DNA of 64,000 bases, taken from positions 1 through 64,000 of IMG/VR virus record IMGVR_UViG_3300045996_002876; one strand, 5' to 3'. The notes below the pieces were generated by a model. The model saw nothing but the letters and a program-made list of their open reading frames with translations. It did not search any database and had not been told where the DNA came from. Positions 1 through 64,000 of the stretch are shown here, piece after piece. Origin of the DNA: a virus. A program made the translations under genes and the position numbers. The stretch's first letter is position 1. Each line of letters begins with the position of its first letter.

Positions 1-8
1 ACCAAAGA

Positions 9-60
9 GACTCTGCCGGGGGCTGCCCGGAGTCGGCGGAGGGCAGCCCCCGGCAGAGTC
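9..60. repeat. Perfect 20-bp inverted repeat (stem-loop)
   Basis: The arms 9-28 and 41-60 are exact reverse complements around a 12-base loop. It lies upstream of the portal gene, where the end of a large terminase gene would be expected just outside the window. It could be a transcription terminator for that gene or a packaging or recombination structure. There is no T-run after the stem, so a classical intrinsic terminator is not demonstrated. Confidence 0.75.
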
Positions 61-113
61 AGGGGCCGGCGTCGGGGTGGGCCCGCCCCCGGCCGGGGGC
101 GGAGGCGGGCGGA

Positions 114-157
114 GGGGTGGCCGGGCTAACCCGCCCTGGGGTTAGCCCGGCCACCCC
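114..157. repeat. 19-bp inverted repeat (stem-loop)
   Basis: The arms 114-132 and 139-157 are exact reverse complements with a 6-base loop. It is the second long GC-rich hairpin before the portal operon, about 50 bases after the first. No T-run follows. Like the other long hairpins in this genome it may separate transcription units. Confidence 0.75.
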
Positions 158-528
158 GGAGCCGCCGGGACGCACGACCCGCGACCGGCGCCCTGGCTCG
201 GGGCTTCCAGGGCGGCCAGCCCGCGCACGCGTGAACCAGCCGTGCCTTTGTCGAACGCACGACCGGAGACGGCCGCCCACTTGTCGGGACGCCGGGGAGG
301 GACGTGCGGCCCGGGGACGCGTGGGGCGTAACCCCAATAGGGGGGGGGTGGAATATTCGCAGAAGCGAAGTCCTCAGAGAGGACGAGCACCCCCGTTTGG
401 AAAACCCGGGGCTCCCCGGGTCTCATGAGAAACGGCCCCGAAAAAATACGACCCCGGGTCCGGAACTCACAGTCAAACGGCTACACTTGCGTTGCCCCCA
501 CGTCCGACCGGAGTCTCCCCGGGGGCCC
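158..528. other. Gene-poor stretch before the portal operon
   Basis: I see no convincing gene here. The open frames on both strands are Arg/Pro/Gly-rich shadows with no start context. The composition is locally uneven, with a run of nine or ten G near 341-351 and short A-rich stretches near 430-445, unlike the coding parts. It ends at the repeated promoter cassette. Confidence 0.5.
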
Positions 529-602
529 TTCAGGAATTTCAAGATTTTTTCCTGATTCTCCTTGACAGGCCGCCCGGAATGTGGTATAGGTTGGGGTACA
601 CC
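529..602 (+). promoter_or_regulatory. Sigma70-type promoter P1 with TCAAG dyad, drives the head operon
   Basis: The -35 box TTGACA (562-567) and -10 box TATAGG (585-590) are 17 bases apart. Upstream is a dyad-like box TCAAG-N7-CCTGA (539-555). The 74-base block, including a shared GGTACACC just after the start point, recurs almost unchanged at 9820-9893. It sits directly before the portal gene, so it probably drives the structural operon. Confidence 0.85.
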
Positions 603-639
603 TCTTCGCCGCCCCGCCCCCACAACCCACCCCCTCCGC

Positions 640-2082
640 GTGCCCCTCGGGTCCTGGCTCCGGCGGCTCGTCCCGTTCCTACCCCGGCCCGCCCGGGAGA
701 AGGCCGCCGGGCGGGCCCGCGAGACGTTCGCCCCGTCCGCCGCCGGGTCCCCGGGGATGACCGGGTGGAGCGAGAACCGGTCCGACCAGGCCCGGGCCTT
801 CCGCCACTGGACGTTCGTGGCCATCTCCCGGATCGCCGACCGGGTGGCCTGCCAGGCCGTCAACGTGGCCCGCGTCCAGGCCGCCCCCCAGGGCCCGCCC
901 AAGGGGCAGGCGGCCCGGCTCGCCCGCCAGAAGGCCCTGGCCCCGATCGCCAACCAGGAGACGACCGTCCCGGCCGGCCGGGACCACCCCCTGTGCCGCC
1001 TGCTGGCCGACCCGAACGACCCGGACACGGCCTACGACCTGTGGTACGAGACGGTCCTGTTCCTCCTGCTGACCGGGAACGCCTACTGGTGGGCCCCCCG
1101 GAACGCGGTCCTGGGCGGCCCGGCCGCCCTCTGGGTCCTGCCCAGCCACTGGGTGTTCCCGGTCTTCGACCGGGACGGGGTGGTCGTCGCCTACGACCTC
1201 CGGCCGGACACCGGCGGGTACCTGACCCGCCGCCTGCCGGCCGCCGAGGTCATCCACTTCCGCAAGAAGAGCCCGACCAACAAGCACGACGGGTACAGCC
1301 CGCAGACGGCCGGGGCCCACTGGATCGACAGCCAGCTGAGCGTCGACAAGAGCCGCTGGCACACGTTCAAGAACGGGGCCTTCCCGGCCGCCGCCCTCGA
1401 GTTCCACGACAACTACAGCGACCCGACGGACGACGACCTGGCCCGGATCGAGCAGAAGTTCCTGGCCCGGTACGCCGGGGAGACGCGGGCCGGCAAGCCC
1501 CTCCTCCTGCCCCCCGGGGTCAAGTACCACAAGATCAGCCTGACCCCGGCCGAGATGGCCTACGTGGCCTCGGCCGACCAGCTCCGGGACAACATCCTGG
1601 CCCTCTTCGGGGTCCCGGCGGTCGTCGCCGGGATCGTCCAGAACATGACGTTCGGGGCCATCATGGCCGCCAACGTCAACTTCTGCTCGATCACCGTCAA
1701 CCCCCTCCTCCGGTTCCTCGGCCAGGTCATCACCGAGAAGCTGGCCCGCCCGGCCTACGGGGCCGACCTGGTCGTCTACTGGGACGACGCCACCCCGGAG
1801 GACCCGGCCGCCCGCGAGGCCGCCATCAAGACGGATGCCCTCCTCGGCGGGATCACGACCAACGAGCTCCGGGCCCTCCGCGGCCGCCAGCCGTACGCCC
1901 ACGGCGGGGACGACCCTTTGGTCCCGCACATCGGCCTGGTCCTGAACTGGGGGACCGGGCGGCCGATCGAGGAGCTCAACCCCCAGGCGGCCCTCGACGC
2001 CAAGCCGGCCAAGGCCCCGCCGGCCGACGCCGGCCGCCCGCCGGGGCCGGCCGACGAGCCCCAGGACCCCGGCGAAGACTGA
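640..2082 (+). CDS. Phage portal protein (HK97 family)
   Basis: The portal forms the dodecameric ring at the head vertex through which DNA is packaged and ejected. The 480-residue product has the usual HK97-type layout: an N-terminal wing region, a core rich in LLLTGNAYW and LPSHWVFPV type segments, the segment DQLRDNILALFGVP, and a Pro/Ala-rich C-terminus. Length matches the family. I chose the GTG at 640 because the frame runs upstream through the -35 and -10 boxes of P1, so any earlier start could not be on that transcript. No clear Shine-Dalgarno sequence is visible. The prohead protease and capsid genes follow, in the normal order for this head type. Confidence 0.9.
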   Translation: MPLGSWLRRLVPFLPRPAREKAAGRARETFAPSAAGSPGMTGWSENRSDQARAFRHWTFVAISRIADRVACQAVNVARVQAAPQGPPKGQAARLARQKALAPIANQETTVPAGRDHPLCRLLADPNDPDTAYDLWYETVLFLLLTGNAYWWAPRNAVLGGPAALWVLPSHWVFPVFDRDGVVVAYDLRPDTGGYLTRRLPAAEVIHFRKKSPTNKHDGYSPQTAGAHWIDSQLSVDKSRWHTFKNGAFPAAALEFHDNYSDPTDDDLARIEQKFLARYAGETRAGKPLLLPPGVKYHKISLTPAEMAYVASADQLRDNILALFGVPAVVAGIVQNMTFGAIMAANVNFCSITVNPLLRFLGQVITEKLARPAYGADLVVYWDDATPEDPAAREAAIKTDALLGGITTNELRALRGRQPYAHGGDDPLVPHIGLVLNWGTGRPIEELNPQAALDAKPAKAPPADAGRPPGPADEPQDPGED

Positions 2083-2093
2083 CCCCTCCCGGC

Positions 2094-2128
2094 CGCCCGG
2101 CCGAACTCCCCCAGAGTTCGGCCGGGCG
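2094..2128. repeat. 15-bp stem-loop after the portal gene
   Basis: Exact arms 2094-2108 and 2114-2128 with a 5-base loop lie between the portal stop and the next start. There is no T-run. It may act as an RNA-stability element or an attenuator within the operon. Confidence 0.6.
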
Positions 2129-2140
2129 AGGCTGACCCCC

Positions 2141-2350
2141 ATGCCCTGGCCCGACCTGACCCGGTACCTGATCGTCGGGACGATCGTCGTCCTCGGCCTG
2201 TACGACCTGGTGGCCCTCGGCCGGGGCGGGCCGGACGCGACCATCTCCCGCGTGGCCCTCGACCTGGCCGTCCGCTACCCCCTGTTCCCGTTCGCCCTCG
2301 GCGTCCTCGCCGGGCACATCCTGGCCGCCCAGCCCCACCCCCACCAGTAG
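2141..2350 (+). CDS. Small two-helix membrane protein
   Basis: The 69-residue product has two hydrophobic segments, roughly residues 8-26 and 44-62, separated by a short charged loop. No family is recognised. It sits between the portal and a small virion-like protein and is probably cotranscribed from P1. A holin-like or head-assembly membrane role would be guesswork. Confidence 0.6.
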   Translation: MPWPDLTRYLIVGTIVVLGLYDLVALGRGGPDATISRVALDLAVRYPLFPFALGVLAGHILAAQPHPHQ

Positions 2351-2353
2351 CCC

Positions 2354-2632
2354 ATGGCCACCTACGCCCAGAACACCGACGTCGACGCTGCGGCCGAGGC
2401 CCTGGTCGGGTCCGCCCTCCCGGTCCTCTACGGGGTCCACCTGAAGGCCCTGGCGGCCAACACCGGGACCGTGTACGTCGGCCTGTCCGACCAGGTGACG
2501 GCCTCCACCGGGTGGCCCCTGGCCGCCGGGGAGGACCTGTTCGTGTCGGCCGCCGAGTGTAACTCCGACGCCAACGGGGTGTACGTGATCGCCTCCACCA
2601 CCAACCAGGCCGTCGCCTACCGGGCGGTCTGA
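2354..2632 (+). CDS. Small unknown protein, possible virion decoration protein
   Basis: This 92-residue protein is Ala/Val/Thr-rich without charged clusters, a composition typical of beta-rich phage surface proteins. It starts 4 bases after the previous stop and its own stop is 2 bases before the next ATG, so it belongs to the head operon. No catalytic motif or family is recognised. Confidence 0.6.
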   Translation: MATYAQNTDVDAAAEALVGSALPVLYGVHLKALAANTGTVYVGLSDQVTASTGWPLAAGEDLFVSAAECNSDANGVYVIASTTNQAVAYRAV

Positions 2633-2634
2633 CC

Positions 2635-3957
2635 ATGTGGCCACGCCCCAGATTCCCGGACCTCGGGGCCTCCTTCGCTGGCCCGCGGCGACGGGCGGCC
2701 GGCCCCGCCCCGCCCGCCTCCCCCGCCCCCGACGTGTGGCTCAAGGCCGAGAATTACAACGCCGCGACGGGCACCTGGACGGACGCGGGCGCCCTGGGGT
2801 TCAGCCCATCCCAGGCGACCGAGGCCAACCGCCCGACCCTCACCAGTAACGCCTTCAAGACGTACCCGGCCGTCACTTATTCGGCCACGCAAAATCTGAC
2901 CGGCACGTCCATGCCGCTGGCCAACAGCCGCACGAAGGGGACGTGGATGGCGGTCTTCCGGTCGGACACCGGGAGCCCGCCGGGCGGGTCGGTCTTCAGC
3001 ACGACCCAGGACCAATTGGGCTTGCTCTCCGACGGCCGGGTCGCACTCAACACCGCGGCGGCCGAGTACGGGACGATGGCGGCCGGGGCGAAGGCGGGCA
3101 TGTTGAGCCTGGCCGGCGGGCAAGTGTCCACCCTGATCTACGACGGGGCCCTCGCCGGGAATGCCAACCGGCTCAAGTTCCGCCGGAACCTGATCCAAGA
3201 GACGCTGACCTTTACCGGGACGATCCCGGCGACGACCTACGCGGGCGGGACGGGCGTGTTCCTCGGGCGGGAGGCCAACGGGTCGGGCTGGGCACACAAC
3301 GCGGCCGAAATCATCTTCTGGCGGGCCGTTGCCCTGACCGACCCCCAGATCGCCGAATGGGAATCGTACTTGGCCGCCAAGTACCTGACCAAGACGACAA
3401 AGCAGATGGTCGTCAGCGGGGACAGTAACGCCAAGGGGAGCCCGAACCACGTCGACGCCGGCTGGCCCCAGCGGGTGACGGCGGCCCTCGGGTGGGCGGC
3501 CGTCTCGAACAACTCGACGGTCGGGTACAAACTCATCCAGGGGTCGGCGTCGCCCAACTTCGAGAAGCGGGACGACTGGCACACGGCGCAGCCGTATGTC
3601 GTGGCGCTGGGCACGAACGACCTGGCCGTGGATCACGCCAGCCTGGCGACCCTCCAGGGGTACGTCAACACGCTCAAGACGAAGCTGACGGCCTGCCGCT
3701 ACCCGATCTTCGCGTTCACCATCCCGGCGGCCGGGGCGAACATCGCCGGGGCCGACGAGACGACGCGGACGGGCTTCAACGCCTGGCTGGCCGCCCAGAC
3801 CGGCCTGACCGTGATCGACGTGGCGGCGGCCCTGGGCGACCCGACTGGGGCGGGGGGCGCGAACTTCGAGGGGGACGACCTGCACCTGTCGGACGCCGGC
3901 CACGAGGTGGTGGAGGCGGCGGTGGTCGCGGCGTTCACGACGGCGGGGTACGTCTAG
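2635..3957 (+). CDS. SGNH/GDSL-type esterase with LamG-like N-terminal region
   Basis: The 440-residue protein carries the SGNH hydrolase blocks in order: GDSN with nucleophile Ser264, GTND with Asn328, and DDLH (Asp414, His417) for the catalytic dyad. Residues about 35-245 look like a concanavalin/LamG-type beta-sandwich. SGNH enzymes remove acetyl or other ester groups from glycans; in phages they are usually tail fibre parts that de-acetylate the receptor. The odd point is location: it lies between the portal and prohead protease genes instead of in the tail module. It may be a surface-exposed head fibre or a displaced fibre gene. Start is the ATG two bases after the preceding stop. Confidence 0.8.
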   Translation: MWPRPRFPDLGASFAGPRRRAAGPAPPASPAPDVWLKAENYNAATGTWTDAGALGFSPSQATEANRPTLTSNAFKTYPAVTYSATQNLTGTSMPLANSRTKGTWMAVFRSDTGSPPGGSVFSTTQDQLGLLSDGRVALNTAAAEYGTMAAGAKAGMLSLAGGQVSTLIYDGALAGNANRLKFRRNLIQETLTFTGTIPATTYAGGTGVFLGREANGSGWAHNAAEIIFWRAVALTDPQIAEWESYLAAKYLTKTTKQMVVSGDSNAKGSPNHVDAGWPQRVTAALGWAAVSNNSTVGYKLIQGSASPNFEKRDDWHTAQPYVVALGTNDLAVDHASLATLQGYVNTLKTKLTACRYPIFAFTIPAAGANIAGADETTRTGFNAWLAAQTGLTVIDVAAALGDPTGAGGANFEGDDLHLSDAGHEVVEAAVVAAFTTAGYV

Positions 3958-3965
3958 CCGGCGGC

Positions 3966-4003
3966 CCCCTCCCCTCCCCTCCCCTACCCTCCCCTCCCCT
4001 CCC
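3966..4003. repeat. CCCCT pentanucleotide tandem repeat
   Basis: Seven 5-base units occur in tandem, one of them imperfect (ACCCT), followed by a partial CCC unit. It lies in the spacer between the SGNH gene and the prohead protease. One strand is purely pyrimidine, so length change by slippage is plausible. Confidence 0.75.
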
Positions 4004-4041
4004 GGCTCACGGGACACCCCCGACCTCCCGACGGCCCGCCC

Positions 4042-5523
4042 ATGCCCGACACCGACTTCCTCGAGATCCTCAAGGCCCGCCGGACCCCGGTCGTCAAGGA
4101 CGGGGCCGCCCACCTGGTCGGGTCCGGGTACGCGTTCCTGACCCGCGGCGGGGAGAAGGCGGTCCTCGCCGACCCCCTCTCGGAGAAGGTGGCGTCCGAC
4201 GACGCGGCCATGACCCACCGGTTCCGGATCTCCAGCCCGTGCCTCGACCGGGCCGGGGACGTGGTCCGCCCGCTCGGGTGCCTGGCCGTCCGGGACGGGA
4301 AGCCCCTCCTCGACCGGTACCGGAAGAACCCCCAGGTCCTGTTCGGGCACGACAGCCGGGCCTTCCCGGTCGCCCGGTCGCGGGACGGCGGCGGGGCCTT
4401 CGGGGTCGACGTCCGGGAGGACGGGATCTTCGGGACGGCCGAGTTCCACGGGTCCACGTACGAGTCCGAGAAGTGCTACGAGCTGATCAAGCTCGGGTAC
4501 CTGAACGCCACCTCGATCGGGTTCAACCCGCTCAAGGCCCGGCTCCTGCCGGACACCCGCCCGGACCCCCGGCGGGGCGAGCTGAACTTCCAGTACCCCG
4601 GCCTGGACTTCGAGGAGTGGGAGCTCATGGAGTGGTCGGTCGTCCCGGTCCCGTGCAACCCCGAGGCCCTGGACGGGCTCAAGGGCTGGGTGGGCAAGGC
4701 GGCCGGCGGCGACTCCCCCCTCCTCCAGTCGATCAAGGCCATGCTGGCCACCGACGGCGGGGCCTCCGTGACCGTGTCCGTCCCGGCCGACCCCCCGCCG
4801 GCCCCCGTCCCGACGATCGAGCTCAAGGTCGAGCCGGTCGTCACCCTCAAGGAGGTCCCGGTGACGTTCGTCTCCGGGGTCGCCCTCGAGCCGTTCACCC
4901 CCTCCGAGGTGGAGGCCGTCGTGGGGCAGCTCACCGCCCCGAAGGTCGAGGTCAGGGAGCTGGTCGTCGAGGACCCGCGGGTGGCCGCCCTGGCGGCCAA
5001 GCTGGCCGAGCTGGAGGCCCGGTTCGCCGGGGCCGCCGCCAAGAACGCCGAGGCCCTCAAGGAGCTCCCGGTCCCGGCCGAGCCCCCGGCCCCCGAGCCC
5101 GAGGCCGAGGCCGAGGCGGCCCCGAAGGCCACCCCGCCGGTCGGGGCCTGGGTCCTCCTGAAGGGCAAGAAGGAGCTCGACGAGCTCTACCACCTGATCG
5201 AGGCCAAGCTCCCCCAGGTGGACAACCCGAAGACGTGCGCCTTCCTGGACGACCTGCACGCCGACCTGGACGCCCTCATGGGGAAGGTCCAGAAGTTCGG
5301 CCGCAAGCAGTACCCGGACTGGTTCCCGAAAGACGCCGACGACCCCAAGGCGGCCCCGGCCGAGGTCGAAAAGGCCGCGGTATCGGGCCCGGCGGGGACG
5401 CCAGTGGCGTCCCCGCCGGTGTGGACCCCGGAGATGGTGGCCGCCGCCCAGGCCGCCCTCGGCAAGCTGGCCGCCCTGGCCGAGCAGTCGGCCCGGTCCG
5501 TCTACCGGCTGACCGGCCGGTAG
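4042..5523 (+). CDS. Prohead protease (HK97/U35 family) with long C-terminal extension
   Basis: The N-terminal 220 residues match the HK97 prohead protease fold: catalytic His103 in the LFGHDS segment, Ser158 in NATSIGFNP, and the EWELMEWSVVPVPCNP segment typical of the family. It cleaves the capsid scaffold during head maturation. The 493-residue product is much longer than the usual roughly 200; residues from about 225 on are Ala/Glu/Pro/Lys-rich with heptad-like stretches, which suggests a fused scaffold domain. This would fit the lack of a separate scaffold gene before the capsid gene. The start context is CCGCCC-ATG with no Shine-Dalgarno sequence. Confidence 0.85.
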   Translation: MPDTDFLEILKARRTPVVKDGAAHLVGSGYAFLTRGGEKAVLADPLSEKVASDDAAMTHRFRISSPCLDRAGDVVRPLGCLAVRDGKPLLDRYRKNPQVLFGHDSRAFPVARSRDGGGAFGVDVREDGIFGTAEFHGSTYESEKCYELIKLGYLNATSIGFNPLKARLLPDTRPDPRRGELNFQYPGLDFEEWELMEWSVVPVPCNPEALDGLKGWVGKAAGGDSPLLQSIKAMLATDGGASVTVSVPADPPPAPVPTIELKVEPVVTLKEVPVTFVSGVALEPFTPSEVEAVVGQLTAPKVEVRELVVEDPRVAALAAKLAELEARFAGAAAKNAEALKELPVPAEPPAPEPEAEAEAAPKATPPVGAWVLLKGKKELDELYHLIEAKLPQVDNPKTCAFLDDLHADLDALMGKVQKFGRKQYPDWFPKDADDPKAAPAEVEKAAVSGPAGTPVASPPVWTPEMVAAAQAALGKLAALAEQSARSVYRLTGR

Positions 5524-5596
5524 GCGGCCCCCCCCCGCCCTCCCCTTCCCCGCCTACCCCACCCACCTCTGACCCCGCCCCGGGGGACCCCCGCCC

Positions 5597-6022
5597 ATGG
5601 CCGCCTTTGTCAAATTCGAGGCGTTCTCGGAACACCTCAGCGAGAAGGTCCACGACCTCAACGCCGACCTCCTCAAGGTCCTCCTGGCCCTGGACGCCCC
5701 GAGCGCCGCCAACGACGCCGTCAAGGCCGACCTGACGAGCGAGCTCGGGACCGCGAACGGGTACACGGCCGGGGGGGAAGACACCCAGAACGCCACCAGC
5801 CGGTCCGGGGGGACGACCTCCGTCACCGGCGTGGACATCGTGTTCACCGCCTCCGGCGGGAGCGTGGGGCCCTTCCGCTACGCCGTCCTCTACAACGACA
5901 CGCCGGCCGCCGGGGTGGTCGACCCCCTGATCGGGTACTGGGACTACGGGTCGAACGTCACCCTGGCGGACGGGGAGACCTTCACGGTCGACTTCGGGTC
6001 GAGCATGTTCACGGTCTCCTAA
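5597..6022 (+). CDS. Unknown virion-type protein
   Basis: A 141-residue protein with a short helical N-terminus (about residues 1-45) and a Gly/Thr/Val-rich beta-type remainder. It is preceded by a C-rich spacer and CCGCCC before the ATG. Its place in the head operon and its composition suggest a structural or decoration protein; I recognise no family. Confidence 0.6.
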   Translation: MAAFVKFEAFSEHLSEKVHDLNADLLKVLLALDAPSAANDAVKADLTSELGTANGYTAGGEDTQNATSRSGGTTSVTGVDIVFTASGGSVGPFRYAVLYNDTPAAGVVDPLIGYWDYGSNVTLADGETFTVDFGSSMFTVS

Positions 6023-6056
6023 CGCACGCCTCCCGCCCCCGGCAAGGACCCCGCCC

Positions 6057-6347
6057 ATGGCCAAGTGTATTATGCAGTGCGTCCGGGACGTCGAGCCGGG
6101 GGCGTCCGAGAACGAGTTCGTCCTCCAGCTGGAGGTGGTCTTCCTCGGGGCCGGCGTCCCCGGCGGGACCCTGAGCGGCAAGGGCCCGGACGGGTCCGGC
6201 CGGGTGCCCTGCCCCCTCACCATCACCCAGCTGGCCCAGTACGCGAACAACGTCGAGGACGCCATGCTCGCCGAGGCGGCCCGGCTGGGGGTCACCGGCC
6301 TCGGCCGGACGGACTGCCTGATCCTGAACTACGTCCGGGGGGCGTGA
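6057..6347 (+). CDS. Small unknown protein of the structural operon
   Basis: A 96-residue protein with four Cys residues scattered (in MAKCIMQC, in VPCP, in TDCL) and no spacing typical of a zinc site. It starts after a CCGCCC-ATG context. Nothing in it identifies a function; context suggests a virion-associated role. Confidence 0.55.
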   Translation: MAKCIMQCVRDVEPGASENEFVLQLEVVFLGAGVPGGTLSGKGPDGSGRVPCPLTITQLAQYANNVEDAMLAEAARLGVTGLGRTDCLILNYVRGA

Positions 6348-6351
6348 GCCG

Positions 6352-6714
6352 GTGATCCCCCTGACGAACGTCGGCTCGGTCTACGACTTCATCCCGGCCT
6401 CCCGCGCCCTGGGGATCGGGCGACGGGACTTCCGCGGGTACGACCGGCTGACCCTGGACGTGTACCACCAGAAGGTCGGGACGGGGACGATCTCCTACCA
6501 GCTCTGGAACGAGACGGCCGGGGCCCCCCTGCTGGACGCGGGCGGGGCCGAGGTCGTGGTCAGCGACGCCCAGGCGGCGGCCGCCCGGTTCCTGACCGCC
6601 ACCTTTACCGTCAACCGGGCGGACGTGATCCTCCTGCGGCTCCGGTCCAAGTCCACGGTGGCCGGGGACGACCCCGTCTTCCTCGGGGCCTCCGTCCTAC
6701 TGTGGAAGGCGTGA
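6352..6714 (+). CDS. Unknown beta-rich structural-operon protein
   Basis: A 120-residue protein starting at GTG, with alternating hydrophobic/polar residues typical of a beta-sandwich (for example LDVYHQKVGTGTISYQLW). Its stop overlaps the next ATG by one base. Probably a virion or fibre component; no family is recognised. Confidence 0.55.
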   Translation: MIPLTNVGSVYDFIPASRALGIGRRDFRGYDRLTLDVYHQKVGTGTISYQLWNETAGAPLLDAGGAEVVVSDAQAAAARFLTATFTVNRADVILLRLRSKSTVAGDDPVFLGASVLLWKA

Positions 6715-7043
6715 TGATCGGGTTCGCCGCCACGTCGTTCGCCGCCGGCCTGCCGTCCTTCCTCGTCGCCTCGTTCGACGACGGCCGGTGCCTGTGGTAC
6801 TTGGACTGGGACGACGCCCTCCGGGCCACGGCCCTGACGTGCGTGAACAACTCGGCCCGGCCATCGTCGGGGTCCGTCGCCCGCCCGGACGGCACGGGGG
6901 CGGTGAGCCTGACGGGGGTGCCCGCCGGGCAGACGCAGACGGTGGCGGTTCCCACGACGGCAGGGCAAGAGATCCAACTGGCCGGCGTCACCGACCGGCC
7001 CGTCCGGCTGGCCGGCCGGGCGGCGTCCTTCTCCTGGGGCTAG
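6714..7043 (+). CDS. Unknown small structural-operon protein
   Basis: The ATG at 6714 overlaps the previous stop (TGATG), which favours it over the in-frame GTG codons at 6702 and 6711. The 109-residue product is rich in Val, Thr and Ala, with no motif that I recognise. Overlap suggests translational coupling within the fibre-like cluster. Confidence 0.55.
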   Translation: MIGFAATSFAAGLPSFLVASFDDGRCLWYLDWDDALRATALTCVNNSARPSSGSVARPDGTGAVSLTGVPAGQTQTVAVPTTAGQEIQLAGVTDRPVRLAGRAASFSWG

Positions 7044-7046
7044 CCC

Positions 7047-7820
7047 GTGGCGCTGACGCTCGTACAGGGGTCGTCGCTCGGGGCGTGGGGGGCCACGACC
7101 AACGGGGCCACGGCCACCGACCCGGTGGCGGTGACGTGGGCGCAGGCCCGGGCGGTCGGCAGTCTGCTGGTCCTCGTCTACTCCTCGGACGGGCTTGTCA
7201 CCGTCCCGCCGGGGTGGGCCTCGGCCGTGGTCGCCCTCGACTACTGCGACATGGAGATTTGTTACCGGACCGCGGCCAACAACGCGACCGACGCCCCGTC
7301 CATCGACAACAACGCCTCCACCTGCCTGGCGTGGGCCGAGTACAGCGGGTGGGACGGGGCGGCCCCGGACAAGACGGCCAGCAGCACCGGGAACACGTTC
7401 ACCGGGACGCAGAGCCGGACGACCGGGACGACCGGGACGACCGTCCAGGCGGACGAGTTGGCCGTCGCCGCCTGGTACTACTCCTGTGCCAACGGGATGA
7501 CCGGGGCCCAGTGGAGCGGGCAGACCAACAGCTTCACCGAGGCGGCCGACGTCGGCACGACCAAGGGGGCCGGGACGAACGTCGGGCTGTGCGTGGCCAC
7601 CCGCGACCTGGCCGCGACCGGGGCCTACTCGTCGTCGGCCAGCATCACCTACCCGGCCGGGCCGGGCCCCAACAACGGGAACGGCGGGGCCATCGCCACC
7701 TTCAAGGCGGCGGCCGTGACGGCCAAGGCCCCGCCCCGGGCCCGCCGCCCGGCCCGCCGGTGGTTCCGCACGGCCGGCGGCCTCCTGGCCCCCCTCCCCG
7801 GTGTCCTCCTGGCCGGCTGA
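7047..7820 (+). CDS. Probable fibre or surface protein
   Basis: The 257-residue product starts at GTG. It resembles phage surface proteins: an N-terminal LVLVYSSDG / VPPGW segment, long Thr/Ser/Gly-rich beta stretches, and a basic Pro/Arg-rich patch near the C-terminus followed by a short hydrophobic tail. I infer a virion fibre or decoration role; no receptor-binding motif is visible. Confidence 0.55.
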   Translation: MALTLVQGSSLGAWGATTNGATATDPVAVTWAQARAVGSLLVLVYSSDGLVTVPPGWASAVVALDYCDMEICYRTAANNATDAPSIDNNASTCLAWAEYSGWDGAAPDKTASSTGNTFTGTQSRTTGTTGTTVQADELAVAAWYYSCANGMTGAQWSGQTNSFTEAADVGTTKGAGTNVGLCVATRDLAATGAYSSSASITYPAGPGPNNGNGGAIATFKAAAVTAKAPPRARRPARRWFRTAGGLLAPLPGVLLAG

Positions 7821-7858
7821 CCCCTCCCGCCCACCCCTTCCCCAGGCCACCCCCGCCC

Positions 7859-8344
7859 ATGGGCCGAATCTATTCCGTCCCCTTCGCCGGGGCCACCGTC
7901 ACCAACGCCGGCGGGAACACCGACCTGTGGGAGTTCCTCCCGGCCGACGACAAGCCGATCCGCCTCCGGGGGTTCTGCCTCGGCCAGACCTCCGAGGTCG
8001 GGGACGCGGCCGAGGAAGGGGTCGAGGTCCAGGTGATCCGGATGGCCGCCACCGTCACCTCGTCCAACGGCGGGGCCGTCACCCCGGTCCCGGTGGACTC
8101 GGCCGACGCGGCCGCCGGGTTCACGGCCGAGACGAACGGGACGACGGTGGCCACCACGTCCGGGGCGACGACGATCGTGGCCTCGTTCATGGTCAACCTC
8201 CGGGGGAGCCCGTTCGACTACTGGTTCCCGGACGAGCGGTTCGCGCCCAAGGCCAAACAGGGGGAGGGCTTGTTCCTCCGCCTGATCACCACGGTCGCGG
8301 ACGACATCACCTTCGGCGGCACGGCGTGGGTCGAGGAGGACTAG
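7859..8344 (+). CDS. Unknown virion-type protein
   Basis: The 161-residue product has a beta-rich pattern with Thr/Val/Ala and a C-terminal segment LRLITTVADDITFGGTAW common in phage beta-sandwich proteins. Start is CCGCCC-ATG without Shine-Dalgarno. Likely a capsid decoration or fibre protein by context only. Confidence 0.5.
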   Translation: MGRIYSVPFAGATVTNAGGNTDLWEFLPADDKPIRLRGFCLGQTSEVGDAAEEGVEVQVIRMAATVTSSNGGAVTPVPVDSADAAAGFTAETNGTTVATTSGATTIVASFMVNLRGSPFDYWFPDERFAPKAKQGEGLFLRLITTVADDITFGGTAWVEED

Positions 8345-8364
8345 CCCACCCGGCGGGAGCGTAA

Positions 8365-9450
8365 GTGCCCACGTTCTTCACCCGCCGGCCGTTCCGCCGC
8401 CGGCCCCGGCGGCGGCCCCCGTCCCGCCCGGCCCTCCAGGCCTACACCCTGACGGCCGACCCCGGCGGCGTCTCCCTCTCGGGGGCGGCCGCGGCCCTCG
8501 AGCGGGGCCTCCTCCTGGGGGCCCAGGCCGGGGGCCTCGCCCTCTCCGGGACGGCCGCGTCCCTGGAGAAGGGGTCCGGGGTCGCCGCCGCCGCGGGGGC
8601 CGTGTCCCTCACCGGGACGGCCGCGACCTTCCCCCGGACGTACGTCCTGGCCCCGGCCGCCGGGTCGGCCGCCCTGACGGGGGCCGCGGCGTCCCTCGAA
8701 CGCGGCCTTCTCCTGACGGCGGACGCCGGGGCCCACGGCCTCGCCGGCACGGCCGCGGCCCTCGAGCGGGGGCACCTGCTCCCCGCCGGGGCCGGCTCGG
8801 TCGCCCTCACGGGCACGGCCGCGACCCTGTCCCGGACCAAGGCCCTGGCCGCCGGGGCGGGCTCCCTCGAGGTCACCGGGGCGGCCGCGCCCCTCGAGTA
8901 CGGCCGGGTCCTGTCGGCCCAGGCCGGGGCCGTCGCCGTCACCGGCACGGACGCCGACCTCATCGACAGCGGGACCGACCCGGTCCTGACGGCCGCCGCC
9001 GGCTCCACGCCCGTTTCCGGGACCGCCGCCTCCCTGGAGGTCGGCCGCCGGCTGGCGGCCGTCGCCGGGGCCCTCTCGCTCGCCGGCCCGCCGGCCTCCC
9101 TGGAGGCCGGCCTCGTCCTCCCGGCCGCCGCCGGGGCCTTCGCCCTCTCAGGTCAGGCCGCCGCCCTCGAGGTCGGCCGGGTGCTCGCCGGGGACTCCGG
9201 CCCGGTCGCCGTCACCGGAGCGGCCGCCGCCTTCCGCCTGGGTCGCCTCCTGGCCGCCGCGTCCGGGTCCCTGACCCTGACCGGGACGGCCGCCGGGCTG
9301 GTCCCCGGGTCCTCGGTCTCGCCCCGCGTCATCGCCCTGACCTACCGGGCCCCGGCCGAGGCGGGGCTCGCCTACCGGGCCCCGGCCGACCCCGCCCTGG
9401 CCTACCGGGCCCCGGCCGACGCCGCCCTCACGTACCACGCCGGGGACTGA
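8365..9450 (+). CDS. Repeat-built structural protein (LTGTAA-type repeats)
   Basis: Residues about 25-315 consist of roughly a dozen degenerate repeats of about 21 residues with the core pattern L-x-A-x-A-G-x-x-x-L-T/S-G-T-A-A-x-L-E. The C-terminus has four shorter units built on YRAPAD. The N-terminus is very basic (about residues 5-22, Arg-rich). Similar small repeats occur in phage virion proteins. Start is GTG with GGGAG a few bases upstream, one of the few purine-rich sites in this operon. DNA repeats behind it could allow copy-number change. Confidence 0.6.
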   Translation: MPTFFTRRPFRRRPRRRPPSRPALQAYTLTADPGGVSLSGAAAALERGLLLGAQAGGLALSGTAASLEKGSGVAAAAGAVSLTGTAATFPRTYVLAPAAGSAALTGAAASLERGLLLTADAGAHGLAGTAAALERGHLLPAGAGSVALTGTAATLSRTKALAAGAGSLEVTGAAAPLEYGRVLSAQAGAVAVTGTDADLIDSGTDPVLTAAAGSTPVSGTAASLEVGRRLAAVAGALSLAGPPASLEAGLVLPAAAGAFALSGQAAALEVGRVLAGDSGPVAVTGAAAAFRLGRLLAAASGSLTLTGTAAGLVPGSSVSPRVIALTYRAPAEAGLAYRAPADPALAYRAPADAALTYHAGD

Positions 9451-9451
9451 C

Positions 9452-9811
9452 ATGGCCTACAACACCCAGTCCTTTTCCCCGGCCCCGTACCGCGGGGAGG
9501 ACGTCACCCCCACCTTCACCCCGGACGACCTCCCGGCCGACGACGTCACCACCTGGACGCTGGGGTTCACCGCCTGGCACCGGGCCACCGCCTCGTCCGA
9601 CGACCCGGCCATCTCCAAGGCGTCCGGCTCCGGGGTCTCCGTCCTGTCCAGCTCGGCCAAGACCTTCCAGGTCGCCATCGCCTCGGCCGACACGGCCGAC
9701 CTGACCCCCGGCCTGTACGGGTGGGAGCTGTGGCGGACCGACGGCGGGAGCCGCAAGCTCCTGGCGGCCGGGACCTTCGAGCTCCTGAAGGCCCGCCGGA
9801 CGTTCGCCTGA
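9452..9811 (+). CDS. Small virion-type protein
   Basis: The 119-residue product contains FTPDDLPADDVTTWTLGFTA and ends in GLYGWELWRTDGG, a pattern seen in short phage proteins that resemble the N-terminal domain of baseplate or fibre adaptors. It is the last gene of the P1 transcription unit before promoter P2. Function is inferred weakly. Confidence 0.55.
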   Translation: MAYNTQSFSPAPYRGEDVTPTFTPDDLPADDVTTWTLGFTAWHRATASSDDPAISKASGSGVSVLSSSAKTFQVAIASADTADLTPGLYGWELWRTDGGSRKLLAAGTFELLKARRTFA

Positions 9812-9819
9812 GTGGGCAG

Positions 9820-9893
9820 TTCAGGAATTTCAAGATTTTTTCTGGATTCTCCTTGACAGCCCCGGGAAAATGTGGTATAGGTACTGGTACACC
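9820..9893 (+). promoter_or_regulatory. Sigma70-type promoter P2, near copy of P1
   Basis: TTGACA (9853-9858) and TATAGG (9876-9881) are 17 bases apart. The whole block is a near copy of 529-602, including the upstream box TCAAG-N7-CTGGA (9830-9846) and the downstream GGTACACC. It precedes a small Cys protein and the major capsid gene, giving the capsid region its own promoter. Confidence 0.85.
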
Positions 9894-9898
9894 CCCCG

Positions 9899-10174
9899 AT
9901 GTCCAAAAAGCCCGCCAAGACCCCTCCCGCCGGCAAGCCCGGCCCGGCCGTAACGGCCGGGCCGGGTCCCCTCGCCGCCCCCGCGCCCCCGGCCCCGTGC
10001 TGCGAGACCTGCGCCCACTGGGGTAAGGTCCGGGAGGCGGTCGGCGAGTGCCGCCAGGGCCCCCCGACCGTCCCGACCGACTTCGTCCCCGGGGCCCCCG
10101 GCGGCCGCCTGCACGTCTACCCGCTGACCCCGGCCGCCCTCCCGGCCTGCGGCCGGTACCTGGCCCGCGCCTAG
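9899..10174 (+). CDS. Small Cys-motif protein before the capsid gene
   Basis: The 91-residue product has a Pro/Ala-rich N-terminus and a C-terminal half with CCETCAHW, GECRQGPP and ACGRY, a spacing that can bind zinc or an iron-sulfur cluster. Similar Cys-Cys-Trp small proteins are common in phages with unknown role. The ATG lies only about 10 bases after the predicted transcription start, so the mRNA is nearly leaderless and has no Shine-Dalgarno sequence. Confidence 0.6.
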   Translation: MSKKPAKTPPAGKPGPAVTAGPGPLAAPAPPAPCCETCAHWGKVREAVGECRQGPPTVPTDFVPGAPGGRLHVYPLTPAALPACGRYLARA

Positions 10175-10255
10175 CCTCCCCGCCGGTCACCTCCGCCCCG
10201 CTTCCGGGGCACCCTTCCCCTCCCCCACGTCCGCTTCCACCCCATCGAGGACTCC

Positions 10256-11704
10256 ATGTCCCAGCCCGCCGGCGACGCCCCCGTCGCCCCGACCCCGGAA
10301 GCCTTCCTCGACTCGGTGACCAAGCTCACCGCGACGGTGGAGGCCCAGAACCAGAAGATCGCCGACCTCCAGTCGCGGGCCGACCAGGCCGCGGCCGAGG
10401 CCCGCAAGAGCCCGTTCGGGGCCCCCTTCGCCCGGACCGGCGAGAGCGCCCTGACCAGCCGCGGGTACAGCTACCTGAAGGCCTTCGGCCTGATCGCCGG
10501 CCAGATCGACGAGGCGAACGCCAAGGTCGAGGCCGACCTGGCCCGGAAGATGAAGGAGTACCACTCGGGCCTGGCCGGGTACAAGCCGGCCCAGCCGAAG
10601 AGCGTCATGCTCCCCCTGGGGGCCGAGTTCATCGTCAACGACGCCGGCCTGGCGGCCGAGGCCCGCGACGTGGTCAAGGCCGGGACGACCGCCTTCACCC
10701 CGGACGACGTGGCCGAGGTCCGGCGGAAGATGTACGAGGCCGGGGCCCGCAAGGCCCTGAGCTGGCTGGACGACTCGAGCGTCGGGACCCTGGTCGGCCC
10801 CCCGGTCATGGGCGAGCTGATCGAGCTCCTGCGGAACAACGAGGTCTTCCTGGCGGCCGGGTGTCGGGTCATCCCCATGCCCCCGACCGGGCGGATCACC
10901 TGGCCCCGGCACACGAGCGGGATGACCGGGTACCACGTGGGCGAGGGGGTGGCCATCACCGAGAGCGCCCCGGGGACCGACGACCTGACCCTGACGGCCA
11001 AGAAGCTGACCGTCCTGGGCAAGGTGAACAACGAGCTGTTCCACTTCGCCTCGATCGCCATCGAGCAGTTCCTCCGGATGGACATGGCCAAGACCCTGTC
11101 CCTCAAGATGGACAAGACCCTGCTCGAGGACGCCGGGAGCCAGACCACCCCGAAGGGGCTGATCAACTACGCCATCCAGTCGCACACGTCCACCGACCCG
11201 GGGACCACGACCGACGGGTACCGGTTCCAGCCCAAGGACGTCTGGCAGATGATCGCCAAGGTGGAGGAGCGGAACGCCCAGTTCAACGCCTTCGTCATGC
11301 GGCCCCTGCTGTACGCCAGCCTGGTGAACAAGCGGGCCGACGCCATCACCGCCGGGGACGGGCAGGGCCAGTTCCTGTTCAACATCGTCCGCGACGCCGG
11401 GACCGACATGAGCCCCGAGCGGCTCAAGAAGGGCAACCTGTCCGGGTACCCGGTCCTCAAGACCACCCAGGTCCGGACCACCTCGGCCAAGGGGTCGGCC
11501 ACCGACCTGACGTACGCCGTCGGCGGGGACTTCACCGACTACGTCCTGGCCATGAGCCCGGCCATCGAGTACGCGGTGACCAACTCGGGCGACACCCCGT
11601 TCGTCAACGACCAGACCTGGTTCAAGGGGGTCACCTACTACGACGGCGCCCCCCGCCACCTGGAGTCCTTCGTCTGGTGTGAGGACCTCATCCAGAGCTT
11701 CTAA
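10256..11704 (+). CDS. Major capsid protein (HK97 fold)
   Basis: The 482-residue protein has the layout of the HK97-fold capsid family: an N-terminal helical/coiled region (about residues 20-60), then the core with GTLVGPPVMGELIELLRNN, an E-loop-like region, IAIEQFLRMDMA and the C-terminal FTDYVLAMSPAIEYAVTN / TWFKGVTYYDG segments. It forms the icosahedral shell and is probably trimmed by the prohead protease. Position after promoter P2 and before head-tail connector genes agrees. Confidence 0.9.
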   Translation: MSQPAGDAPVAPTPEAFLDSVTKLTATVEAQNQKIADLQSRADQAAAEARKSPFGAPFARTGESALTSRGYSYLKAFGLIAGQIDEANAKVEADLARKMKEYHSGLAGYKPAQPKSVMLPLGAEFIVNDAGLAAEARDVVKAGTTAFTPDDVAEVRRKMYEAGARKALSWLDDSSVGTLVGPPVMGELIELLRNNEVFLAAGCRVIPMPPTGRITWPRHTSGMTGYHVGEGVAITESAPGTDDLTLTAKKLTVLGKVNNELFHFASIAIEQFLRMDMAKTLSLKMDKTLLEDAGSQTTPKGLINYAIQSHTSTDPGTTTDGYRFQPKDVWQMIAKVEERNAQFNAFVMRPLLYASLVNKRADAITAGDGQGQFLFNIVRDAGTDMSPERLKKGNLSGYPVLKTTQVRTTSAKGSATDLTYAVGGDFTDYVLAMSPAIEYAVTNSGDTPFVNDQTWFKGVTYYDGAPRHLESFVWCEDLIQSF

Positions 11705-11840
11705 GAGGGGCCCCGACGTCGGGGGAGGTCCGTCCGACGGCCCCCCCGACCCCCCTCCCGCCGTCCCCAGAAACCCCTCCCCCGCCCGGTTCCGCGGCGG
11801 GCCCTCCCCCCAAGTCCTCCCCTCGCGGAGCCCCTCCCCC

Positions 11841-12269
11841 ATGTCTGCCCACCCGCTCGCCGACCTCGAAAACCACGTCGTCAAAGGCTTCTCGATCCAC
11901 TCGACGATCGCCACCGACACCACGACCAACGGGACCGCCGTCGACATGGGCGACTCGGACGGCCCGGTGTACGGGATCGTCTCGATCGGGAACTCGGGCG
12001 ACGCCTCGACCACCATCCAGGTCAAGCTCCAGGAGTCCGACGCGTCCGGCGGGACGTACACGGACGTGTCCGGGGCGACCGTCAGCCTGGCCGCCTCGGC
12101 CACGGCCAACGACAACACCGTCGACATCCTCAAGGGCCTCCGGACCAAGCAGTACGTCCGGGCCGTCGTCGTCACCGCCGGGGGCGGGACCCCGTCCGTC
12201 CCGATCGCCGTCCAGGTGTGGAGCCAGCGCAAGTACGGCCGGACGAACACCGGCTACTCGACCACGTGA
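11841..12269 (+). CDS. Capsid decoration-like protein
   Basis: The 142-residue product is Thr/Ser/Val-rich with a beta-sandwich pattern (for example TTIQVKLQESDASGGTYTDV) and immediately follows the major capsid gene, the usual place for a decoration or cement protein. Start is in a C-rich context without Shine-Dalgarno. Confidence 0.6.
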   Translation: MSAHPLADLENHVVKGFSIHSTIATDTTTNGTAVDMGDSDGPVYGIVSIGNSGDASTTIQVKLQESDASGGTYTDVSGATVSLAASATANDNTVDILKGLRTKQYVRAVVVTAGGGTPSVPIAVQVWSQRKYGRTNTGYSTT

Positions 12270-12307
12270 TGACCGCCGGGCCCGGTTCGCCCGCCGGGCC
12301 CCCGGCC

Positions 12308-12339
12308 GCCCGTCTCGATTCTTGGGAATCGAGACGGGC
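12308..12339. repeat. 14-bp stem-loop after the decoration-like gene
   Basis: Arms 12308-12321 and 12326-12339 are exact reverse complements with loop TTGG. It could end part of the capsid transcript. A T-run is lacking. Confidence 0.65.
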
Positions 12340-12425
12340 CCCCCGGAAGGGAGCTTTGGGCTCCGCCGCCGGCACCCTCAAAAGTCCGCGGCGATCGGTT
12401 CGACCCCGGAACTTCCGGCTCTGAA

Positions 12426-13073
12426 ATGGCCCTCCTGACCGCCGACGAGTACCGGACCTACGCCGGCCTGACCGAGGCCCAGGCCCCGGACGCCCGGTAC
12501 GAGGCCCTGTGCGAGGCCGCCGGGGCGGCCGTCGAGGCCTACTGTAAGCGGTCCTTCGAGCGGGCCACCGTCACCGAGTACCACACCGGGGACGGGACGA
12601 GGTACCTCAAGCTCCGCCGCCGCCCGGTCGTCTCGGTCACCACCGTCCACTACGACCGGGCGGCCAACTACGGGGACACCTCCGGGGCCTTCGCCGCCGA
12701 CACCCTCCTGGAGGAGGGCGTCGACTACGCCCTCGACCCGAACGACACCGGCCTGCTCCTGCGGGTCCACGGGACCTGGGCCGAGGCCCGCCGCCGGGCC
12801 GACCCGGACTACCTGGCCCGCGAGCGACAGCCGACCCCCGGCGAGATCCGGGTGGTCTACGTCGGCGGGTACGACCCCCTCCCGGCCGACGTCAAGCTGG
12901 CCTGCGCCCAGCTGGTCACCCACACGGCCCGCCTGGCCCAGTACGGCGGGCGGGTCATCAGCGAGCGGCTGGGCGACTGGTCCTACGCCTTCGCCCCCAC
13001 CCTCCTGGCCGGCCCGGCCGAGCTCGGCTCGGCCCGCCAGCTCCTGGCCAGGTACCGCGAGATCCCCTGGTAG
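12426..13073 (+). CDS. Head-tail connector (gp6-like adaptor)
   Basis: The 215-residue product begins with LLTADEYRTYAGL and AAGAAVEAYCKRSFE, an N-terminal helical hairpin typical of the phage gp6-like connector family, and contains LACAQLVTHTARLAQYGG further on. Such proteins form the ring below the portal. It is longer than many family members. It is followed by a joining protein and a tail-completion candidate, the normal order. Confidence 0.7.
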   Translation: MALLTADEYRTYAGLTEAQAPDARYEALCEAAGAAVEAYCKRSFERATVTEYHTGDGTRYLKLRRRPVVSVTTVHYDRAANYGDTSGAFAADTLLEEGVDYALDPNDTGLLLRVHGTWAEARRRADPDYLARERQPTPGEIRVVYVGGYDPLPADVKLACAQLVTHTARLAQYGGRVISERLGDWSYAFAPTLLAGPAELGSARQLLARYREIPW

Positions 13074-13147
13074 CACACGGCCCTTAGCCCGGTCTAAAGG
13101 CGTCGGACCCTTGACTGCGGTCGACCCCCGGGCGGGCCCCCTCTCCC

Positions 13148-13486
13148 ATGCCCCCCTCCGCCCTCTTCCTGACCAAGACGGTCACCCTCCAGCGGCCGAC
13201 CTTCACCCGGGACGCGGCCGGCGGGAAGGTGCCCGCCTGGGCCGCCGTCGCGGACGCGACCGACCTCCCGGCCGCCGTCCAGCCCCTGACCAGCCACGCC
13301 CGGCTGGCCTACGCGGCCCGGCAGATCGAGGCCACCCACGCCGTCTACCTGGGGGCCGACCCGGGCCTCCGCCGGGGCGACCGCCTGGCCGTCTCGGACG
13401 GCCGGTACCTCCTGGCCGAGGGGGCCCTGGACGCCGGCGGGGCCGGCCGCCTGTACAAGCTCCCGTGCCGGGAGGTGTTCGAGTGA
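13148..13486 (+). CDS. Head-tail joining (head closure) protein candidate
   Basis: A 112-residue protein with VTLQRPTFTRDAAGGKVPAW near the start and LRRGDRLAVSDGRYLLAEG later, which resembles the small beta-barrel joining proteins of lambda and SPP1-like phages. Its GTGA stop/start overlap with the next gene supports coupling in the connector module. Confidence 0.65.
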   Translation: MPPSALFLTKTVTLQRPTFTRDAAGGKVPAWAAVADATDLPAAVQPLTSHARLAYAARQIEATHAVYLGADPGLRRGDRLAVSDGRYLLAEGALDAGGAGRLYKLPCREVFE

Positions 13487-13923
13487 ACCCGGTCCGCACG
13501 TCCGTCCTCGAGGCCGTCACCGCGGTCCTGACCGAGGACGAGCTGGCCGGCGGGGCCCTCAGCCGGGCCCTGCCCGGCGGGGTCTGGACCGGGGAGATCC
13601 CCGAGGGCCTGGCCGTCCCCCTCCCGGCCGCCGCCGTCGACGCGACCGGGGCCGGCTGGGAGTTCACCACGGAGGGCCCGGACCTGGAGCGGACCCGGCT
13701 GGCCGTGGCCGTGTTCGCCGAGTCGGCCGCCGCCGTCGACGCCCTCCTGGACCGCCTCCAGGCCTTCCTGTTCGCGGCCGAGTTCGCCTTCGCCGGGGCC
13801 GACGAGCTCGTGTACTTCGTCCCCGACGGCCGGGCCACCCGGGCCGAGACCCTCCGGTCCCCGGCCGGGCAGACCGTGTTCGCCGGCGACCTCGCCTTCG
13901 ACTGCGCCCTCTTCCGCCACTAA
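13483..13923 (+). CDS. Tail-completion / tail-terminator candidate
   Basis: The 146-residue product starts at a GTG overlapping the previous stop. It has an amphipathic alpha/beta pattern without enzyme motifs. Its place directly between the joining protein and the tail tube candidate is where a tail terminator is normally encoded. The assignment is positional. Confidence 0.5.
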   Translation: MNPVRTSVLEAVTAVLTEDELAGGALSRALPGGVWTGEIPEGLAVPLPAAAVDATGAGWEFTTEGPDLERTRLAVAVFAESAAAVDALLDRLQAFLFAAEFAFAGADELVYFVPDGRATRAETLRSPAGQTVFAGDLAFDCALFRH

Positions 13924-13941
13924 CCCGAGCCCCCGCCGCCC

Positions 13942-14460
13942 ATGGCCACCAAGACCCTCACCGCCTCGGCCCGGGCCGGGCTGAACTGGACGTACACCAA
14001 CTCGGACACGTTCGGGGACACCGAGTTCGCCACCGGGTTCTCGTTCTCCGACTCCCTGGCCACCGGGACGGGGGCCGACCAGGCCGACCGCCTGTACGTC
14101 GGGAGCCACACGATCGCGGCCAGCGGGACCCTGGACCTGGACCTGGCCGGGAGCCTGGCGGACGTGTTCGGGGCCACCCTCACGTTCGCCCGCGTCAAGG
14201 CCGTCCTCGTCACCTTCCAGTCGGACAACACCGGGAGCGAGGTCGGGGTCGGGGCGGCCGCCTCCAACCAGTTCTACGGGTTCTTCAACGCCGCCACCGA
14301 CCAGGAGAAGGTCCACTCGTCCGGGTGCTTCTTCAAGTGGCGGGCCGACGCCACCGGGTGGGCGGTCACGGCCGGGACCGGGGACCTCCTCCGGGTGACC
14401 AACCTGGACGGGACGAACGCGGCCAAGATCAACGTCGCCATCATCGGGGCCTCGGCGTAA
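13942..14460 (+). CDS. Unknown virion-type protein of the tail module
   Basis: A 172-residue beta-rich protein. Segments like TNSDTFGDTEFATGFSFSD and LRVTNLDGTNAAKINVAIIG resemble phage surface proteins whose copies sit near the tail tube gene. No family is assigned. Start context is CCGCCC-ATG. Confidence 0.5.
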   Translation: MATKTLTASARAGLNWTYTNSDTFGDTEFATGFSFSDSLATGTGADQADRLYVGSHTIAASGTLDLDLAGSLADVFGATLTFARVKAVLVTFQSDNTGSEVGVGAAASNQFYGFFNAATDQEKVHSSGCFFKWRADATGWAVTAGTGDLLRVTNLDGTNAAKINVAIIGASA

Positions 14461-14503
14461 CGCCCGGCCGAGCCGCCCACCTCCCTAGCCCCGGGACCCG
14501 CCC

Positions 14504-14959
14504 ATGCCCCCCATCTCCACCCGGAACGCCCGCGTCACCGTCACCAACCAGGTGACCAGCCAGTCGGCCAACATCCTAGCCACCCGGTGGGTCGTCGAGG
14601 TCAAGGCCGACGAGATCGACACGACCACGTTCGAGTCCGGGGGGTACGCCGAGTTCCTCCCGAGCTACGTCCAGGCGGACATCTCGGTCGACGGGTTCTA
14701 CGAGTCCGGCGGGTCCCCGTTCGCGTACGACGCCGGGGTCGACCTGTGCTGCGCCGGGAGCTACGTGGCCCTCGACCTGTACTCCCACCGGACCGGGGCC
14801 GCCGGGACCGACGGGTTCTTCTTCCCGGCCGCCTACATCCTCACGGCGTCCGGGGCCACGGCCGTCCGGGACGCCGCCCGCGTGTCGTTCACGGCCAAGA
14901 ACGTGGGCTCCTTCACCTACCCCGGCGGGGTCACCTTCGCCGGCGTCGACGAGGTCTAA
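14504..14959 (+). CDS. Major tail (tube) protein candidate
   Basis: The 151-residue product has the pattern of short tail tube proteins: an N-terminal VTNQVTSQSANILATRW strand, ADEIDTTTFESGGYAEF (a loop-strand motif often seen in tube proteins) and a beta-rich core with ISVDGFYESGG. It sits directly before the chaperone pair and the tape-measure candidate. Its TAATG stop/start overlap with the next gene indicates translational coupling. Confidence 0.7.
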   Translation: MPPISTRNARVTVTNQVTSQSANILATRWVVEVKADEIDTTTFESGGYAEFLPSYVQADISVDGFYESGGSPFAYDAGVDLCCAGSYVALDLYSHRTGAAGTDGFFFPAAYILTASGATAVRDAARVSFTAKNVGSFTYPGGVTFAGVDEV

Positions 14960-15414
14960 TGAGCACGGTCGCCCGGAGCCTGGGCAAGGGCTCCCTGTTC
15001 GAGTTCGAGGGCAAGAGCTACACGGCCTCGCCGTGGACGTACGACGTCCAGGCCGAGTACGAGAAGTGGCTCATCGCCCGGTCCTTCGCCGACCTCCGGG
15101 CCGCCGCCGGCGAGCTCGGGGCCGAGTACGAGGACGAGCGGGCGGCCCTCCGCCGGGACGTCAACGCCGGGGTGTACGAGTTCGGGTCGGACCTGGTCCG
15201 CCGGTCGGTCCTGTCCGGCCGGGGGGTCAAGAAGCTCCTGTACCTGTGCCTGGCCTACGCCCACCGGCACGAGCCGGGCCGGGTGACCGAGGCCCTGGTC
15301 GACCGCCTGGAGAAGGACCCGGCCGCCTGGCCGGTCGCCGTCCAGGCCATGTGGGACGCGAACGCCGACCCTTCCCCCCCGCCGGCGGGGGAGCCGCCGG
15401 CGGCCGCGGCCTGA
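14959..15414 (+). CDS. Tail assembly chaperone, short product (gpG-like)
   Basis: The 151-residue protein is charged and helical, ends in a Pro/Ala-rich tail, and lies between the tail tube and tape-measure candidates. This is the position of gpG-type chaperones, which coat the tape measure during tail assembly. A second frame continues without an obvious start, as expected for the gpG/gpGT pair. Confidence 0.75.
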   Translation: MSTVARSLGKGSLFEFEGKSYTASPWTYDVQAEYEKWLIARSFADLRAAAGELGAEYEDERAALRRDVNAGVYEFGSDLVRRSVLSGRGVKKLLYLCLAYAHRHEPGRVTEALVDRLEKDPAAWPVAVQAMWDANADPSPPPAGEPPAAAA

Positions 15415-15710
15415 GCCGGGACAAGGTGTTCGCCCACCTCCGCCGGGAGTTCGGCCTGACCACCCGCGAGATCGGCGAGCTCGACCCGGTGGTCGTCCGC
15501 CACCAGTACCTGTCCCGGCCCGACGAGGCCGGGGAGGTCGACCTGAAGGACCTCCTCCGGGAGGCCCGGGCGGCCGACCCGGTGTGGGAGGCCATGCGGG
15601 TCGGGCGGACGCGGGCCGAGGCCGAGGCGGCCGTCGCCGCCCGCCCCCGGCCGGGCCCGCCGAAGCCGCCCCCCAAAACGGCCCCCCGGGGCCGCCGGAA
15701 GCCCCGCTAG
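14959..15710 (+). CDS. Tail assembly chaperone, -1 frameshift product (gpGT-like)
   Basis: The zero frame reads C-CCC-CCG at 15375-15381. A -1 slip there moves translation into the frame that ends at 15710, giving a fusion of about 250 residues. The added part has RDKVFAHLRREFGLTTREIG followed by a basic Pro-rich tail. Coding would be 14959-15381 joined to 15381-15710. Frameshifted chaperone pairs of this kind are near-universal in long-tailed phages. Confidence 0.7.
15375..15404 (+). promoter_or_regulatory. Predicted -1 ribosomal frameshift signal
   Basis: The heptamer CCCCCCG fits X-XXY-YYZ in the zero frame. It abuts a GC stem (15381-15388 with 15394-15401, 5-base loop). The spacer between heptamer and stem is shorter than usual; an alternative self-complementary GCCGCCGGCGGC at 15393-15404 could provide a better-spaced structure. 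Confidence 0.6.
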
Positions 15711-15734
15711 AGACCCCCGAGGAGAGCCCTCCCC

Positions 15735-15765
15735 AAAAGCCCGGCCGCTTCACGGCCGGGCTTTT
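15735..15765 (+). terminator. Intrinsic terminator-like hairpin after the tail chaperones
   Basis: A 13-bp stem (15735-15747 with 15753-15765) is bordered by AAAA and TTTT, so it has a short T-run on both strands. It separates the chaperone pair from the tape-measure candidate and may give partial termination. Confidence 0.7.
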
Positions 15766-15780
15766 GTCGCTCCGCCCCCC

Positions 15781-17271
15781 ATGCCCACCGGGAACCCGTT
15801 CAAGCCGAAGGCCGTGGGGTACAGCGCCCCGACCGACCCGGTCGGCAAGCTGAACGTCCTGTTCGACAAGATGGCCGCCTCGGTCGAGAACCTGTACCAC
15901 GGGTTCCAACACCTGGGGGACGCCGTCAAGGCCATGGACCGGATGGCCAGCCGGGTGGCCTTCCTGTCGGTCGTCGCCGCCGGCCCCCGGTCGAACGTCC
16001 CGTACGACCTCCGGGACGTCCTCCGGGCCCAGGGGGCCCGGCCGGGCGGGAGCCACCAGCAGGCCTTCGGCCGGAACCCCGTGTCCCCGGTCGCCGGCCC
16101 GGGGTCCCCGCCGCCCCTCCCCGGCCGGCCCCCCGTGGGGTCCCCGGCCAACGGCCTGCCCAAGGGGACGTGGTGGGTCAAGGTCCCGCCCCCGCCGGCC
16201 CCCCCGAAGGGGCCGCCGCCCCTGCCCCCGCTCGGGCCGGGCGGCCAGCCCGCCGGGGGCCGCCGCCCGGACCTCAGCGGCCCGCTGAACAAGGCCGCCT
16301 TCGGGTCGGCCCTGGCCTCGGCCGCCCTGCTCAAGGCGTCGAGCCCGCTGGCCACCGACACCCTCATGAAGTCCCTCGAGCTGGCCCTGGCCAAGCTCGG
16401 GCGGGGGACCGTCGGCCCGTCCGGGGCCCTGTCCCGGAACCTCCAGGGGGTCGGCCAGTGGGCCGACCGGAACCCGGGCCTGGCCGACCTGGTCGGCAAG
16501 CTCGCCGTCCTGACGGCCGGGGTGACGGTCGCCGCCCTCGGCGTCAACATCCTGGCCAAGGCCGCCGCCAACGCCTCGGCCGCCCTGACCTGGCTGGCCG
16601 CCTCGGCCCGCGGGCCGGGCGGGCTCCCGGTCCCGTCCCCGACCGGGCCTAAGGGCCCGGTCGGGGGCCTGGCCGCGAACGTGGCCGGGGGGGCCGCCGG
16701 CGGGGTGGCCACCAGTGGGCGGTTCGCCCGGCTCCGGTCGCTGGCCGGCCGGGCGGGTCCGTTCGCGGCCCCGGTCGCCGCCGCCCTCGACGCGTACGAC
16801 TCGTACGACCTGGCCCGGAACGACACCGAGAGTGCGGTCCACAAGGGGATCAGCCGGGGGCTCCCGTCCACCCCGATCTACAGTTCGACGTACGGGGTCA
16901 CGGACGCCGGTAAGGACCTGGCCAAGTGGGGCCTGCGGAACTTCGCCGGGTACTCCCGTAAGGAAGTGGACGACGCCCAGTCCCGGATCGACGAGGCCTT
17001 CGAGTCGCTCAACCCGTTCGCCAAGTCCAACCCGACCAAGGGGGCGGGGAAGGGCGGCCACCTGACCGCCCTCCCGCCCATGACCCCCCAGATCCTCGGC
17101 GTCGACGAGGTCTGGAAGAGCGTCCAGCTCTCGGCCCTGGCCGACCCCCTCCAGCAGGAGATCGACCGGGAGCAGATGGCCAACGACCAGAAGGCCATGG
17201 CCGACGCCGTCACCACCGGGATGCTCAACTACGACCAGCAGAAGGGGAAGGACCCGGCCGCCCGCCGCTAG
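15781..17271 (+). CDS. Short tape-measure protein candidate
   Basis: The gene follows the tail chaperone pair, the defining position of the tape measure. The 496-residue product has helical ends, a Pro-rich linker (about residues 115-165), an Ala-rich central part with hydrophobic segments (about residues 235-265), and a helical C-terminus. Tape-measure length scales with tail length, so this would imply a short tail. It could instead be another tail protein. Its TAG stop shares CTAG with the stop of the opposite-strand gene. Confidence 0.55.
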   Translation: MPTGNPFKPKAVGYSAPTDPVGKLNVLFDKMAASVENLYHGFQHLGDAVKAMDRMASRVAFLSVVAAGPRSNVPYDLRDVLRAQGARPGGSHQQAFGRNPVSPVAGPGSPPPLPGRPPVGSPANGLPKGTWWVKVPPPPAPPKGPPPLPPLGPGGQPAGGRRPDLSGPLNKAAFGSALASAALLKASSPLATDTLMKSLELALAKLGRGTVGPSGALSRNLQGVGQWADRNPGLADLVGKLAVLTAGVTVAALGVNILAKAAANASAALTWLAASARGPGGLPVPSPTGPKGPVGGLAANVAGGAAGGVATSGRFARLRSLAGRAGPFAAPVAAALDAYDSYDLARNDTESAVHKGISRGLPSTPIYSSTYGVTDAGKDLAKWGLRNFAGYSRKEVDDAQSRIDEAFESLNPFAKSNPTKGAGKGGHLTALPPMTPQILGVDEVWKSVQLSALADPLQQEIDREQMANDQKAMADAVTTGMLNYDQQKGKDPAARR

Positions 17272-17645
17272 GGGACGAGCCCGTAGTGCCGGCGGACGTA
17301 CCCGTCGTCCCGCGGGGTGGCCGCCCGGGCCCGCCGCTCGAACGGGTCGAAGACGACCTCGACGTGCCGCCCCGGGCCCCCGCCCAGGCGGTTCAGGTAG
17401 ACGAGGCTCGCGCCCCCCTCGGCCCGGCGGACGGTGTGGTCCGCCGGGCCGAGGAGGCCGACCACCTCGGCCTCGGTCTTCCCGGCCACCAGCCCCCACG
17501 CCTCCCCCGGCGTGTACCCCGTCCGGGCGTCCTTGGCCGCCCGGACGGCCACGGCCCCTCCGACCAGGACCCCGCCCAGGAGGAGGCCCCCCAGGCCGAC
17601 GGCCAGGGGGAGGGGGATCCGGCGGGGCCGGGTCGCGGTAGTCAA
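17268..17645 (-). CDS. Membrane-anchored BamE/SmpA-like small protein (passenger gene)
   Basis: The 125-residue product has one N-terminal hydrophobic segment (about residues 12-34) and a periplasmic part with the segment GKTEAEVVGLLGPADHTV, a signature-like stretch of the BamE/SmpA fold that recurs in planctomycete secreted proteins. Start is TTG with GAGGAAG just upstream, so the gene has a real Shine-Dalgarno site unlike its neighbours. It is a single leftward gene in a rightward block with its own promoter-like motif: a probable moron. It may alter the host envelope during lysogeny. Confidence 0.65.
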   Translation of the reverse strand: MTTATRPRRIPLPLAVGLGGLLLGGVLVGGAVAVRAAKDARTGYTPGEAWGLVAGKTEAEVVGLLGPADHTVRRAEGGASLVYLNRLGGGPGRHVEVVFDPFERRARAATPRDDGYVRRHYGLVP

Positions 17646-17674
17646 GTCTTCCTCGGGTCGGGGGTTTCGTCCCC

Positions 17675-17699
17675 GGCCATCTTACCACCCCACTTTGCC
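17675..17699 (-). promoter_or_regulatory. Promoter-like motif of the passenger gene
   Basis: Read leftward, the block has CAAAGTGG, then GTGG and TAAGAT. It matches 22575-22600, which lies at the same kind of place before the other passenger gene. The TAAGAT could be a -10 box with TGGACA 18 bases upstream as a weak -35. Confidence 0.55.
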
Positions 17700-17701
17700 C
17701 C

Positions 17702-19057
17702 GTGTCCACCCTCACGGTACAGCCGACCGGCGAGACGGTGACCTTCAAGGAGGTCCCCGGGTCCCAGGAGTTCTCCTTCTCGGGGAACGCGTTCGCCCTC
17801 CGGCGGACGTTCCAGACCCGGCACTCCGAGCGGTTCGCCTTCATCCGGGGCATGCTCGGGACGGCCCGGGTCGTCGACAAGGGGGCCCTCGTCCCCAAAA
17901 TCGAGCGGTTCCCGGCCGTCGGGTTCACCCAGCTCGTGGACGCCCGCCCGGAGGGCCCCCAGCCGTTCCTCTACCCGGTCGGGGTCGAGCGGTCGACGGG
18001 GGTGGCCCCGACCCGGACGACGACGGCCGGCCGGTCGGTCGGCGGGGTGGCCGGCGGGCGGTACAACGACCCGGCCGTGTACAGCCGGGCCCACACCACC
18101 CTCCTGTACGACGCCCCGACGTACAAGGTCCTGGCCGACGACAAGTGCCCGCGGGGGACCCTCCGGGCCAAGAGCCCGCCGGCCGAGCCGACCCTGGTCA
18201 CGTCCCTGACCGCGGCGTCGGCCGAGGAGTCGACCTACGTGTACACCGGGGCCGGCCACCGGCTCGAGTTCCACCGGTACACGACCCGGATCACCCAGCC
18301 GCTGACCGAGGCCGTCCGGATCCCGGCCAACTGCTACCACTTCGTCGAGGGGCTGTTCCTGGGGGCGGCCGCGGACTACGCCCCGGCCCCCCGCCAGCCG
18401 TTCAACTCCGGGGCCTTCACCCTCGTCCCCGGGCTCGAGGTGACGTACGTCTGGCACCAGGTCCCGGCCCTGGTCCAGCCGTGGGAGGACGACAGCGGGT
18501 GGCTCTACCCGGACCGGTCGGGGGTGACCGGCGGGCGGGGCACCCGGCCCGAGCTGGTCGGGGCCTGCTACACCCACGTCGGGACGACCAACGCCCGGTG
18601 GTTCGACGGGTTCCCGCCGGGGACGCTCTTGCTGACGGCCGTCGAGGCCCGGATGTACCGGTGGGTCGACGGGACCCGGATGGTGGACTACACGTACCGG
18701 ATGAAGCTCCACAACCCCCAGGACACGTTCCTGTCCGGGGCGAGCTACCCGTACACGGGGCCGGTCTCGGGCGCCGGGCACGTCCAGACCCGGACCACCT
18801 TCACCGAGTTCAGCCCCGTCGGCCTGAACTACTTCCTGCGGCTGTCGCCCCCGGCCAAGGACGGGTCCACGACCGTCTACATCGAGCCGTACTGGAGCCT
18901 GGTCACCCACAACGGCCTGCCCCTGGAGCAGGGGGGCAAGCCCGTCATCCCGTACCGGGACTTCGAAGACCTTTTTATCCCGTACTCGCGCTCGCATATG
19001 TGCCGGTACTACCGGACCGCTACTCTTACCCCACTCTTTGACGAGGCGGGCACGTAG
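17702..19057 (+). CDS. Unknown large protein of the tail region
   Basis: The 451-residue product starts at GTG and is rich in Tyr, Thr, Pro and Arg with alternating beta-type pattern (for example YRMKLHNPQDTFLSG). It follows the tape-measure candidate, where distal tail or baseplate proteins are normally encoded, so a tail tip role is the best guess. I recognise no family. Base composition matches its neighbours. Confidence 0.5.
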   Translation: MSTLTVQPTGETVTFKEVPGSQEFSFSGNAFALRRTFQTRHSERFAFIRGMLGTARVVDKGALVPKIERFPAVGFTQLVDARPEGPQPFLYPVGVERSTGVAPTRTTTAGRSVGGVAGGRYNDPAVYSRAHTTLLYDAPTYKVLADDKCPRGTLRAKSPPAEPTLVTSLTAASAEESTYVYTGAGHRLEFHRYTTRITQPLTEAVRIPANCYHFVEGLFLGAAADYAPAPRQPFNSGAFTLVPGLEVTYVWHQVPALVQPWEDDSGWLYPDRSGVTGGRGTRPELVGACYTHVGTTNARWFDGFPPGTLLLTAVEARMYRWVDGTRMVDYTYRMKLHNPQDTFLSGASYPYTGPVSGAGHVQTRTTFTEFSPVGLNYFLRLSPPAKDGSTTVYIEPYWSLVTHNGLPLEQGGKPVIPYRDFEDLFIPYSRSHMCRYYRTATLTPLFDEAGT

Positions 19058-19676
19058 GCCCCGCCCCCTTAGGCGTTTTCCCATCCGCCCCCTCCCGCCC
19101 GCCCCCTTCGACCCCCGGAACCCCGCCGCCCGGTCCGACCTGGACCGGCTCATGGCGGCGGCCGGCCGGGCCGCGTCCCTCATGGGCCCGGACCTGATCG
19201 CCGGCGGGTTCGGGCCCACCCCGGTCCCGCCCGAGCGGTTCGGGCTGGTCCTGGCCGTCATCAAGGCCCGGTCGGCCGCCGCCCCGTACGAGTACGAGTG
19301 GGCCCCGGCCACCCTGGGGGCCGACCTCGTGGCCGCGGAGACGGCCGGGGCCGGGTACGGCGGGTTCCGGACGGCCGACGGGCTGTACCAGACCCCGGCC
19401 GTCGACCCGACCGACCCGGACGGGGTGGACCCGTGGGAGGAGGACGACGTCGTCTTCCTCCAGTGGGACGAGGCCAGCCGGACGTACCTGATCGTCGGGG
19501 CGGACGGCCGAACGGCCGTCGAGGTCGGGGAGCCGTTCTGCGGGTCCGGGTCCGGGTGTAGCGGCGAGAGCGCCGGGTCCGGGGGGCTCGAGGACTGGTG
19601 GCGGCTGGAGCCGGACGTGGCCACCCTCACCCTCGCCCAGGCCGAGCGGATCTGGTTCTGGGACGCCAACGCCTGA
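19038..19676 (+). CDS. Unknown protein of the tail region
   Basis: The longest frame begins at TTG and overlaps the preceding gene by 20 bases; an ATG at 19152 is an alternative start that would remove the basic Pro-rich N-terminus. The rest is acidic, with DPTDPDGVDPWEEDDVVFLQ and a Gly/Ser/Cys patch. Beta-rich C-terminus. A tail tip or fibre-associated role is inferred from position only. Confidence 0.5.
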   Translation: MTRRARRPRPLRRFPIRPLPPAPFDPRNPAARSDLDRLMAAAGRAASLMGPDLIAGGFGPTPVPPERFGLVLAVIKARSAAAPYEYEWAPATLGADLVAAETAGAGYGGFRTADGLYQTPAVDPTDPDGVDPWEEDDVVFLQWDEASRTYLIVGADGRTAVEVGEPFCGSGSGCSGESAGSGGLEDWWRLEPDVATLTLAQAERIWFWDANA

Positions 19677-19679
19677 CCC

Positions 19680-20330
19680 ATGAGCGACCACCGCCGCCTG
19701 ATGAAGTACGTGGGCGAGCGGGACGGCCGCCCGGTGTACCTGGGGACCACCTGCCCGGGCGGGGACCGCCGGCTGATCCGGGACACCGGGCTGACGTACG
19801 CCGGCCGGCGGGTGTTCGTGTCGGCCGAGTGCGAGGCCGACGGCCCGGCCGCCCTCCTCAAGTACGTCGGGGAGCGGGACGGCCGCCCGGTCTACGTCGG
19901 GGCCTGCTGCCCGGGCGAGCTGGGGTGCTGCGGGGCGACCGGGCGGACCTCCCTGACGATGACGTTCCACCAGGGGGCCCTGGACGGGTTCTCCCTGGCC
20001 CTGGGCCAATTAGCCCCCGGGACCGAGCAGTGGGGCGGGTCGTTCAACCCCAGCTTCGTCGGGTCGAGCCCCCAGTTCCTGTGCCTCGGGGGGACGGCCG
20101 ACCCCGAGCCCCGGTTCCACATCACCGTGACGTGCGTCTCGGACCAGTACGTCGTCCAGCTGGCCACCAGCCCGGGGTACTGCCTGGGCTCCCCCGTTTT
20201 CCCGATCGAAAGCGAGACCGTGTCCTGTGCCCCCCTGCACATCCAGGGCGGGTTCGGGCTCACCTGTGCCGAGTGCTTCTACTCCTACACGGGCGGGGAC
20301 CCGCCCAACCTGACCTTCGACATCTTCTAA
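19680..20330 (+). CDS. Cys-rich protein with a duplicated N-terminal motif
   Basis: The 216-residue product contains two copies of K-Y-V-G-E-R-D-G-R-P-V-Y followed by C-P-G (about residues 9-26 and 61-78), then CCPGELGCCG and a beta-rich region with further Cys pairs. Such duplicated Tyr/Cys motifs resemble extracellular repeat proteins of planctomycetes. It is probably virion-exposed; the Cys residues could form disulfides or bind metal. Confidence 0.55.
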   Translation: MSDHRRLMKYVGERDGRPVYLGTTCPGGDRRLIRDTGLTYAGRRVFVSAECEADGPAALLKYVGERDGRPVYVGACCPGELGCCGATGRTSLTMTFHQGALDGFSLALGQLAPGTEQWGGSFNPSFVGSSPQFLCLGGTADPEPRFHITVTCVSDQYVVQLATSPGYCLGSPVFPIESETVSCAPLHIQGGFGLTCAECFYSYTGGDPPNLTFDIF

Positions 20331-20332
20331 CC

Positions 20333-21418
20333 GTGGCCCGCCCCTGCCAGCTCAAGCACCCGGCCCCCGCCCCCGGGTGCGCGATCTGCGACGCCTACCT
20401 GGCCCGGCCGGACCTCCGGGCCCTGTGGGACGGCGACCGGGCCCGCGTGTGGGGGGCCGGGGGGGACACCCTGCGGGGGTCCCGGTTCCGCCTGGACTGC
20501 GTCCACAAGGGGCCGGTCGCCCGGACCCTGGCCGGCGGGTGTGGGGCCTGCCGGGTGTACGGGTGCGCCGTCAAGGGCGAGTGCCTGACCGTCCCCCACC
20601 GGCTCGGCCCCGGCCTCCCGGACTGCCAGGCGTGCGACCGGTACCGGCCCCGCCCGCCCGCCCCCGAGGCCCCCGGCCTCCTGGTGACCGGCGGGATCGG
20701 CGACCTGTTCGCCGTCGAGGCCCGGATCCCGCCGGCCGGCCGGGCCGCCCTCGAGCAGGCCCACTACGCGGCCCCGGCGGCGGCCGAACTCCGGGAACTC
20801 ATGGCCGCCCTCCCGAACTACCCCCGGCTCCGCCTCCACCGCGTCCTCCCGACCGGGCGGCGGACCCACTACTCCCGGCGGACCGTCGAGCGGCGGCACG
20901 GCAAGCTCCCGCCGGGGGTCGAGGACTACTCGATCGGGGCCCGGTTCCCCATGAACCTGCCGCTCGTCGGGTCGAGCTTCCTGGCCCACCGGGTGGCCGC
21001 CCCCGAGCTCCCCCCGGTCCCGTACGTGGTCCTCGTCCCCCACTCGACCTGGGGGCAGTGGGCCGACCGTAACTTCAACCCGGCCGACTGGGCCGCCTGC
21101 CTGGCCTTCCTGGACGCCCGCGGCCTGTACGGGGTGGTCCTGTGCCGGGAGCGGCTCCCCCTCCCGGCCCACCCCCGCCTGCTCGACTGGCAGGGGCGGA
21201 CGTCGATCCTCGAGTCGGTCGAGGTCCTCAAGGGGGCCGAGGGGTACCTGGGGATCGACTCCTGCCTGTCGGTCCTGGCCGCCGGGCGGTTCCCGGCGAC
21301 CCGGCTGGCCGTCAAGGGGCACGGGGCCTGGCTGTTGGCCAACCTGCCCAACTACTACGCCCCGCACACGGCCTTCCCGTTCGTCACCCGCCACCTGACC
21401 CCGCCGGCCTGGGAATGA
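20333..21418 (+). CDS. GT9-like glycosyltransferase with Cys-rich N-terminus
   Basis: Residues about 115-360 follow the GT9 (heptosyltransferase-like) layout: LLVTGGIGDLFAVEA at the start of the first Rossmann domain and GYLGIDSCLSVLAA near the nucleotide-sugar site in the second. GT9 enzymes transfer a sugar from a nucleotide donor. The N-terminal part has CAICDAY, CGACRVYGC and CQACDRY pairs that look like a metal cluster. Start is GTG two bases after the previous stop. It overlaps the next gene by ATGA. Together they may modify virion or host glycans, or phage DNA. Confidence 0.65.
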   Translation: MARPCQLKHPAPAPGCAICDAYLARPDLRALWDGDRARVWGAGGDTLRGSRFRLDCVHKGPVARTLAGGCGACRVYGCAVKGECLTVPHRLGPGLPDCQACDRYRPRPPAPEAPGLLVTGGIGDLFAVEARIPPAGRAALEQAHYAAPAAAELRELMAALPNYPRLRLHRVLPTGRRTHYSRRTVERRHGKLPPGVEDYSIGARFPMNLPLVGSSFLAHRVAAPELPPVPYVVLVPHSTWGQWADRNFNPADWAACLAFLDARGLYGVVLCRERLPLPAHPRLLDWQGRTSILESVEVLKGAEGYLGIDSCLSVLAAGRFPATRLAVKGHGAWLLANLPNYYAPHTAFPFVTRHLTPPAWE

Positions 21419-22050
21419 GTTACGCCCCGGCCTACGCCGACTACTGCTGGGACCCGGCCGGCCGGGGGTTCCGCCAGCGGGACCTGGCCGTCACCGCCGC
21501 CTACGACCGGGACTACCTGGACTACTACCGGCCCATCGACGACAAGGTCCGGGCCCTGGCCGCCGCCCGCGCCATGCTCCTGTCGGCGTGCGTGCCCGCG
21601 CGGGGGCGGCTCCTGGACTTCGGGTGTGGGACCAACCGGGTGGCCGAGGCCGCCCGCGGCCTCGGGTGGGACGCCTGGGGGTACGACCTGGCCCCCGGCG
21701 GCGGCCCCCGCGTCGCGGACCCGTTCGCCGGGCCGTGGGACGCGGTCACCCTCTTCGACGTCCTCGAACACCTGCCCGGGCCGGACGCCGTGGTCCGCCG
21801 GCTGGACGCCGCGTACGTCCTGGTGTCGGTCCCGTGGTGCCACCGCCCCCACGACCCGGTTTGGTTCATGGGCTGGAAGCACCGCAAGCCGGGGGAGCAC
21901 CTGTGGCACTGGGGGCGGCACTCCCTCGACCTGTTCTTCCACACCCTCGGGTACCGCCCGGTCCTGCACGGGGCCCCCGAGGACGCCTGGCGGCCCAACC
22001 CGGACCAGCCCGAGCCCAACATCCTGACCGCGGCGTACGCCCGGCGGTAG
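21415..22050 (+). CDS. Class I SAM-dependent methyltransferase
   Basis: The 211-residue protein has the SAM-binding motif LLDFGCGTNRVAEAARG (about residues 63-79), an acidic position at GYDLAPGG, and the LFDVLEHLPGPD segment typical of small-molecule or glycan methyltransferases. Translationally coupled (ATGA) to the GT9-like gene, so it probably acts on the same glycan product, for example capping a sugar. Confidence 0.75.
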   Translation: MSYAPAYADYCWDPAGRGFRQRDLAVTAAYDRDYLDYYRPIDDKVRALAAARAMLLSACVPARGRLLDFGCGTNRVAEAARGLGWDAWGYDLAPGGGPRVADPFAGPWDAVTLFDVLEHLPGPDAVVRRLDAAYVLVSVPWCHRPHDPVWFMGWKHRKPGEHLWHWGRHSLDLFFHTLGYRPVLHGAPEDAWRPNPDQPEPNILTAAYARR

Positions 22051-22058
22051 GCCCGGCC

Positions 22059-22547
22059 TCAGGGGGAGCCCCACACGCTCCCGGCCCGGTCCCCGGCCGC
22101 CGTGCGGACCCCGACCGATTGCTTCGCCCCGACCAGTTTGGCCGGCCCCCAGGTGATCGTCCCGGCCGGCGACGGGGGCAGGGCCGGGAGCGGGGTCACG
22201 GTCCCGGCCGGCTGGTGGCCGGGGAAGTGGGTGATCGGCGCGGCGTACCCGGTCAGGACCGGCCCGCCCCCGAGCCCGTAGTAGGTCGTGCTCACCAGCC
22301 GGCGGACCTCGGGGCGGCTCACCCCGCCCTGGGTGACGACCACCTCGACCTCGTAGGTCCGCTCCCAGGCCGCCGTGTACACCAGCCCGCCGGCCCCGCC
22401 CGCGTACTCGGCCGCGGTCCACCCGAGGGCCAGCATCACGGACTGGGGCGGGACGACGCCCCGCCCGGTGGCCGGGTCGAAGAAGGTCTGCCCGGCGGCC
22501 GGGCCGGCGGCCAGGCAGAGGATCGTGAGCGTCAGGGAGCGGGCCAT
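22059..22547 (-). CDS. Secreted protein of unknown function (passenger gene)
   Basis: The 162-residue product has a signal peptide (about residues 1-19, ending near AAG-Q) and a beta-rich mature part. It is a lone leftward gene inside the rightward block and has GGAGG 7 bases before the ATG, unlike its neighbours. It shares an upstream motif with the leftward gene ending at 17268. Probably expressed independently, for instance during lysogeny. Confidence 0.6.
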   Translation of the reverse strand: MARSLTLTILCLAAGPAAGQTFFDPATGRGVVPPQSVMLALGWTAAEYAGGAGGLVYTAAWERTYEVEVVVTQGGVSRPEVRRLVSTTYYGLGGGPVLTGYAAPITHFPGHQPAGTVTPLPALPPSPAGTITWGPAKLVGAKQSVGVRTAAGDRAGSVWGSP

Positions 22548-22574
22548 CGGGGCCTCCGGGGTGGGGTGAAGTCC

Positions 22575-22600
22575 GGCCCCATCCTACCACCACTTTGGCC
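22575..22600 (-). promoter_or_regulatory. Promoter-like motif of the second passenger gene
   Basis: Read leftward: CCAAAGTGGTGG, then TAGGAT. Nearly the same words occur at 17675-17699 before the other lone leftward gene. The conserved CAAAGTG word also occurs at other intergenic sites. Confidence 0.55.
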
Positions 22601-22676
22601 CCCGCGGTAGGGGCCCGGGCGGGTTTCCCGGCGGGCGTCTGAACTTCTAGGGCACGGCCCGAGAGGACGGTGGCGG

Positions 22677-22925
22677 ATGGACTGGCTCCCCCTGGCCGTG
22701 GCCGGCCTGGCCCTCCTGGTGGCCGCCGGCGGGTCCCTCCTGGCGGCCGGCGTGGCCGTGTTCGTGTGGGCCGGCGGCCGGCCCCGCCCCCCGGCCCCGA
22801 GCCAGGTGACCGTCATTGTCACCCCGGAGACCGGGTGGGAGTTCCTGGCCGCCCCGGCGGCCGGGGAGGACGACGGGGAGGACGACGACGGCCCCCCGTG
22901 GACGAACCGCTTCTCGGACAACTGA
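22677..22925 (+). CDS. Small single-pass membrane protein
   Basis: The 82-residue product has a long N-terminal hydrophobic segment (about residues 4-34), a Pro-rich linker and a very acidic C-terminus with GEDDGEDDDGP. Size, topology and place before another membrane protein and a peptidase would fit a lysis cassette member such as a holin, but nothing proves this. GAGAGGACGG lies just before the start. Confidence 0.5.
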   Translation: MDWLPLAVAGLALLVAAGGSLLAAGVAVFVWAGGRPRPPAPSQVTVIVTPETGWEFLAAPAAGEDDGEDDDGPPWTNRFSDN

Positions 22926-22959
22926 CCGGCCCGCATTCCCCCGTACCCGCCAGGCCCGC

Positions 22960-23382
22960 ATGAACCTCGGCCCCGACGCCCAGCTGACCCTCACCCTGGG
23001 CACCCTCGTCGCCGTGGCCGGGTTCGTCTGGCGGTTCAGCTCCCGGTTCGCCGCCCTGGAGCTCAAGGCCAACACCGTCTGGGACTACCTGATGCGCCGG
23101 GGGGAGGCCGAGGGCCTGCGGGTCGGGGCCCTGACCAAGAACTCCCCGGTCTCCCTGACGGACGGGGCCCGCGAGCGGCTCGCCCCCCTGGAGGCCGACC
23201 TCAAGGCCTGGTACCGGCGGGCCGGGCGGAAGCTGGTCGACCGGGACCTGTCGGCCGCCCTCGAGAAGGAGTTCGGCCAGCGGATCGCCGACTGGGTGGC
23301 CGTCCCCCACGGGCTCCACCAGGGGACGTGCCTGCTGGCCGCCGTCCTCCTGTGCCGGGAAGTCGACTCGGAAACCCCCTAG
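22960..23382 (+). CDS. Membrane-anchored unknown protein
   Basis: One transmembrane segment (about residues 10-28) is followed by a charged helical region (residues 30-110) and a hydrophobic C-terminal part. Total 140 residues. No family is recognised. It lies between a small membrane protein and a cysteine peptidase, a possible lysis or entry module. Confidence 0.5.
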   Translation: MNLGPDAQLTLTLGTLVAVAGFVWRFSSRFAALELKANTVWDYLMRRGEAEGLRVGALTKNSPVSLTDGARERLAPLEADLKAWYRRAGRKLVDRDLSAALEKEFGQRIADWVAVPHGLHQGTCLLAAVLLCREVDSETP

Positions 23383-23398
23383 CCCCCTCGCCCCGCCC

Positions 23399-24487
23399 AT
23401 GCCCTACGCCCTCGGCCGCAAGGCCCCCGACCCGCACAAGCTCGTCAAGGCCATCCGCCTGAAGGACGTCCTGACCGGGTACGTCCCGGTCCACCCGCCG
23501 ACGGCCGACTACATCAAGGGCCTCCGGTTCGGCCTGTACGCCAACGACAAGTTCGGGGTGTGCGGCCCCTGCTCGGTGGCCAACGCCCGGATCCTGGTCA
23601 CCTCCCGGCTGACCCCGGACGCGGTCCACACCCCCGGCCTCCAGGACGTCTACGCCCTGTACCGCCAGTCCGGGAACCCCCGGTTCGACCCGAAGACCGG
23701 GGCGGACGACGACGGGGTGGTCATGCAGGTGATGCTGGAGGCCCTCCTGAAGAACGGGATCGGCGGGGTCAGGCCCCTCGGGTTCGCCCGCCTCGACCCG
23801 GACGACCTGGACGAGCTGGACGCGGCCATCGCCCTGTTCGGCCAGGTCCTCTACGGGGTCGACCTCCAGGCCCACAACGAGGCCGAGACCGACCGCGGGA
23901 CCTGGACCTACCAGCCCGGGGCCGGGCCGTGGGGCGGGCACGCCGTCCTGGCCGGGGCCTACCCGGCCGACGACGGGAACGACGTGGTCACCTGGGCCAA
24001 GCGGGTCCGGTGCACCGACCGGTTCCTCAAGGAGCGGCTGGGCGAGGCCTGGGTGGTCATCTGGCCCGAGCACCTCCGGGACGACGCCTTCCTCCGGGGG
24101 GTCGACCTGCCCGAGTTCGCCCGCGCCTACGAACAGCTGACCGGCCGGAAGTTCCCGGCCCCCGTCGTCCCGCCCGTCGTCCCGCCCGTCGCCCCGCCGG
24201 TGACGCCCCCCGTAACCCCTCCCCCGGAAGTGAAGCCCATGGTCCTCAACGGTCACGTCCAGACCCCGATCGGCAAGTGGCCGGTCGCCCTGTCCGACAA
24301 GGTCGCCGCCGACGCCGTCGTCCGGCTCGAGCTCCCGCCGGCCCTCCAGGGCCTGCTGGAGAAGTACGGGAGGGTCGTCCTGGCCGTCCTCAAGAAGAAC
24401 CTCCTGGCCCTCCTGACCGGGAAGAAGGACTGGAAGGACGTCCTGTGGGAGGCCCTCGAGGCCGTCCTGGCCGAGGACCTCGTCTAA
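23399..24487 (+). CDS. Papain/C39-like cysteine peptidase with Pro-rich linker
   Basis: The 362-residue protein has GVCGPCSVANA (Cys55 or Cys58 as nucleophile) and GGHAVLAGAY (His181), the order seen in papain-like and C39 peptidases. A linker of VPP/TPP repeats (about residues 257-280) leads to a helical C-terminal domain. Possible roles are cell-wall cross-bridge cleavage at lysis, entry, or processing of virion proteins. Planctomycete peptidoglycan makes an endopeptidase lysin plausible, but this is inference. Confidence 0.65.
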   Translation: MPYALGRKAPDPHKLVKAIRLKDVLTGYVPVHPPTADYIKGLRFGLYANDKFGVCGPCSVANARILVTSRLTPDAVHTPGLQDVYALYRQSGNPRFDPKTGADDDGVVMQVMLEALLKNGIGGVRPLGFARLDPDDLDELDAAIALFGQVLYGVDLQAHNEAETDRGTWTYQPGAGPWGGHAVLAGAYPADDGNDVVTWAKRVRCTDRFLKERLGEAWVVIWPEHLRDDAFLRGVDLPEFARAYEQLTGRKFPAPVVPPVVPPVAPPVTPPVTPPPEVKPMVLNGHVQTPIGKWPVALSDKVAADAVVRLELPPALQGLLEKYGRVVLAVLKKNLLALLTGKKDWKDVLWEALEAVLAEDLV

Positions 24488-24504
24488 CCCCGCCCGAGGC
24501 CCGC

Positions 24505-26313
24505 GTGCGATTCCTCCCCGCCCTGACGGCCCTCCTGCTCGCCGCCGGCCACGCCTGGGCGTGGCCGGCGGCGGCCCCCGCCCCCGCCAAGGGGGGCAAG
24601 GCCCCGAAGGTCCGCCTGTTCGTCCCCGAGCCGACCCACCCGGACGCCGACCTGGGGCTCGTCCTGGCGTACCTGGAGGCGGCCTCGCCGGAGGTCCGGC
24701 CGTACCTCGTCTTCTTCGCCTTCCCCGAGGTCCCCGGCGAGGTCCTCGGCCGGGTGGTCACCACCTGGCGGTACGCCGTCAACAAGGTGTCCACCAGCCC
24801 GGGGGTCGTCCGCGGGGCGGAGGTGCCCGGGTCCGGGGGGCGGCTCTGGGCCGTCGACTACCGGGAGCCCCGGTGGAACCTGCCGGCCGTCCTGGCCGTG
24901 GCCGCCCGCGACCGGCGGTACCGGGAGCCCCACGTGTCCCCGGCCCTGGCCCGGCGGCTCCGGGAGCTGACCGGGGGCAAGCAGGACCCCAAGACCTTCC
25001 ACCTGGGGGTCGTCCTCCCGGGGGCCTGGTTCGCCCGCGAGGTCCTCGAGACCGACCGGAGCCCGGCCTACTACGACCTGCTGTACGCCGGCGAGCGGTT
25101 CGGCGGGGCGGCCCCGGGGTGGGCCCCGTACGACACGACCGTGACCGCCGACCGGACCCCGGTCGGGGACCTGTCCGGGGCCTTCAAGGCGGCCCTCACG
25201 AGGGGACAGGCCGTCCGGGTCACCCACCAGACGGACAACCCCAAACTCGTGTACGTGGCGGCCGGCGGGCTCGAGGGGTACTGCCGGGCGGCCGACCTGG
25301 CCCCGGCCCCGGCCGGGCCGGCGGCCGCCCGCGACTTCCCGGCCACGGACAGGGACTTCGACAAGAAGTGGGGGGCGGCCGCCGCCCGCGACTTCCTCAA
25401 GGCCGAGAAGCTCCGGGTGGCCGTCGGGGCGGTGGTGGCCGGGGCCAAGAGCGACCCGGTCCGCGGGTCGTACGTGGCCTACCAGGACCGGGTCCTGTAC
25501 CTGCTCCAGACGCCGCTGGGCGTCTACATGCGGACGTTCGACAGCCTGAAGACCGCGGGCAAGAGGAACTACGCCGACAAGGACCAGGTCCGCCGGGTCC
25601 TCCTCGAGGACCTGGAGTTCGACGCCGGGGAGTTCCTGGCCAGCATGCCCAACGGCCTCCAGGCCGCCCTCCTGACCGACGGGAACGGGAAGCGGGTCGA
25701 GTTCGCCGACTCCCGCGTGGCCCGGAACACCCGCGACCCGGTGGACGTGACGGTCAAGACGAGTATCGCCTGCGACGTCTGCCACGCCCCCCAGTACGGG
25801 GTCCTGGCCCCGACCAACAACAAGGTCCTGGAGGCCATCGGCCGGGGGGTCCGCCTGCTCGACAAGGACCCCGAGGTCCGGGCCGAGCTCGAGGGGTTCT
25901 TCAAGGGGCTGGACGCCAGCCTGCCGGTCTGGCGGGTCCGGTACCAGGTGGCCCTGGTCGGGGTGACCGCCTCCCCGGCCGACCCCAAGGGGTGGACCGG
26001 CCAGCGGCTGGCGGCCGAGCTCCTGGCCTTCCGGGACGGGTACGACGCCCCGGTCGGCCCGGACCAGGCGGCCGCCGAGCTCGGGTACCCCAAGCTCGCC
26101 GTGATCCTGGCGGCCCTGGTCGACGGGTCGGTCGACGCCGGGAACCTGGTGGCCGGCGGGCACGTCCCCCGGACCGTCTGGGACGAGGACCTCCTGCCCC
26201 GGCTGGCCCTCGTCCTGTCGGCCGCCCGCCGGGGCGAGAGCGGGGACGACTGGCTGGACTGCTGGGTCCCGGAAATGACTCTGACCACGCCCCCCGAGGG
26301 ACGCCGCCCATGA
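24505..26313 (+). CDS. Secreted protein with a CxxCH c-type haem motif
   Basis: The 602-residue product starts at GTG and has a signal peptide (about residues 1-20). One CDVCH motif occurs (Cys423, Cys426, His427), the covalent haem c attachment signature. The rest has no family that I recognise; the style (long secreted protein with a single CxxCH) is common in planctomycetes. It overlaps the next gene by ATGA, and that gene also has a CxxCH motif. Periplasmic electron transfer would be the natural role if haem is really attached. A phage gene of this kind is unusual and suggests host-derived cargo. Confidence 0.65.
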   Translation: MRFLPALTALLLAAGHAWAWPAAAPAPAKGGKAPKVRLFVPEPTHPDADLGLVLAYLEAASPEVRPYLVFFAFPEVPGEVLGRVVTTWRYAVNKVSTSPGVVRGAEVPGSGGRLWAVDYREPRWNLPAVLAVAARDRRYREPHVSPALARRLRELTGGKQDPKTFHLGVVLPGAWFAREVLETDRSPAYYDLLYAGERFGGAAPGWAPYDTTVTADRTPVGDLSGAFKAALTRGQAVRVTHQTDNPKLVYVAAGGLEGYCRAADLAPAPAGPAAARDFPATDRDFDKKWGAAAARDFLKAEKLRVAVGAVVAGAKSDPVRGSYVAYQDRVLYLLQTPLGVYMRTFDSLKTAGKRNYADKDQVRRVLLEDLEFDAGEFLASMPNGLQAALLTDGNGKRVEFADSRVARNTRDPVDVTVKTSIACDVCHAPQYGVLAPTNNKVLEAIGRGVRLLDKDPEVRAELEGFFKGLDASLPVWRVRYQVALVGVTASPADPKGWTGQRLAAELLAFRDGYDAPVGPDQAAAELGYPKLAVILAALVDGSVDAGNLVAGGHVPRTVWDEDLLPRLALVLSAARRGESGDDWLDCWVPEMTLTTPPEGRRP

Positions 26314-26969
26314 AGACCCTGTTCACGTATTTCGTCCCGGCCGGCCTCGCCGGCCTCCTGGTCGCCGTCCCGGCGCCCGCCGACGGGTGTCGGGCGGTCC
26401 AGGGCCGCGGCTTCTACCCCGCCCCGGTGGTGACCGCCGCCCACGGGCACGGGTACGCCCACCCGTACGCCGTCCCGGTGGCGGTCATCCCGAGCACGTT
26501 CTACAGCGTGGCCCCCGAGATCGCCCTGGCGGCCGTCGTCCAGGCGGCGGCCGACCAGGCGGCCCGGAAGGCCAAGGGGGACCCGGCGGAGGTGGAGGCG
26601 GCCGTCGAGCGGGCCCTCCTCCGGGTCCTCCAGGCCCAGGGGCCGGGGCCGAAGCCCCCGGCCGTCCCGCCGGCGAAGAACGACGACCCCGGCCTGGGGC
26701 CGCCGCTGGCGGCCGGGCCGGCCAAGGACGCGGCCGCGGCCGTCCAGAAGGTGGTCAACGCCTCGTGCCTGAAGTGCCACGGGAAGGCCGACGACCTCGA
26801 CCTGACCGACGTGACCCGGCTCGACGAGAAGGGCACCGCCCGCATGCTCAAGCGGGTGATGACGACCGGCAAGGGCCGGATGCCCCCGAACGGGGCGAGT
26901 GTCGAGGGGGACGCCCTCGAGGCGTTCCACGCCCTGGCCCTCGAGGCCGAGAAGACCTCCGCCAAGTAA
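26310..26969 (+). CDS. Small secreted monohaem cytochrome c-like protein
   Basis: The 219-residue product has a signal peptide (about residues 1-24), a His/Tyr/Pro-rich segment, a helical Ala-rich region and a C-terminal cytochrome c domain with CLKCHG (Cys153, Cys156, His157) and a GRMPP segment (Met191) that can give the axial ligand. This is the standard layout of a class I cytochrome c domain. It is translationally coupled to the larger CxxCH protein, so both are likely made together and exported. Confidence 0.75.
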   Translation: MKTLFTYFVPAGLAGLLVAVPAPADGCRAVQGRGFYPAPVVTAAHGHGYAHPYAVPVAVIPSTFYSVAPEIALAAVVQAAADQAARKAKGDPAEVEAAVERALLRVLQAQGPGPKPPAVPPAKNDDPGLGPPLAAGPAKDAAAAVQKVVNASCLKCHGKADDLDLTDVTRLDEKGTARMLKRVMTTGKGRMPPNGASVEGDALEAFHALALEAEKTSAK

Positions 26970-26994
26970 CCAACTCCTTGAAAGGGAGACGCCC

Positions 26995-27456
26995 ATGAAG
27001 ATCGTGACGAGTGTGTGTGCGGTGCTGGCCCTGGCCGGGGTGTCCCTGGCCGACTGCCACGCCGTCAGCGGCCGGTTCAACGCCGGGTACGGCGGGGCCG
27101 TGGCCCTGTCCGGCGGGTTCTACGCCCCGCCGGTGGTGACCGTCAGCCCGGTCGTCAACGTCCAGGCCGGCCCCTGCGACTACGCCGGGGACGCCGGCCT
27201 CGGCCCGGTCCTGGCGGTCGGGGCCGGCGGGTACGGGTACGGCGGCGGGTACGGCCGGTTCGTAAACGCCGGGTTCGGCGGCCACGTCGGGAGCCGGTTC
27301 GCCCGCGGGAACCGCGTCCAGGTGGTCGAGCGGGTCCGGGTGGTCAACGTCCGGAACGTGCGGAACGTCCGCGGGGACGGGACCGGCGTCGTGGGCCTGG
27401 CCCGCGGCGTGGTCGGGACCGTCCGGAACGTCGGCCGGGCCCTGATCGGCCGGTAG
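26995..27456 (+). CDS. Small secreted Gly/Val-rich protein
   Basis: The 153-residue product has a signal peptide (residues 1-19), then CHAVSGRF and FYAPPVVTVSP. These resemble CRAVQGRGFY and PAPVVT in the N-terminal part of the preceding cytochrome-like protein, so the two may share an ancestral secreted domain. The centre is Gly/Tyr-rich and the C-terminus has VRVVNVRNVRNVR. AAGGGAGA lies before the ATG. A strong bidirectional terminator follows. Confidence 0.65.
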   Translation: MKIVTSVCAVLALAGVSLADCHAVSGRFNAGYGGAVALSGGFYAPPVVTVSPVVNVQAGPCDYAGDAGLGPVLAVGAGGYGYGGGYGRFVNAGFGGHVGSRFARGNRVQVVERVRVVNVRNVRNVRGDGTGVVGLARGVVGTVRNVGRALIGR

Positions 27457-27475
27457 GGCCGGGCCGGAAAGTGAA

Positions 27476-27513
27476 ATAAAAAAGCCAGGCCCTTTCGGGG
27501 CCTGGCTTTTTTT
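27476..27513. terminator. Strong bidirectional intrinsic terminator
   Basis: A 12-bp stem (27481-27492 with 27498-27509) around TTTCG is flanked by an A-run on the left and seven T on the right. It ends the rightward cargo unit and, on the other strand, the leftward gene that stops at 27540. Confidence 0.92.
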
Positions 27514-27539
27514 GTCGGCCCTGGGGGCGGCCCGTGCGG

Positions 27540-27878
27540 CTACTCCTCGATGACGGTTTCCATATCGGACAACGGGACCTGCTCGACCTGCTCGCGGTAC
27601 ACCTTCACCCCGGTGGCCCGCCCCCGCGACAGGCTGACGGCCAGCCCGCGGGCGATGTGGGTTTCGGCGGCCTTGAGGGCGGCGGCCGGCAGGAGCCCGC
27701 CGCCGCGGTCGATCCAGGTGATGACGAACTCGCGGCCCATGGCCCGGAGGATGGCGGCGGCGTCGGCCACCTCCTCACACCGGCGGGCGTACTTGACGAC
27801 GGTGACGAAGGCCCCGGCGGGGGGCGGGTCGGCCTCGAGCCGACACGGGGAGAAGACGACCACGGGCTGGAAGGGCAT
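27540..27878 (-). CDS. Unknown small protein near the integrase
   Basis: The 112-residue product from the ATG at 27876-27878 has an alpha/beta pattern (VVVFSPCRLEADPPPAGAFV, then CEEVADAAAILRAMGREFVI). The frame extends upstream but the added part is Arg/Pro-rich noise. No family is recognised. It converges on the terminator at 27476-27513. Confidence 0.55.
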   Translation of the reverse strand: MPFQPVVVFSPCRLEADPPPAGAFVTVVKYARRCEEVADAAAILRAMGREFVITWIDRGGGLLPAAALKAAETHIARGLAVSLSRGRATGVKVYREQVEQVPLSDMETVIEE

Positions 27879-28254
27879 GCGGAGTCTCACGGAGAGGGAA
27901 CCGAAAGTGGGGGCGACGTCGCGCAGGCGGCGGCTGGTAGGGTATCGCGGGGCGGGCCGGGGCGAAAGCCGGGTTGGTGAAAATCCGTTCACTTGGTTGG
28001 CCCGACTACGAGGAGGGGGCTGTCCGGGAACTGGTCAAGATGTCAATTTCCAGGACGGCCCTGTCGCGGTATGAGTAAAATACCGAACAACCATTCGGGG
28101 AGGGAAGCAAGTTGGCTCGAATGCACACGGCCATTTATGACGGGGGAGTAAGTTTTCCTGCCGGCGTACAACTCACACGCGAATTGGTGACACTTTGATC
28201 CGGTAAACGGAACCGGGATTGCTTGTTTCTAGCGGCCCATTCCAACCCTTCCCG
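27879..28254. other. Gene-free, relatively AT-richer stretch next to the integrase (candidate attP region)
   Basis: No convincing gene is present. The part from about 28000 has clearly more A and T than its surroundings, with short repeats such as GGTAT-N7-ATACC near 28069-28085 and a CACTTTG word at 28191. It adjoins the 3' end of the integrase gene, where attP commonly lies. The core site itself cannot be named from one sequence. Confidence 0.45.
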
Positions 28255-29310
28255 TCAGGCACTCTTCCGGACCCGGCCCAGGGCGTCGCGCATGACCTTG
28301 GCCATGTCGCCGACGTGCCCGTAGGTTTCCGACACCATCCGGGTCGACGCGTGCCCCAGGAGGGCGGCCACGACGGCCTCGGTCTCGCCGCCGGCCAGGG
28401 CCTCGGAGGCGAACGCGTGCCTCATCCCGTAGGGGACGAGGTCCTCCGGCAGGCCGACCCGGCGGCGGAGGGCCCGGAACCCCTCGGAGATCCGCTTGGC
28501 CTTCCCCCAGGGCACCCCGCGGGTGGTCCGGAACAGGGGCCCCGTCGGGTAGACGGCGGCCCGCTCGACGGACATGGCGAGGACCCGGTCGGTCAGGTGG
28601 ACGACCCGCGGGCGGCCGGTGGCGTGGGCCGTCTTGTGGGCGGCCAGGACCCAGACGCGGGCGTCGGCCCGCAGGTCGCGGGCCTCCACCCGGATCGCCT
28701 CCCCCGGCCGACAGCCGGTGTCGAACAGGCACACCAGGACGGCCCGGAGGGCCGGGCGGGCGGCGGCCAGCAGGGTCTCGACCTGGTCGGCCGACGGCAG
28801 GACCTCGGCCCCGCGCCGCCGCCTCCGGGGGCGGCGGATCCCGGCCACGGGGGACCGGTCGAGGAGCCCCTCGGACAGGGCCCACCCGAACAGGGCGGCC
28901 AGCCGGCCGTACACGTGGTTCTGCGTCGTCGGGTTCCAGCCCGGGTGGCCGCCGACGGCCCGCTCGACGTCGGCGCGGGCCAGCGTGCCGGCGTCCCGGT
29001 CGCCGAGGGCCAGCGACACCCCGGCCAGGTAGGCCTTCGCCACCCGCCAGGTGTCCTCGGCCACCCGCCCCCGGCGGGCCTCGAGGTAGCGGTCGACCAG
29101 CCCGCGGAAGGTGACCGGGGAGGGGGGAGGGGGGACGCCGTCCCCCGGCAGGGCCGGCGGGGTGGGTAACCCAGCCCCGCCGGCCATCAGGGCGTGGAAG
29201 GCCCGGAGGGCTTGATCCCGGTCGGTCCCGAGGTCGTGGAGGACGCCCCGGATGGTCACGTACCACTTGCCCGTGTCGGTCCGGAGCCAGGGCTTCGAGG
29301 GGCGGGCCAT
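28255..29310 (-). CDS. int: Tyrosine recombinase (phage integrase)
   Basis: The 351-residue protein has an arm-binding N-terminal region, a SAM-like core-binding domain (about residues 65-150) and the catalytic domain with Arg201 (TGCRPGEA), Lys226, Arg297 (YGMRHAF), His320 (LLGHAS) and nucleophile Tyr330. The usual His of the HxxR box is Tyr294, a known variation. It would integrate the phage genome at a host attachment site, showing a temperate life style. It lies between the rightward structural/cargo block and the leftward accessory block. Confidence 0.93.
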   Translation of the reverse strand: MARPSKPWLRTDTGKWYVTIRGVLHDLGTDRDQALRAFHALMAGGAGLPTPPALPGDGVPPPPSPVTFRGLVDRYLEARRGRVAEDTWRVAKAYLAGVSLALGDRDAGTLARADVERAVGGHPGWNPTTQNHVYGRLAALFGWALSEGLLDRSPVAGIRRPRRRRRGAEVLPSADQVETLLAAARPALRAVLVCLFDTGCRPGEAIRVEARDLRADARVWVLAAHKTAHATGRPRVVHLTDRVLAMSVERAAVYPTGPLFRTTRGVPWGKAKRISEGFRALRRRVGLPEDLVPYGMRHAFASEALAGGETEAVVAALLGHASTRMVSETYGHVGDMAKVMRDALGRVRKSA

Positions 29311-29330
29311 GCGGGATCCTCCCGGGGCGT

Positions 29331-29360
29331 TTCCTTCGGGTTTCCTTCGGTCCCCTTCGG
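29331..29360. repeat. Phased direct repeats upstream of the integrase
   Basis: The word CCTTCGG occurs three times with about 10-base spacing (two copies of TTCCTTCGG, then CCCCTTCGG), beginning 21 bases upstream of the integrase ATG. Helically phased direct repeats fit binding sites of an excisionase, an integrase arm domain or a repressor. Confidence 0.6.
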
Positions 29361-29537
29361 GTACGGTGGCAGGGGCGGCGGGACCGTCGGACCGGACATG
29401 CAGGGGATACCCGCGGGCGGGGTCGGAGTTTCAGTCGCGGCGGCCTGCTGAAACCAATCGTGGGCTACGCTGGTAACATACCCAGTGAAGACTCGGACCC
29501 GGTTTTTCCCGCGAGTTCTGACCGCTCGGCCTGGGGA

Positions 29538-30092
29538 TTATCGGTCGCCTACGGAAGAAGTCAAGGCGTTTACTTCGGTAATTCCTCCGGCCTCCCCCGG
29601 CCGGGGGACATGCCTCCAAGTCCGCCCCTGAACAATTCGGAGCAGGGCGACGTGGGTAACCCCGAAGTCCCTGGCTACGCCCCTCAGGCTCTCCCCGGCG
29701 GCGACCCGAACCAGGGCCGTGGCCGCCGTCCGTTCGGTCAGCTTGGCCTGGCCGTGGCGGGAGCCCCTCTGTTTGGTCCCGTGGAGGTCCTTGTCGGCCT
29801 CGTTCTCCGACTTCGTCCCGTAGGTCAGGTTGTCGAGGCGGTTGTCCCACGGCTTGCCGTTCAGGTGGCGGACCTGGAGGCCCTTCGGGCGGAACTTCGG
29901 GTTCCGGGCGGCCGCCTCCTCGATCGTCCGCTGGCCGGTCGTGTACGAGCAGGTCATGATCCCGCCCACCCGGACCAGGGACCGGAAGGCGGCCCCCAGG
30001 CTCTTGTCCGATAGGCGTACGTCGTTCAGGTCGTACCACTCCCACCTCTGAACGAGGCCGGGTGGGAGGGGGATGTCTTTCGGCGGGGGCAC
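29538..30092 (-). CDS. HNH homing endonuclease (HNH_3 type) with C-terminal HTH
   Basis: The 184-residue protein has the HNH core VRHLNGKPWDNRLDNLTYG with the following KSENEADK segment, then a helix-turn-helix part (RGVARDFGVTHVALLRI) typical of free-standing phage homing nucleases. GTG start with AGGAG 6 bases upstream. It lies at the edge of the leftward accessory block and has slightly more relaxed codon use than its neighbours. Such genes spread by cutting related phages that lack them. Confidence 0.85.
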   Translation of the reverse strand: MPPPKDIPLPPGLVQRWEWYDLNDVRLSDKSLGAAFRSLVRVGGIMTCSYTTGQRTIEEAAARNPKFRPKGLQVRHLNGKPWDNRLDNLTYGTKSENEADKDLHGTKQRGSRHGQAKLTERTAATALVRVAAGESLRGVARDFGVTHVALLRIVQGRTWRHVPRPGEAGGITEVNALTSSVGDR

Positions 30093-30095
30093 TGG

Positions 30096-30710
30096 TTACT
30101 CCTGGGGCCGGTGTTCCACGGCCTCCCGGTACCACTTCTCGGTCGCCACCAGGCACTCGACCGGGTCCTCGAAGACGAGGGGCGGCCGCCGGTCCGGGGG
30201 GACCTCCACCCACACGGCCGTCGTGTCCCGCAGGTCACAGACGCCGTGCCAGGAGAAGGCGACCCACCTCTGCTTGCCCCCCGAGGACCCGCAGAACCGG
30301 GGGAACCACAGGCGGGCGGTCATGACCCGCCGGGCTTCGCGGAGGTCTCCGAGCTCGGCCTCGAGCTCGGCGTAGCTCTTCCACCCGCCCCCCGGCTGGC
30401 ACCGCTGGGCGATGAATCGCTGACAGTTGGCCAGCATGGCCGCCGGGTCCCCGACGGTCGGAACGCGGGGCCCCAGGCCGAACGCGGCGTACAGCTCGTT
30501 GTCGTCGAACACGCACAGGTCGTCGGCGTGCTGGTCGTAGTGTCGGTGGACTGCCGCCCGGAGGCGCCTGTTGTCGGCCGCCAGCCGGTCGCGGTCGAAG
30601 GCCAGCCGCCGGAGGATGAGCAGACCGGCGGACGTCAGGCCGTCCCGGCTCGCTTCCAGCAGGGCCGCCACTTCCAGCTCGGTCGGTGGGGCCTGTAGGT
30701 CGTCACTCAT
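30096..30710 (-). CDS. Unknown protein of the leftward accessory block
   Basis: The 204-residue product starts with an acidic helical part (LEVAALLEASRDGLTSAG, then a charged helix to about residue 60), followed by a region rich in Trp and Arg. It ends 3 bases before the homing nuclease start. No family is recognised. Confidence 0.55.
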   Translation of the reverse strand: MSDDLQAPPTELEVAALLEASRDGLTSAGLLILRRLAFDRDRLAADNRRLRAAVHRHYDQHADDLCVFDDNELYAAFGLGPRVPTVGDPAAMLANCQRFIAQRCQPGGGWKSYAELEAELGDLREARRVMTARLWFPRFCGSSGGKQRWVAFSWHGVCDLRDTTAVWVEVPPDRRPPLVFEDPVECLVATEKWYREAVEHRPQE

Positions 30711-30725
30711 AGGTAGGCTTTCGGG

Positions 30726-30917
30726 TCAGGCCGGCCACAGGACGGCGACGCTCTTCCGGGCCGGGAGGGTGATCCGGAGGTCCTCCAGGTCGTCCCCCTT
30801 CTCCTTGGAGACCTGGTACACCGGGGCGAACGAGTTCCCCTCCGGGTCCGAGCTCAGGACGACCGGGGTGGTCGGCGGGAAGGTCCTGAGGAGGGCGATC
30901 AGTTCGAAGACGGTCAT
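30726..30917 (-). CDS. Small unknown protein
   Basis: A 63-residue protein beginning MTVFELIALLRTFPPTTPVV, a pattern often seen in small phage proteins with a helix followed by a beta hairpin. AAAGGACCACCC precedes the ATG. No known family. A 234-base gene-free spacer lies upstream. Confidence 0.55.
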   Translation of the reverse strand: MTVFELIALLRTFPPTTPVVLSSDPEGNSFAPVYQVSKEKGDDLEDLRITLPARKSVAVLWPA

Positions 30918-31090
30918 GGGTGGTCCTTTCAGAGCCGACTCGCGGTTTCACGCCTCGCGGAGCCGCCGGCCAGAACTCCTGTCATCTCCCACGTCAGACG
31001 CGGACCGGCCCTTCGAGGGACGAGTTTCCCGTTCGGGACGGCCAGCTCCGTGGGTAGCCTTGGTTTCAGACTGTGCGCTTACAGCTTTAC

Positions 31091-31110
31091 CCCGGGGGTC
31101 GCCCCCCGGG
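31091..31110. repeat. 8-bp stem-loop in a gene-free spacer
   Basis: CCCGGGGG and CCCCCGGG pair around TCGC. It is the only clear structure in the spacer 30918-31151, which otherwise holds no gene that I can support. Confidence 0.5.
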
Positions 31111-31151
31111 AACCGCTTCAACTCACTACCGGCCCTACCGGTCGTCTCGGG

Positions 31152-31535
31152 TTACCAGTCGTCGTCCGCCGTCAGGTGGATCGAGGCCTTCGTCCCGTGG
31201 TGGGTGACCTGGATCGACGTCCCGAGCGAGGTCGGGGTGAAGCTGTAGGTCAGGGCCCCGCCGCACGCCCCGTAGTAGGGCAGGAGGCCCATCTCCGCGA
31301 AGCGGTCGAACGCGGGGTCCAGCTTCTGGCGGGCGGCCACGACCTTGTCCTGCTCGTCGGCCCAGGCCCGGAGCCTGTCCCGGTGGTGGGGCTGGAGGGC
31401 GAAGGCGGCGTTCAGGCGGAGCCGGCGGGCTTCCTCGACCAGGCCCCGGACGGCCGTCATGAGCCGGGCCGCCTCGGGGGTCCCCTCGACCGCCTCGGCC
31501 GCGGCCTCGATCTTCTTCAGGTCGTCCTCGGTCAT
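31152..31535 (-). CDS. Unknown helical small protein
   Basis: The 127-residue product has a long charged N-terminal helix (about residues 1-75) and a beta-type C-terminus ending in TADDDW. Start is the ATG that overlaps the TGA stop of the upstream small membrane gene, indicating coupling. No family is recognised. Confidence 0.55.
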   Translation of the reverse strand: MTEDDLKKIEAAAEAVEGTPEAARLMTAVRGLVEEARRLRLNAAFALQPHHRDRLRAWADEQDKVVAARQKLDPAFDRFAEMGLLPYYGACGGALTYSFTPTSLGTSIQVTHHGTKASIHLTADDDW

Positions 31536-31669
31536 TGGACCGCCGTGTGCTGGAGGTAGGCCATAAGGCAGAAGAACCCGGGGAGGAAGGCGAGGATGAA
31601 AAAGGGGACGAATAGCCCCTCGAAGACCTCGCCCCAAAAGGATCGTTCGTAGTCGGGTCGGTTACTCAC
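31532..31669 (-). CDS. 45-residue single-pass membrane protein
   Basis: GTG start, stop overlapping the next ATG (ATGA). The product begins MSNRPDYERSFWGEVFEG and continues with one hydrophobic segment (about residues 18-40). Its start also overlaps the stop of the upstream small gene, so it is part of a coupled chain. Too short for most gene callers. Confidence 0.55.
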   Translation of the reverse strand: MSNRPDYERSFWGEVFEGLFVPFFILAFLPGFFCLMAYLQHTAVQ

Positions 31670-31832
31670 TCGGCGTCTCCTCCTCGATCAGCCGGTCTAG
31701 GCGGGTCAGGACCTCCTCCTGGTCGACGTAGTACTTGGTCGAGCACCCGGACCAGTCGTCGGGGTCGGTGCTCGACAGGCATGCCCCGTCGAACAGGTCG
31801 CGGAGGAGGGTCAGGACTTCGAGGCGGGTCAC
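31662..31832 (-). CDS. Small acidic unknown protein (56 residues)
   Basis: The product starts MTRLEVLTLLRDLFDGACL and ends with an acidic helix (LTRLDRLIEEETPSE). GTG start; the stop overlaps the following small membrane gene. Chain position and lack of stops support it as real; function unknown. Confidence 0.5.
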   Translation of the reverse strand: MTRLEVLTLLRDLFDGACLSSTDPDDWSGCSTKYYVDQEEVLTRLDRLIEEETPSE

Positions 31833-31833
31833 G

Positions 31834-31914
31834 TCACTTACTCGCGAAGAGGCACAGGAGGGTGAAGCAGATCACCGGCAGGCCCGCCAGGAAGAACAGG
31901 ATGAGGTCGCTCAC
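31834..31914 (-). CDS. 26-residue hydrophobic peptide
   Basis: GTG start overlapping the stop of the upstream gene (GTGA). The product is MSDLILFFLAGLPVICFTLL followed by CLFASK, a single membrane helix. Very short; supported only by the tight coupling and the hydrophobic composition. Confidence 0.4.
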   Translation of the reverse strand: MSDLILFFLAGLPVICFTLLCLFASK

Positions 31915-32678
31915 GCCGACACCTTCGCCTTCTTCTTGGGGGCGACCTTCTTGGCCACCTTCTTCGGCCGGGCCTGGCGGGCCAGGTACAGGAACTTCGA
32001 CCCCGGCGTCTTCATCTCCTCGAGAACGGCGACGGCGGCGGCGGCGATCTTCCGGAGGTCCTTCGGGGTTCGGGCCAGGCCGAGGTAGTCCAGGATGGAC
32101 CGGACGTCCCCTCCGGCCACCTCCTCCCACTCGTAGCCGACGGCCTCGACCGAATTCGAGTAGCGGGTCCACGCGTCGAGGGTGTTCTCGAACTCCGCGG
32201 CGGTCCTGGCCCCGGACAGGGCCGCCACCGCCGCCGCGTTGAGCGAGGTGTCCGCCAGGAGGTTCCGGTAAAAGCGGGCGGTGGTCCCCAGCCGCCGGTG
32301 GAGCCGCCAGAGGAAGTCCTTGCCGTCGAACTCGCCCCGGGCGGTCCCGAGCTGGGCCACGGCCAGCTCGCGGAGGCCGCGGGCCCGGTCCTTCTCCGAC
32401 GCCCACTCGGTACAGTCGTTCAGCCCGATCTTGAACCAGCGGAGGGTGTCGTGGACGCACGACGGCTTGTCGCTGTGGGGCTCGCCCAGGGCGTAGCAAA
32501 CGGCCGCCTCGACACAGAACTTTCCGGGCTCGGCGACGCCCATGCCCTCGACCAGGCCGTGGTCGACGACCTCGAGGACCCGGGCGACCGTCTTTTTGTC
32601 GATCTTGGCGGGGGGCAGCTTTTTCACGGCGGGATCCGGGGTTATAAGGGTGGGGGCAGTGGACCAGAGGTAATACAC
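31911..32678 (-). CDS. Unknown protein with basic Lys-rich tail
   Basis: The longest frame starts at GTG (255 residues); an inner GTG at 32625-32627 would give 238 residues beginning MKKLPPAKIDKKTV. The central part has several Cys and His (KFCVEAAVCYALGEPHSDK, NDCTEWASEKDRARGL). The C-terminus is very basic with KKVAKKVAPKKKAK, suggesting nucleic-acid contact. No family is assigned. Confidence 0.6.
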   Translation of the reverse strand: MYYLWSTAPTLITPDPAVKKLPPAKIDKKTVARVLEVVDHGLVEGMGVAEPGKFCVEAAVCYALGEPHSDKPSCVHDTLRWFKIGLNDCTEWASEKDRARGLRELAVAQLGTARGEFDGKDFLWRLHRRLGTTARFYRNLLADTSLNAAAVAALSGARTAAEFENTLDAWTRYSNSVEAVGYEWEEVAGGDVRSILDYLGLARTPKDLRKIAAAAVAVLEEMKTPGSKFLYLARQARPKKVAKKVAPKKKAKVSA

Positions 32679-32691
32679 GCGGGGCCGGGCC

Positions 32692-33051
32692 TCACAGGTT
32701 CCCGAGGACGGACTTGGACTTCTTCGCCTGGGCCCACGCGCCCAGGCCCGTGCCCCAGACGGCTTCCACGAACTTCTTGAACTCGGCCCACGGGGCGGCC
32801 CTCCCCCGCTCGTACGCCGGGTACATCATGAGGACGGCCTGCTCGCAGACGCTGGCGGTCAGCTCGTAGGCCTCCGCGGGGAGGAACCCGTGGAGCCGGT
32901 CGAGGGTCCGGGACAGCCCGGCCGGGTCGGCGCGGGCGTACTTCTCGAGGGCCAGGTCCAGGGCCCGCTCCTCGCGGGCGGTCAGGCCCCCGTCGAGGAA
33001 CGAGGCCCTTGGGAACAGGACGATCTCCGGGGGCGGGTCGGACACGGGCAC
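32692..33051 (-). CDS. Unknown helical protein
   Basis: A 119-residue protein with three to four amphipathic helices and no catalytic motif. GTG start; a second GTG two codons in is possible. It sits in the leftward chain between two basic proteins. Confidence 0.5.
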   Translation of the reverse strand: MPVSDPPPEIVLFPRASFLDGGLTAREERALDLALEKYARADPAGLSRTLDRLHGFLPAEAYELTASVCEQAVLMMYPAYERGRAAPWAEFKKFVEAVWGTGLGAWAQAKKSKSVLGNL

Positions 33052-33088
33052 AAGTCCCCGGGGGTGAGGGGCGGGCGAAGCCGGGGGC

Positions 33089-33487
33089 TCAGCCCCGGCG
33101 GGCGGCGGTCAGGTCGGCGACGGCGGCCGCGAGGGCGGCCAGGCGGGCCCGGACGGACCCGGCCTTCGGGGCCCGGGCGGTCTTGGGGGCCGCGGCCTTG
33201 CGGGCCTGGTACTGGATCCCGTTGACCTTGAGGGCGCGGGCGACGTTCTGGCGGGTGACCGGGAACCCGAGGGCGTCGGTGTAGTGGGCGGCCAGGGGCG
33301 TCCGGCCCGGGCGGTCGGCCAGGATGGACGCCCGGTCGGCGGCCACCTGCTGGGCCAGGCGGAAGAACTTGGCCGAGTCCAGCATGTTCCGCGGGACCCC
33401 GACGGCGGCCTTCCACGGCTCGTGCCGCTTGGCCGGGGCGGCGGCGGGGGTCGTGTCGCGGCCGTTCGTGAACGGGGTACCGGTCAT
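33089..33487 (-). CDS. Basic DNA-binding-like protein
   Basis: The 132-residue product has a helical core with a helix-turn-helix-like segment (YTDALGFPVTRQNVARAL, about residues 69-86) and a basic Ala/Lys/Arg C-terminus. It may be a nucleoid-type or regulatory protein; no family is recognised. ATG start overlaps no neighbour. Confidence 0.5.
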   Translation of the reverse strand: MTGTPFTNGRDTTPAAAPAKRHEPWKAAVGVPRNMLDSAKFFRLAQQVAADRASILADRPGRTPLAAHYTDALGFPVTRQNVARALKVNGIQYQARKAAAPKTARAPKAGSVRARLAALAAAVADLTAARRG

Positions 33488-33488
33488 C

Positions 33489-33776
33489 TCAGGTCCTTTG
33501 GGGGTGGGCGTCCGTGCCGGGATTACTTTGGTCGCGGATGAGTTTCTCGTACGGGCACTGGCCGCCTTCCAGGGGGGCCTCGCACGTCCGGCAGGCCCCG
33601 GCGGCCTCGAGCTCGGCCCGCTTAAGCATGGCCCGGTAGAGGGCCTCCAGGGCCGCCCCGGCCGCCCGGTCGTACCGGGTGATGAGGGCCAGCCCGTCGG
33701 GGGTGTACGCCGCCTCCCGGCCCGGCCGGAGAAGGGCGTCGATGTCGTTGAGGACCGGACCGGCGGCGTACAGCAC
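33489..33776 (-). CDS. Small protein with possible zinc knuckle
   Basis: A 95-residue protein, GTG start, helical in the first 60 residues, with ACRTCEAPLEGGQCPYEK giving three closely spaced Cys. A fourth ligand is not obvious, so metal binding is uncertain. It ends one base before the next start. Confidence 0.5.
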   Translation of the reverse strand: MLYAAGPVLNDIDALLRPGREAAYTPDGLALITRYDRAAGAALEALYRAMLKRAELEAAGACRTCEAPLEGGQCPYEKLIRDQSNPGTDAHPQRT

Positions 33777-33801
33777 GGGCGTCTCCGTAAGGCCGGGGGC
33801 C

Positions 33802-34419
33802 TTAAATTTCTACCACGATCGGCGCGTTCACGGGTCGATACGCCTCGTCCACCAGGGAGGCGTTCACGAACAGGGTCTTCCCGATCCGGTACGTCCCGTA
33901 CCCGGAGTGGATGTGCCCGGCGACTACCAAGCGGGGCTGGACGGCCTCGATCCGTGTCAGCAGGCTCATAGACCCGGTGTGGACCCGCCCGTAGGGGCTG
34001 AAGTCCCCGTGCCCGTACGGCGGGCCGTGCAGGACCAGGATGTCCGTGTCGGCCGGGATGGCGTCCCACCGCTTCTTCAGGTCCGGCTCGTCGGCGTTGA
34101 AGGCCCAGTCGAAAAACCGGGGCTGCCACGGGGACCCGTAAATCTTCAGCCCGCCCCACTCGACCCCAGAGTCCTGGAGGTAGGCCCAGTTCATCCGGGG
34201 GACCATGTGCGGGGCCCGCTCGAAGATGAAGTCGTGGTTCCCGGCCACCCCGACGATTTTCATCCGTCCCGCGGCCCGGTCGACCCACGGGGCGAACGCG
34301 TCCCGGTACCAGAAGGCGTCGGCGTGGTCCCGACAGTAGTCCCCGGCCAGGACCAGCAGGTCGCAGTCCGGGACCTCCGGGAGGTGCCCGTGCAGGTCGC
34401 TGAGACAACAGACTTTCAC
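33802..34419 (-). CDS. Calcineurin-like metallophosphoesterase
   Basis: The 205-residue protein has all the motif blocks: SDLHGH (Asp8, His10), AGDY (Asp27), GNHD (residues 60-63), a later LHGPPYGHGD and GHIHSGYGT. These bind a two-metal centre and hydrolyse phosphoesters. Phage members act on nucleotides, DNA ends or cyclic nucleotides; the substrate here is open. A role against host cyclic-nucleotide defence is possible but unproven. It follows a tRNA-like element in the leftward unit. Confidence 0.88.
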   Translation of the reverse strand: MKVCCLSDLHGHLPEVPDCDLLVLAGDYCRDHADAFWYRDAFAPWVDRAAGRMKIVGVAGNHDFIFERAPHMVPRMNWAYLQDSGVEWGGLKIYGSPWQPRFFDWAFNADEPDLKKRWDAIPADTDILVLHGPPYGHGDFSPYGRVHTGSMSLLTRIEAVQPRLVVAGHIHSGYGTYRIGKTLFVNASLVDEAYRPVNAPIVVEI

Positions 34420-34442
34420 GGGCGACTCCAGGGGCGGGCAGA

Positions 34443-34584
34443 CCGAGCGGGGAGAGTCGAACTCCCAGGTGACCGGGGGCCCTCGCCTTCCGGTCGGGAC
34501 GGTGTCATAGGAGGGTGATCACTCCTCCCCGGCCGTCCAGGGAGCACTCCATTCGTCCTGCGTTTACCGTTTCGCCACGCTCGG
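34443..34584 (-). tRNA. Oversize tRNA-Leu/Ser-like element (142 nt)
   Basis: Read leftward, CCGAGCG at the 5' end pairs perfectly with CGCTCGG at the 3' end (7 bp). The D-arm is TGGCGAAACGGTAAACGC, very like class II tRNAs such as Leu. The T-arm is GGGAG-TTCGACT-CTCCC. A hairpin GACCGG/CCGGTC fits a long variable arm. The anticodon stem can be GGACG/CGTCC, but then the loop has 52 bases instead of 7. No CCA is encoded. Either an insert interrupts the anticodon loop or this is a tRNA mimic. It begins 2 bases after the stop of the preceding gene. Confidence 0.55.
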
Positions 34585-34586
34585 GG

Positions 34587-34805
34587 TCAGGGCTTACCTA
34601 GGAGGCGTTCGATCAGCTCCTCCCGGTTGGAGAACACCAGGTTCCGGTTGACCGTACGGAGGTCCTTCCGGACCCAGCCTTTGACTTCCACGACCGCCCG
34701 GTCGGCGTCGAAGGAGATCAGCCGCCCCTGAACGAGGTCGATCCCGGACAGGGTTACCCAGTCGAACCGAAGGTCCACGACCCAATAGGTTTCGCCGATC
34801 TTCAC
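34587..34805 (-). CDS. Small unknown protein between tRNA-like elements
   Basis: A 72-residue beta-rich protein with WVVDLRFDW and AVVEVKGWVRKDL segments, similar in style to small SH3-like phage proteins. GTG start with GGGGAGG 4 bases upstream. It lies between two tRNA-like elements on the same strand. Function unknown. Confidence 0.55.
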   Translation of the reverse strand: MKIGETYWVVDLRFDWVTLSGIDLVQGRLISFDADRAVVEVKGWVRKDLRTVNRNLVFSNREELIERLLGKP

Positions 34806-34830
34806 GGGCCTCCCCCTCTGGTTCTTGATC

Positions 34831-34956
34831 AGTCCCGGCGGGATTCGAACCCGCGGCGCTTCCCCTTCGTCGGCCCCGCTACGGCCCCCCGGGAAAGCGT
34901 CTCCGTAGCGGTAAGGTTTGGACCCCGGCTTGTGGCCGTTCTCACCCACGGGGACT
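34831..34956 (-). tRNA. Oversize tRNA-like element (126 nt)
   Basis: The T-arm GCGGG-TTCGAAT-CCCGC is perfect and the 3' strand CGGGACT pairs with 5' AGTCCCC at six of seven positions. A D-arm-like GTGG...CCAC follows the 5' strand. The centre holds a 9-bp hairpin (CCGCTACGG with CCGTAGCGG) with an 18-base loop that has no place in a normal cloverleaf. A standard anticodon arm is not found. Less clear than the other two. Confidence 0.45.
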
Positions 34957-35075
34957 GCTGTCTTCCGCCAGGGCCGTCCGGGGCGGCGAAAGCCGCCCCG
35001 GACTCCCCGGCACTCACCACACCACACGACCCCACGCCGTGTACGCTACCACCCGACCGGGCAGGCCTGCGTCCC

Positions 35076-35942
35076 TCACCCGGGGAAGTACCCGCCCGGC
35101 CCGTAACTCCGGACCGGGGCCGGCCGCGGGGGGACGTACCCGGCCCCCGACCCGGTGAACCCGGGGACGTACGCGGGGAAGGCCTGGGGCGGGTAGTACT
35201 TGATCGGCGGGACTTCCGGCGGGGGCGGGAACCGGGGGTCCCCGACCGGGGTCGTTTTCATCTGGCCCTTGGCCGGCGGCGGGGGCGGGAGGGGGGCCTT
35301 CCTGGCCTCCCCCTCGGGGTCCTTGAGGAACCGGGTGACCTCGTCCAGGCGGACGGCCAGGGTGGTCGTCCGGTCCCCGGTGATCCCGCCGTACAGGACG
35401 GCCGCCAGCTCGCCGGCGGCGTTCACCAGGGGGCCGCCCGAGTCCCCGTGCCAGGACCCGATCCGGGCCAGGACGGCCTTGAACCCGTCCCCCCCGGTCT
35501 CGTTCACGGACTCGACCCGGCCCGACCGGGTGACCAGCGGGCCGGCCTCGGTGAACCCGTACTGGGTGAGGACGGCCCCGGCCGCCGGGGCCGTGGCGGC
35601 CACGGGCAGGCTCGGGAGGTCGGCCGCCACCCGCAGGAGGGCCAGGTCGCTCCGCCCGTCGGCGGCCACCAGGGCGGCCGGGTAGACCTTCCCGCCGGCC
35701 GTCAGGACCTCGTACGTCGCGTCGGCCGCCGGGGCCACGTGCTTGTTGGTCAGGACCAGGCTCACGCCGGCCTTGCTGGACACGACCGCCCCGGTCCCCC
35801 ACCCGCACTCCTTGGAGCGGCGGTGGGTGTGCGGGTCCTCGACGAACCGGGACCGGCAGACCTGGACGCAGGCCCCCTCGGGGCCGGCCAGGAGGCCGGC
35901 GGGGAGGGCCAGGAGGAAGAGGCACACGAGGCGGCGAATCAT
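35076..35942 (-). CDS. Secreted trypsin-like serine protease
   Basis: The 288-residue product from the ATG at 35940-35942 has a signal peptide (about residues 1-19) and a chymotrypsin-fold domain with the triad His68 (LTNKHVA), Asp99 (SDLALL) and Ser168 (GDSGGP). The C-terminal 90 residues are a Pro-rich tail. The layout is like short DegP/HtrA-type proteases but without a PDZ domain. An exported protease in a phage accessory block might act on envelope or secreted host proteins. The longer upstream frame was rejected because it lacks a signal peptide at its start. Confidence 0.85.
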   Translation of the reverse strand: MIRRLVCLFLLALPAGLLAGPEGACVQVCRSRFVEDPHTHRRSKECGWGTGAVVSSKAGVSLVLTNKHVAPAADATYEVLTAGGKVYPAALVAADGRSDLALLRVAADLPSLPVAATAPAAGAVLTQYGFTEAGPLVTRSGRVESVNETGGDGFKAVLARIGSWHGDSGGPLVNAAGELAAVLYGGITGDRTTTLAVRLDEVTRFLKDPEGEARKAPLPPPPPAKGQMKTTPVGDPRFPPPPEVPPIKYYPPQAFPAYVPGFTGSGAGYVPPRPAPVRSYGPGGYFPG

Positions 35943-35976
35943 TCGCGTTCCAGAAAGGGCGTGGGCGGGGGCGGGA

Positions 35977-36255
35977 CTAGGACTTCGGGCGGCGGAGCCA
36001 CTCCTCGTACCGGGCACAGGACGCGTCGAGGCGGGCCCGGGCGGCCTCCGCCTCGGCCTTCTTCCGCTCGTCGGCGTACGTCCGGTCCCCGTACGGGATC
36101 GGCTCGTCGCACAGGTTCCCGTCGTACACCAGGTCCTCCTTGGACCCGGTCAGGACGGCGCGGGCGGCGTTGAGGTACGGCTCGAGGACGACGAACAGGA
36201 CCGGGACGAGGACGAAGGCCAGGCAGGCCAGGCCGGACAGGACGTCGGGGTTCAT
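35977..36255 (-). CDS. Small single-pass membrane protein
   Basis: The 92-residue product has one hydrophobic segment (about residues 7-29) and a charged helical C-terminal part (KKAEAEAARARLDASCARYE). Its ATG overlaps the stop of the larger membrane gene upstream, so the two are coupled and may form a complex. Confidence 0.6.
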   Translation of the reverse strand: MNPDVLSGLACLAFVLVPVLFVVLEPYLNAARAVLTGSKEDLVYDGNLCDEPIPYGDRTYADERKKAEAEAARARLDASCARYEEWLRRPKS

Positions 36256-37307
36256 CGGAGAGTCGCCTCCTCGGCGGCGGCCTCGGCGGCGGCCTCCTCC
36301 TCGGACACGAGGGTGATGGCCGGGCAGTTCTCCTCGTAGAACATGGTCGCGAACTCGACCGCCCCGGCCCACCCGCGGGCCACGAACCGGCCGAAGGCGG
36401 GGACGACGTACAGGGGGTAGCCGACGACCTTGACGTGGTCCCAGACCCGCCCCAGGACGTCCCAGGTGGTCCGCCGGGACCGCACGAAGTAGGCCGCCCC
36501 GCCGGCGAGGATGCCCCAGAAGAGCATGCGGGCCAGGAACCAGAAGGCCGCCCCGGTCCCCTCGGCCGAGAACAGCCAGGCGATCCCCTGGCAGATCCAG
36601 TAGAGGGCCCAGGCGAGGAACAGGACGGCCTCGTACAGGAGGTAGGCGGCCGCCACGGCCAGGACGGCGTACAGGGCGTACAGCCCCCACTTGACGAACG
36701 CCCGCGAGAAGTTCGACCAGAACACCAGGCGGGCCCGGAGGGCCGCCCGGCGGGCCTCGGCCCGTGCCTTGGCGGCCTCGTACCGGTCGACCAGGAGGGC
36801 GTGCAGGGCCCGGGCCTCCTCCGGGACCAGGAGGGCGTACGGGAACTCGTGCTTCAGGAAGGTCCAGACGGTGTCGAACTCCTTGTACGACCCGGACGAC
36901 CAGTTCCGGAGGAGTTCGGTCAGGCGGGCCGCGAAGTGGGCCCGCTCCTGGCGGAGGGTCGGGGCGACCTCAGCCGCCGGCTCCCGCTCCGGCCGGCGGG
37001 CCAGGAGCCCGCGGAGGAAGCTCCCGACGGCGGTCAGCCCGTCCCCGACACGGGAAGCCCCCCAGGCGGCCCGGACCCCCCGGAACACGGCCCGCCCGAC
37101 CTTGACGGCCAGCAGGAGCGGGAGGAGGAGGGCGATCAGGTTGGTCAGGTGGAACAGCGGGCAGTAGTGGGTGTACAGGTACTTGGGCAGGCCGGTGTCC
37201 TGGGGCCGGGCCGGGTCGGCGTCGGCCACCCCGAAGGCCCAGTGGAGGAGGCGGTACCGCCAGTGCCCGAAGGACAGGGTCCGGTCGGCCTTGATCGAGT
37301 CGAGCAC
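36252..37307 (-). CDS. Multi-pass membrane protein of unknown function
   Basis: The 351-residue product, GTG start, has hydrophobic segments near residues 55-70, 205-240 and 250-275 and a charged helical region between the first and second. The C-terminus is Glu/Ala-rich. No transporter or channel motif is recognised. It is coupled to the small membrane protein and lies downstream of a tRNA-like element. Confidence 0.6.
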   Translation of the reverse strand: MLDSIKADRTLSFGHWRYRLLHWAFGVADADPARPQDTGLPKYLYTHYCPLFHLTNLIALLLPLLLAVKVGRAVFRGVRAAWGASRVGDGLTAVGSFLRGLLARRPEREPAAEVAPTLRQERAHFAARLTELLRNWSSGSYKEFDTVWTFLKHEFPYALLVPEEARALHALLVDRYEAAKARAEARRAALRARLVFWSNFSRAFVKWGLYALYAVLAVAAAYLLYEAVLFLAWALYWICQGIAWLFSAEGTGAAFWFLARMLFWGILAGGAAYFVRSRRTTWDVLGRVWDHVKVVGYPLYVVPAFGRFVARGWAGAVEFATMFYEENCPAITLVSEEEAAAEAAAEEATLR

Positions 37308-37336
37308 GCGGGACTCCTGGGAACTCGTCTGGAAGA

Positions 37337-37458
37337 AGGCGGGGTGGGGGTCGAACCCACACGGCCCGGGGACGCCCCCGGGAGCTCTCCCCGACGCCGG
37401 CGGGATGGGTACCCTCGCCGCCGGAGCCGGGCCCTCTCGGGCCTTGAGCTACCCGCCC
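37337..37458 (-). tRNA. Oversize tRNA-like element (122 nt)
   Basis: Read leftward, GGGCGGG-TA-GCTCAAGG at the 5' end is highly tRNA-like. GGGCGGG pairs with CCCGCCT (one G-U). The D-stem GCTC/GGGC and T-arm GTGGG-TTCGACC-CCCAC are present, as is a long variable hairpin (CCCGGGG/CCCCGGG). The anticodon stem can be GGCTC/GAGCT, but the loop has about 36 bases with its own CCGGCGG/CCGCCGG hairpin. No CCA is encoded. Confidence 0.55.
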
Positions 37459-37721
37459 GTAAAGCCGGGAGTCGCACGGAGGCCTCCCGGGGGCCCTGCC
37501 AATCCGTCCGCCGGCTTCCGCTCCGACCGAACTACTCCCCGGCGGGGGACCCGTACTCGCTCGACGTTACACCGTCCCCCGAGCGTTCGTGGGGGACTGG
37601 AACACCCGTTACGGCCCGCTGGGATGACGCTCTCGGTCGCCGGGTGACCACCCTTACGGGCGGGCCCTTTGGGAGGAGCTTGACCAGTCCTACCGGATGA
37701 GGGCTATCGGTGTTCTGGGGC
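37459..37721. other. Gene-free stretch beside the GroES gene
   Basis: With the tRNA-like element and the hairpin that follows, this makes a 457-base interval without a protein gene. I see no open frame with a start context, no further T-arm and no promoter of the type found elsewhere. Confidence 0.45.
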
Positions 37722-37754
37722 GGCCGGGGGAGGTCCTTCCGACCTCCCCCGGCC
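37722..37754. terminator. Hairpin downstream of the GroES-like gene
   Basis: A 14-bp stem (37722-37735 with 37741-37754). A T-run lies on the right side (TTTTTC after 37759), so it would work better as a terminator for rightward transcripts, although the adjacent gene is leftward. Confidence 0.55.
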
Positions 37755-37764
37755 CGGCTGTTTT

Positions 37765-38055
37765 TCAGTCCTCGAGGACGCCGAGGACGTCGGCCTCGCG
37801 GAGGATCCGGACCTTCCTCCCGCCGACCTCCTCCTCGTGCCCGGCGTACATGCCGAACACGACCGTCTGGCCGACGGCCACGTCGAGGATGAGGCGGCGG
37901 TTCTGGCCGGGGTCGTAGGCCCCCGGGCCGACGGCCGTCACCACCCCCCGGCCGATCTTCATCCGGGCCGAGTCGGGCAGGAGGATCCCGCCGGGGGTCT
38001 GGGTCTCGGTCACGGGCTCGACCACCAGGTGGTCGGCGAGGGGGCGGATCTTCAT
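37765..38055 (-). CDS. GroES-like co-chaperonin
   Basis: The 96-residue protein matches the GroES fold over its whole length: MKIRPLADHLVVEP at the start, ETQTPGGILLPDSARM as mobile loop with its following strand, GVVTAVGPGAY, VAVGQTVVFGMYAG and a final VRILREADVLGVLED. Phages encode such lids (T4 gp31 and others) to let host GroEL fold large capsid proteins. No GroEL gene is in the window, so it would work with host GroEL. AAGAG precedes the ATG. Confidence 0.92.
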   Translation of the reverse strand: MKIRPLADHLVVEPVTETQTPGGILLPDSARMKIGRGVVTAVGPGAYDPGQNRRLILDVAVGQTVVFGMYAGHEEEVGGRKVRILREADVLGVLED

Positions 38056-38093
38056 GTCTCTTGGTTCTCCTGATTGTTCCTTGCCGACCGTCT

Positions 38094-38330
38094 TCACTTT
38101 GCCGAGAGGGCCCGCCGGCCGTCCAGGTAGTCCTGCCCGTACCAGAGGACGAGCTTGACTTGCCGCTCGGTCATGGGGGCCCTGAGGGCGTACGCCGCCT
38201 GCTTATTCTGGGCGTCGATTTTCGCCCCTTCGGCCTCGTTGTCGGTCGCCTTCTGGCAGAATTCGTCCTCCGAGGCGGCCGACCGACATGCGATACAGAA
38301 CCCGCGGCGGTCGTGCATGTGGGTCGCCAT
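38094..38330 (-). CDS. Small unknown protein
   Basis: A 78-residue protein with MHDRRGFCIACRSAASEDEF near the start; the C-x-x-C plus a later Cys could bind metal but a fourth ligand is not certain. The C-terminal part is helical. It lies just upstream of GroES in the same unit. Confidence 0.55.
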   Translation of the reverse strand: MATHMHDRRGFCIACRSAASEDEFCQKATDNEAEGAKIDAQNKQAAYALRAPMTERQVKLVLWYGQDYLDGRRALSAK

Positions 38331-38473
38331 ACTGGGCTCCTTGTCCGGGGGAGGGGTGGCCGGGGCATCGGCCCCGGTCCCGGGCCGATTGTGGTGGTCC
38401 GTACGCGGCGGGAGTCAGGTCCGCCCCCACCCCGGCCCCGGTAGAGCGTTGGCTACCGGCCCCTCGCCGCCGA

Positions 38474-38725
38474 CTACGGGAGGACCTTGTGGACGACCAC
38501 CTCGGCGTCCAGGCGGACGACGTGGAGGCCCGCCTCGGGGGCCCACCAGTTACCCGTGCCCAACTCGGCCGCGAACAGACGGCCGTCGGCGAATCCTCGC
38601 GGGTCGAGCACGGCCAGGTACGTCCGCGACGACCCCAGCGTGTGGGCGCTCCAGAAAACGTCCCCGGCCTTCAGGTCGGCGAACCTGGTCACGGGGGCCT
38701 TGTCGGTCCGGTCGGTGATCTTCAT
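38474..38725 (-). CDS. Small unknown protein, first gene after a promoter
   Basis: An 83-residue beta-rich protein (LKAGDVFWSAHTLGSSRTYL, ending in EVVVHKVLP). It is the first gene downstream of the leftward promoter at 38810-38837, with a leader of about 78 bases. Function unknown. Confidence 0.55.
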   Translation of the reverse strand: MKITDRTDKAPVTRFADLKAGDVFWSAHTLGSSRTYLAVLDPRGFADGRLFAAELGTGNWWAPEAGLHVVRLDAEVVVHKVLP

Positions 38726-38809
38726 GGGGTCCTCGGTATCAGCCGGCCCGGGGCGAGTCCCTTCGCCCCGGGCGGCCGGGAGGGGCGGGGACGGTCGTCC
38801 CCTACGGGT

Positions 38810-38837
38810 AAGTTAGGGGGTCGTTCCTGAGAGTCAA
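38810..38837 (-). promoter_or_regulatory. Leftward sigma70-type promoter
   Basis: Leftward TTGACT (38832-38837) and TAACTT (38810-38815) with a 16-base spacer. Around the -35 box there is TCAAGAACTTCTCAAGG, which shares the TCAAG word of the dyad family but is not a clean palindrome. It should drive the GroES/tRNA-like/protease unit. Confidence 0.65.
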
Positions 38838-39057
38838 GAACTTCTCAAGGAAAATCCAGATTCCCCCTCCGGGCCCCCACTTTGTCCCGGCGGGTGGGGG
38901 CATTGCGAGCCCGGGCTTGAGGCGCGCACCCTGGGGCGGGGCGTCTTTGAAGACACGCGGCGAGAAGGAGATGAGGTTCGGGGGTAAGCCCGGGAGGCCA
39001 CCCGATTCACCCGCGATCCGGCCCCTTCGGGGTGGTGGCGGAGCCGGCCGCTAACAC

Positions 39058-39088
39058 GTCTCCGTCGCTCCTACAGAGCGACGGAGAC
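39058..39088. repeat. 13-bp stem-loop
   Basis: Exact arms 39058-39070 and 39076-39088. First of two hairpins downstream of the small leftward gene that stops at 39170. Together with the promoter at 38810-38837 they fill the 444-base spacer 38726-39169, which holds no gene. Confidence 0.65.
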
Positions 39089-39113
39089 GGCCGGGAGTAT
39101 CAGGACTCCCCGG

Positions 39114-39148
39114 GGCCGCCTGGCTCGCTGTAGGCGAGCCAGGCGGCC
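39114..39148. repeat. 15-bp stem-loop
   Basis: Exact arms 39114-39128 and 39134-39148 with a 5-base loop, 22 bases beyond the stop of the leftward gene. A transcription end is likely although no T-run follows on the leftward strand. Confidence 0.7.
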
Positions 39149-39169
39149 CGCTGGGGGACGCGGAGGGGA

Positions 39170-39436
39170 CTAGTTCCCCCCGCCGGTCCGCCGGGCCTTC
39201 GCGGCCTCCTGGACGCTCCGGGCGGCGGCGATCAGGTTGGCCAGCTCGGCCTCGTTCAGGAGGACCTGGCAGAGCTCGTCGGGGCCCAGGGCGGCCGGGT
39301 CGAGCCCGACCGGCTGGAGGACGATACAGAAGGTGTCCCGGCCGTCCCGGTCCCGGCCGTACCCGCACGCGTGGAAGGCCACGGGGAGGGTCTCGATCCG
39401 GGTCAGGTCGGCGGGGTTTCCGTTGGTCACAGGCAT
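39170..39436 (-). CDS. Small unknown protein
   Basis: The 88-residue product from the ATG at 39434-39436 has a beta-type N-terminal half (LPVAFHACGYGRDRDGRDTF) and a helical C-terminal half (LNEAELANLIAAARSVQEAA). It is the only gene driven by the promoter at 39628-39656. Hairpins follow. Confidence 0.55.
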   Translation of the reverse strand: MPVTNGNPADLTRIETLPVAFHACGYGRDRDGRDTFCIVLQPVGLDPAALGPDELCQVLLNEAELANLIAAARSVQEAAKARRTGGGN

Positions 39437-39548
39437 GGGGGTCTCCGGACGGGCGACCGGTATCCCCAAATGGTAAGCGGGGCCCTCTGGGGGCTCCAGT
39501 GGAAAGTCAAAAAACAGGCACACTTTTAAGAGGGTTTACCGAACGAAG

Positions 39549-39578
39549 GTACTCCCAGGCCCGAAAGGGCCGGAGTAC
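39549..39578. repeat. Stem-loop with GAAA tetraloop in the leader
   Basis: GTACTCC-CA-GGCCC pairs with GGGCC-GGAGTAC around a GAAA tetraloop, a stable fold. It lies in the transcribed leader between the promoter at 39628-39656 and the gene that starts at 39436, so it may control expression or protect the RNA. Confidence 0.65.
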
Positions 39579-39627
39579 GTACTCTCCCCTTCACACTTTA
39601 AGTGCGTGGCGGAGACCGGATTGACCC

Positions 39628-39656
39628 ACTATACGGGGGTGGGTAGGGAGAGTCAA
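39628..39656 (-). promoter_or_regulatory. Leftward sigma70-type promoter
   Basis: Leftward TTGACT (39651-39656) and TATAGT (39628-39633) with a 17-base spacer, a good consensus match. It would drive the short gene at 39170-39436 with a long leader of about 185 bases. Confidence 0.75.
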
Positions 39657-39831
39657 CAGTTGGACGGAGGGGAGAATGACAGGAGAAAAATTTGTCGGAC
39701 CCGTTCAACAATAGACATATAGACAGACAACCATCCGACTGATTTCGACTGGACGTGGTAGGAAATGTCAAACTGGGCAAGACCTAATATCGCAGATCCG
39801 TGTCGAGGTTGTTGATTCTCAAACATGAGAA
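39657..39831. other. Locally AT-rich gene-free stretch
   Basis: This part has markedly more A and T than the rest of the genome, with ACATATAGACAGAC-like sequence near 39714-39727. It lies beside a homing nuclease gene and may have arrived with it. An origin or integration site cannot be shown. Confidence 0.4.
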
Positions 39832-39835
39832 TCAA
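39812..39835. terminator. Hairpin at the end of the homing endonuclease gene
   Basis: TTGATTCTC and GAGAATCAA pair around AAACAT and overlap the stop codon of the leftward nuclease gene. The AT-rich stem and position suggest a transcription end for that gene. Confidence 0.55.
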
Positions 39836-40725
39836 ATGGAGTACTCGACCCCGACCGCCGTGGGGTAGAGCTGGCCGGCAAGGACCCTCACGATCGTGGT
39901 CGTGAAGACCCTGTACCGCCCGGCGAGATCGTCCAGGAGATGACTGGGCCCGATCCGCCAGTCGCACCCTCCAGTCTCTTCCCTCCAGGCGGCGCGGATG
40001 GCCTGGGCGTCGTGGAACGTCAGTTCTTGGAGGCCCGATGTCGGAGGGGAGGTTTTCCGACCCCGCGGGCGGCGGGCGAACGCCAGCTTTCTTTTGAGGT
40101 CCACGATCGTCTCGTCTCGCGACTGGACCTTCTTCTCCAGTCGCCGAAGGGCCCGCTCGAGTCGCCTGACGTCCTTGAGGGTAAACCCGCGGAGCCGCTC
40201 CTCTTCGAGTCGCTTCTGCCGCTCCTGCTCCCGGCGGGCCCGGAGGGCTTCCTTGTACTTCTCGTGGGCCGCCCTCCGGATGACCTTGATGTCGTACCGG
40301 GGCGGCTCTTCGAACATTTCCACGGTCCACGGACTGGTGTCGGCCAGCATGTGCTCGTAGAGCAGGTTCTCGGTGTTCCCGCCGGGCCCCCGCTCGGCCA
40401 GGTCCTGCATGTTCTCCTGGTGGGTCCCCTCGACCAGATGGTCGGGGTTACAACAGGGGCGGTTGTCGCACTCGTGGCGTACGACCAGGCCGGGCGTGAG
40501 GGGGCCCTTGAACAGGGCGTAGGAGACGCGGTGGGCGAGGCGGTTGAGGGTCCCCCGGGCCGACCGGACCTTGACCACCCCGTAGTCTTGGCGGTTCCGG
40601 TCCTCGTTCCAGACCCAACACCCGGAGAGGCCGTCCTTCAGGACGCTCCGGTGGATCTGCTCGCGGAGGGTCTCGTCCAGAACCCAACCCTCACTGGTTT
40701 CGGTGTGTGCCGAGAGGTACGACAT
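39832..40725 (-). CDS. HNH homing endonuclease with coiled coil
   Basis: The 297-residue protein has an HNH_3 core (RHECDNRPCCNPDHLVEG, then QENMQDLAERG, about residues 84-112), a long charged coiled coil (about residues 150-215) and a C-terminal helix-turn-helix-like part. AAGGA lies 9 bases before the ATG. It has its own strong promoter and mixed codon use, as expected of a mobile gene. Free-standing HNH nucleases of this form spread between phages. Confidence 0.85.
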   Translation of the reverse strand: MSYLSAHTETSEGWVLDETLREQIHRSVLKDGLSGCWVWNEDRNRQDYGVVKVRSARGTLNRLAHRVSYALFKGPLTPGLVVRHECDNRPCCNPDHLVEGTHQENMQDLAERGPGGNTENLLYEHMLADTSPWTVEMFEEPPRYDIKVIRRAAHEKYKEALRARREQERQKRLEEERLRGFTLKDVRRLERALRRLEKKVQSRDETIVDLKRKLAFARRPRGRKTSPPTSGLQELTFHDAQAIRAAWREETGGCDWRIGPSHLLDDLAGRYRVFTTTIVRVLAGQLYPTAVGVEYSI

Positions 40726-40731
40726 AGGAAG

Positions 40732-40748
40732 TCCTTGAAAGTTCAGGA
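40732..40748. promoter_or_regulatory. Imperfect dyad overlapping the start of the nuclease transcript
   Basis: TCCTTGAAAGTTCAGGA is an imperfect inverted repeat near the predicted transcription start. The half-sites are like those of the TCAAG-N7-CTTGA family but in the opposite orientation, so a link is uncertain. Confidence 0.4.
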
Positions 40749-40754
40749 TTCCCC

Positions 40755-40783
40755 ATATTAGTGTCGGTGTGCCCCTCAGTCAA
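40755..40783 (-). promoter_or_regulatory. Leftward sigma70-type promoter of the homing nuclease
   Basis: Leftward TTGACT (40778-40783) and TAATAT (40755-40760) with a 17-base spacer. The transcript would start about 23 bases before the ATG and include its ribosome-binding site. Confidence 0.8.
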
Positions 40784-40787
40784 TACC

Positions 40788-41021
40788 TCAGCGGACCCGG
40801 GTCACCCGGTACATCTTGAAGGCGGCCAGGGTCCGCGGGTTCACCAGGAGCCATTGCTCCTGGACGAACTCCCAGTCCCGGTACCGGGAGGCCGACTGGC
40901 GGAACTTGGTGACCTTGTTCGCGGCGGCGTTGGCCGCCGCGAACGGGCCGAGGAGGACCGCCTCGCCGACCCGAAGGCGGCCCAGGTTCCGGGCCCGCAA
41001 ACTTAGCGCGTTCTTCGGCAC
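40788..41021 (-). CDS. Small unknown protein, last of the overlapping array
   Basis: A 77-residue basic helical protein. I prefer the GTG at 41019-41021 because GGGGAGG then lies 5 bases upstream; the outer GTG at 41025-41027 would overlap that site. It ends the leftward array of small genes. Confidence 0.55.
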   Translation of the reverse strand: MPKNALSLRARNLGRLRVGEAVLLGPFAAANAAANKVTKFRQSASRYRDWEFVQEQWLLVNPRTLAAFKMYRVTRVR

Positions 41022-41033
41022 GGCCACCTCCCC

Positions 41034-41297
41034 TTACTTATCGCGGGACCACCAGTCGTCGTCTTCCAGGAACCTCCGCCGGTCGGCGGCGGCCAGGGCC
41101 TCGATCTTACCCATCGCCTCCTTGAGGAGGGCCTCAGCCCGTGTCCACAAGATCTGAGCTTCGAGGAGGTCCGTCGGAGGGGGACCTTCTACCTCGGGGA
41201 AAGCCATCCACACGATTTGGTCGGCGTACCGGAGGAGCTTCCGGGCCTCGTCCAGGTTGTCGTCGATTGCGTAGAAGGGGTAGTCCTCGTCCTTCAT
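41034..41297 (-). CDS. Small acidic helical protein of the array
   Basis: An 87-residue acidic protein with a helical hairpin pattern (DNLDEARKLLRYADQIVWM, then LLEAQILWTRAEALLKEAMG). Its ATG overlaps the stop of the next upstream gene. Function unknown. Confidence 0.6.
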   Translation of the reverse strand: MKDEDYPFYAIDDNLDEARKLLRYADQIVWMAFPEVEGPPPTDLLEAQILWTRAEALLKEAMGKIEALAAADRRRFLEDDDWWSRDK

Positions 41298-41572
41298 ACC
41301 TGGCCCGTCCATTTCTTCGGGAGGGGTGGGAGGACGTGGCGGTCCAGCTTCACCCACCAGGACACGTCACCCCAGTCCCAGGCGCACCAGGAGTCCCCGG
41401 CGGGGTCGTCCCACCCGTCCTCGGTGGCGACGATGACGGCCGAGTCCCAGAAGTCGTGGTTCGCCCGCCGGTCGTGGCAGGCCACCAGGACCAGGTACCG
41501 GTCCCCGGCGTAGCAGTCCGGCGGGCCGCCGGGGCACTCGCCCTCGCCGGGGCCCTTGTTCCAGTCGATCAT
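41294..41572 (-). CDS. Small Trp/Asp-rich protein of the array
   Basis: A 92-residue protein rich in Trp, Asp and Cys (DSWCAWDWGDVSWWVK). A segment YLVLVACHDRRANHDFWD looks like a beta-alpha unit. ATGA overlaps on both sides. No family is known. Confidence 0.6.
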   Translation of the reverse strand: MIDWNKGPGEGECPGGPPDCYAGDRYLVLVACHDRRANHDFWDSAVIVATEDGWDDPAGDSWCAWDWGDVSWWVKLDRHVLPPLPKKWTGQV

Positions 41573-41793
41573 CGGCTCGTGTACTCCCAGTCCTCGGCCC
41601 TGTACCAAACCACCACATCTTGCCCGAAAGGGGACCCCGAGATGGAAACCAGCCGGTCTCCAACGGTCCCGGCGAATTCGGCCGCGGCCTTGTACACGTC
41701 TTCTGGGGTCCGCAGGCCAATCCGGGGAGGTTGTCCCGGGGCCCGGTGGAGAGGGGTCGGTGTGATTTGAAAGGTTTTGAACAAGATGGTCAT
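41569..41793 (-). CDS. Small unknown protein of the array
   Basis: A 74-residue protein ending in YTSR, as does the gene just upstream; a 16-base stretch at the stop/start junction (41569-41584) recurs exactly at 41790-41805. This points to a local duplication. Function unknown. Confidence 0.6.
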   Translation of the reverse strand: MTILFKTFQITPTPLHRAPGQPPRIGLRTPEDVYKAAAEFAGTVGDRLVSISGSPFGQDVVVWYRAEDWEYTSR

Positions 41794-42110
41794 CGGCTCG
41801 TGTACCTCACCAGGACGCTCTCGTCGGGCTGGAGGCGGCGGCCCATGGACTTCTCGTAGTCCATGAAGTTGTCCCAGAAGTAGTCGGCCGTGTCCAGAGA
41901 CACGAACACCCCGTTCGGCCCGGCCTGGAACCAGCCGATCGGGAAGCACTCCTGGAGGGCGTCGTCCTTCTTCTTGTCCCACAGGCGGTCGCCGGTGACC
42001 TTCTCCTGGTACTTGCCGATGAACACCACGTCCCCCGGCTCGACCCGGAGCATGGACAGGGGGACCAGGGGGACGGGCTGGTGGGCCTCGACCCAGAGTT
42101 GGGCTTTCAT
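41790..42110 (-). CDS. Unknown protein of the array
   Basis: A 106-residue beta-rich protein with LRVEPGDVVFIGKYQEKV and a C-terminal VRYTSR. ATGA overlaps at both ends. No family is recognised; the segment IGWFQAGPNGVFVSLDTADY may be an SH3-like strand pair. Confidence 0.6.
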   Translation of the reverse strand: MKAQLWVEAHQPVPLVPLSMLRVEPGDVVFIGKYQEKVTGDRLWDKKKDDALQECFPIGWFQAGPNGVFVSLDTADYFWDNFMDYEKSMGRRLQPDESVLVRYTSR

Positions 42111-42382
42111 TGACCCCGTTCCTCCCAGTCGATGACCACCCCGGTGGCGCCCCGCCGCTCCACCGCCCCCGTCCCGACCAGCTTCTTCGCCCGGACCCGG
42201 TCCCCCGGGGTGACCAGGAAGACCTCGATTGCCCACCAGTCCCCGTCGGCGGGGAGGTCCCCGCGGGCGACCTCCTCCTGGGCGAACCGGACGGCCGCCC
42301 CGAGCGGGTGGGGGGCGTCGACGACCTCGGCAAACGTGATCTCCTCGGCCTGGTCGCCGGCCTCGATCAGGTACAGGTTCAT
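42107..42382 (-). CDS. Small acidic unknown protein of the array
   Basis: A 91-residue alpha/beta protein (NLYLIEAGDQAEEITFAEVV, then a helix to about residue 38, then IEVFLVTPGDRVRAKKL). Its style resembles small regulatory or inhibitor-like phage proteins; nothing is proven. Confidence 0.6.
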   Translation of the reverse strand: MNLYLIEAGDQAEEITFAEVVDAPHPLGAAVRFAQEEVARGDLPADGDWWAIEVFLVTPGDRVRAKKLVGTGAVERRGATGVVIDWEERGQ

Positions 42383-42651
42383 TCCTCGTCCCTCCTCAGG
42401 AGTTCCAGGGCCTCGACGCCGGACTCGGGGAACCAGACCTTGCCGTCGAGGATCTCCCGCTCGGTGAGGTCCGGGTTGACCTCCCACTCTTCGTGGGGCC
42501 AGACCTTGACGTACCAGTCCGGCTCGGCGGGGGTCGGCCGGGCGACGGCCGCCACCACCCCGACCAGGCTGACGAACCGGCGGCCGGCCGGGCTCGAGGC
42601 GGTCCCGGTGATCCGGACCTCGTCGTCCGGCCTGAGGTCGGCGAGTTTCAT
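42379..42651 (-). CDS. Small unknown beta-rich protein of the array
   Basis: A 90-residue protein with a small beta-barrel pattern at its start (LRPDDEVRITGTASSPAG, RRFVSLVGVVAAVAR), then an acidic tail. ATGA overlaps at both ends. Confidence 0.6.
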   Translation of the reverse strand: MKLADLRPDDEVRITGTASSPAGRRFVSLVGVVAAVARPTPAEPDWYVKVWPHEEWEVNPDLTEREILDGKVWFPESGVEALELLRRDEE

Positions 42652-43025
42652 TTCAACCCTCCGGCGTCCAGTATCGAGGCCAGGGCCGCTCGGCAGATAG
42701 CCTCCCCGGGGGTAGTCCCATCAGCCCCGTCCCCTACGGTCGGGAAGGAGGGGTCCCCGGTCTTGGCCCAGAACTCGGCGGAGAACGCGAGCCCCGTCTT
42801 CCGGAGGTCCATGTCGAACCCGAGTTCGAACATGCGTTCGGCCACATCCCACCAATTTTTGTGGAGCGGGTGGTCGTAATAAGGGACCGAGTAGTGCTTG
42901 GCTCGAAACTCCCCGGTCGGCCACCAGTCGCCGTTATTAAATTCGCACGTGGCCCCCATGACGCCGCGGAAGACCGCGGCGTGCAGGTCCCGGCCGACCA
43001 GGCTAAAGATCTCGTCCCGCGTCAT
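42648..43025 (-). CDS. Unknown Trp/His-rich protein of the array
   Basis: A 125-residue protein with a His/Trp/Tyr-rich middle (YSVPYYDHPLHKNWWDVAER). Codon use here is a little less GC-biased than in its neighbours, for example around 42840-42950. No family is known. Confidence 0.6.
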   Translation of the reverse strand: MTRDEIFSLVGRDLHAAVFRGVMGATCEFNNGDWWPTGEFRAKHYSVPYYDHPLHKNWWDVAERMFELGFDMDLRKTGLAFSAEFWAKTGDPSFPTVGDGADGTTPGEAICRAALASILDAGGLK

Positions 43026-43297
43026 TCCACCCTCCCGTTGAGTTCCAGGGCCAGCCGAATATTCGTCTCGTCCACCTCCGCCTGGGTCGGCGGCGGGCCG
43101 TCGTCCGCGTGCCAGCGGTACCCACAGCCCCGCCGGAGGGCGTCCTGGAAGGTCAGGAGGGCGTACTGGACGACCGCCCAGTGGCGGGCAGTGATCGGGC
43201 CGTGGGGCCCGGCCCCGTCGTGGGGGACGCTTACGGCGTCCCCCACGGCGCGCAGGTAACCCGTCCGTGGCGTGGTCAAGGGCGGGCCCTCAGTCAC
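43022..43297 (-). CDS. Unknown small protein of the array
   Basis: A 91-residue protein, GTG start, with a helical middle (ARHWAVVQYALLTFQDALRR) and an acidic end. Overlaps both neighbours (ATGA and an 8-base overlap). Confidence 0.55.
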   Translation of the reverse strand: MTEGPPLTTPRTGYLRAVGDAVSVPHDGAGPHGPITARHWAVVQYALLTFQDALRRGCGYRWHADDGPPPTQAEVDETNIRLALELNGRVE

Positions 43298-43601
43298 AGT
43301 AGGGGGTGATGAACATGGCGTACTTGCCCTCCAGGCCGGGGACGGTGGCGAGCTCGTACCGGCCGTCGTAGTAGGCCTGCATGGCCTCGTACTTCCGGGC
43401 GGCCAGGGAGTCGTCGTCCGGGTCTCGCACGGCCTGGAAGTGCCCCCACTTCCCCTCCCGGTCGACGACCCGGACGAGCTCGACGTGGTAGGTGGCCCCG
43501 AACAGCTCGACCCGGCCGAGCCAGGTGTCCCCGGCGTCGTCGGTCGGGTGGAGGCCCTCGAGCATGAACCCGACGGCGAGCGGGGCGAGGGGGGTGGTCA
43601 C
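43290..43601 (-). CDS. Unknown small protein of the array
   Basis: The 103-residue frame from the GTG at 43599-43601 overlaps the stop of the upstream gene (GTGA). Beta-rich in the first half (VELFGATYHVELVRVVD), helical later. Function unknown. Confidence 0.55.
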   Translation of the reverse strand: MTTPLAPLAVGFMLEGLHPTDDAGDTWLGRVELFGATYHVELVRVVDREGKWGHFQAVRDPDDDSLAARKYEAMQAYYDGRYELATVPGLEGKYAMFITPYCD

Positions 43602-43879
43602 TTGCGTCTCCAGAACACGTGCCCGACGAAACTCCCGCCGAGGAGCTGGTAGCTCCCCAGGTAGTCCCCCGGGTGGTCCTCGATCGGGTGGCCGGTCCCG
43701 TGCGTCCGGAGGACCAGGGTGGCCTTCTGGCCGGCGGCCCAGTTCGACGTATCGACCCAGGCCCACAGGCACGGGGTGTCCCCCTGGGCCTGGACGCACA
43801 GGGGAATGGCCCCGTACGGGACGACGACCTCCTGGTAGTCCTCGACGGCCAGGGGGAACTTCCAGACGGCGGTGGTCAT
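43598..43879 (-). CDS. Unknown small beta-rich protein of the array
   Basis: A 93-residue protein with strands such as VWKFPLAVEDYQEVVVPYGA and ATLVLRTHGTGH, and a His/Arg-rich end. ATGA and GTGA overlaps couple it to both neighbours. Confidence 0.6.
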   Translation of the reverse strand: MTTAVWKFPLAVEDYQEVVVPYGAIPLCVQAQGDTPCLWAWVDTSNWAAGQKATLVLRTHGTGHPIEDHPGDYLGSYQLLGGSFVGHVFWRRK

Positions 43880-44046
43880 TCACGATCTCCTTCATCCAGG
43901 CCCCACTCCCGGATGACCCTCTCGGCATGCTTCTTCAAGTCCGGGGCTTCCCACCCGTCATTTACAAGGGCCGTCAAAACCAGGAGACAGTCCTTGGCTT
44001 CCCGCGTCGACATCGCCTCGATTCGGGCCGTCCAATCATTCTTCAT
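43876..44046 (-). CDS. 56-residue helical protein of the array
   Basis: The product runs from MKNDWTARIEAMSTREAKD to RVIREWGLDEGDRE, two short helices. Overlaps both neighbours by ATGA. Too short for functional inference. Confidence 0.55.
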   Translation of the reverse strand: MKNDWTARIEAMSTREAKDCLLVLTALVNDGWEAPDLKKHAERVIREWGLDEGDRE

Positions 44047-44255
44047 GCCTCGCCCCTCCCCCGCTCGCGGGCCATCTCCCGCAGGGTCACCAGGGCGTGG
44101 GCGGCGTCGCAGTGGGCGTCCCAGTACCGGTGGTCCCGGATCGGGAGCTCGCCGGTGTCGGCGTCGGGGGCCTTGCACGGGGCGACGACGATCAGGTCGG
44201 CCGCCTCCCGGTTGATCAGGTCGATGGCCTCGGTCAGCTTGTCAGCGAAGGTCAC
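44043..44255 (-). CDS. 70-residue helical protein of the array
   Basis: GTG start. Two helices flank a His/Cys-bearing loop (CKAPDADTGELPIRDHRYWD, then AHCDAAHALVTLREMA). Metal binding is conceivable but not shown. Coupled to both neighbours. Confidence 0.55.
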   Translation of the reverse strand: MTFADKLTEAIDLINREAADLIVVAPCKAPDADTGELPIRDHRYWDAHCDAAHALVTLREMARERGRGEA

Positions 44256-44494
44256 GCCACGTCTCCTGTTTCCGGCGGCGGCGGATAGGCGATGTCCAGG
44301 GCGATCCGGAGCTCGGCCCCGGTGAGGACCACGACCCGCCCGTCCGCCAGTTTGAACTGGCCCCGCCGGTTCAGCTCGTCGTAGTACGAGAAGGCGTCCC
44401 CGTAGGTCCGGGCGGCCCAGTCGCTCATCCGTCCCCAGGAGCGGATCTTCATCCCGACCTCCCGGAGGACCTCGTTCTCTTCGTAGAAGGTCAT
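44252..44494 (-). CDS. 80-residue unknown protein of the array
   Basis: Helical N-terminal half (YEENEVLREVGMKIRSWGRM), then FKLADGRVVVLTGAELRIAL, a strand-helix unit. ATGA overlaps. Function unknown. Confidence 0.55.
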   Translation of the reverse strand: MTFYEENEVLREVGMKIRSWGRMSDWAARTYGDAFSYYDELNRRGQFKLADGRVVVLTGAELRIALDIAYPPPPETGDVA

Positions 44495-44712
44495 CCCCGC
44501 GCGTCCTCCAGGGCCCGCCGGAGCCCGTCGTTGGTCATGAGTTCGTCCACGCACTCGCCCAGCCGGTCCGGGCCGGCGTCGAACCGCTCCCGCCACTTGT
44601 CCAGCCGGCGGATCAGGCCGGCGTCGGCGTCCCGCGGGCTGACGGCCGTCCGGCGGGCGGCCGCCCAGTTGTGCAGGACCGTGCCCAGGTGGGCCAGCAT
44701 GTCGGGGCTCAT
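44491..44712 (-). CDS. 73-residue helical protein of the array
   Basis: All-helical pattern (MLAHLGTVLHNWAAARRTAV, then LIRRLDKWRERFD). ATGA overlaps with both neighbours. Function unknown. Confidence 0.55.
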   Translation of the reverse strand: MSPDMLAHLGTVLHNWAAARRTAVSPRDADAGLIRRLDKWRERFDAGPDRLGECVDELMTNDGLRRALEDARG

Positions 44713-44885
44713 TCGTCCTCCAGCTCGATGACCACCGGGCACCAGGCGTTCGGGTCCTCCAGGTACCCGGCGATCCGCTCGAGGGCCCGCCGGCGGATCA
44801 GGGCGTACCCGTCGACCGAGTCCGGGTCGGTCCCGGCCGGGACGTCGACCTCGACCCCGGCGTCCAGGTAAACAACAGCTTTCAT
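44709..44885 (-). CDS. 58-residue unknown protein of the array
   Basis: A short protein MKAVVYLDAGVEVDVPAGTD followed by one helix and a final strand. ATGA overlaps. Its regular beta-alpha-beta pattern suggests a real folded product. Confidence 0.55.
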   Translation of the reverse strand: MKAVVYLDAGVEVDVPAGTDPDSVDGYALIRRRALERIAGYLEDPNAWCPVVIELEDE

Positions 44886-45280
44886 CCGGCCTCCACCCAG
44901 GTGTGCCAGTCGGAAATCCGGACGAACGCCAGGGGGAGCTCCTTGGCCGGCGGGGTCGCGTCCGGGTCGATCACCCCGTACAGGCCGACCCCGAGGATCC
45001 AGTCGTCGGCCGCCGTCGAGCACCGGCCGGGCCGCTCGTCCTCGTCCCCGGTGTAGATCAGGACGGCCCGGGGGCCGCTCCCGTACTTCTCCCGGAGGCG
45101 GGCGAGGAAGCCCGGGTTGTCGTCCAACATCCGGGTGGCGACCTCGGACGGGAAAGCCCCGTCTTCGCCCTCCGCCTCAAGCCGGGCGGCCGACTCCCGG
45201 TACAGGGCGTCGGCGGCCGCCTGGTCGTCGTCCTCCAGGACCACCCCGAAGGCCACGTTCGCAAAGTAGTCGGTCGCCAT
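44882..45280 (-). CDS. Unknown protein, first gene of the overlapping array
   Basis: The 132-residue product is acidic with a helical N-terminal part (DQAAADALYRESAARLEAEG) and an alpha/beta C-terminal part (AVLIYTGDEDERPG, later LAFVRISDWHTW). It is the promoter-proximal gene of the array; the spacer upstream holds a hairpin, and the next gene upstream is the exonuclease. Confidence 0.6.
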   Translation of the reverse strand: MATDYFANVAFGVVLEDDDQAAADALYRESAARLEAEGEDGAFPSEVATRMLDDNPGFLARLREKYGSGPRAVLIYTGDEDERPGRCSTAADDWILGVGLYGVIDPDATPPAKELPLAFVRISDWHTWVEAG

Positions 45281-45299
45281 GCGGGACCCCCAACGGGCG

Positions 45300-45333
45300 A
45301 GAGCCAGGCCCGCCGACGCGGTCCTGGCTCTCA
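45300..45333. repeat. 10-bp stem-loop between exonuclease and small-gene array
   Basis: GAGAGCCAGG (45300-45309) pairs with CCTGGCTCTC (45324-45333). It lies 3' of the leftward exonuclease gene and 5' of the array, so it may end or attenuate the transcript. Nearby is CTTGAAAAATCTTAG, a degenerate form of the TCAAG dyad. Confidence 0.55.
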
Positions 45334-45391
45334 GGAAAGATACTTGAAAAATCTTAGACCGGCCAGGCGAAAACCCGGGCGGACACTTTGG

Positions 45392-46126
45392 TCAAATGTT
45401 CAGCGGCCGGTACTCGCCCGAAAGGATCCCGTCCCAGAATTCTTTCTCGGCCGCCCCCAGGGCGGCCACCAGGTCGGCCAGGGGGGCGTCGTACCCGAGG
45501 GTCGCGCCGACCGTGTCCGGGGTGACGTGGACGAGGGCCACCCGCTGGCCCGGCGGGAACTTGTCGTGGAAGGACTGGTACCAGCAGGAGGTGGCCCCGG
45601 TGACCAGGAACTGGTGGAGGAGCTGGGCCTTGTAGTTGGCCGGGACCCGGCCGTCCAGGGCGTCCCCGTGGGACTTCTGGTTGGGGGCCTTGATCTCCAG
45701 GAAGGCCCGCCGGCCGGCGTGCCACCCGTCCAGGGACACTTTCAGGTACTCCCGGCGGGCGTGGTGGCCGCACACCGGGGGCATGGCCACCCCGGTCAGG
45801 GCCTCGAACTCGGCCCGGGCCACCGGCTCGAGCTTCTTCCCGCGGTTCTTGGCCGAGTCGTTCTTCCCCTCCCGCTCGGCCATGGCCGCCCGGATGGCCT
45901 GGAACTGGGCCGACGAGATGGGGGCCCGGTGCCCCCAGTACTCGACCAGCTTCTCCTGGAACAGCTGCTCCCGCGTCTTCCACGGGGACTCGCCCAGGAG
46001 GGCCGGGGCGTCGGACGACCCGAGCCCGGTCTTCCGCCAGTCGAGCCAGGCGTCGGACGCCTGGTCGAGGTCGACGATCTGGAAGTGGTCGTGGCCGAAG
46101 GCGTCGGCCGGCGGGTGGTAGGCCAT
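45392..46126 (-). CDS. YqaJ/lambda-type recombination exonuclease
   Basis: The 244-residue protein shows the YqaJ nuclease blocks: LGSSDAPALLGESPW (about residues 35-49), Glu100, SLDGW (Asp133) and FLEIKAP (Glu144, Lys146), then the Gln-rich helix with QLLHQFLVTGA. It degrades one strand of double-stranded ends to give single strands for the annealing protein. The partner RecT-like gene lies on the other strand beyond the shared control region. This pair is the standard phage two-part recombination system. Confidence 0.88.
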   Translation of the reverse strand: MAYHPPADAFGHDHFQIVDLDQASDAWLDWRKTGLGSSDAPALLGESPWKTREQLFQEKLVEYWGHRAPISSAQFQAIRAAMAEREGKNDSAKNRGKKLEPVARAEFEALTGVAMPPVCGHHARREYLKVSLDGWHAGRRAFLEIKAPNQKSHGDALDGRVPANYKAQLLHQFLVTGATSCWYQSFHDKFPPGQRVALVHVTPDTVGATLGYDAPLADLVAALGAAEKEFWDGILSGEYRPLNI

Positions 46127-46170
46127 GCGGGGCGGCGGGGGTTGGGGGCCCCGCCGCCCGGCGAGACGGG

Positions 46171-46623
46171 TCAGCGGGCGGGCGGGGCCTTGGGGGCCTT
46201 GGGGTCCTGGATCATCTTGGCCATCTCGGCCTCTTGCGAGCGAGCGTTCTCAAGATGCTCCCTCAGATTCTTACCCAGGATGTCAACCACCACCCCGGCC
46301 GGCGAGTGGCCGGTCAGCTTGGACGCCTCGAACAGGGCGCTCCTCATCCACGGGGGGAGGGCCCCGACCTCGATGGCGTCGGCCCGCCCGGACGCCTCCT
46401 CGACGGCCAGGGCCGTCTCCAGGAGGCTCAGGACGGTCCGCGAGAAGGACCCCTTGGTCCGGTCCTTGACGGACAGGACCCGCCGGAGGAGGTCCTCGTG
46501 GCCGTCGAACATGATCGACTTGGTGGTCTGGAGCCCGTCCTCGTCCGGGCCGTGCGGGCCGCCGGCCCGCGGGGGCGGGGGGCTCATCCGGGGGTGGGGC
46601 GACTTCTTTTCGGTCATGATCAT
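46171..46623 (-). CDS. Unknown helical protein, first leftward gene at the control region
   Basis: The 150-residue product has a Pro/His-rich N-terminus, then helices (HEDLLRRVLSVKDRTKGSFS, RTVLSLLETALAVEEASGR) and a charged C-terminus. GGGGAC precedes the first of two close ATG codons. Its place next to the palindrome at 46729-46744 would suit a regulator, but no DNA-binding motif is certain. Confidence 0.5.
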   Translation of the reverse strand: MIMTEKKSPHPRMSPPPPRAGGPHGPDEDGLQTTKSIMFDGHEDLLRRVLSVKDRTKGSFSRTVLSLLETALAVEEASGRADAIEVGALPPWMRSALFEASKLTGHSPAGVVVDILGKNLREHLENARSQEAEMAKMIQDPKAPKAPPAR

Positions 46624-46728
46624 CGGGTCCCCGTCGGGTCAGGCGACGGCTCCAGTTATAGTCCGGGCGTGGACGACGTGTCCAGGCAAATCCCGGGCCG
46701 CGGCCGGCCGAAACGACCCTCGGGGCGG

Positions 46729-46744
46729 CAAAGTGTACACTTTG
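46729..46744. promoter_or_regulatory. Perfect 16-bp palindrome CAAAGTGTACACTTTG
   Basis: The palindrome lies between the divergent units, 28 bases before the -35 box of the rightward promoter. Its half-site CAAAGTG/CACTTTG recurs alone in other spacers (for example near 17691, 22591, 28191, 38877, 45384 and 48096). It is a strong candidate operator. Confidence 0.7.
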
Positions 46745-46758
46745 GCATGTCTGGAATC

Positions 46759-46799
46759 TCAAGAATTATCCTTGACTCTCCAGAGCGGCCGCGTATCTT
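46759..46799 (+). promoter_or_regulatory. Rightward replication promoter with perfect TCAAG-N7-CTTGA dyad
   Basis: TTGACT (46772-46777) and TATCTT (46794-46799) with a 16-base spacer. The dyad TCAAG-N7-CTTGA (46759-46775) overlaps the -35 box, so a bound protein would block RNA polymerase. The predicted start point coincides with the GTG of the next gene, i.e. a leaderless mRNA. Confidence 0.75.
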
Positions 46800-46805
46800 A
46801 CCCGT

Positions 46806-47111
46806 GTGAGCTACCTATCCCCCGGCGACCGGCCCCCTGGCGGGGGCCTGTGGCTCGCCGACGAGTTCCTCTGGGACTGCCTGCCGCGGCTGACCCCGCT
46901 GGCCGCCTACGTGTACCTGGCCGTCGGCCGGCACGCCTCGAAGTACCAGTACCCGACCGTCCGGGAGCTGGCCGTCGAGACGCTCCGGAGCGAGGCCCTG
47001 GTCCGCCGGGCGGTCGACCAGCTGGCCGCCCAGGGCCTCCTGAATTCCTCGGACCTCGCGGTCATCCTCCGCCCGACCACCCCCGGTGAGACCCCCGATT
47101 CCCATGAGTGA
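46806..47111 (+). CDS. Winged-helix protein at the head of the replication operon
   Basis: The 101-residue product has a helical core with a winged-helix pattern (LAAYVYLAVGRHASKY, PTVRELAVETLRSEALVRRA, VDQLAAQGLL). Such domains occur in replication initiators and transcription regulators. It is the first gene after the promoter and overlaps the RecT-like gene by 8 bases. GTG start, probably leaderless. It could be the initiator or an early regulator. Confidence 0.6.
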   Translation: MSYLSPGDRPPGGGLWLADEFLWDCLPRLTPLAAYVYLAVGRHASKYQYPTVRELAVETLRSEALVRRAVDQLAAQGLLNSSDLAVILRPTTPGETPDSHE

Positions 47112-48093
47112 GCAGTCCCCTTCCCAGTCCGCCCCGGGCGCCATTCAGAACCCGCCCGAAACTGTCCAGACCCCCGCCCCGCTGGCCGTCGCCGTCGCCG
47201 CCGCCCCGCCCCCGGTCGTCCTCCCGGACCGCCCGTTCAACGAGGCCACCGCCTCCCTGGTCGAGCTCAAGGAGGTGGCCCGGCTGATGGCCGCGTCCAG
47301 CCAGTTCAAGGACGTCCAGGCCAACAACCCGGCCACCGCCTTCGCCAAGATGATGGTCGGGCGGGACCTGGGGATCCCCATGACGCGGGCCCTGGTGGAC
47401 GTCCTGATCATCCAGGGGAAGCCGACCCTGTCGGCCAACCTGATGGCCGCCATGATCAAGAAGTCCGGCCGGTACAAGTACAAGAAGCTGGCCCACACCG
47501 ACCAGGAGTGCCGGATCCAGGTCTGGGAGAAGGTGGACGGGGTGTGGGAAGACCTGGGGGTGTCCGAGTTCACCCTCAAGGACGCCGAGAAGGCCGGCCT
47601 GCTGAAGAACCCGACCTGGAAGAACTTCCCGAAGAACATGCTGTTCAGCCGGGTGATCTCCAACATCGCCAAGCAGGAGTGCGGGGACGTGTTCCTGGGG
47701 AGCGTGTACACCCCGGACGAGCTCGACGCCTCGATCGAGGTGGACGAGGGCGGCGACCCGGTCCTGCCGAAGGCCCAGGTGACCCGCGTCCGGAACAACG
47801 CGGCCCAGGAGGCCCCCGCCTACGTCCCGGAGTGCCCATCCCCCAAGTTCACCACGCGGGAGAAGGACATGGAGGTCACGGACGCCGAGATCATCGAGGC
47901 CCCGGCCGGGGAGGAGACCGTCCACACGGTGGCCGCCGAGGTCGAGGCCCTGGCCGCCCAGACGGCCTGGGACCTCAAGGGGTTCCTCAAGCAGCACCGC
48001 CTGACCCGGCTGACCAGCCTCGACCTGACCAGCCTGAAGAACACCCGGAACAACCTCCGCCAGCGGAAACTGGCCGGGGCCGCCGGGTCCTGA
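47104..48093 (+). CDS. RecT-like single-strand annealing protein
   Basis: The 329-residue protein follows the RecT pattern over residues about 50-215: AFAKMMVGRDLGIPMTRAL, IIQGKPTLSANLMAAMIKKS, FTLKDAEKAGLLKNPTWKNF and NMLFSRVISNIAKQECGDVF. It anneals complementary single strands at breaks. The N-terminal 40 residues are Pro/Gln-rich; the C-terminal 110 have an acidic patch and a basic helical end. It lies directly before an SSB-like gene and opposite the YqaJ exonuclease. Confidence 0.8.
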   Translation: MSEQSPSQSAPGAIQNPPETVQTPAPLAVAVAAAPPPVVLPDRPFNEATASLVELKEVARLMAASSQFKDVQANNPATAFAKMMVGRDLGIPMTRALVDVLIIQGKPTLSANLMAAMIKKSGRYKYKKLAHTDQECRIQVWEKVDGVWEDLGVSEFTLKDAEKAGLLKNPTWKNFPKNMLFSRVISNIAKQECGDVFLGSVYTPDELDASIEVDEGGDPVLPKAQVTRVRNNAAQEAPAYVPECPSPKFTTREKDMEVTDAEIIEAPAGEETVHTVAAEVEALAAQTAWDLKGFLKQHRLTRLTSLDLTSLKNTRNNLRQRKLAGAAGS

Positions 48094-48154
48094 CCAAAGT
48101 GTGACCCTTTTTTGTCGCCCCCTTACCATCGCCCCGACCGAGAGAGAAGCCTTC

Positions 48155-48688
48155 ATGTTCGAGCCTGTTGACCGCCAGCCCTACCGGGCCGAGATCACCG
48201 ACCAGGGGACGACGGAGTCCAAGGACGGGACCCCGATCGTCAAGATCTACTGTCGGGTCCTGGGCAAGCCGGGGGCGAGTGACCCGGACGCCCTGGTCGA
48301 CCCCCTCCCCCACGGCCAGCGGCCGGAGGTCGAGGTGGTGACCTTCCTGAACGAGAACGACGCCAACTGCGGGTTCCGGGTCCGGGACCTGGTCGAGAAC
48401 CTGGGGTGGGACCCGGCGACCGGGCTGGAGGCCCTGGACCCGCGGACCGAGGGGTACCTGAACGTCGTCGGCCGGATGGTCACCATCGCCCCGGCCGTGA
48501 AGGGTGAGAAGACCTACTGGAACTTCTGCCGGACCGAGCGGAAGCTCAAGCGGTTCGTCGGGGACAAGCCGCTCGAGAACCTGAAGGCCAAGAAGGCCGG
48601 GATCCTCCAGCGGTACCTGGACCTCCAGAAGAAGAAGGACGACGCCCCGGCGATGGCCGGGGCCGGCGAGTCGGCCATCCCCTTCTGA
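48155..48688 (+). CDS. SSB-like protein with IPF tip
   Basis: The 177-residue product has a beta-rich core and ends in GESAIPF. Bacterial SSB proteins end in an acidic tail with IPF that recruits repair and replication enzymes, so this tip suggests a functional equivalent although the core is not a recognisable OB fold of the SSB family. The acidic residues normally before the tip are few. Placement between RecT and the primase supports the role. GAGAGAGAAG precedes the ATG. Confidence 0.55.
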   Translation: MFEPVDRQPYRAEITDQGTTESKDGTPIVKIYCRVLGKPGASDPDALVDPLPHGQRPEVEVVTFLNENDANCGFRVRDLVENLGWDPATGLEALDPRTEGYLNVVGRMVTIAPAVKGEKTYWNFCRTERKLKRFVGDKPLENLKAKKAGILQRYLDLQKKKDDAPAMAGAGESAIPF

Positions 48689-48715
48689 AAAACAGTTCGC
48701 CCATACCACTGAGTA

Positions 48716-48750
48716 GCCGACGGGGCGTGCCTCCAGCACGCCCCGTCGGC
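48716..48750. terminator. 15-bp stem-loop before the primase gene
   Basis: Exact arms 48716-48730 and 48736-48750 around CTCCA, followed by TTCT. It may terminate or reduce transcription after the RecT/SSB unit. Confidence 0.65.
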
Positions 48751-48769
48751 TTCTCCGGAGCCTTTCGGC

Positions 48770-51262
48770 ATGAGTCACGAGGTCCCGGCCCACGTCGCCG
48801 GGCTGTTGGCGCGACTGAGCAACGTCAGCGAGCAGGGGTCGGGGTGGGTGGCCCGGTGCCCGTGCCCGGGGCATTCGGGCGGGAACGGGGACCAGCACCC
48901 GTCCCTCCGGGTGGCCGTCGGGGAGACGGGCCGGGCCCTGGTCCGGTGTCGGACGGGGTGTGAGACCGACCAGGTCCTGGCCGCCGTCGGCCTGTCCTTC
49001 CAGGACCTCCTCCCGGCCGGGGGGGAGGCCGCCTACTTCCGGACCGCCCGCGAGGCCAAGGTCCTCCGCGAGGACGAGGCCGCGGCCCGCGACCGGGCCT
49101 ACCGGGCCATCCTGGACCGCCTCGAGCTCGAGCCCGACCACCTGGCCCACCTGTTCGGGCGGGGCCTGGACACCCGCCAGGTCGAGGCCGCCGGGTACAA
49201 GTCGATCCGGGCCGGGACCTTCCTGGCCGCCTGCAAGGCCGTCAACCCGAGTTTCGACCCGGCCGCTTACGACGGCCCGGTCCCCGGCCTGCGGCTGGCC
49301 GGCAAGGACACCCTGTGGTCGGGGCTCCTGGTCCCGGTCCGGGACCCCCTGGGGCGGGTGGTGGCCCTCAAGGTCCGCCGGTTCGCCGGCGAGCCCCGGT
49401 ACTGCTACGTGTCCGACCCGGAGGCCCCGAGCGGGGCCCCGTGCCACTGGCCCGAGGTCGGTCACCCGGACTGGCGGGAGAACACCGTCCGGGTGACCGA
49501 GGGGGAGCTCAAGGCCGACGTGGCCACCCTCAAGTCGGGGACGCTCACCCTGAGCGTCCCCGGCGTCGGGAACTGGAAGCCCCTGATCGACCAGGTCACC
49601 CGGCGGTTCCGGGAGGGCCTGTTCGAGCTCACCTTCGTCGTCGCCTACGACTGGTGGGACGTCCGCGAGAAGGAGGGCGTGCGGGCCCAGGCCAGGGCGT
49701 TGTTAAACGCCCTGGCCGGCCTGGGGGCCCAGGTGGCCCTCGAGTACTGGCACCACCGGGAGTACAAGGGCGTCGACGACCTCCTGGCCGCCGGGCACAC
49801 CCCGGACCGGGTGGACGGGCTGGAGAACTGCCTGGCCCTCCTGAACGCCCTGGACCCCAGGCCCCTGGGGGTGGCGTGCGTCAAGGTGGTCGAGGAGGAC
49901 GACCTGCCCGACCCCGAGGACCCGTGCGAGTTCCCGGTCAACGTGTTCCCCCCGCGGGTCCGGGCCTTCGTGGAGAACGTCTCGGAGGCCACGGACGCCC
50001 CGGTGGACTTCCCGGGGTTGGCCACAATTGTTGTTGGGGCGACGGCCCTGGGGGCGGCCCGGCGGATTAACATCAAGCCGGGGTGGTACGAGAGCCCGAT
50101 CTTTTATTCCGCCGTCATCGCCCCGCCGGGGGCCAGTAAGTCGCCGGCGATCAACCGCGTCCAGCGGCCGATGGTGGCCCGGCAGGCCGAGCTCCTGGCC
50201 CAGCACGACCAGGAGGTGGCGGCCTGGCGGGCGAACGACGGGGAGAAAAAGAAAACCCCGCGGCCCGTGGCCCGCGAACTGTTTACGTCCGACCCCACGG
50301 TCGCCGCCCTGACCGCCCTCCTGGCGGCCAACCCCAAGGGCGTCCTCCTCTCGATGGACGAGATCCTCGGGTGGGTCCGGAGCTTCAACCAGTTCAACCA
50401 GGGGGGCAACGACCAGCAGTTCTACCTGACCCTCTGGAACGGCCAGTCCCTGAAGGTCAACCGGAAGACCGGGGACAACCCGATCACGTTCGTCAAGTAC
50501 CCGTACGCGTCGGTCCTCGGGGGCATCCAGCCCACCCGCCTGAACGAGCTCGCCGAGGGCGGGAGGAACGAGGACGGCTTCCTCAGCCGCTTCCTCCTGA
50601 GCTACCCGGAGGTCGGCCCCCTGGCCTACTGGGAGGAGTCCGACTTCGACGGCCACCAGGAGGAGGAGGTCCTGGCCTCCGGGTGGGCCCAGGTGTACGA
50701 CCGGCTCGTCGGCGTGCCCCTGTCCGGGGGAAACCCGGGGGTCGTCTACCTGGCCCCGGAGACCAGGGCCCAGACGGTCCGGTGGTACAACGAGCGGATC
50801 GTCGACCGCATGCGGGACCCGGCGTTCCCGTCCTATCTGACCGGCTTCTTCCTCAAACTCCGCGCGTACTACTTCCGGTTCGCGCTCACCCTCGAGTACC
50901 TGTGGTGGGCCGAGCAGGGCCAGGGGGACCCGCCCATCACGGTCTCCCGGCGGAGCCTGACCCTGGCCGCCGCCCTGTGCGATTACTTCGTCTGCCACGC
51001 CTACCGGGTGGCCGGGTACTCGAACCCGTCCGAGGAGTTCGCCCAGGTCGAGGAGCTCGTGCGGTGGTGCTGGGGGGGTCGGAAGAATGGCCGCGTATCG
51101 GCCCGCGCCATCTGCACGTCAAATAACCCTCGCCTTCCGACCCGGATGACCGAGGCCCGGGAACTCATGATCATCGCCCAGCAGTACGGGAAGGGCACCC
51201 ACCACAGTGAGTTGGACGGGACCAAGGACGTCTTCGTGGCCTCCAAGCCGGAGGGGAAATGA
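48770..51262 (+). CDS. Primase-helicase (CHC2-like zinc site, TOPRIM-like, DUF3987-type helicase)
   Basis: The 830-residue protein has a CHC2-like zinc site (Cys30, Cys32, His35, Cys60, Cys64), a TOPRIM-like part (VTEGELKADVATLKSG and VVAYDWWDV, about residues 240-340) and a DUF3987-type ATPase with APPGASKS (Lys457) and LLSMDEILGW. This fusion primes and unwinds DNA at the fork. It is the central replication gene with the polymerase downstream. Confidence 0.85.
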   Translation: MSHEVPAHVAGLLARLSNVSEQGSGWVARCPCPGHSGGNGDQHPSLRVAVGETGRALVRCRTGCETDQVLAAVGLSFQDLLPAGGEAAYFRTAREAKVLREDEAAARDRAYRAILDRLELEPDHLAHLFGRGLDTRQVEAAGYKSIRAGTFLAACKAVNPSFDPAAYDGPVPGLRLAGKDTLWSGLLVPVRDPLGRVVALKVRRFAGEPRYCYVSDPEAPSGAPCHWPEVGHPDWRENTVRVTEGELKADVATLKSGTLTLSVPGVGNWKPLIDQVTRRFREGLFELTFVVAYDWWDVREKEGVRAQARALLNALAGLGAQVALEYWHHREYKGVDDLLAAGHTPDRVDGLENCLALLNALDPRPLGVACVKVVEEDDLPDPEDPCEFPVNVFPPRVRAFVENVSEATDAPVDFPGLATIVVGATALGAARRINIKPGWYESPIFYSAVIAPPGASKSPAINRVQRPMVARQAELLAQHDQEVAAWRANDGEKKKTPRPVARELFTSDPTVAALTALLAANPKGVLLSMDEILGWVRSFNQFNQGGNDQQFYLTLWNGQSLKVNRKTGDNPITFVKYPYASVLGGIQPTRLNELAEGGRNEDGFLSRFLLSYPEVGPLAYWEESDFDGHQEEEVLASGWAQVYDRLVGVPLSGGNPGVVYLAPETRAQTVRWYNERIVDRMRDPAFPSYLTGFFLKLRAYYFRFALTLEYLWWAEQGQGDPPITVSRRSLTLAAALCDYFVCHAYRVAGYSNPSEEFAQVEELVRWCWGGRKNGRVSARAICTSNNPRLPTRMTEARELMIIAQQYGKGTHHSELDGTKDVFVASKPEGK

Positions 51263-51585
51263 GAGCCCTGCCCCGGCTGGTGACCCGGCTGTGCATGATC
51301 CACGACGCCTGGGTGGTCGGGTCGGCCGCCCAGCCCGGGGCCGGCGAGGTCCGGGACTACGACGTCCTGGTCCCCTGGCCCCGGTGGAACGAGGCCGCCC
51401 TCCTGGTCCCCCGGGACGCCCGCCCGAACGCCTTCGGCGGGTGGAAGTGCAAGGACGTGGACGACACGCTGGGGCGGGTGTTCGAGGTCGACGTGTGGCC
51501 GGACGACCTCGGGCGGTTCATGACCTGCGCCCTGGCCGCCCACGCGTGGCACCCGCGGTCGGGTAGCCGGCTCGCGAAAGTGTAA
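51259..51585 (+). CDS. Minimal nucleotidyltransferase-like protein
   Basis: The 108-residue product has AWVVGSAA and RDYDVLVPW, matching the GS...DxD signature of the nucleotidyltransferase fold, and FEVDVW as a possible third acidic strand. ATGA overlap with the primase gene. Function of such short phage members is unknown; they may be inactive or antitoxin-like. Confidence 0.55.
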   Translation: MRALPRLVTRLCMIHDAWVVGSAAQPGAGEVRDYDVLVPWPRWNEAALLVPRDARPNAFGGWKCKDVDDTLGRVFEVDVWPDDLGRFMTCALAAHAWHPRSGSRLAKV

Positions 51586-51588
51586 CAC

Positions 51589-51741
51589 GTGTTCCTGGAC
51601 GACGAAGTTTGGCGGCTGTTCGCGTCCGACGCCGGGCCGGGGGTCCTCTGGTCGGCCGCCCCGGCCCTGCTCGTGTTCGTCGTCCCCGTCCTGGCCCTGC
51701 TGTGTGCGGTCGTCTGGGAGTGGCTTACCGGAGGCCCGTGA
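51589..51741 (+). CDS. 50-residue single-pass membrane protein
   Basis: GTG start, product MFLDDEVWRLFASDAGPGVL followed by a hydrophobic segment (about residues 24-43). Its stop overlaps the next ATG (TGATG). Short, but position and coupling support it. Confidence 0.5.
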   Translation: MFLDDEVWRLFASDAGPGVLWSAAPALLVFVVPVLALLCAVVWEWLTGGP

Positions 51742-51944
51742 TGGACGAGGTCGACTACCCGTGGGACCGGCCGGAGGCCCTCCTGAAGCGCCTTCTCGGC
51801 CTACTGGACGCGTCCCGGACTGGGCGAGTCGGGTCCGAGGCGGGGCCGAACGGGGTCCACAAAGGCCTCCTCGAGTTGGAGCGGCGGGGACTGGTCCGGA
51901 GGGTCGGGAAGGGGAAGGGGGTTGTCTGGTGGGAAAAGGTCTGA
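51741..51944 (+). CDS. Small winged-helix DNA-binding protein
   Basis: The 67-residue protein has helices and a wing typical of a MarR/ArsR-like minimal winged helix (LLKRLLGLLDASRTGRVG, GVHKGLLELERRGLVRRVGK, then GVVWWE). ATG overlaps the previous stop. Possibly a local regulator. Confidence 0.55.
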   Translation: MDEVDYPWDRPEALLKRLLGLLDASRTGRVGSEAGPNGVHKGLLELERRGLVRRVGKGKGVVWWEKV

Positions 51945-52345
51945 GCCCGAGCCTGTTCTCGTTGGGGGAGGTCGCCCTGGCCTCGGGCGGGACGGCCGAC
52001 TGGAAGATCGACTGTGACCACCTGACGGACGGGGACTGGGCCGCCCTGGCCCTCCTGGCGTCCCGGTGGGTCCCGCCGTTCTTTGAGGTCCACGGGGTCC
52101 CGCGGGGCGGCCTCCGGTTCGCCGAGGCCCTCCAGAAATACGTCACCCCGGGGGCGTACCGACGGCTGGTCGCCGAGGACGTGGTCACGACCGGGCGGTC
52201 GGCCCTGGAGTTCGCCAAGACCGTCTCCCCGCCCGAAGACCTTTGGCCGTTCGGGTACCGGACCGTCGGCGTGTGCGTGTTCGCCCGCGGGGCGTGCCCC
52301 GACTGGATCCGCCCCCTGTTCCGCTTCGAAGGAGGGCGCCCGTGA
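51929..52345 (+). CDS. Phosphoribosyltransferase-like protein
   Basis: The 138-residue product has the PRPP-binding loop AEDVVTTGRSA (residues 82-92) and upstream FFEVHGVPRGGLRFAEAL, the layout of orotate phosphoribosyltransferase-like enzymes that join PRPP and a base. It is shorter than cellular OPRT. GTG start inside the previous gene (16-base overlap). In a phage it may supply nucleotides or act in NAD or base metabolism. Confidence 0.75.
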   Translation: MGKGLSPSLFSLGEVALASGGTADWKIDCDHLTDGDWAALALLASRWVPPFFEVHGVPRGGLRFAEALQKYVTPGAYRRLVAEDVVTTGRSALEFAKTVSPPEDLWPFGYRTVGVCVFARGACPDWIRPLFRFEGGRP

Positions 52346-52527
52346 AAGTACCCCCGGATGTGAAGGAGGCCGCCGCGAAGGTCCTGGCCGCCCGGGACAC
52401 GGACGACGACCTCCGGGCCCTGGGCGGGCCGCTCTTGTGGAGCACGGCGGAGGCGTTTTACGCCCTGCTCGACGCGGGGGAGGTCCTGGCGACCTGGGTC
52501 AAGGCCCGAGCGGAGGCAGACGCGTGA
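52342..52527 (+). CDS. 61-residue acidic helical protein
   Basis: GTG start with GGAGGG upstream; coupled by GTGA overlap to the phosphoribosyltransferase-like gene and to the next gene. All-helical pattern (VKEAAAKVLAARDTDDDLRA). Function unknown. Confidence 0.55.
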   Translation: MKVPPDVKEAAAKVLAARDTDDDLRALGGPLLWSTAEAFYALLDAGEVLATWVKARAEADA

Positions 52528-53102
52528 CTTGTATCGTCGGGTTCGTGGAGCCGTCCGGCCGGGTGGTGGTCGGCGGGGACTCGGCCGGGGTGGCCGGCCT
52601 GGACATCCGGGTCCGGGCGGACGAGAAGGTGTTCCGCCGGGGCCCGTTCCTCCTGGGGTTCACCACCTCCTTCCGGATGGGCCAGCTCCTCCGGTACTCC
52701 CTCCAGGTCCCGGACCAGGGGGAGGAGTCCGACTACGAGTACCTGGTCACCCGGTTCGTGGACGCCGTCCGGAAGTGCCTGAAGGACGGCGGGTACGCCA
52801 CCAAGACCAGCGACCAGGAGGCCGGCGGGACGTTCCTGCTCGGGTACCGGGGGCGGCTGTACACGGTCGATTCGGACTACCAGGTGGCCGCCCACCACGA
52901 CCCGTACACGGCCGTCGGGTGTGGGGCCGACTTCGCCCTCGGGGCCCTGGCCGTCCTCCGGCCGAAGAAAGAGTTCGCCACGGACCTCGGCCCCGTCTTC
53001 GACATCCCCGGGGAGGTCCCGGTCAAAAAGGCCCTGGAGGTGGCCGAGAAGTTCTCGGCCGGCGTCCGGGGGCCCTTCACGATCCTCGCGATGAACTCTT
53101 GA
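52524..53102 (+). CDS. HslV/proteasome-beta-like Ntn hydrolase
   Basis: After loss of the initiator Met the 192-residue protein would begin TCIVGFV with Thr1 as nucleophile, followed by GRVVVGGDS (Asp18) and ADEKVFRR (Lys34). This matches HslV and proteasome beta subunits (T1, D17, K33). The rest has the alpha-beta pattern of the fold, including CGADFALGALAVL. HslV works in a ring with an unfoldase; none is seen here, so it may use a host ATPase or act alone. GTG start, GTGA overlap with the previous gene. Confidence 0.78.
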   Translation: MTCIVGFVEPSGRVVVGGDSAGVAGLDIRVRADEKVFRRGPFLLGFTTSFRMGQLLRYSLQVPDQGEESDYEYLVTRFVDAVRKCLKDGGYATKTSDQEAGGTFLLGYRGRLYTVDSDYQVAAHHDPYTAVGCGADFALGALAVLRPKKEFATDLGPVFDIPGEVPVKKALEVAEKFSAGVRGPFTILAMNS

Positions 53103-53128
53103 CTATCAAGAAAAATCCTGAACAATAG
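53099..53128 (+). promoter_or_regulatory. Promoter-like element before the DNA polymerase gene
   Basis: TTGACT (53099-53104) with ACAATA/CAATAG (53122-53128), a weak -10. TCAAG-N7-CTGAA (53106-53122) lies between the boxes. It overlaps the stop of the preceding gene. The start point would fall at the ATG at 53134, giving a leaderless mRNA. Confidence 0.55.
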
Positions 53129-53133
53129 GCGTC

Positions 53134-55458
53134 ATGCCCCTCGCTGCCCCCCAGGCCCCCACGATCGGCTACGAGCTCGGGTACACGGGCGAGCCCTTCC
53201 ACGGGACGCACGAAAACCCCCTGGCGTTCGACACGGAAACCGACCTCCACGGGAAGTTCCACCCCGGCGAGGTCAACAACCTGGCCCTCGTCCAGGCCTC
53301 GGACGGGGAGCGGACGGCCCTGGTCCACCCGAAGGACCTGGCCCGGTTCCTGGCCGCCCACCGGGACGTCCCGTTCGTCGGCCACAACATCGCCTTCGAC
53401 TACTGGGTGGTGGACAAGGCCCTGGCCGGCGACGAGCCGGCCCGGGCCGCCTGGCGGGACAAGGCCCGGGCCGGGCTCCTGCACGACACCATGCTCCTGG
53501 ACGCCCTGGTCCGGCTGGCCGAGGGGAAGGGGGAGACGGGGGACGAGAAGGAGAAGCTCCCGATGAGGAACCTGGGGGAGGTGGCCCGGGACTACGGGGG
53601 CGTGCGGGTCTCGAAGGAGGACCCGTACCGCATGAAGTACTCGGAGATCATTGGGAAGCGGTTCTCCGAGGTGACGGACAAGGGGTTTTGGGAGTACGCG
53701 GCCCGCGACGCCTACGCCACCGCCCGGGCCTGGCCGCCCCTGTACCGGAAGGCCCTGGGGATCGCCCGCCGGTACGCGGCCGGGGGCGGCGGGGGCGGCG
53801 GGGACGGCGGGGCCCGGCTCCGACGGTGGCTGGCGTACGGGGTCCTGACCGAGCGGGTCCAGGTCCAGGGGGCCATCGCCCTGGACGCCATCGGCCGGGC
53901 CGGCATGCCCTTCTGCCCGGACGCCGTGGCCGCCGACGCGGCCCGGTGGCGGCCGGTCGTGGCCGAGTGCGTGGCGGCCATCGACAAGCTCCGCCCGGCC
54001 CACTTCAAGCGGAAGGGCAAGGGGTTCGAGCTGGCCGACAAGAGCGGGTGCCCGAAGACCAACCAGCACGACCTGGTGGACGCCCTGGCCGAGGCCGGGG
54101 ACAAGGTCAAGGCCCACCTGCCCGACTTCACCGCCCCCCAGTCGACCGGGAAGAAGGCCCGCGAGACCGGGGACGCGATCAGCCGGTCGACCGAGGACTG
54201 GGTCCCGTACGCCCCGTACGACCCGTTCCTGGGGCTCTGGGTCCGGCTGGCCGACGCGACCAAGCGGCTGGCCTTCTACGCCGCCTTCCGCCCGCCCGTG
54301 CGGGACCTGTTCTCGGCCCTCGAGCCGGCCGCCGCCCCGCGGGTCCGGAGCCGGTACAACCCGCTCATGCGGACCGGCCGGATCTCGGCCCAGGACCCGA
54401 ACGTCACCCAGTTCCCCCGCGACCCGGGCTTCCGGGGGGTGTTCGCGGCCCCCCCGGGCCGGAAGCTGATCACCGCCGACTACGCCTTCGTCGAGCTCCG
54501 GACCCTGGCCGCCACCTGCTTCGAGCGGTTCGGGTACTCGGTCCTGGCCGACGTCATCAAGGCCGGGGTCGACCCGCACGCGTACACGGCGGCCATGGTC
54601 AACGGGATGAAGCTGGACGAGTTCCTGGCCCTCAAGAAGACCGATCCGGCCAAGTTCAAGTCCTTCCGGCAGTCTTCAAAAGCCCTGAACTTCGGCATCC
54701 CCGGCGGCCTGGGGGCCTTCCGCCTGGTCGAGTACGCGGCCGCCAACTACGGGGTGACCTTCACCCTGGCCGAGGCCGAGGCCTTCCGCCAGAAGCTGGT
54801 GACCGAGGTGTACCCCGAGCTCAACCCGACGGACGGGTACCTGGCCGACGACACGTACGGGGCGATCGCGGTCAACGCCGGGCTGTCCCGCGGGGAGGTC
54901 CTGGCCGCCCTCCCGGGGGACGCCCGGATGAGGGAGTGGCTCGGCCGGGTCCTCTTCCGGGTGGCCGCCGGGGCCACGACCAAGGCCGACGGGACGGACT
55001 ACAACCCGCGGTTCTTCAGCGACTGTTGGGACTTCCTCAAGTCGGTCGGCCGGCGGGCCCCCAAGGGCGGGCCCCTGTCCGAGGCGACCCGCGAGCGGCT
55101 CCTGGCCGGCAAGGGGGACATGCCGACGGCCCGCGAGCTGACCAGCCTGTTCGCCGTCACCCTGACCGGCCGGGTCCGGTCGCGGGTCCGGTACACGGCC
55201 AGCAAGAACACCTGCTTCCAGGGGCTGGCCGCCGACGGGATCAAGCTGGCCGCCTTCCGGCTGGTCCTCGAGGGGTACAAAGTGTGCGGCCTGATCCACG
55301 ACGAGCTGGTCGTGGAGGTCGAGGACCGGGGGGAGGCGGCGAACGAGGCCGCCTCGGCCCACGTCCAGGCCGTGATGAACACAAGTATGGAAGAGGTCCT
55401 CGGCGGGGCCGTGCCCAGCGGGACCGAGGCCCACGTGGGGGACGCATGGGAAAAGTAG
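53134..55458 (+). CDS. Family A DNA polymerase with 3'-5' exonuclease domain
   Basis: The 774-residue protein has the DEDD exonuclease motifs (Asp33/Glu35 in FDTET; Asn85 and Asp89 in GHNIAFD; Tyr188/Asp192 in YAARD) and the polymerase motifs A (DYAFVELR at 449-456), B (RQSSKALNFG at 512-521) and C (HDE at 722-724). There is no 5'-3' nuclease domain, as usual for phage replicative PolA. It replicates the phage genome with the primase-helicase encoded upstream. Confidence 0.93.
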   Translation: MPLAAPQAPTIGYELGYTGEPFHGTHENPLAFDTETDLHGKFHPGEVNNLALVQASDGERTALVHPKDLARFLAAHRDVPFVGHNIAFDYWVVDKALAGDEPARAAWRDKARAGLLHDTMLLDALVRLAEGKGETGDEKEKLPMRNLGEVARDYGGVRVSKEDPYRMKYSEIIGKRFSEVTDKGFWEYAARDAYATARAWPPLYRKALGIARRYAAGGGGGGGDGGARLRRWLAYGVLTERVQVQGAIALDAIGRAGMPFCPDAVAADAARWRPVVAECVAAIDKLRPAHFKRKGKGFELADKSGCPKTNQHDLVDALAEAGDKVKAHLPDFTAPQSTGKKARETGDAISRSTEDWVPYAPYDPFLGLWVRLADATKRLAFYAAFRPPVRDLFSALEPAAAPRVRSRYNPLMRTGRISAQDPNVTQFPRDPGFRGVFAAPPGRKLITADYAFVELRTLAATCFERFGYSVLADVIKAGVDPHAYTAAMVNGMKLDEFLALKKTDPAKFKSFRQSSKALNFGIPGGLGAFRLVEYAAANYGVTFTLAEAEAFRQKLVTEVYPELNPTDGYLADDTYGAIAVNAGLSRGEVLAALPGDARMREWLGRVLFRVAAGATTKADGTDYNPRFFSDCWDFLKSVGRRAPKGGPLSEATRERLLAGKGDMPTARELTSLFAVTLTGRVRSRVRYTASKNTCFQGLAADGIKLAAFRLVLEGYKVCGLIHDELVVEVEDRGEAANEAASAHVQAVMNTSMEEVLGGAVPSGTEAHVGDAWEK

Positions 55459-56309
55459 CCGTTTCGACGCCGCTCAAGACGCACGGGGGGAAGGCGTACC
55501 TGGCCCCCCGGATCGTGGCCCTGTTCCCCCCGCGGGACTCCTACCTGCACTACGTGGAGCCCTACGCCGGCGGGCTGTCCGTCCTCCTGGCCAACGACCC
55601 GGAGGGGAAGTCGGAGGTGGTCAACGACCTGGACGGGGAGTTGACCAACTTCTGGACCGTCCTGGCCGACCCGGACCTGTTCGCCGACTTCCGTCGGAGG
55701 GTTGAGTCCCGCCCGTTCAGCGAACCCTTATGGCGGGAAGTGTCGGCCCACCGGGACCAGTACGGCCCGTTCGCCGGTCGCCCGGCGTGCGGTGTGGACA
55801 CCCGCGTGATGGACGCGTGTGGGTTCTTCACCCTCTGTCGCCAGTCCCTGGCCGGCCGGAAGGACGCCTTCGCCCCCCTGTCCCGGACCCGCGTCCGCCG
55901 GGGGATGAACGAGCAGGCGTCGGCCTGGCTGTCGGCCGTCGAGGGCCTGCCGGCCGTCCACGCCCGGCTCAAGCGGGTGGTCGTCCTGAACCGCCCGGCC
56001 CTGGACGTGATCCGCCAGCAGGACGGGCCCCGGACCCTCTTTTACCTGGACCCCCCGTACGCCCACGACACCCGGAAGACGACCGGCGAGTACGGGGCGT
56101 ACGAGATGTCGCTCGAGGACCACGCCGAACTCCTCCAGGAGCTCGGCATACTCGAGGGCAGGTTCGTCCTGTCCGGGTACCGGAACGACATGTACGACCG
56201 GACGGCCGAGGTCAACGGGTGGCGGCGGGCGGATTTCGAGATCAGCAATCACGCCGCCGGCGGCAAGGACAAGCGGAGGATGACCGAAAGTGTCTGGCTC
56301 AACTTCTAA
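55446..56309 (+). CDS. Dam-like adenine-N6 DNA methyltransferase
   Basis: The 287-residue protein has the Dam-type order: STPLKTHGGKAYLAPRIV near the N-terminus, VEPYAGGLSVLLAN as SAM-binding motif and DPPY (202-205) as catalytic motif. It methylates adenine in a short DNA site, probably to protect phage DNA from host restriction or to time replication. It overlaps the polymerase gene end by 13 bases. Confidence 0.88.
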   Translation: MGKVAVSTPLKTHGGKAYLAPRIVALFPPRDSYLHYVEPYAGGLSVLLANDPEGKSEVVNDLDGELTNFWTVLADPDLFADFRRRVESRPFSEPLWREVSAHRDQYGPFAGRPACGVDTRVMDACGFFTLCRQSLAGRKDAFAPLSRTRVRRGMNEQASAWLSAVEGLPAVHARLKRVVVLNRPALDVIRQQDGPRTLFYLDPPYAHDTRKTTGEYGAYEMSLEDHAELLQELGILEGRFVLSGYRNDMYDRTAEVNGWRRADFEISNHAAGGKDKRRMTESVWLNF

Positions 56310-56742
56310 GACCTGCTCCCGGTGCTCCCGCCGCCGGGCGGCCGGGCACTTCTCCCGCAAGGCGGCCGCCCCGGACGGCCTCCAGGGGCACTGCAAGGAC
56401 TGCGCCCGCGAGTACGGGACCCGGTGGGCCCGCGAGACCCGCCGGCTGAACGGGGCCGAGACCCTGGCCGAGCGGGACGCCCGCCGGCGGCGGGACGCGG
56501 CGGCCACCCAGGCGGCCGTCCTGGCCGCCGTCCGGGCCGTCTGGGCCCGGACCGGCCGCCCCCCGGTCCTGGCCGAGGTGGCCCGCGGGGCCGGGTTCGA
56601 GCACGTCAGCTCGGTCCAGCCCTACCTGGCCCGGCTGGAGGCCCTGGGCGAGATCGAGCGGGACGCCCCCGGCGGGCACCTGCGGACGATCTGGCCGGCC
56701 GGCGCGCGGGCCCGGATCCGGGCCCTCCTGGGCGATTCTTGA
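56290..56742 (+). CDS. Zinc-ribbon protein with LexA-like winged helix
   Basis: The 150-residue product starts with CSRCSRRRAAGHF and CKDC (a four-Cys zinc site, about residues 9-41). The C-terminal 60 residues have the LexA DNA-binding pattern (RPPVLAEVARGAGFEHVSSV, LARLEALGEIERD). No LexA peptidase part is present. It may bind DNA as regulator. GTG start, 20-base overlap with the methylase. A promoter follows directly. Confidence 0.65.
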   Translation: MSGSTSKTCSRCSRRRAAGHFSRKAAAPDGLQGHCKDCAREYGTRWARETRRLNGAETLAERDARRRRDAAATQAAVLAAVRAVWARTGRPPVLAEVARGAGFEHVSSVQPYLARLEALGEIERDAPGGHLRTIWPAGARARIRALLGDS

Positions 56743-56745
56743 GAC

Positions 56746-56787
56746 TCAAGATTTTTTCTTGACATTCCACAACCTGCCTCCTACAGT
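56746..56787 (+). promoter_or_regulatory. Promoter with perfect TCAAG-N7-CTTGA dyad
   Basis: TTGACA (56759-56764) and TACAGT (56782-56787), 17-base spacer. The dyad (56746-56762) overlaps the -35 box as at 46759. It drives the LAGLIDADG gene and probably the nucleotide-metabolism genes beyond. TAGGAGG (56793-56799) gives the next gene a strong ribosome-binding site. Confidence 0.75.
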
Positions 56788-56808
56788 GGGTGGTAGGAGG
56801 CCTGCCCA

Positions 56809-57318
56809 GTGTCTTACGGCCCGGACCCGTTCCAAGAGACGATTCGTTACTTCGACGCCCCGACCGCCTACTGGGCAGGGCTTTTCGACGGCGAGGGATC
56901 GGTTGGAATCAACAGGAAGGCCATAAGAGGCAAGCAGAAGCGGTTCAGCTATCAGTGCGAAGCCAAGCTGACGATGTGCGACGAGGATATTGTTTACGCA
57001 TTCAGCGCGGCCTTCGACGGCACGTTCGGGGTCCGGTACCCGAAAAAGGCCAATGTCTCCGTCGCCTATACGAGCGGGCTGGGAGGGAGGAAGTGCCTGG
57101 CCTTCCTCACCAAGATCCTCCCTCACGCGAGGGTGAAGAAGAAGGAGATCGAGGTCGCTATTGAGTACCTGCACTGGCAGAAAGCCCTCACCGGGTTCGA
57201 CCAGAAAACCACCTACCGGTACACGGAGGAAGATAAGAGGTACCAGGCTCTGATGAGACGCCTCTTGCACGACCTCAAGCCTGGTTTCTCGGCGACAAAA
57301 GTCCCGTTCAAAGACTGA
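56809..57318 (+). CDS. LAGLIDADG homing endonuclease
   Basis: The 169-residue protein has the LAGLIDADG-type motif YWAGLFDGEGSVGI (about residues 21-34) and the following beta strands with basic residues; a second motif is weak or absent, so it probably works as a homodimer. GTG start with AGGAGG. Codon use is less GC-biased than in its neighbours, as is typical for a mobile gene inserted behind a strong promoter. Confidence 0.85.
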   Translation: MSYGPDPFQETIRYFDAPTAYWAGLFDGEGSVGINRKAIRGKQKRFSYQCEAKLTMCDEDIVYAFSAAFDGTFGVRYPKKANVSVAYTSGLGGRKCLAFLTKILPHARVKKKEIEVAIEYLHWQKALTGFDQKTTYRYTEEDKRYQALMRRLLHDLKPGFSATKVPFKD

Positions 57319-57348
57319 CCCCTGTTCGTACCGGACCCGGAGCCCCAC

Positions 57349-57729
57349 GTGGCCAGCCCCACCCTTACCGACTTGCCTGTGCCCGCGCCGGGCCCCGGGT
57401 CCCCGGTCGTCCCCGGCGTCGGCCGGGACGCCCCGACCGTCACCAACGAGAACGGGGCCCGCCAGTCCCAAACGCTCTACCGGATGGATTTGATGCCCCC
57501 GCGGGCCACCCTGGCCGTGGCCGGGGTGCTGGCCGAGGGGGCCCCGAAGTACGGCGAGTGGAACTGGCTGGGCATCCCGACGGCCGACCACCTGAACCAC
57601 GCCCTGGTCCACGTCTACGCCCACCTGGCCGGGGACGCCCAGGACGACCACCTGGGGCACGCCGCCTGCCGTCTCCTTATGGCCCTGGAGATCGCCCTCC
57701 GGGGCGGGCCGACGAAGGGGGCCGCGTGA
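57349..57729 (+). CDS. dATP/dGTP diphosphohydrolase-like protein
   Basis: The 126-residue protein has SQTLYRMDLMPPRATLAVAG, GAPKYGEWNW and DHLNHALVHVYAHLAGD followed by DDHLGHAACRLLMALE, the helical metal-binding pattern of the phage dATP/dGTP diphosphohydrolase N-terminal family (MazG-like). It removes particular purine dNTPs or shifts pools. GTG start; GTGA overlap with the next gene. Confidence 0.75.
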   Translation: MASPTLTDLPVPAPGPGSPVVPGVGRDAPTVTNENGARQSQTLYRMDLMPPRATLAVAGVLAEGAPKYGEWNWLGIPTADHLNHALVHVYAHLAGDAQDDHLGHAACRLLMALEIALRGGPTKGAA

Positions 57730-57968
57730 GGCCGCCCCTGACCCCCCGCCAGCGGGACATCTACGACGCCATGCTGGAGTGCCTGGTCGAGAACCAGTGC
57801 CTGCCCACCTACCGCGAGCTGGGGGTCCGGTTCGGGATCAAGAGCCCGAACGGGGTGGCCTGCCACCTGAAGGCCCTGGCCGCCAAGGGGTACGTCGCCC
57901 CGGCGATGGGCAAGAACCGGGCGTACCGGCTCCTGGGGGTCCGCCTCCGGGCCGAGGTGGTCGAATGA
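57726..57968 (+). CDS. LexA-type DNA-binding domain protein
   Basis: The 80-residue protein is almost only a LexA winged helix: LTPRQRDIYDAMLECLVENQ, PTYRELGVRFGIKSPNGVAC, HLKALAAKGYV. The LexA peptidase part is missing, so it cannot self-cleave like true LexA. It is a candidate for the protein that binds one of the repeated dyads. GTG start overlapping the previous stop; ATGA with the next gene. Confidence 0.75.
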   Translation: MRPPLTPRQRDIYDAMLECLVENQCLPTYRELGVRFGIKSPNGVACHLKALAAKGYVAPAMGKNRAYRLLGVRLRAEVVE

Positions 57969-58783
57969 GGACCATCCTCACCCGGACCGGCCGCCTCGTC
58001 TGCCCCCTGGCGCTCAAAGAGGACGATGTGGACGTCCTGGACGTGGCCTGGGCGTTGGCGGGCGAGGGAAGATTTTCCAACCACACGTGTGCGACGTTTA
58101 GCGTCGGTCAGCACTCCGTCCAGATGGCCCGCTGGGCCCTCCGCCTGGGGTACGGCGAGACGGTGGCCTACCAGTGCCTCCTGCACGACGCCCCGGAGGC
58201 CTACCTGGGGGACATCGCCACCCCGGTCAAGGAACTCTTCCCGGCGTACCGGGAGGCCGAGGAGGCCGCCTGGCGGACGATCGCCCGCGCCCTCCACTGC
58301 CCGCCCGCCCTGGACCACCGCGTCAAGGAGCTCGACCGCCGGGCCCTGCGGACGGAGCTCCGGGACCTCATGCCCGACTACGCGTCGGACGACCCCCAGC
58401 ACGCCCGCGACGCCGCGACCCGGCCGTTCCCCGAGCGGCTCCACCCGTGGCCGCGGGACCAGGCCTTCTTCTGGTTCCTGGCGGCGTACGCCGAGCTGGC
58501 CCCGGCCGGGGCCCCCGGCGTCGACTGGGCCCGGTTCAACGCCATCCGCTCCCGCTCCGACAAGCCCAGCTTTCGCCCCGCCCGTTACCCCAAGGACCCC
58601 GTGACCCCCGTGACCCCCGTGACCCCCGTGACCCCCGTGATGACCTCGACCCCGTTCACCCACACGCTCTCGTACGTGACCAAGACCGGCAAGACCATGT
58701 CCCGCCGGTTCCGCGACCTGGCCCTGACGGCCGGCGGCACGGCCGGGCGGATCACCCCCCTCCGGACCCCGGTCTCGAAGTAA
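57965..58783 (+). CDS. HD-domain phosphohydrolase (YfbR-like)
   Basis: The first 190 residues match the YfbR-like HD family: SVGQHSVQMA (His), LLHDAPEAYLGDIATPVK (HD) and later VKELDRRALRTEL. Such enzymes remove phosphate from dNMP or dNTP. The C-terminal 60 residues are separated by four VTP repeats and could be a separate short protein from the ATG at 58640. It is coupled to the LexA-like gene and may act with the diphosphohydrolase upstream. Confidence 0.8.
   Translation: MRTILTRTGRLVCPLALKEDDVDVLDVAWALAGEGRFSNHTCATFSVGQHSVQMARWALRLGYGETVAYQCLLHDAPEAYLGDIATPVKELFPAYREAEEAAWRTIARALHCPPALDHRVKELDRRALRTELRDLMPDYASDDPQHARDAATRPFPERLHPWPRDQAFFWFLAAYAELAPAGAPGVDWARFNAIRSRSDKPSFRPARYPKDPVTPVTPVTPVTPVMTSTPFTHTLSYVTKTGKTMSRRFRDLALTAGGTAGRITPLRTPVSK
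58601..58636 (+). repeat. Four perfect GTGACCCCC tandem repeats
   Basis: Nine-base units in frame, each coding Val-Thr-Pro in the HD protein. In-frame expansion or loss would only change linker length. The end of the array reads GTGATGACC, which carries an ATG for a possible internal start. Confidence 0.9.
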
Positions 58784-58791
58784 CCCCGGTA

Positions 58792-58824
58792 CCGCCCGGC
58801 TTCGCTGGAGGCGAAGCCGGGCGG
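58792..58824. repeat. 14-bp stem-loop after the HD gene
   Basis: Exact arms 58792-58805 and 58811-58824 with loop TGGAG, between two genes of the same direction. There is no T-run. One of a set of similar intergenic hairpins. Confidence 0.65.
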
Positions 58825-58838
58825 GCGGAGACCCGCAG

Positions 58839-59132
58839 ATGGCCCTCGGCGACTCCCTCCTGACCGGCGACGGGGACCCCGTGGCCCAGCGGCGGTTCAA
58901 GCAGGTGGCGATCGACCCGGCCCTCCTGCTGACCCTCCTGGCCGGGGCCGGGGAGTACACCCTGACCGGGATCCCGGCCGACGCCCGGGTCCACCGGGCC
59001 GCATACGACCTCGACCGGGACTGGTTCCGGATGACCCTGGTCTCGGCCGAGTTCCCGATCCTGTACGAAGGGGAGGAGATCCCGCCCTTGGCCCTCGGCG
59101 TCCGCCGGCTCGAACCCGACCACGTGGTCTGA
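58839..59132 (+). CDS. Unknown small protein
   Basis: A 97-residue protein with a beta-type C-terminus (MTLVSAEFPILYEGEEIPPL). Short GCGGAG stretch upstream of the ATG. Its stop overlaps the next ATG by one base. No family known. Confidence 0.55.
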   Translation: MALGDSLLTGDGDPVAQRRFKQVAIDPALLLTLLAGAGEYTLTGIPADARVHRAAYDLDRDWFRMTLVSAEFPILYEGEEIPPLALGVRRLEPDHVV

Positions 59133-59695
59133 TGGTGTACCCATCCTTCACGACGACCGGGCCGGCGAAGATCTGGCTCCCCGGGTTCGACGACCTGGCC
59201 GGCAAGTGGGAGCTGACCTTTCGACAGGACCCGGTGGACTGGACGACCCGACCCGCGGGGAACAAGGCCCCCCGGTCGTACCAGTGGATCGAGGCCGAGT
59301 TCCGGATTCACCCCGGTGAGATCCGGTGGGACGACCGGCGGAGACGGTGGGTGGACGTCCGGAAGGGCGTCGGCCAGACCCGCCGGCTCCTGGATTTCGT
59401 CCGGGGGGACCGGGTCCGGACGGTGCCCTTCGTCCCCGTCCCGGGCGGGTGGGTGTGGTACGTCCCGGGCCGCCCGACCGTCCTCCGGCGGACGCTCGAG
59501 CTAGCCGGCACGGCCATAGACATGAGCTGGCGGTCGGCCGGCGAGTGGGCGGTCGTCCCGTGCGGCGGGTGGCGGCTGGCGGACAACCCGTTCGACCGCC
59601 AGGTCCTGGCCTGCATGCTGGACGACGCCCTGGACCGGGGGGCCGACGAGAGTCCTTACCGGAAGGCCCTGGAACTCCTGGAGAAGTGGCCGTGA
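59132..59695 (+). CDS. Unknown protein
   Basis: The 187-residue product is rich in Trp and Arg (WTTRPAGNKAPRSYQWIEAE, IRWDDRRRRWVDVRKG) and probably a mixed alpha/beta fold. No enzyme motif. Coupled to both neighbours (TGATG and GTGA). Confidence 0.55.
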   Translation: MVYPSFTTTGPAKIWLPGFDDLAGKWELTFRQDPVDWTTRPAGNKAPRSYQWIEAEFRIHPGEIRWDDRRRRWVDVRKGVGQTRRLLDFVRGDRVRTVPFVPVPGGWVWYVPGRPTVLRRTLELAGTAIDMSWRSAGEWAVVPCGGWRLADNPFDRQVLACMLDDALDRGADESPYRKALELLEKWP

Positions 59696-59916
59696 CCTAC
59701 GCCTCGGACGAGTACTGGCCGACCCCCATCCGCCTCCCGGAGCCCGACCCCCGCACACCCGTGGTCGTCTCCCTCGACCTGGACCTCACAAGGTCGGAGT
59801 ACGGGCACGTGTACGACGACCTGGTCCGCCTCCACGCCGTCCCCAACCTGGACCCGCACACCCGGGCCCTCCTGTTCGTCCTGAGCGGGAAGTTCCTCCA
59901 GAGGTCCCGCCGATGA
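59692..59916 (+). CDS. Small unknown protein
   Basis: The 74-residue frame from the GTG at 59692 overlaps the previous stop. It has a Pro-rich start (YWPTPIRLPEPDPRTP), a strand (VVVSLDLDL) and a basic helical end. Function unknown. Confidence 0.5.
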   Translation: MTYASDEYWPTPIRLPEPDPRTPVVVSLDLDLTRSEYGHVYDDLVRLHAVPNLDPHTRALLFVLSGKFLQRSRR

Positions 59917-60476
59917 CCCCGGCCCTCCTCTGCGGCCTCGTCCTGGCCCTCCGGGGCGACCTGGCCCACGACCGGTACCCGGTCCGGGCGGCCGCCCAGG
60001 CCCGGGTCGAGCGGCTCCCCGCGGGGGCCACCCCGGCCGTCCGCCGGCTGGCCGCCGACCCGGACCCGCAGGTGGCCGACTGGGCCGGCCGCGAGCTGGC
60101 CCGGCGGGCGGCGGCCGCGACCCTGGCCCGGGCCGAGGCCCTGATGGCCGAGCTGGACCCGGCGAGGTGGGACAAGGTGGAGGCCGAGGGGGCCTTCCTG
60201 GAGGCCCTGGTCCGCCGCCTGTACGCCGACCCGCCGATGGCCCTCCAGTGGGCCGCCCTGGCGTACTACCGGGAGGAGTCCCTGGACGACTGGGGCCGCG
60301 ACGAGTTCCTCCGGGTGTTCGCCGGGCGGGCCCCCGGGGACCCGCCGGCGGACCCCTACTGGGCGTCCCCGGCCTTCGGGTACTGGGCCCTGCACGACGC
60401 CTGGGCGGCCCGGGCCAAGGCCGCCGGGAAGACGACGTCCGCCCCCGCCCCCCGCGACACCACGGGACACGAATGA
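59913..60476 (+). CDS. Unknown helical protein, HEAT-like start
   Basis: The 187-residue product has a HEAT-like helical repeat in its first 75 residues (DRYPVRAAAQARVERL, AVRRLAADPDPQVADWAGRE), then a charged helical part. It may mediate protein contacts. ATGA overlap with PhoH-like gene downstream. Confidence 0.55.
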   Translation: MTPALLCGLVLALRGDLAHDRYPVRAAAQARVERLPAGATPAVRRLAADPDPQVADWAGRELARRAAAATLARAEALMAELDPARWDKVEAEGAFLEALVRRLYADPPMALQWAALAYYREESLDDWGRDEFLRVFAGRAPGDPPADPYWASPAFGYWALHDAWAARAKAAGKTTSAPAPRDTTGHE

Positions 60477-61204
60477 CCCGCCCCAAGAAGGACCGCCAGG
60501 ACCGGAAGGCCGTGGGCAAGGACGCCCGCCTCGAGAAGGCGAGGGGCCGGCTCAAGGCCCTCAAGAAGCCCCATTGGGAACCGACGGACTGGCAGAGGGA
60601 GGCCCAGGCGGCCTTCCGCCAGTGCGACGTACTTGTGCTGGCCGGCTTTCCCGGAACGGCCAAGACGGCTTGTGCCGTCTGGCTGGCCGTCGAGGAGTTC
60701 CTGGCCGGCCGGTCGCGGAAGCTGTACCTGCTCCGCCCGAACGTCGAGGCCGGGCCGTCCATGGGCCACCTGCCCGGGGACGTCCTCCAGAAGCTCGACC
60801 CCTACCTCCGCCCGGTCTTCGAGTTCCTGTCGGCCCTCGGCCTGTCCGGCCACCAGATGATCAAGGACCGGACCCTGGAGGTGGTGGCCGTCCAGCACGC
60901 CAAGGGGCGGACCTTCCACGGCGGGACGATCCTCCTGGACGAGGCCCAGGACTGTCGGGAGAGCCAGCTGAGGCTGGTGTTCTCCCGGATGGGGGCCAAC
61001 GCGAAGCTGATCGTGACCGGGGACCCGAACCAGGCGGACATCCCGGACGACCCGAACCCCTTCCGGGTGTTCGTGGCCAAGGCGGCGATGGCCGCCGGGG
61101 ACCCGGCCGAGACCGGGTTCAAGCTGTTCCGCCTGGGGGAGGCCGACGTCCTCCGCCACGAGATGGTCCCGAAGCTCCTGAAAATGTGCGGGGTCCCCAA
61201 GTGA
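60473..61204 (+). CDS. PhoH-like ATPase
   Basis: The 243-residue protein has Walker A GFPGTAKT (58-65), Walker B TILLDEAQD (152-160) and VTGDPNQAD (181-189), the hallmarks of the PhoH family, which are often found in phages. The role is uncertain: RNA handling or phosphate stress have been proposed. ATG overlaps the previous stop; GTGA with the next gene. Confidence 0.88.
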   Translation: MTRPKKDRQDRKAVGKDARLEKARGRLKALKKPHWEPTDWQREAQAAFRQCDVLVLAGFPGTAKTACAVWLAVEEFLAGRSRKLYLLRPNVEAGPSMGHLPGDVLQKLDPYLRPVFEFLSALGLSGHQMIKDRTLEVVAVQHAKGRTFHGGTILLDEAQDCRESQLRLVFSRMGANAKLIVTGDPNQADIPDDPNPFRVFVAKAAMAAGDPAETGFKLFRLGEADVLRHEMVPKLLKMCGVPK

Positions 61205-61425
61205 GCGACAAGAAGCGGATCGAACTCCGGGCCGTCGTCGACCTGACCGACGACGAGATCCGGGCCCTGGCCGACGACTTCAACGGCCGGGCCCCGTCCT
61301 GCGTCCGGGGGGACGTGTACACGGCCCTCCGGGAGGAGTTCGGGAACCAGCTCCGCCGGATCGCCCTGGGCAAGACCCTGCTCCAGGCCGAGGCCCGGGT
61401 CCTGTGCGTGGGGGGCCCGGCGTGA
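61201..61425 (+). CDS. Small unknown helical protein
   Basis: A 74-residue protein, GTG start, with VVDLTDDEIRALADDFNGRA and a helical end. It is coupled to PhoH by a GTGA overlap. No family known. Confidence 0.55.
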   Translation: MSDKKRIELRAVVDLTDDEIRALADDFNGRAPSCVRGDVYTALREEFGNQLRRIALGKTLLQAEARVLCVGGPA

Positions 61426-61658
61426 GCGCCCTCCCGACCGCCCTCCCGGCCGAGCCGCGGGCCCTCCGGGTCACCCTGGACCTCCGGGCCGACCGCCTGG
61501 ACTGCCTCGCCGCCGACCTCCGCAAGGCGGCCGCCCACAAAGCCACGGCCTACGAGGCGGCGGCCGTCCTGAACTTCCTGGCCGCCCAGATCGAGTGGGC
61601 CCTGGTCGGCGGTTCCCAGTTCGACACCCCGGCCCCGACCTGGAGGGGCGACGTATGA
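61422..61658 (+). CDS. Small unknown helical protein
   Basis: A 78-residue protein, GTG start, all-helical in the middle (LDCLAADLRKAAAHKATAYE, AAAVLNFLAAQIEWAL). Coupled on both sides by 4-base overlaps. Function unknown. Confidence 0.55.
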   Translation: MSALPTALPAEPRALRVTLDLRADRLDCLAADLRKAAAHKATAYEAAAVLNFLAAQIEWALVGGSQFDTPAPTWRGDV

Positions 61659-62074
61659 CCCTCCCGGTGAAGCTCCTGGACCCGGACGCCTTCCTGCCGA
61701 CGCGGGCCCACCCCGAGGACGCCGGCCTCGACCTGTACGCCCGGGCCCCGTTCACGGTCGGCCGGGGCAAGCAGGTCCGGGTCGGGCTGGGGATCGCGGT
61801 GGGCATCCCGCCCGGCCGGGTCGGGCTGATCCGGGACCGGTCCGGCCTGGCCGCCCGCGGCCTGCACGTCCTGGGCGGGGTGGTCGACGCGGGGTACGCC
61901 GGGGAGGTGGCCGTGGTCATCAAGAACCTGTCCCCGGCCGACCACGCGTTCGAGCGGCGGGACCGGGTGGCCCAGCTCCTGGTCGTCCCGGTCGACCTCC
62001 CGGAGCCGGTCCCGGTGGACGAGCTCCCCCTCTCGGCCCGTGGGGACGGCGGCTGGGGGAGTACCGGGGTATGA
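61655..62074 (+). CDS. dut: dUTP diphosphatase (trimeric dUTPase)
   Basis: The 139-residue protein has all five dUTPase motifs: EDAGLDLYA, DRSGLA, GVVDAGYAGEV, RVAQLLV and ARGDGGWGSTG. It converts dUTP to dUMP, preventing uracil in DNA and feeding dTMP synthesis. Motif 5 has Trp for the usual Phe (GGWGSTG). ATG overlaps the previous stop. Confidence 0.93.
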   Translation: MTLPVKLLDPDAFLPTRAHPEDAGLDLYARAPFTVGRGKQVRVGLGIAVGIPPGRVGLIRDRSGLAARGLHVLGGVVDAGYAGEVAVVIKNLSPADHAFERRDRVAQLLVVPVDLPEPVPVDELPLSARGDGGWGSTGV

Positions 62075-62298
62075 GCACGAACGACTTCTGCCCGACCTGC
62101 TCGGGCCCCTACGTGGTCCGGTGTAGGTGTCCCCGCGGGGACATGCGGTGTGCCGCCGGCCACGAGTGGCACACCTGCCCCCTGTGCAAGCGGGCGACCC
62201 CCGGCGAGTCCGATCACGCGTTCGACCTCCGGGCCGCGTACTGCCCCCAGTGTGCGGCCGGGGCGGACGTGGACGCCTTCGGCGGGAGCGACCTGTGA
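62071..62298 (+). CDS. Small multi-zinc-ribbon protein
   Basis: The 75-residue product has CPTC, CRC, CPLC and CPQC pairs plus His residues, enough for two zinc sites. Such small zinc-ribbon proteins in phages often bind nucleic acid. ATGA overlap with dUTPase, GTGA with the next gene. Confidence 0.6.
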   Translation: MSTNDFCPTCSGPYVVRCRCPRGDMRCAAGHEWHTCPLCKRATPGESDHAFDLRAAYCPQCAAGADVDAFGGSDL

Positions 62299-63032
62299 GT
62301 TACGCCCCTCTCGTTTTTCAGGAGCCGCCCAAGCCGGAACGTGTCGAGTGGGCACCTTGGGCGATCGACCCCGTCGAGTCTTTTGTTCGGTACGGAACTC
62401 GGGTGGATGAGTGCAAGCCGACATCGCACAAACGCGTAAGCGTGGTGTGCTCCGCCTGCGGAACACGAGACGTTCGAGGGTTCTTGGATGCTCACAGAAA
62501 GCACAGGTGTAACGAACAACGCCCCGGGAAGAAGTGGTGTCCGGGCTGTCGCCAATGGCTACCCGATTGGTTCTACAGCCTGAACAAGAACAGCAAGGAC
62601 GGGCTGTACTCAGTCTGTAAGGGGTGTAACGGGAATCGAGAGTGCGCCTGGAACAAAGAGCGACGAAGGAGGGCCAGGCTCCGGTCCGACCTCCCGTACT
62701 ACTTCCGTAGAAGTCTCAGGAGTTACAAGGGGCGGGCCTCGAAGAAGGGCATCCCGTTTAACCTCGTCGCCGACGATCTGTTGGCCGTTTACGAGAAACA
62801 AAAGGGTCTGTGTTTCTACACCGGAGTCCCGATGAAGTTCCATTCCGGGGCCCTGAAGGCCGACAGCCTGTCCCTGGACCGGGTAGAGCCGCCCCTCGGG
62901 TACGTTTCGTCGAATGTAGTCATGTGTCTCCTCGGGGTCAATTCGTTTAAGCGGGACCTCCCTCTGGCTGACTTCAGGGCTCTGGTACGGACTTCCCTGG
63001 AGGGACTTCACCGCTTTGCGGAGCAAGAGTGA
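62295..63032 (+). CDS. HNH-type endonuclease with zinc sites
   Basis: The 245-residue product has CSACG and CPGC/CKGC zinc pairs, a very basic helical part, and a C-terminal nuclease core with FYTGVPM and LSLDRVEPPLGYVSSNVVMC, the pattern of phage HNH enzymes whose Asp-Arg and Asn residues hold the metal. Codon use is distinctly less GC-biased than in the flanking genes, a sign of recent arrival. GTG start overlapping the previous stop. Confidence 0.75.
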   Translation: MSYAPLVFQEPPKPERVEWAPWAIDPVESFVRYGTRVDECKPTSHKRVSVVCSACGTRDVRGFLDAHRKHRCNEQRPGKKWCPGCRQWLPDWFYSLNKNSKDGLYSVCKGCNGNRECAWNKERRRRARLRSDLPYYFRRSLRSYKGRASKKGIPFNLVADDLLAVYEKQKGLCFYTGVPMKFHSGALKADSLSLDRVEPPLGYVSSNVVMCLLGVNSFKRDLPLADFRALVRTSLEGLHRFAEQE

Positions 63033-63541
63033 GCTACCACCGCTTCATAGGGGCGGACCCGGGGAAGAAGGGCGGGCTGTCCGTCCTGAACGCCGGCGGG
63101 ACGCTCCTGGCGTCCCGCCCCATGCCCCTGGACGCCGACGAGAACGTGGATTCGGACGCCGTCTGGGTCTGGGCGTCCGAGTGGACCGACGGGGGAGAGC
63201 TCTCGACCTTCCTGACGGTCGAAAAAACCTGGGCCCGGCCGGGTCAGGGCGTCGTCAGCATGCACACGTTCGGCCTCCAGGCCGGGTACCTGACCGCGGC
63301 CCTCGAGGTGTCCCTCCACCGGAAGGCCCACCTGGTGGCCCCACTGACCTGGATGAGGAGCCTGATGGGCAACGTCGGGGCCGAGGATTCCAAGTCCCTG
63401 GCCCGCGAGTTCGCCCAAAAGACCTGGCCCGCCCACTCCTTCCTGGCCACGAAGCGGTCCCGCAAGCCCCACGAGGGGATGGTCGACGCGGCCCTCATCG
63501 CCCTGTACGGGCTCCGGAACCACCAGGCCCTGGAGAGCTGA
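63029..63541 (+). CDS. RuvC-like Holliday junction resolvase
   Basis: The 170-residue protein has the RNase H-like order of RuvC: FIGADPGKKGGLSVL (first Asp), VEKTWARPGQGV (Glu) and KPHEGMVDAALIALYGL (C-terminal acidic pair). It cuts branched DNA, typically before packaging. It sits directly before the small terminase candidate, as expected. GTG start, GTGA overlap. Confidence 0.8.
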   Translation: MSYHRFIGADPGKKGGLSVLNAGGTLLASRPMPLDADENVDSDAVWVWASEWTDGGELSTFLTVEKTWARPGQGVVSMHTFGLQAGYLTAALEVSLHRKAHLVAPLTWMRSLMGNVGAEDSKSLAREFAQKTWPAHSFLATKRSRKPHEGMVDAALIALYGLRNHQALES

Positions 63542-63545
63542 CCCC

Positions 63546-64000
63546 GTGAGCTACGACCCGCCCGAGAGTGACCCGCCCGCCCCGTCGCCGTCTCAGGACG
63601 GCGACGGGGCCCCGGCCCCCGAGCGGCCCGCGTACGGGGACGAGCGGGACGCCCTGCCCGAGACGGCCGTGTTCCACATGGGCCCCGGCCAGGGCCTTCA
63701 AGAAGTTTCCTTGACGTCCAAGACGGTCGAGGAGAAGAAGGGGACGGCCTCCAAGACTCACAAGCTCCGCCTGTTCTACCAGGAGCGGGCCGCCGAGATC
63801 CTCCAGAAGCGGCTCGACGGGTGGACGATCCGCCAGCTGGCCGCCCACTTCGAGGTCACCCAGGGGACCATCCACAAGGTCCTGACCAAGGAGTACGGGC
63901 GGCTCGAGCGGAACACCCGCGAGACGATGGACCATCTCAAGATGATCCACCGGGAGCGGCTCGAGTTCATGTACAAGGCCCTGGTCCCCCTGATCGCCAA
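63546..64000 (+). CDS. Probable small terminase subunit (partial, runs off the window)
   Basis: At least 151 residues are present. The first 50 are Pro/Asp-rich. After that there is a helix-turn-helix (DGWTIRQLAAHFEVTQGTIH, about residues 96-115) and a charged helix. Small terminases bind the packaging site through such an HTH. The resolvase upstream and the portal at the other end of the window fit. GTG start. It may instead be another HTH regulator. Confidence 0.6.
   Translation, partial: MSYDPPESDPPAPSPSQDGDGAPAPERPAYGDERDALPETAVFHMGPGQGLQEVSLTSKTVEEKKGTASKTHKLRLFYQERAAEILQKRLDGWTIRQLAAHFEVTQGTIHKVLTKEYGRLERNTRETMDHLKMIHRERLEFMYKALVPLIA
63698..63714 (+). promoter_or_regulatory. Perfect TCAAG-N7-CTTGA dyad inside the small terminase candidate
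   Basis: Both half-sites match exactly and the spacing is 7, as at 46759 and 56746. TTGACG overlaps it but no -10 box is seen 16-18 bases further on. It may be an operator, a DNA site for the terminase, or chance. Confidence 0.5.

Follow-up and report, generated by a model that had tools for sequence, protein, structure and literature searches.

tRNA-like elements between the genes of a temperate tailed phage and their apparent relatives in other tailed viruses

The window analysed here is a 64,000-nucleotide stretch of a 106-kb temperate tailed-phage record with portal, major head protein and integrase genes; the GC content of the phage DNA is about 71%. Within a leftward gene block it holds three oversize tRNA-like sequences, A, B and C, all on the minus strand, which raise the question of what RNAs with the upper part of a tRNA and an abnormal length are doing between protein-coding genes. 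A first-pass annotation of the window had offered three possibilities: tRNAs whose anticodon loop holds a short insert, tRNA mimics, or decoys for tRNA-targeting defence.

Three oversize elements in the gaps of a leftward gene block

Element A (34443..34584, minus strand, 142 nt) has a fully paired acceptor (34578-34584 / 34443-34449; CCGAGCG/CGCTCGG, 7/7), a T-arm at 34450-34466 (GGGAG-TTCGACT-CTCCC), a D-arm at 34560-34575 (GCG-AAACGGTAAA-CGC) and a variable-arm-like hairpin at 34471-34495; its tRNA-body score is 18.5, with no matches in 30 shuffles. It begins 2 nt past the stop codon of the preceding gene, and 23 nt separate its end from the GTG at 34419 of a metallophosphoesterase gene (33802..34419, minus strand; phrog_1649, 7.9e-11), which lies directly downstream.

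Element B (34831..34956, minus strand, 126 nt) pairs at six of seven acceptor positions (34950-34956 / 34831-34837) with one C-C mismatch, and has a T-arm at 34838-34854 (GCGGG-TTCGAAT-CCCGC) and a D-like hairpin at 34932-34949. Its remaining sequence can form two interleaved pseudoknot stems of 9+9 bp (34903-34911:34876-34884 and 34891-34898:34858-34865), together 18 bp; only 3 of 2000 shuffles of the stretch reached 17 bp. B ends about 25 nt before the GTG at 34804 of a small gene without assigned function that separates it from A (34587..34804, minus strand, in frame with an ORF listed at 34587-35027). It is preceded by a strong 12-bp hairpin, GTCCGGGGCGGC-TTTC-GCCGCCCCGGAC (34976..35003, minus strand), after a trypsin-like protease gene (35076-36017) that has a signal-peptide-like start; from its sequence, the hairpin is a candidate for protecting the 3′ end of the preceding message. 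Elsewhere in the window, 24561-26969 encodes a phage-borne c-type cytochrome-like domain.

Element C (37337..37458, minus strand, 122 nt; tRNA-body score 17.5, minimum free energy -76.9) has an acceptor paired 7/7 including one G-U (37452-37458 / 37337-37343) and a T-arm at 37344-37360 (GTGGG-TTCGACC-CCCAC). In its minimum-energy fold the insert lies in the D-loop (GCTCA[..]GTCGGGGAGAGC), and it is best placed there because GTCGGGGAGAGC looks like the 3′ portion of a D-arm. Upstream, in order, are a GroES gene, a 14-bp hairpin (37722..37754, minus strand) and about 260 nt of more structured sequence; C ends 29 nt before the GTG at 37307 of a gene that probably encodes a membrane protein (36252..37307, minus strand), the product of which matched no family in a family search. 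Directly upstream of C, 37462-37532 on the minus strand is a possible degenerate tRNA of near normal length (GCCGGGG...TCCCGGC, with an Asp-like D-arm), and further structured sequence lies between it and the GroES terminator hairpin.

There are several common features. First, all three have a 12-bp acceptor/T-stem stack (with one mismatch in B), a canonical T-loop and the GG of a D-loop; the coordinates, acceptor pairing, T-arms and D-arm-like sequence given by the first-pass annotation agree with the letters. Second, each occupies the gap between two genes. Third, each is followed at a similar distance by a GTG start with a Shine-Dalgarno (SD) sequence, gene starts being judged from SD and ORF. 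The stretch 33700-38200 showed no sigma-70-like promoter.

The elements exceed chance. The window contains three strict T-arms, compared with 0.26 per dinucleotide shuffle (maximum 2 in 200 shuffles), and two combinations of T-arm, acceptor and D-arm, compared with 0.06 per shuffle; a tRNA-body scanner at a score of at least 17 returns A and C, and nothing in 30 dinucleotide shuffles. Folding energies are only mildly better than those of shuffles (z of -1.3, -0.95 and -1.8 for A, B and C).

Whether they are tRNAs is another matter. The 7-bp acceptor (6/7 in B), 5-bp T-arm and TTCRANN loop of a decoding tRNA are present, but a 5-bp anticodon stem with a 7-nt loop and U33 is obtained only by assuming an intron of 38-48 nt. 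ARAGORN in its default mode finds no tRNA, nor does it find a tmRNA or a tag-peptide gene; Rfam gives no match at gathering score, nothing relevant at relaxed E-values and no intron family. An RF00005 search lists neither A nor B and gives C 17.9 bits, under the 29-bit cut-off. With introns allowed, ARAGORN reads A as Ser(GGA) plus 48 nt and C as Arg(CCG) plus 38 nt; we rejected this anticodon-loop intron reading, as the stems of A are poor and the insertion points inconsistent. The inserts (38-52 nt) have no group I catalytic core, for which some 200 nt or more would be needed. An anticodon stem closing on a loop of 36 or 52 bases, as originally described, is a possible parse, but C folds with its insert in the D-loop and B is better accounted for as a pseudoknot. 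Decoding tRNAs interrupted by an intron in the anticodon loop are thus an improbable account of A, B and C.

Oversize and minimal elements in related and unrelated viruses

Relatives of the phage were reached through portal homologues, giving some thirty viral records that were read whole or nearly so. Contig scans by portal and by integrase found no related prophage, and blastn matched the region to no named phage. GroES and DNA polymerase gave no useful homologues as routes to relatives. The metallophosphoesterase as a query reached distant phages only, whose tRNA arrays are of the ordinary kind; in one phage tRNA array, next to a homologue of this gene, a tRNA-like element with two T-arms is nested (L011:7580-7697).

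The portal relatives contain two kinds of intergenic tRNA-like element, oversize and mini. The oversize forms include one built on Ile(GAT) halves with a 78-nt insert in the T-stem (L038:2087-2238; 45 bits to RF00005), one with a 65-nt insert in the variable loop (L089:4511-4649; 46.9 bits), one of about 190 nt located 40 nt before a csrA-like gene whose product starts MLVLTRKIGDT (L149, T-arm at 13518, minus strand) and one of 130 nt (L155); the first three have near-perfect tRNA tops. The minis are 41-47 nt long and consist of an acceptor, a GG-containing linker of 10-14 nt and a T-arm, with no D or anticodon arm. The phage itself carries one of 42 nt outside the window (record 105007-105048, L010:3207-3248), followed by a hairpin and then an SD-ATG, the start lying 46 nt downstream.

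Both kinds are tied to gene starts. Among 16 minis (14 of them independent), 15 end no more than 120 nt before an SD-start, for a background of 16%, and six of eight long forms in the portal relatives are within 60 nt of one, for a background of 9%. In an initial alignment 9 of 12 pairs covaried, the members having been picked for pairing. Two side observations are a phage tRNA with an amber-reading CTA anticodon (L046:11057-11131) and identical Arg(TCT) tRNA 3′ halves at L095:1269 and L109:19042, which are probably attP sites.

A scan of viral contigs with the pattern ACTGGTN{6,10}GGTTCGATTCC, which ignores the acceptor, matched at least 120 contigs from many unrelated viruses. Among the matches listed, 34 of 64 distinct non-tRNA matches (those without an ARAGORN tRNA call) have an acceptor helix (score of at least 5) next to the linker, compared with a mean of 2.3 and a maximum of 7 when 3′ flanks were permuted (500 permutations); real tRNAs picked up by the pattern have such a helix beside the linker in 2 of 31 cases. 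The T-stem has a sixth pair in 82% of the acceptor-helix matches, again among those listed, and helix lengths peak at 12-13 bp. In a gapless alignment of 14 rows, 11 of 13 pairs vary on both sides (score 0.91, as against no more than 0.26 when slid), and in most rows the outermost pair is not formed, so that 6+6 = 12 bp remain, as in the acceptor plus T stem of a tRNA. The acceptor and T-stem sequences vary freely with compensation. Because tRNA-like T-loops were the entry to the search, they bias the kinds of elements found.

Two consequences follow for the proposals made earlier. The covariation that had been suggested as a check is present in relatives for the acceptor and T helices, supporting tRNA mimics, but does not extend to an anticodon arm. 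Decay of phage tRNA genes into chance leftovers between genes is a very improbable explanation: phages do carry tRNAs, and A resembles Leu/Ser types and C an Arg type, but the acceptors of minis covary in unrelated viruses, spacing before start codons is regular and the top halves are conserved; the acceptor permutation test already weighs heavily against decay.

A class covariance model finds many copies in the mycobacteriophages Predator and Cuke and in Gordonia phage VanLee. A T-arm plus acceptor scan of these phages gave 40 elements, all of them on the coding strand, with a shuffle expectation of about 0.8 per stretch. Compared by hand with the annotation, 36 of the 40 fell in annotated gaps (Predator 8/9, Cuke 12/15, VanLee 16/16) and the other four where an annotated gene begins. 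The usual layout is stop codon, element, short hairpin, SD and start. Cuke also has enlarged versions, with linkers of 64 and 36 nt and an inner hairpin, and some VanLee elements carry a D-arm (GCTC-TGGT-GAGC); these forms bridge the minis and the oversize forms of the window. One IMG/VR contig has about ten near-identical elements in a row, each followed by hairpin, SD and ATG (L280:5147-8474), and the archaeal Halorubrum tailed virus 7 has a perfect mini at a gene junction (L293:999-1041, 52.6 bits). A weak mini lies beside an ArpU-family regulator gene in Streptococcus phage JX01 (L285:860-904, 20.3 bits).

The conserved part of the class is the top half of a tRNA, made up of some 12 bp of stacked helix, a T-loop of the form TTCRANN and a D-loop-like strand with GG, and this covarying top half lies between genes on the coding strand. 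A, B and C share the stack, the T-loop and the GG in a D-like strand, as well as the intergenic position on the coding strand shortly before an SD-start (23, 25 and 29 nt), and from these features appear to be oversize members of an intergenic tRNA-like class of tailed viruses. An initial covariance model of the class (R1) was too narrow. Its successor (R2), which gives the phage's own mini, one of its training members, 43.6 bits, does not recover A, B and C whole and scores only their T-arms owing to the long inserts. As they also have no close homologues, their assignment is by architecture and position.

Possible role in the punctuation of polycistronic transcripts

The findings in the relatives leave little room for intron-bearing tRNAs or for mimics absorbing host anticodon nucleases, which we consider improbable. 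The Ser(GGA) and Arg(CCG) readings of ARAGORN and the near-normal tRNA halves of some relatives are in their favor; however, minis have no anticodon arm and each oversize form disrupts it in its own way, the 38-78 nt of the inserts fall far short of a group I intron, and the elements occur singly before genes and not in tRNA arrays. A short anticodon-loop insert as such does not fit, since the extra sequence is in the D-loop of C, the anticodon region of A, the pseudoknot of B, and the T-stem and variable loop of the L038 and L089 elements, while the commonest members have neither D nor anticodon arm. As for defence decoys, we found no positive evidence, and they leave the placement before start codons unexplained.

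We propose instead that the elements may be punctuation marks of a polycistronic transcript. The GG of the D-loop-like strand could dock against the T-loop and so form a tRNA elbow; RNase P would recognise this elbow and the 12-bp stack and cleave where the acceptor begins, the 3′ end may be cut by RNase Z or a different trailer enzyme, and every downstream gene would receive a separate mRNA whose 5′ end is defined. RNase P is known to bind the elbow and to measure along the acceptor/T stack (PMC4919913), and to cut several non-tRNA RNAs, phage RNAs included (PMC11143913). A 12-bp stack with an elbow and no required bottom half corresponds to the needs of an RNase P substrate, which suggests this reading, and a bottom half free to vary, absent in minis and, in A, B and C, enlarged by additional hairpins or a pseudoknot, would explain the oversize elements. 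The acceptor mismatch of B, the unremarkable folding energies of A-C, the scoring by R2 of T-arms only, the absence of an encoded CCA end from all elements read and the terminator-like hairpins after several minis are points against it. We give such tRNA-mimic punctuation, with RNase P acting together with an enzyme that processes 3′ ends, an even chance of being correct; that cleavage occurs, which enzymes act and what the virus gains are all inferred.

Two other roles have to be weighed. Uncut elements could act in cis as 5′ UTR tRNA mimics that assist or regulate translation of the gene that follows or protect the mRNA 5′ end. The tight coupling to SD and start codon and the hairpin 2-5 nt after many minis (e.g. 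L010, L043, L044 and L296) are consistent with this, but the 12-bp stack and elbow are the measure of RNase P and a plain UTR element needs neither, and the freely varying acceptor and T-stem sequences suggest no sequence-specific regulator; we regard uncut action as unlikely, if worth keeping in mind. The elements could also work at the level of transcription, as attenuator parts or DNA operators. Terminator-like hairpins after the element (in L091, L112, L105 and L146) mean that attenuation also fits, but stems varying freely with compensation are unlike an operator, and at other elements the hairpin is upstream or of a short non-terminator type, which makes a transcriptional role quite improbable. 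Our broadest proposal remains tentative: that many bacterial tailed viruses and at least one archaeal one use minimal tRNA mimics as universal punctuation, with essential tRNA-processing enzymes of the host cutting the transcript into single-gene messages, and that A, B and C represent its largest forms, with pseudoknots.

Comparison with known systems

No description of this class was found in the open-access literature searched, nor was an Rfam family; it is apparently both widespread and undescribed. A structured RNA class thus seems to have gone unannotated in well-studied phages, missed by Rfam and ARAGORN. If RNase P does cut the elements, they would account for the individual expression of small phage genes in arrays and would offer minimal substrates of natural origin for an ancient ribozyme, and cleavage could be tested directly in Mycobacterium smegmatis with Predator and Cuke.

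The t-elements of plant mitochondria and the tRNA punctuation model, in which tRNA-like structures between genes are proposed RNase P / RNase Z signals, are similar in that tRNA-like structures lie between the genes of a polycistronic RNA. The t-elements, however, are organellar; the present elements are viral, and their minis, which have neither D nor anticodon arm, recur in front of many small genes. The tRNA-like domain of tmRNA has an acceptor stem, a T-arm and a D-loop without a D-stem, but no anticodon arm; the present elements share this layout with it and with the permuted two-piece tmRNA, but have no mRNA-like region or tag ORF and occur in many copies between genes. tmRNA is itself an RNase P substrate, and non-tRNA substrates include 4.5S RNA, phage M3 RNA, C4 antisense RNA and operon mRNAs (PMC11143913). 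These too are stem structures, some of them from phages, and for the present elements cleavage is only proposed; they are, however, isolated cases with no common T-arm/GG elbow, unlike this class. Canonical phage tRNA genes share the top half, and in oversize forms the D-arm too, but the present elements lack a usable anticodon arm, are abnormal in length and sit at gene starts. Finally, the SAS and ESAS repeats of cluster K mycobacteriophages are also located just upstream of the starts of small non-structural genes; they are conserved in sequence, with little support for mRNA hairpins (PMC3203893), whereas the elements described here are tRNA-like.
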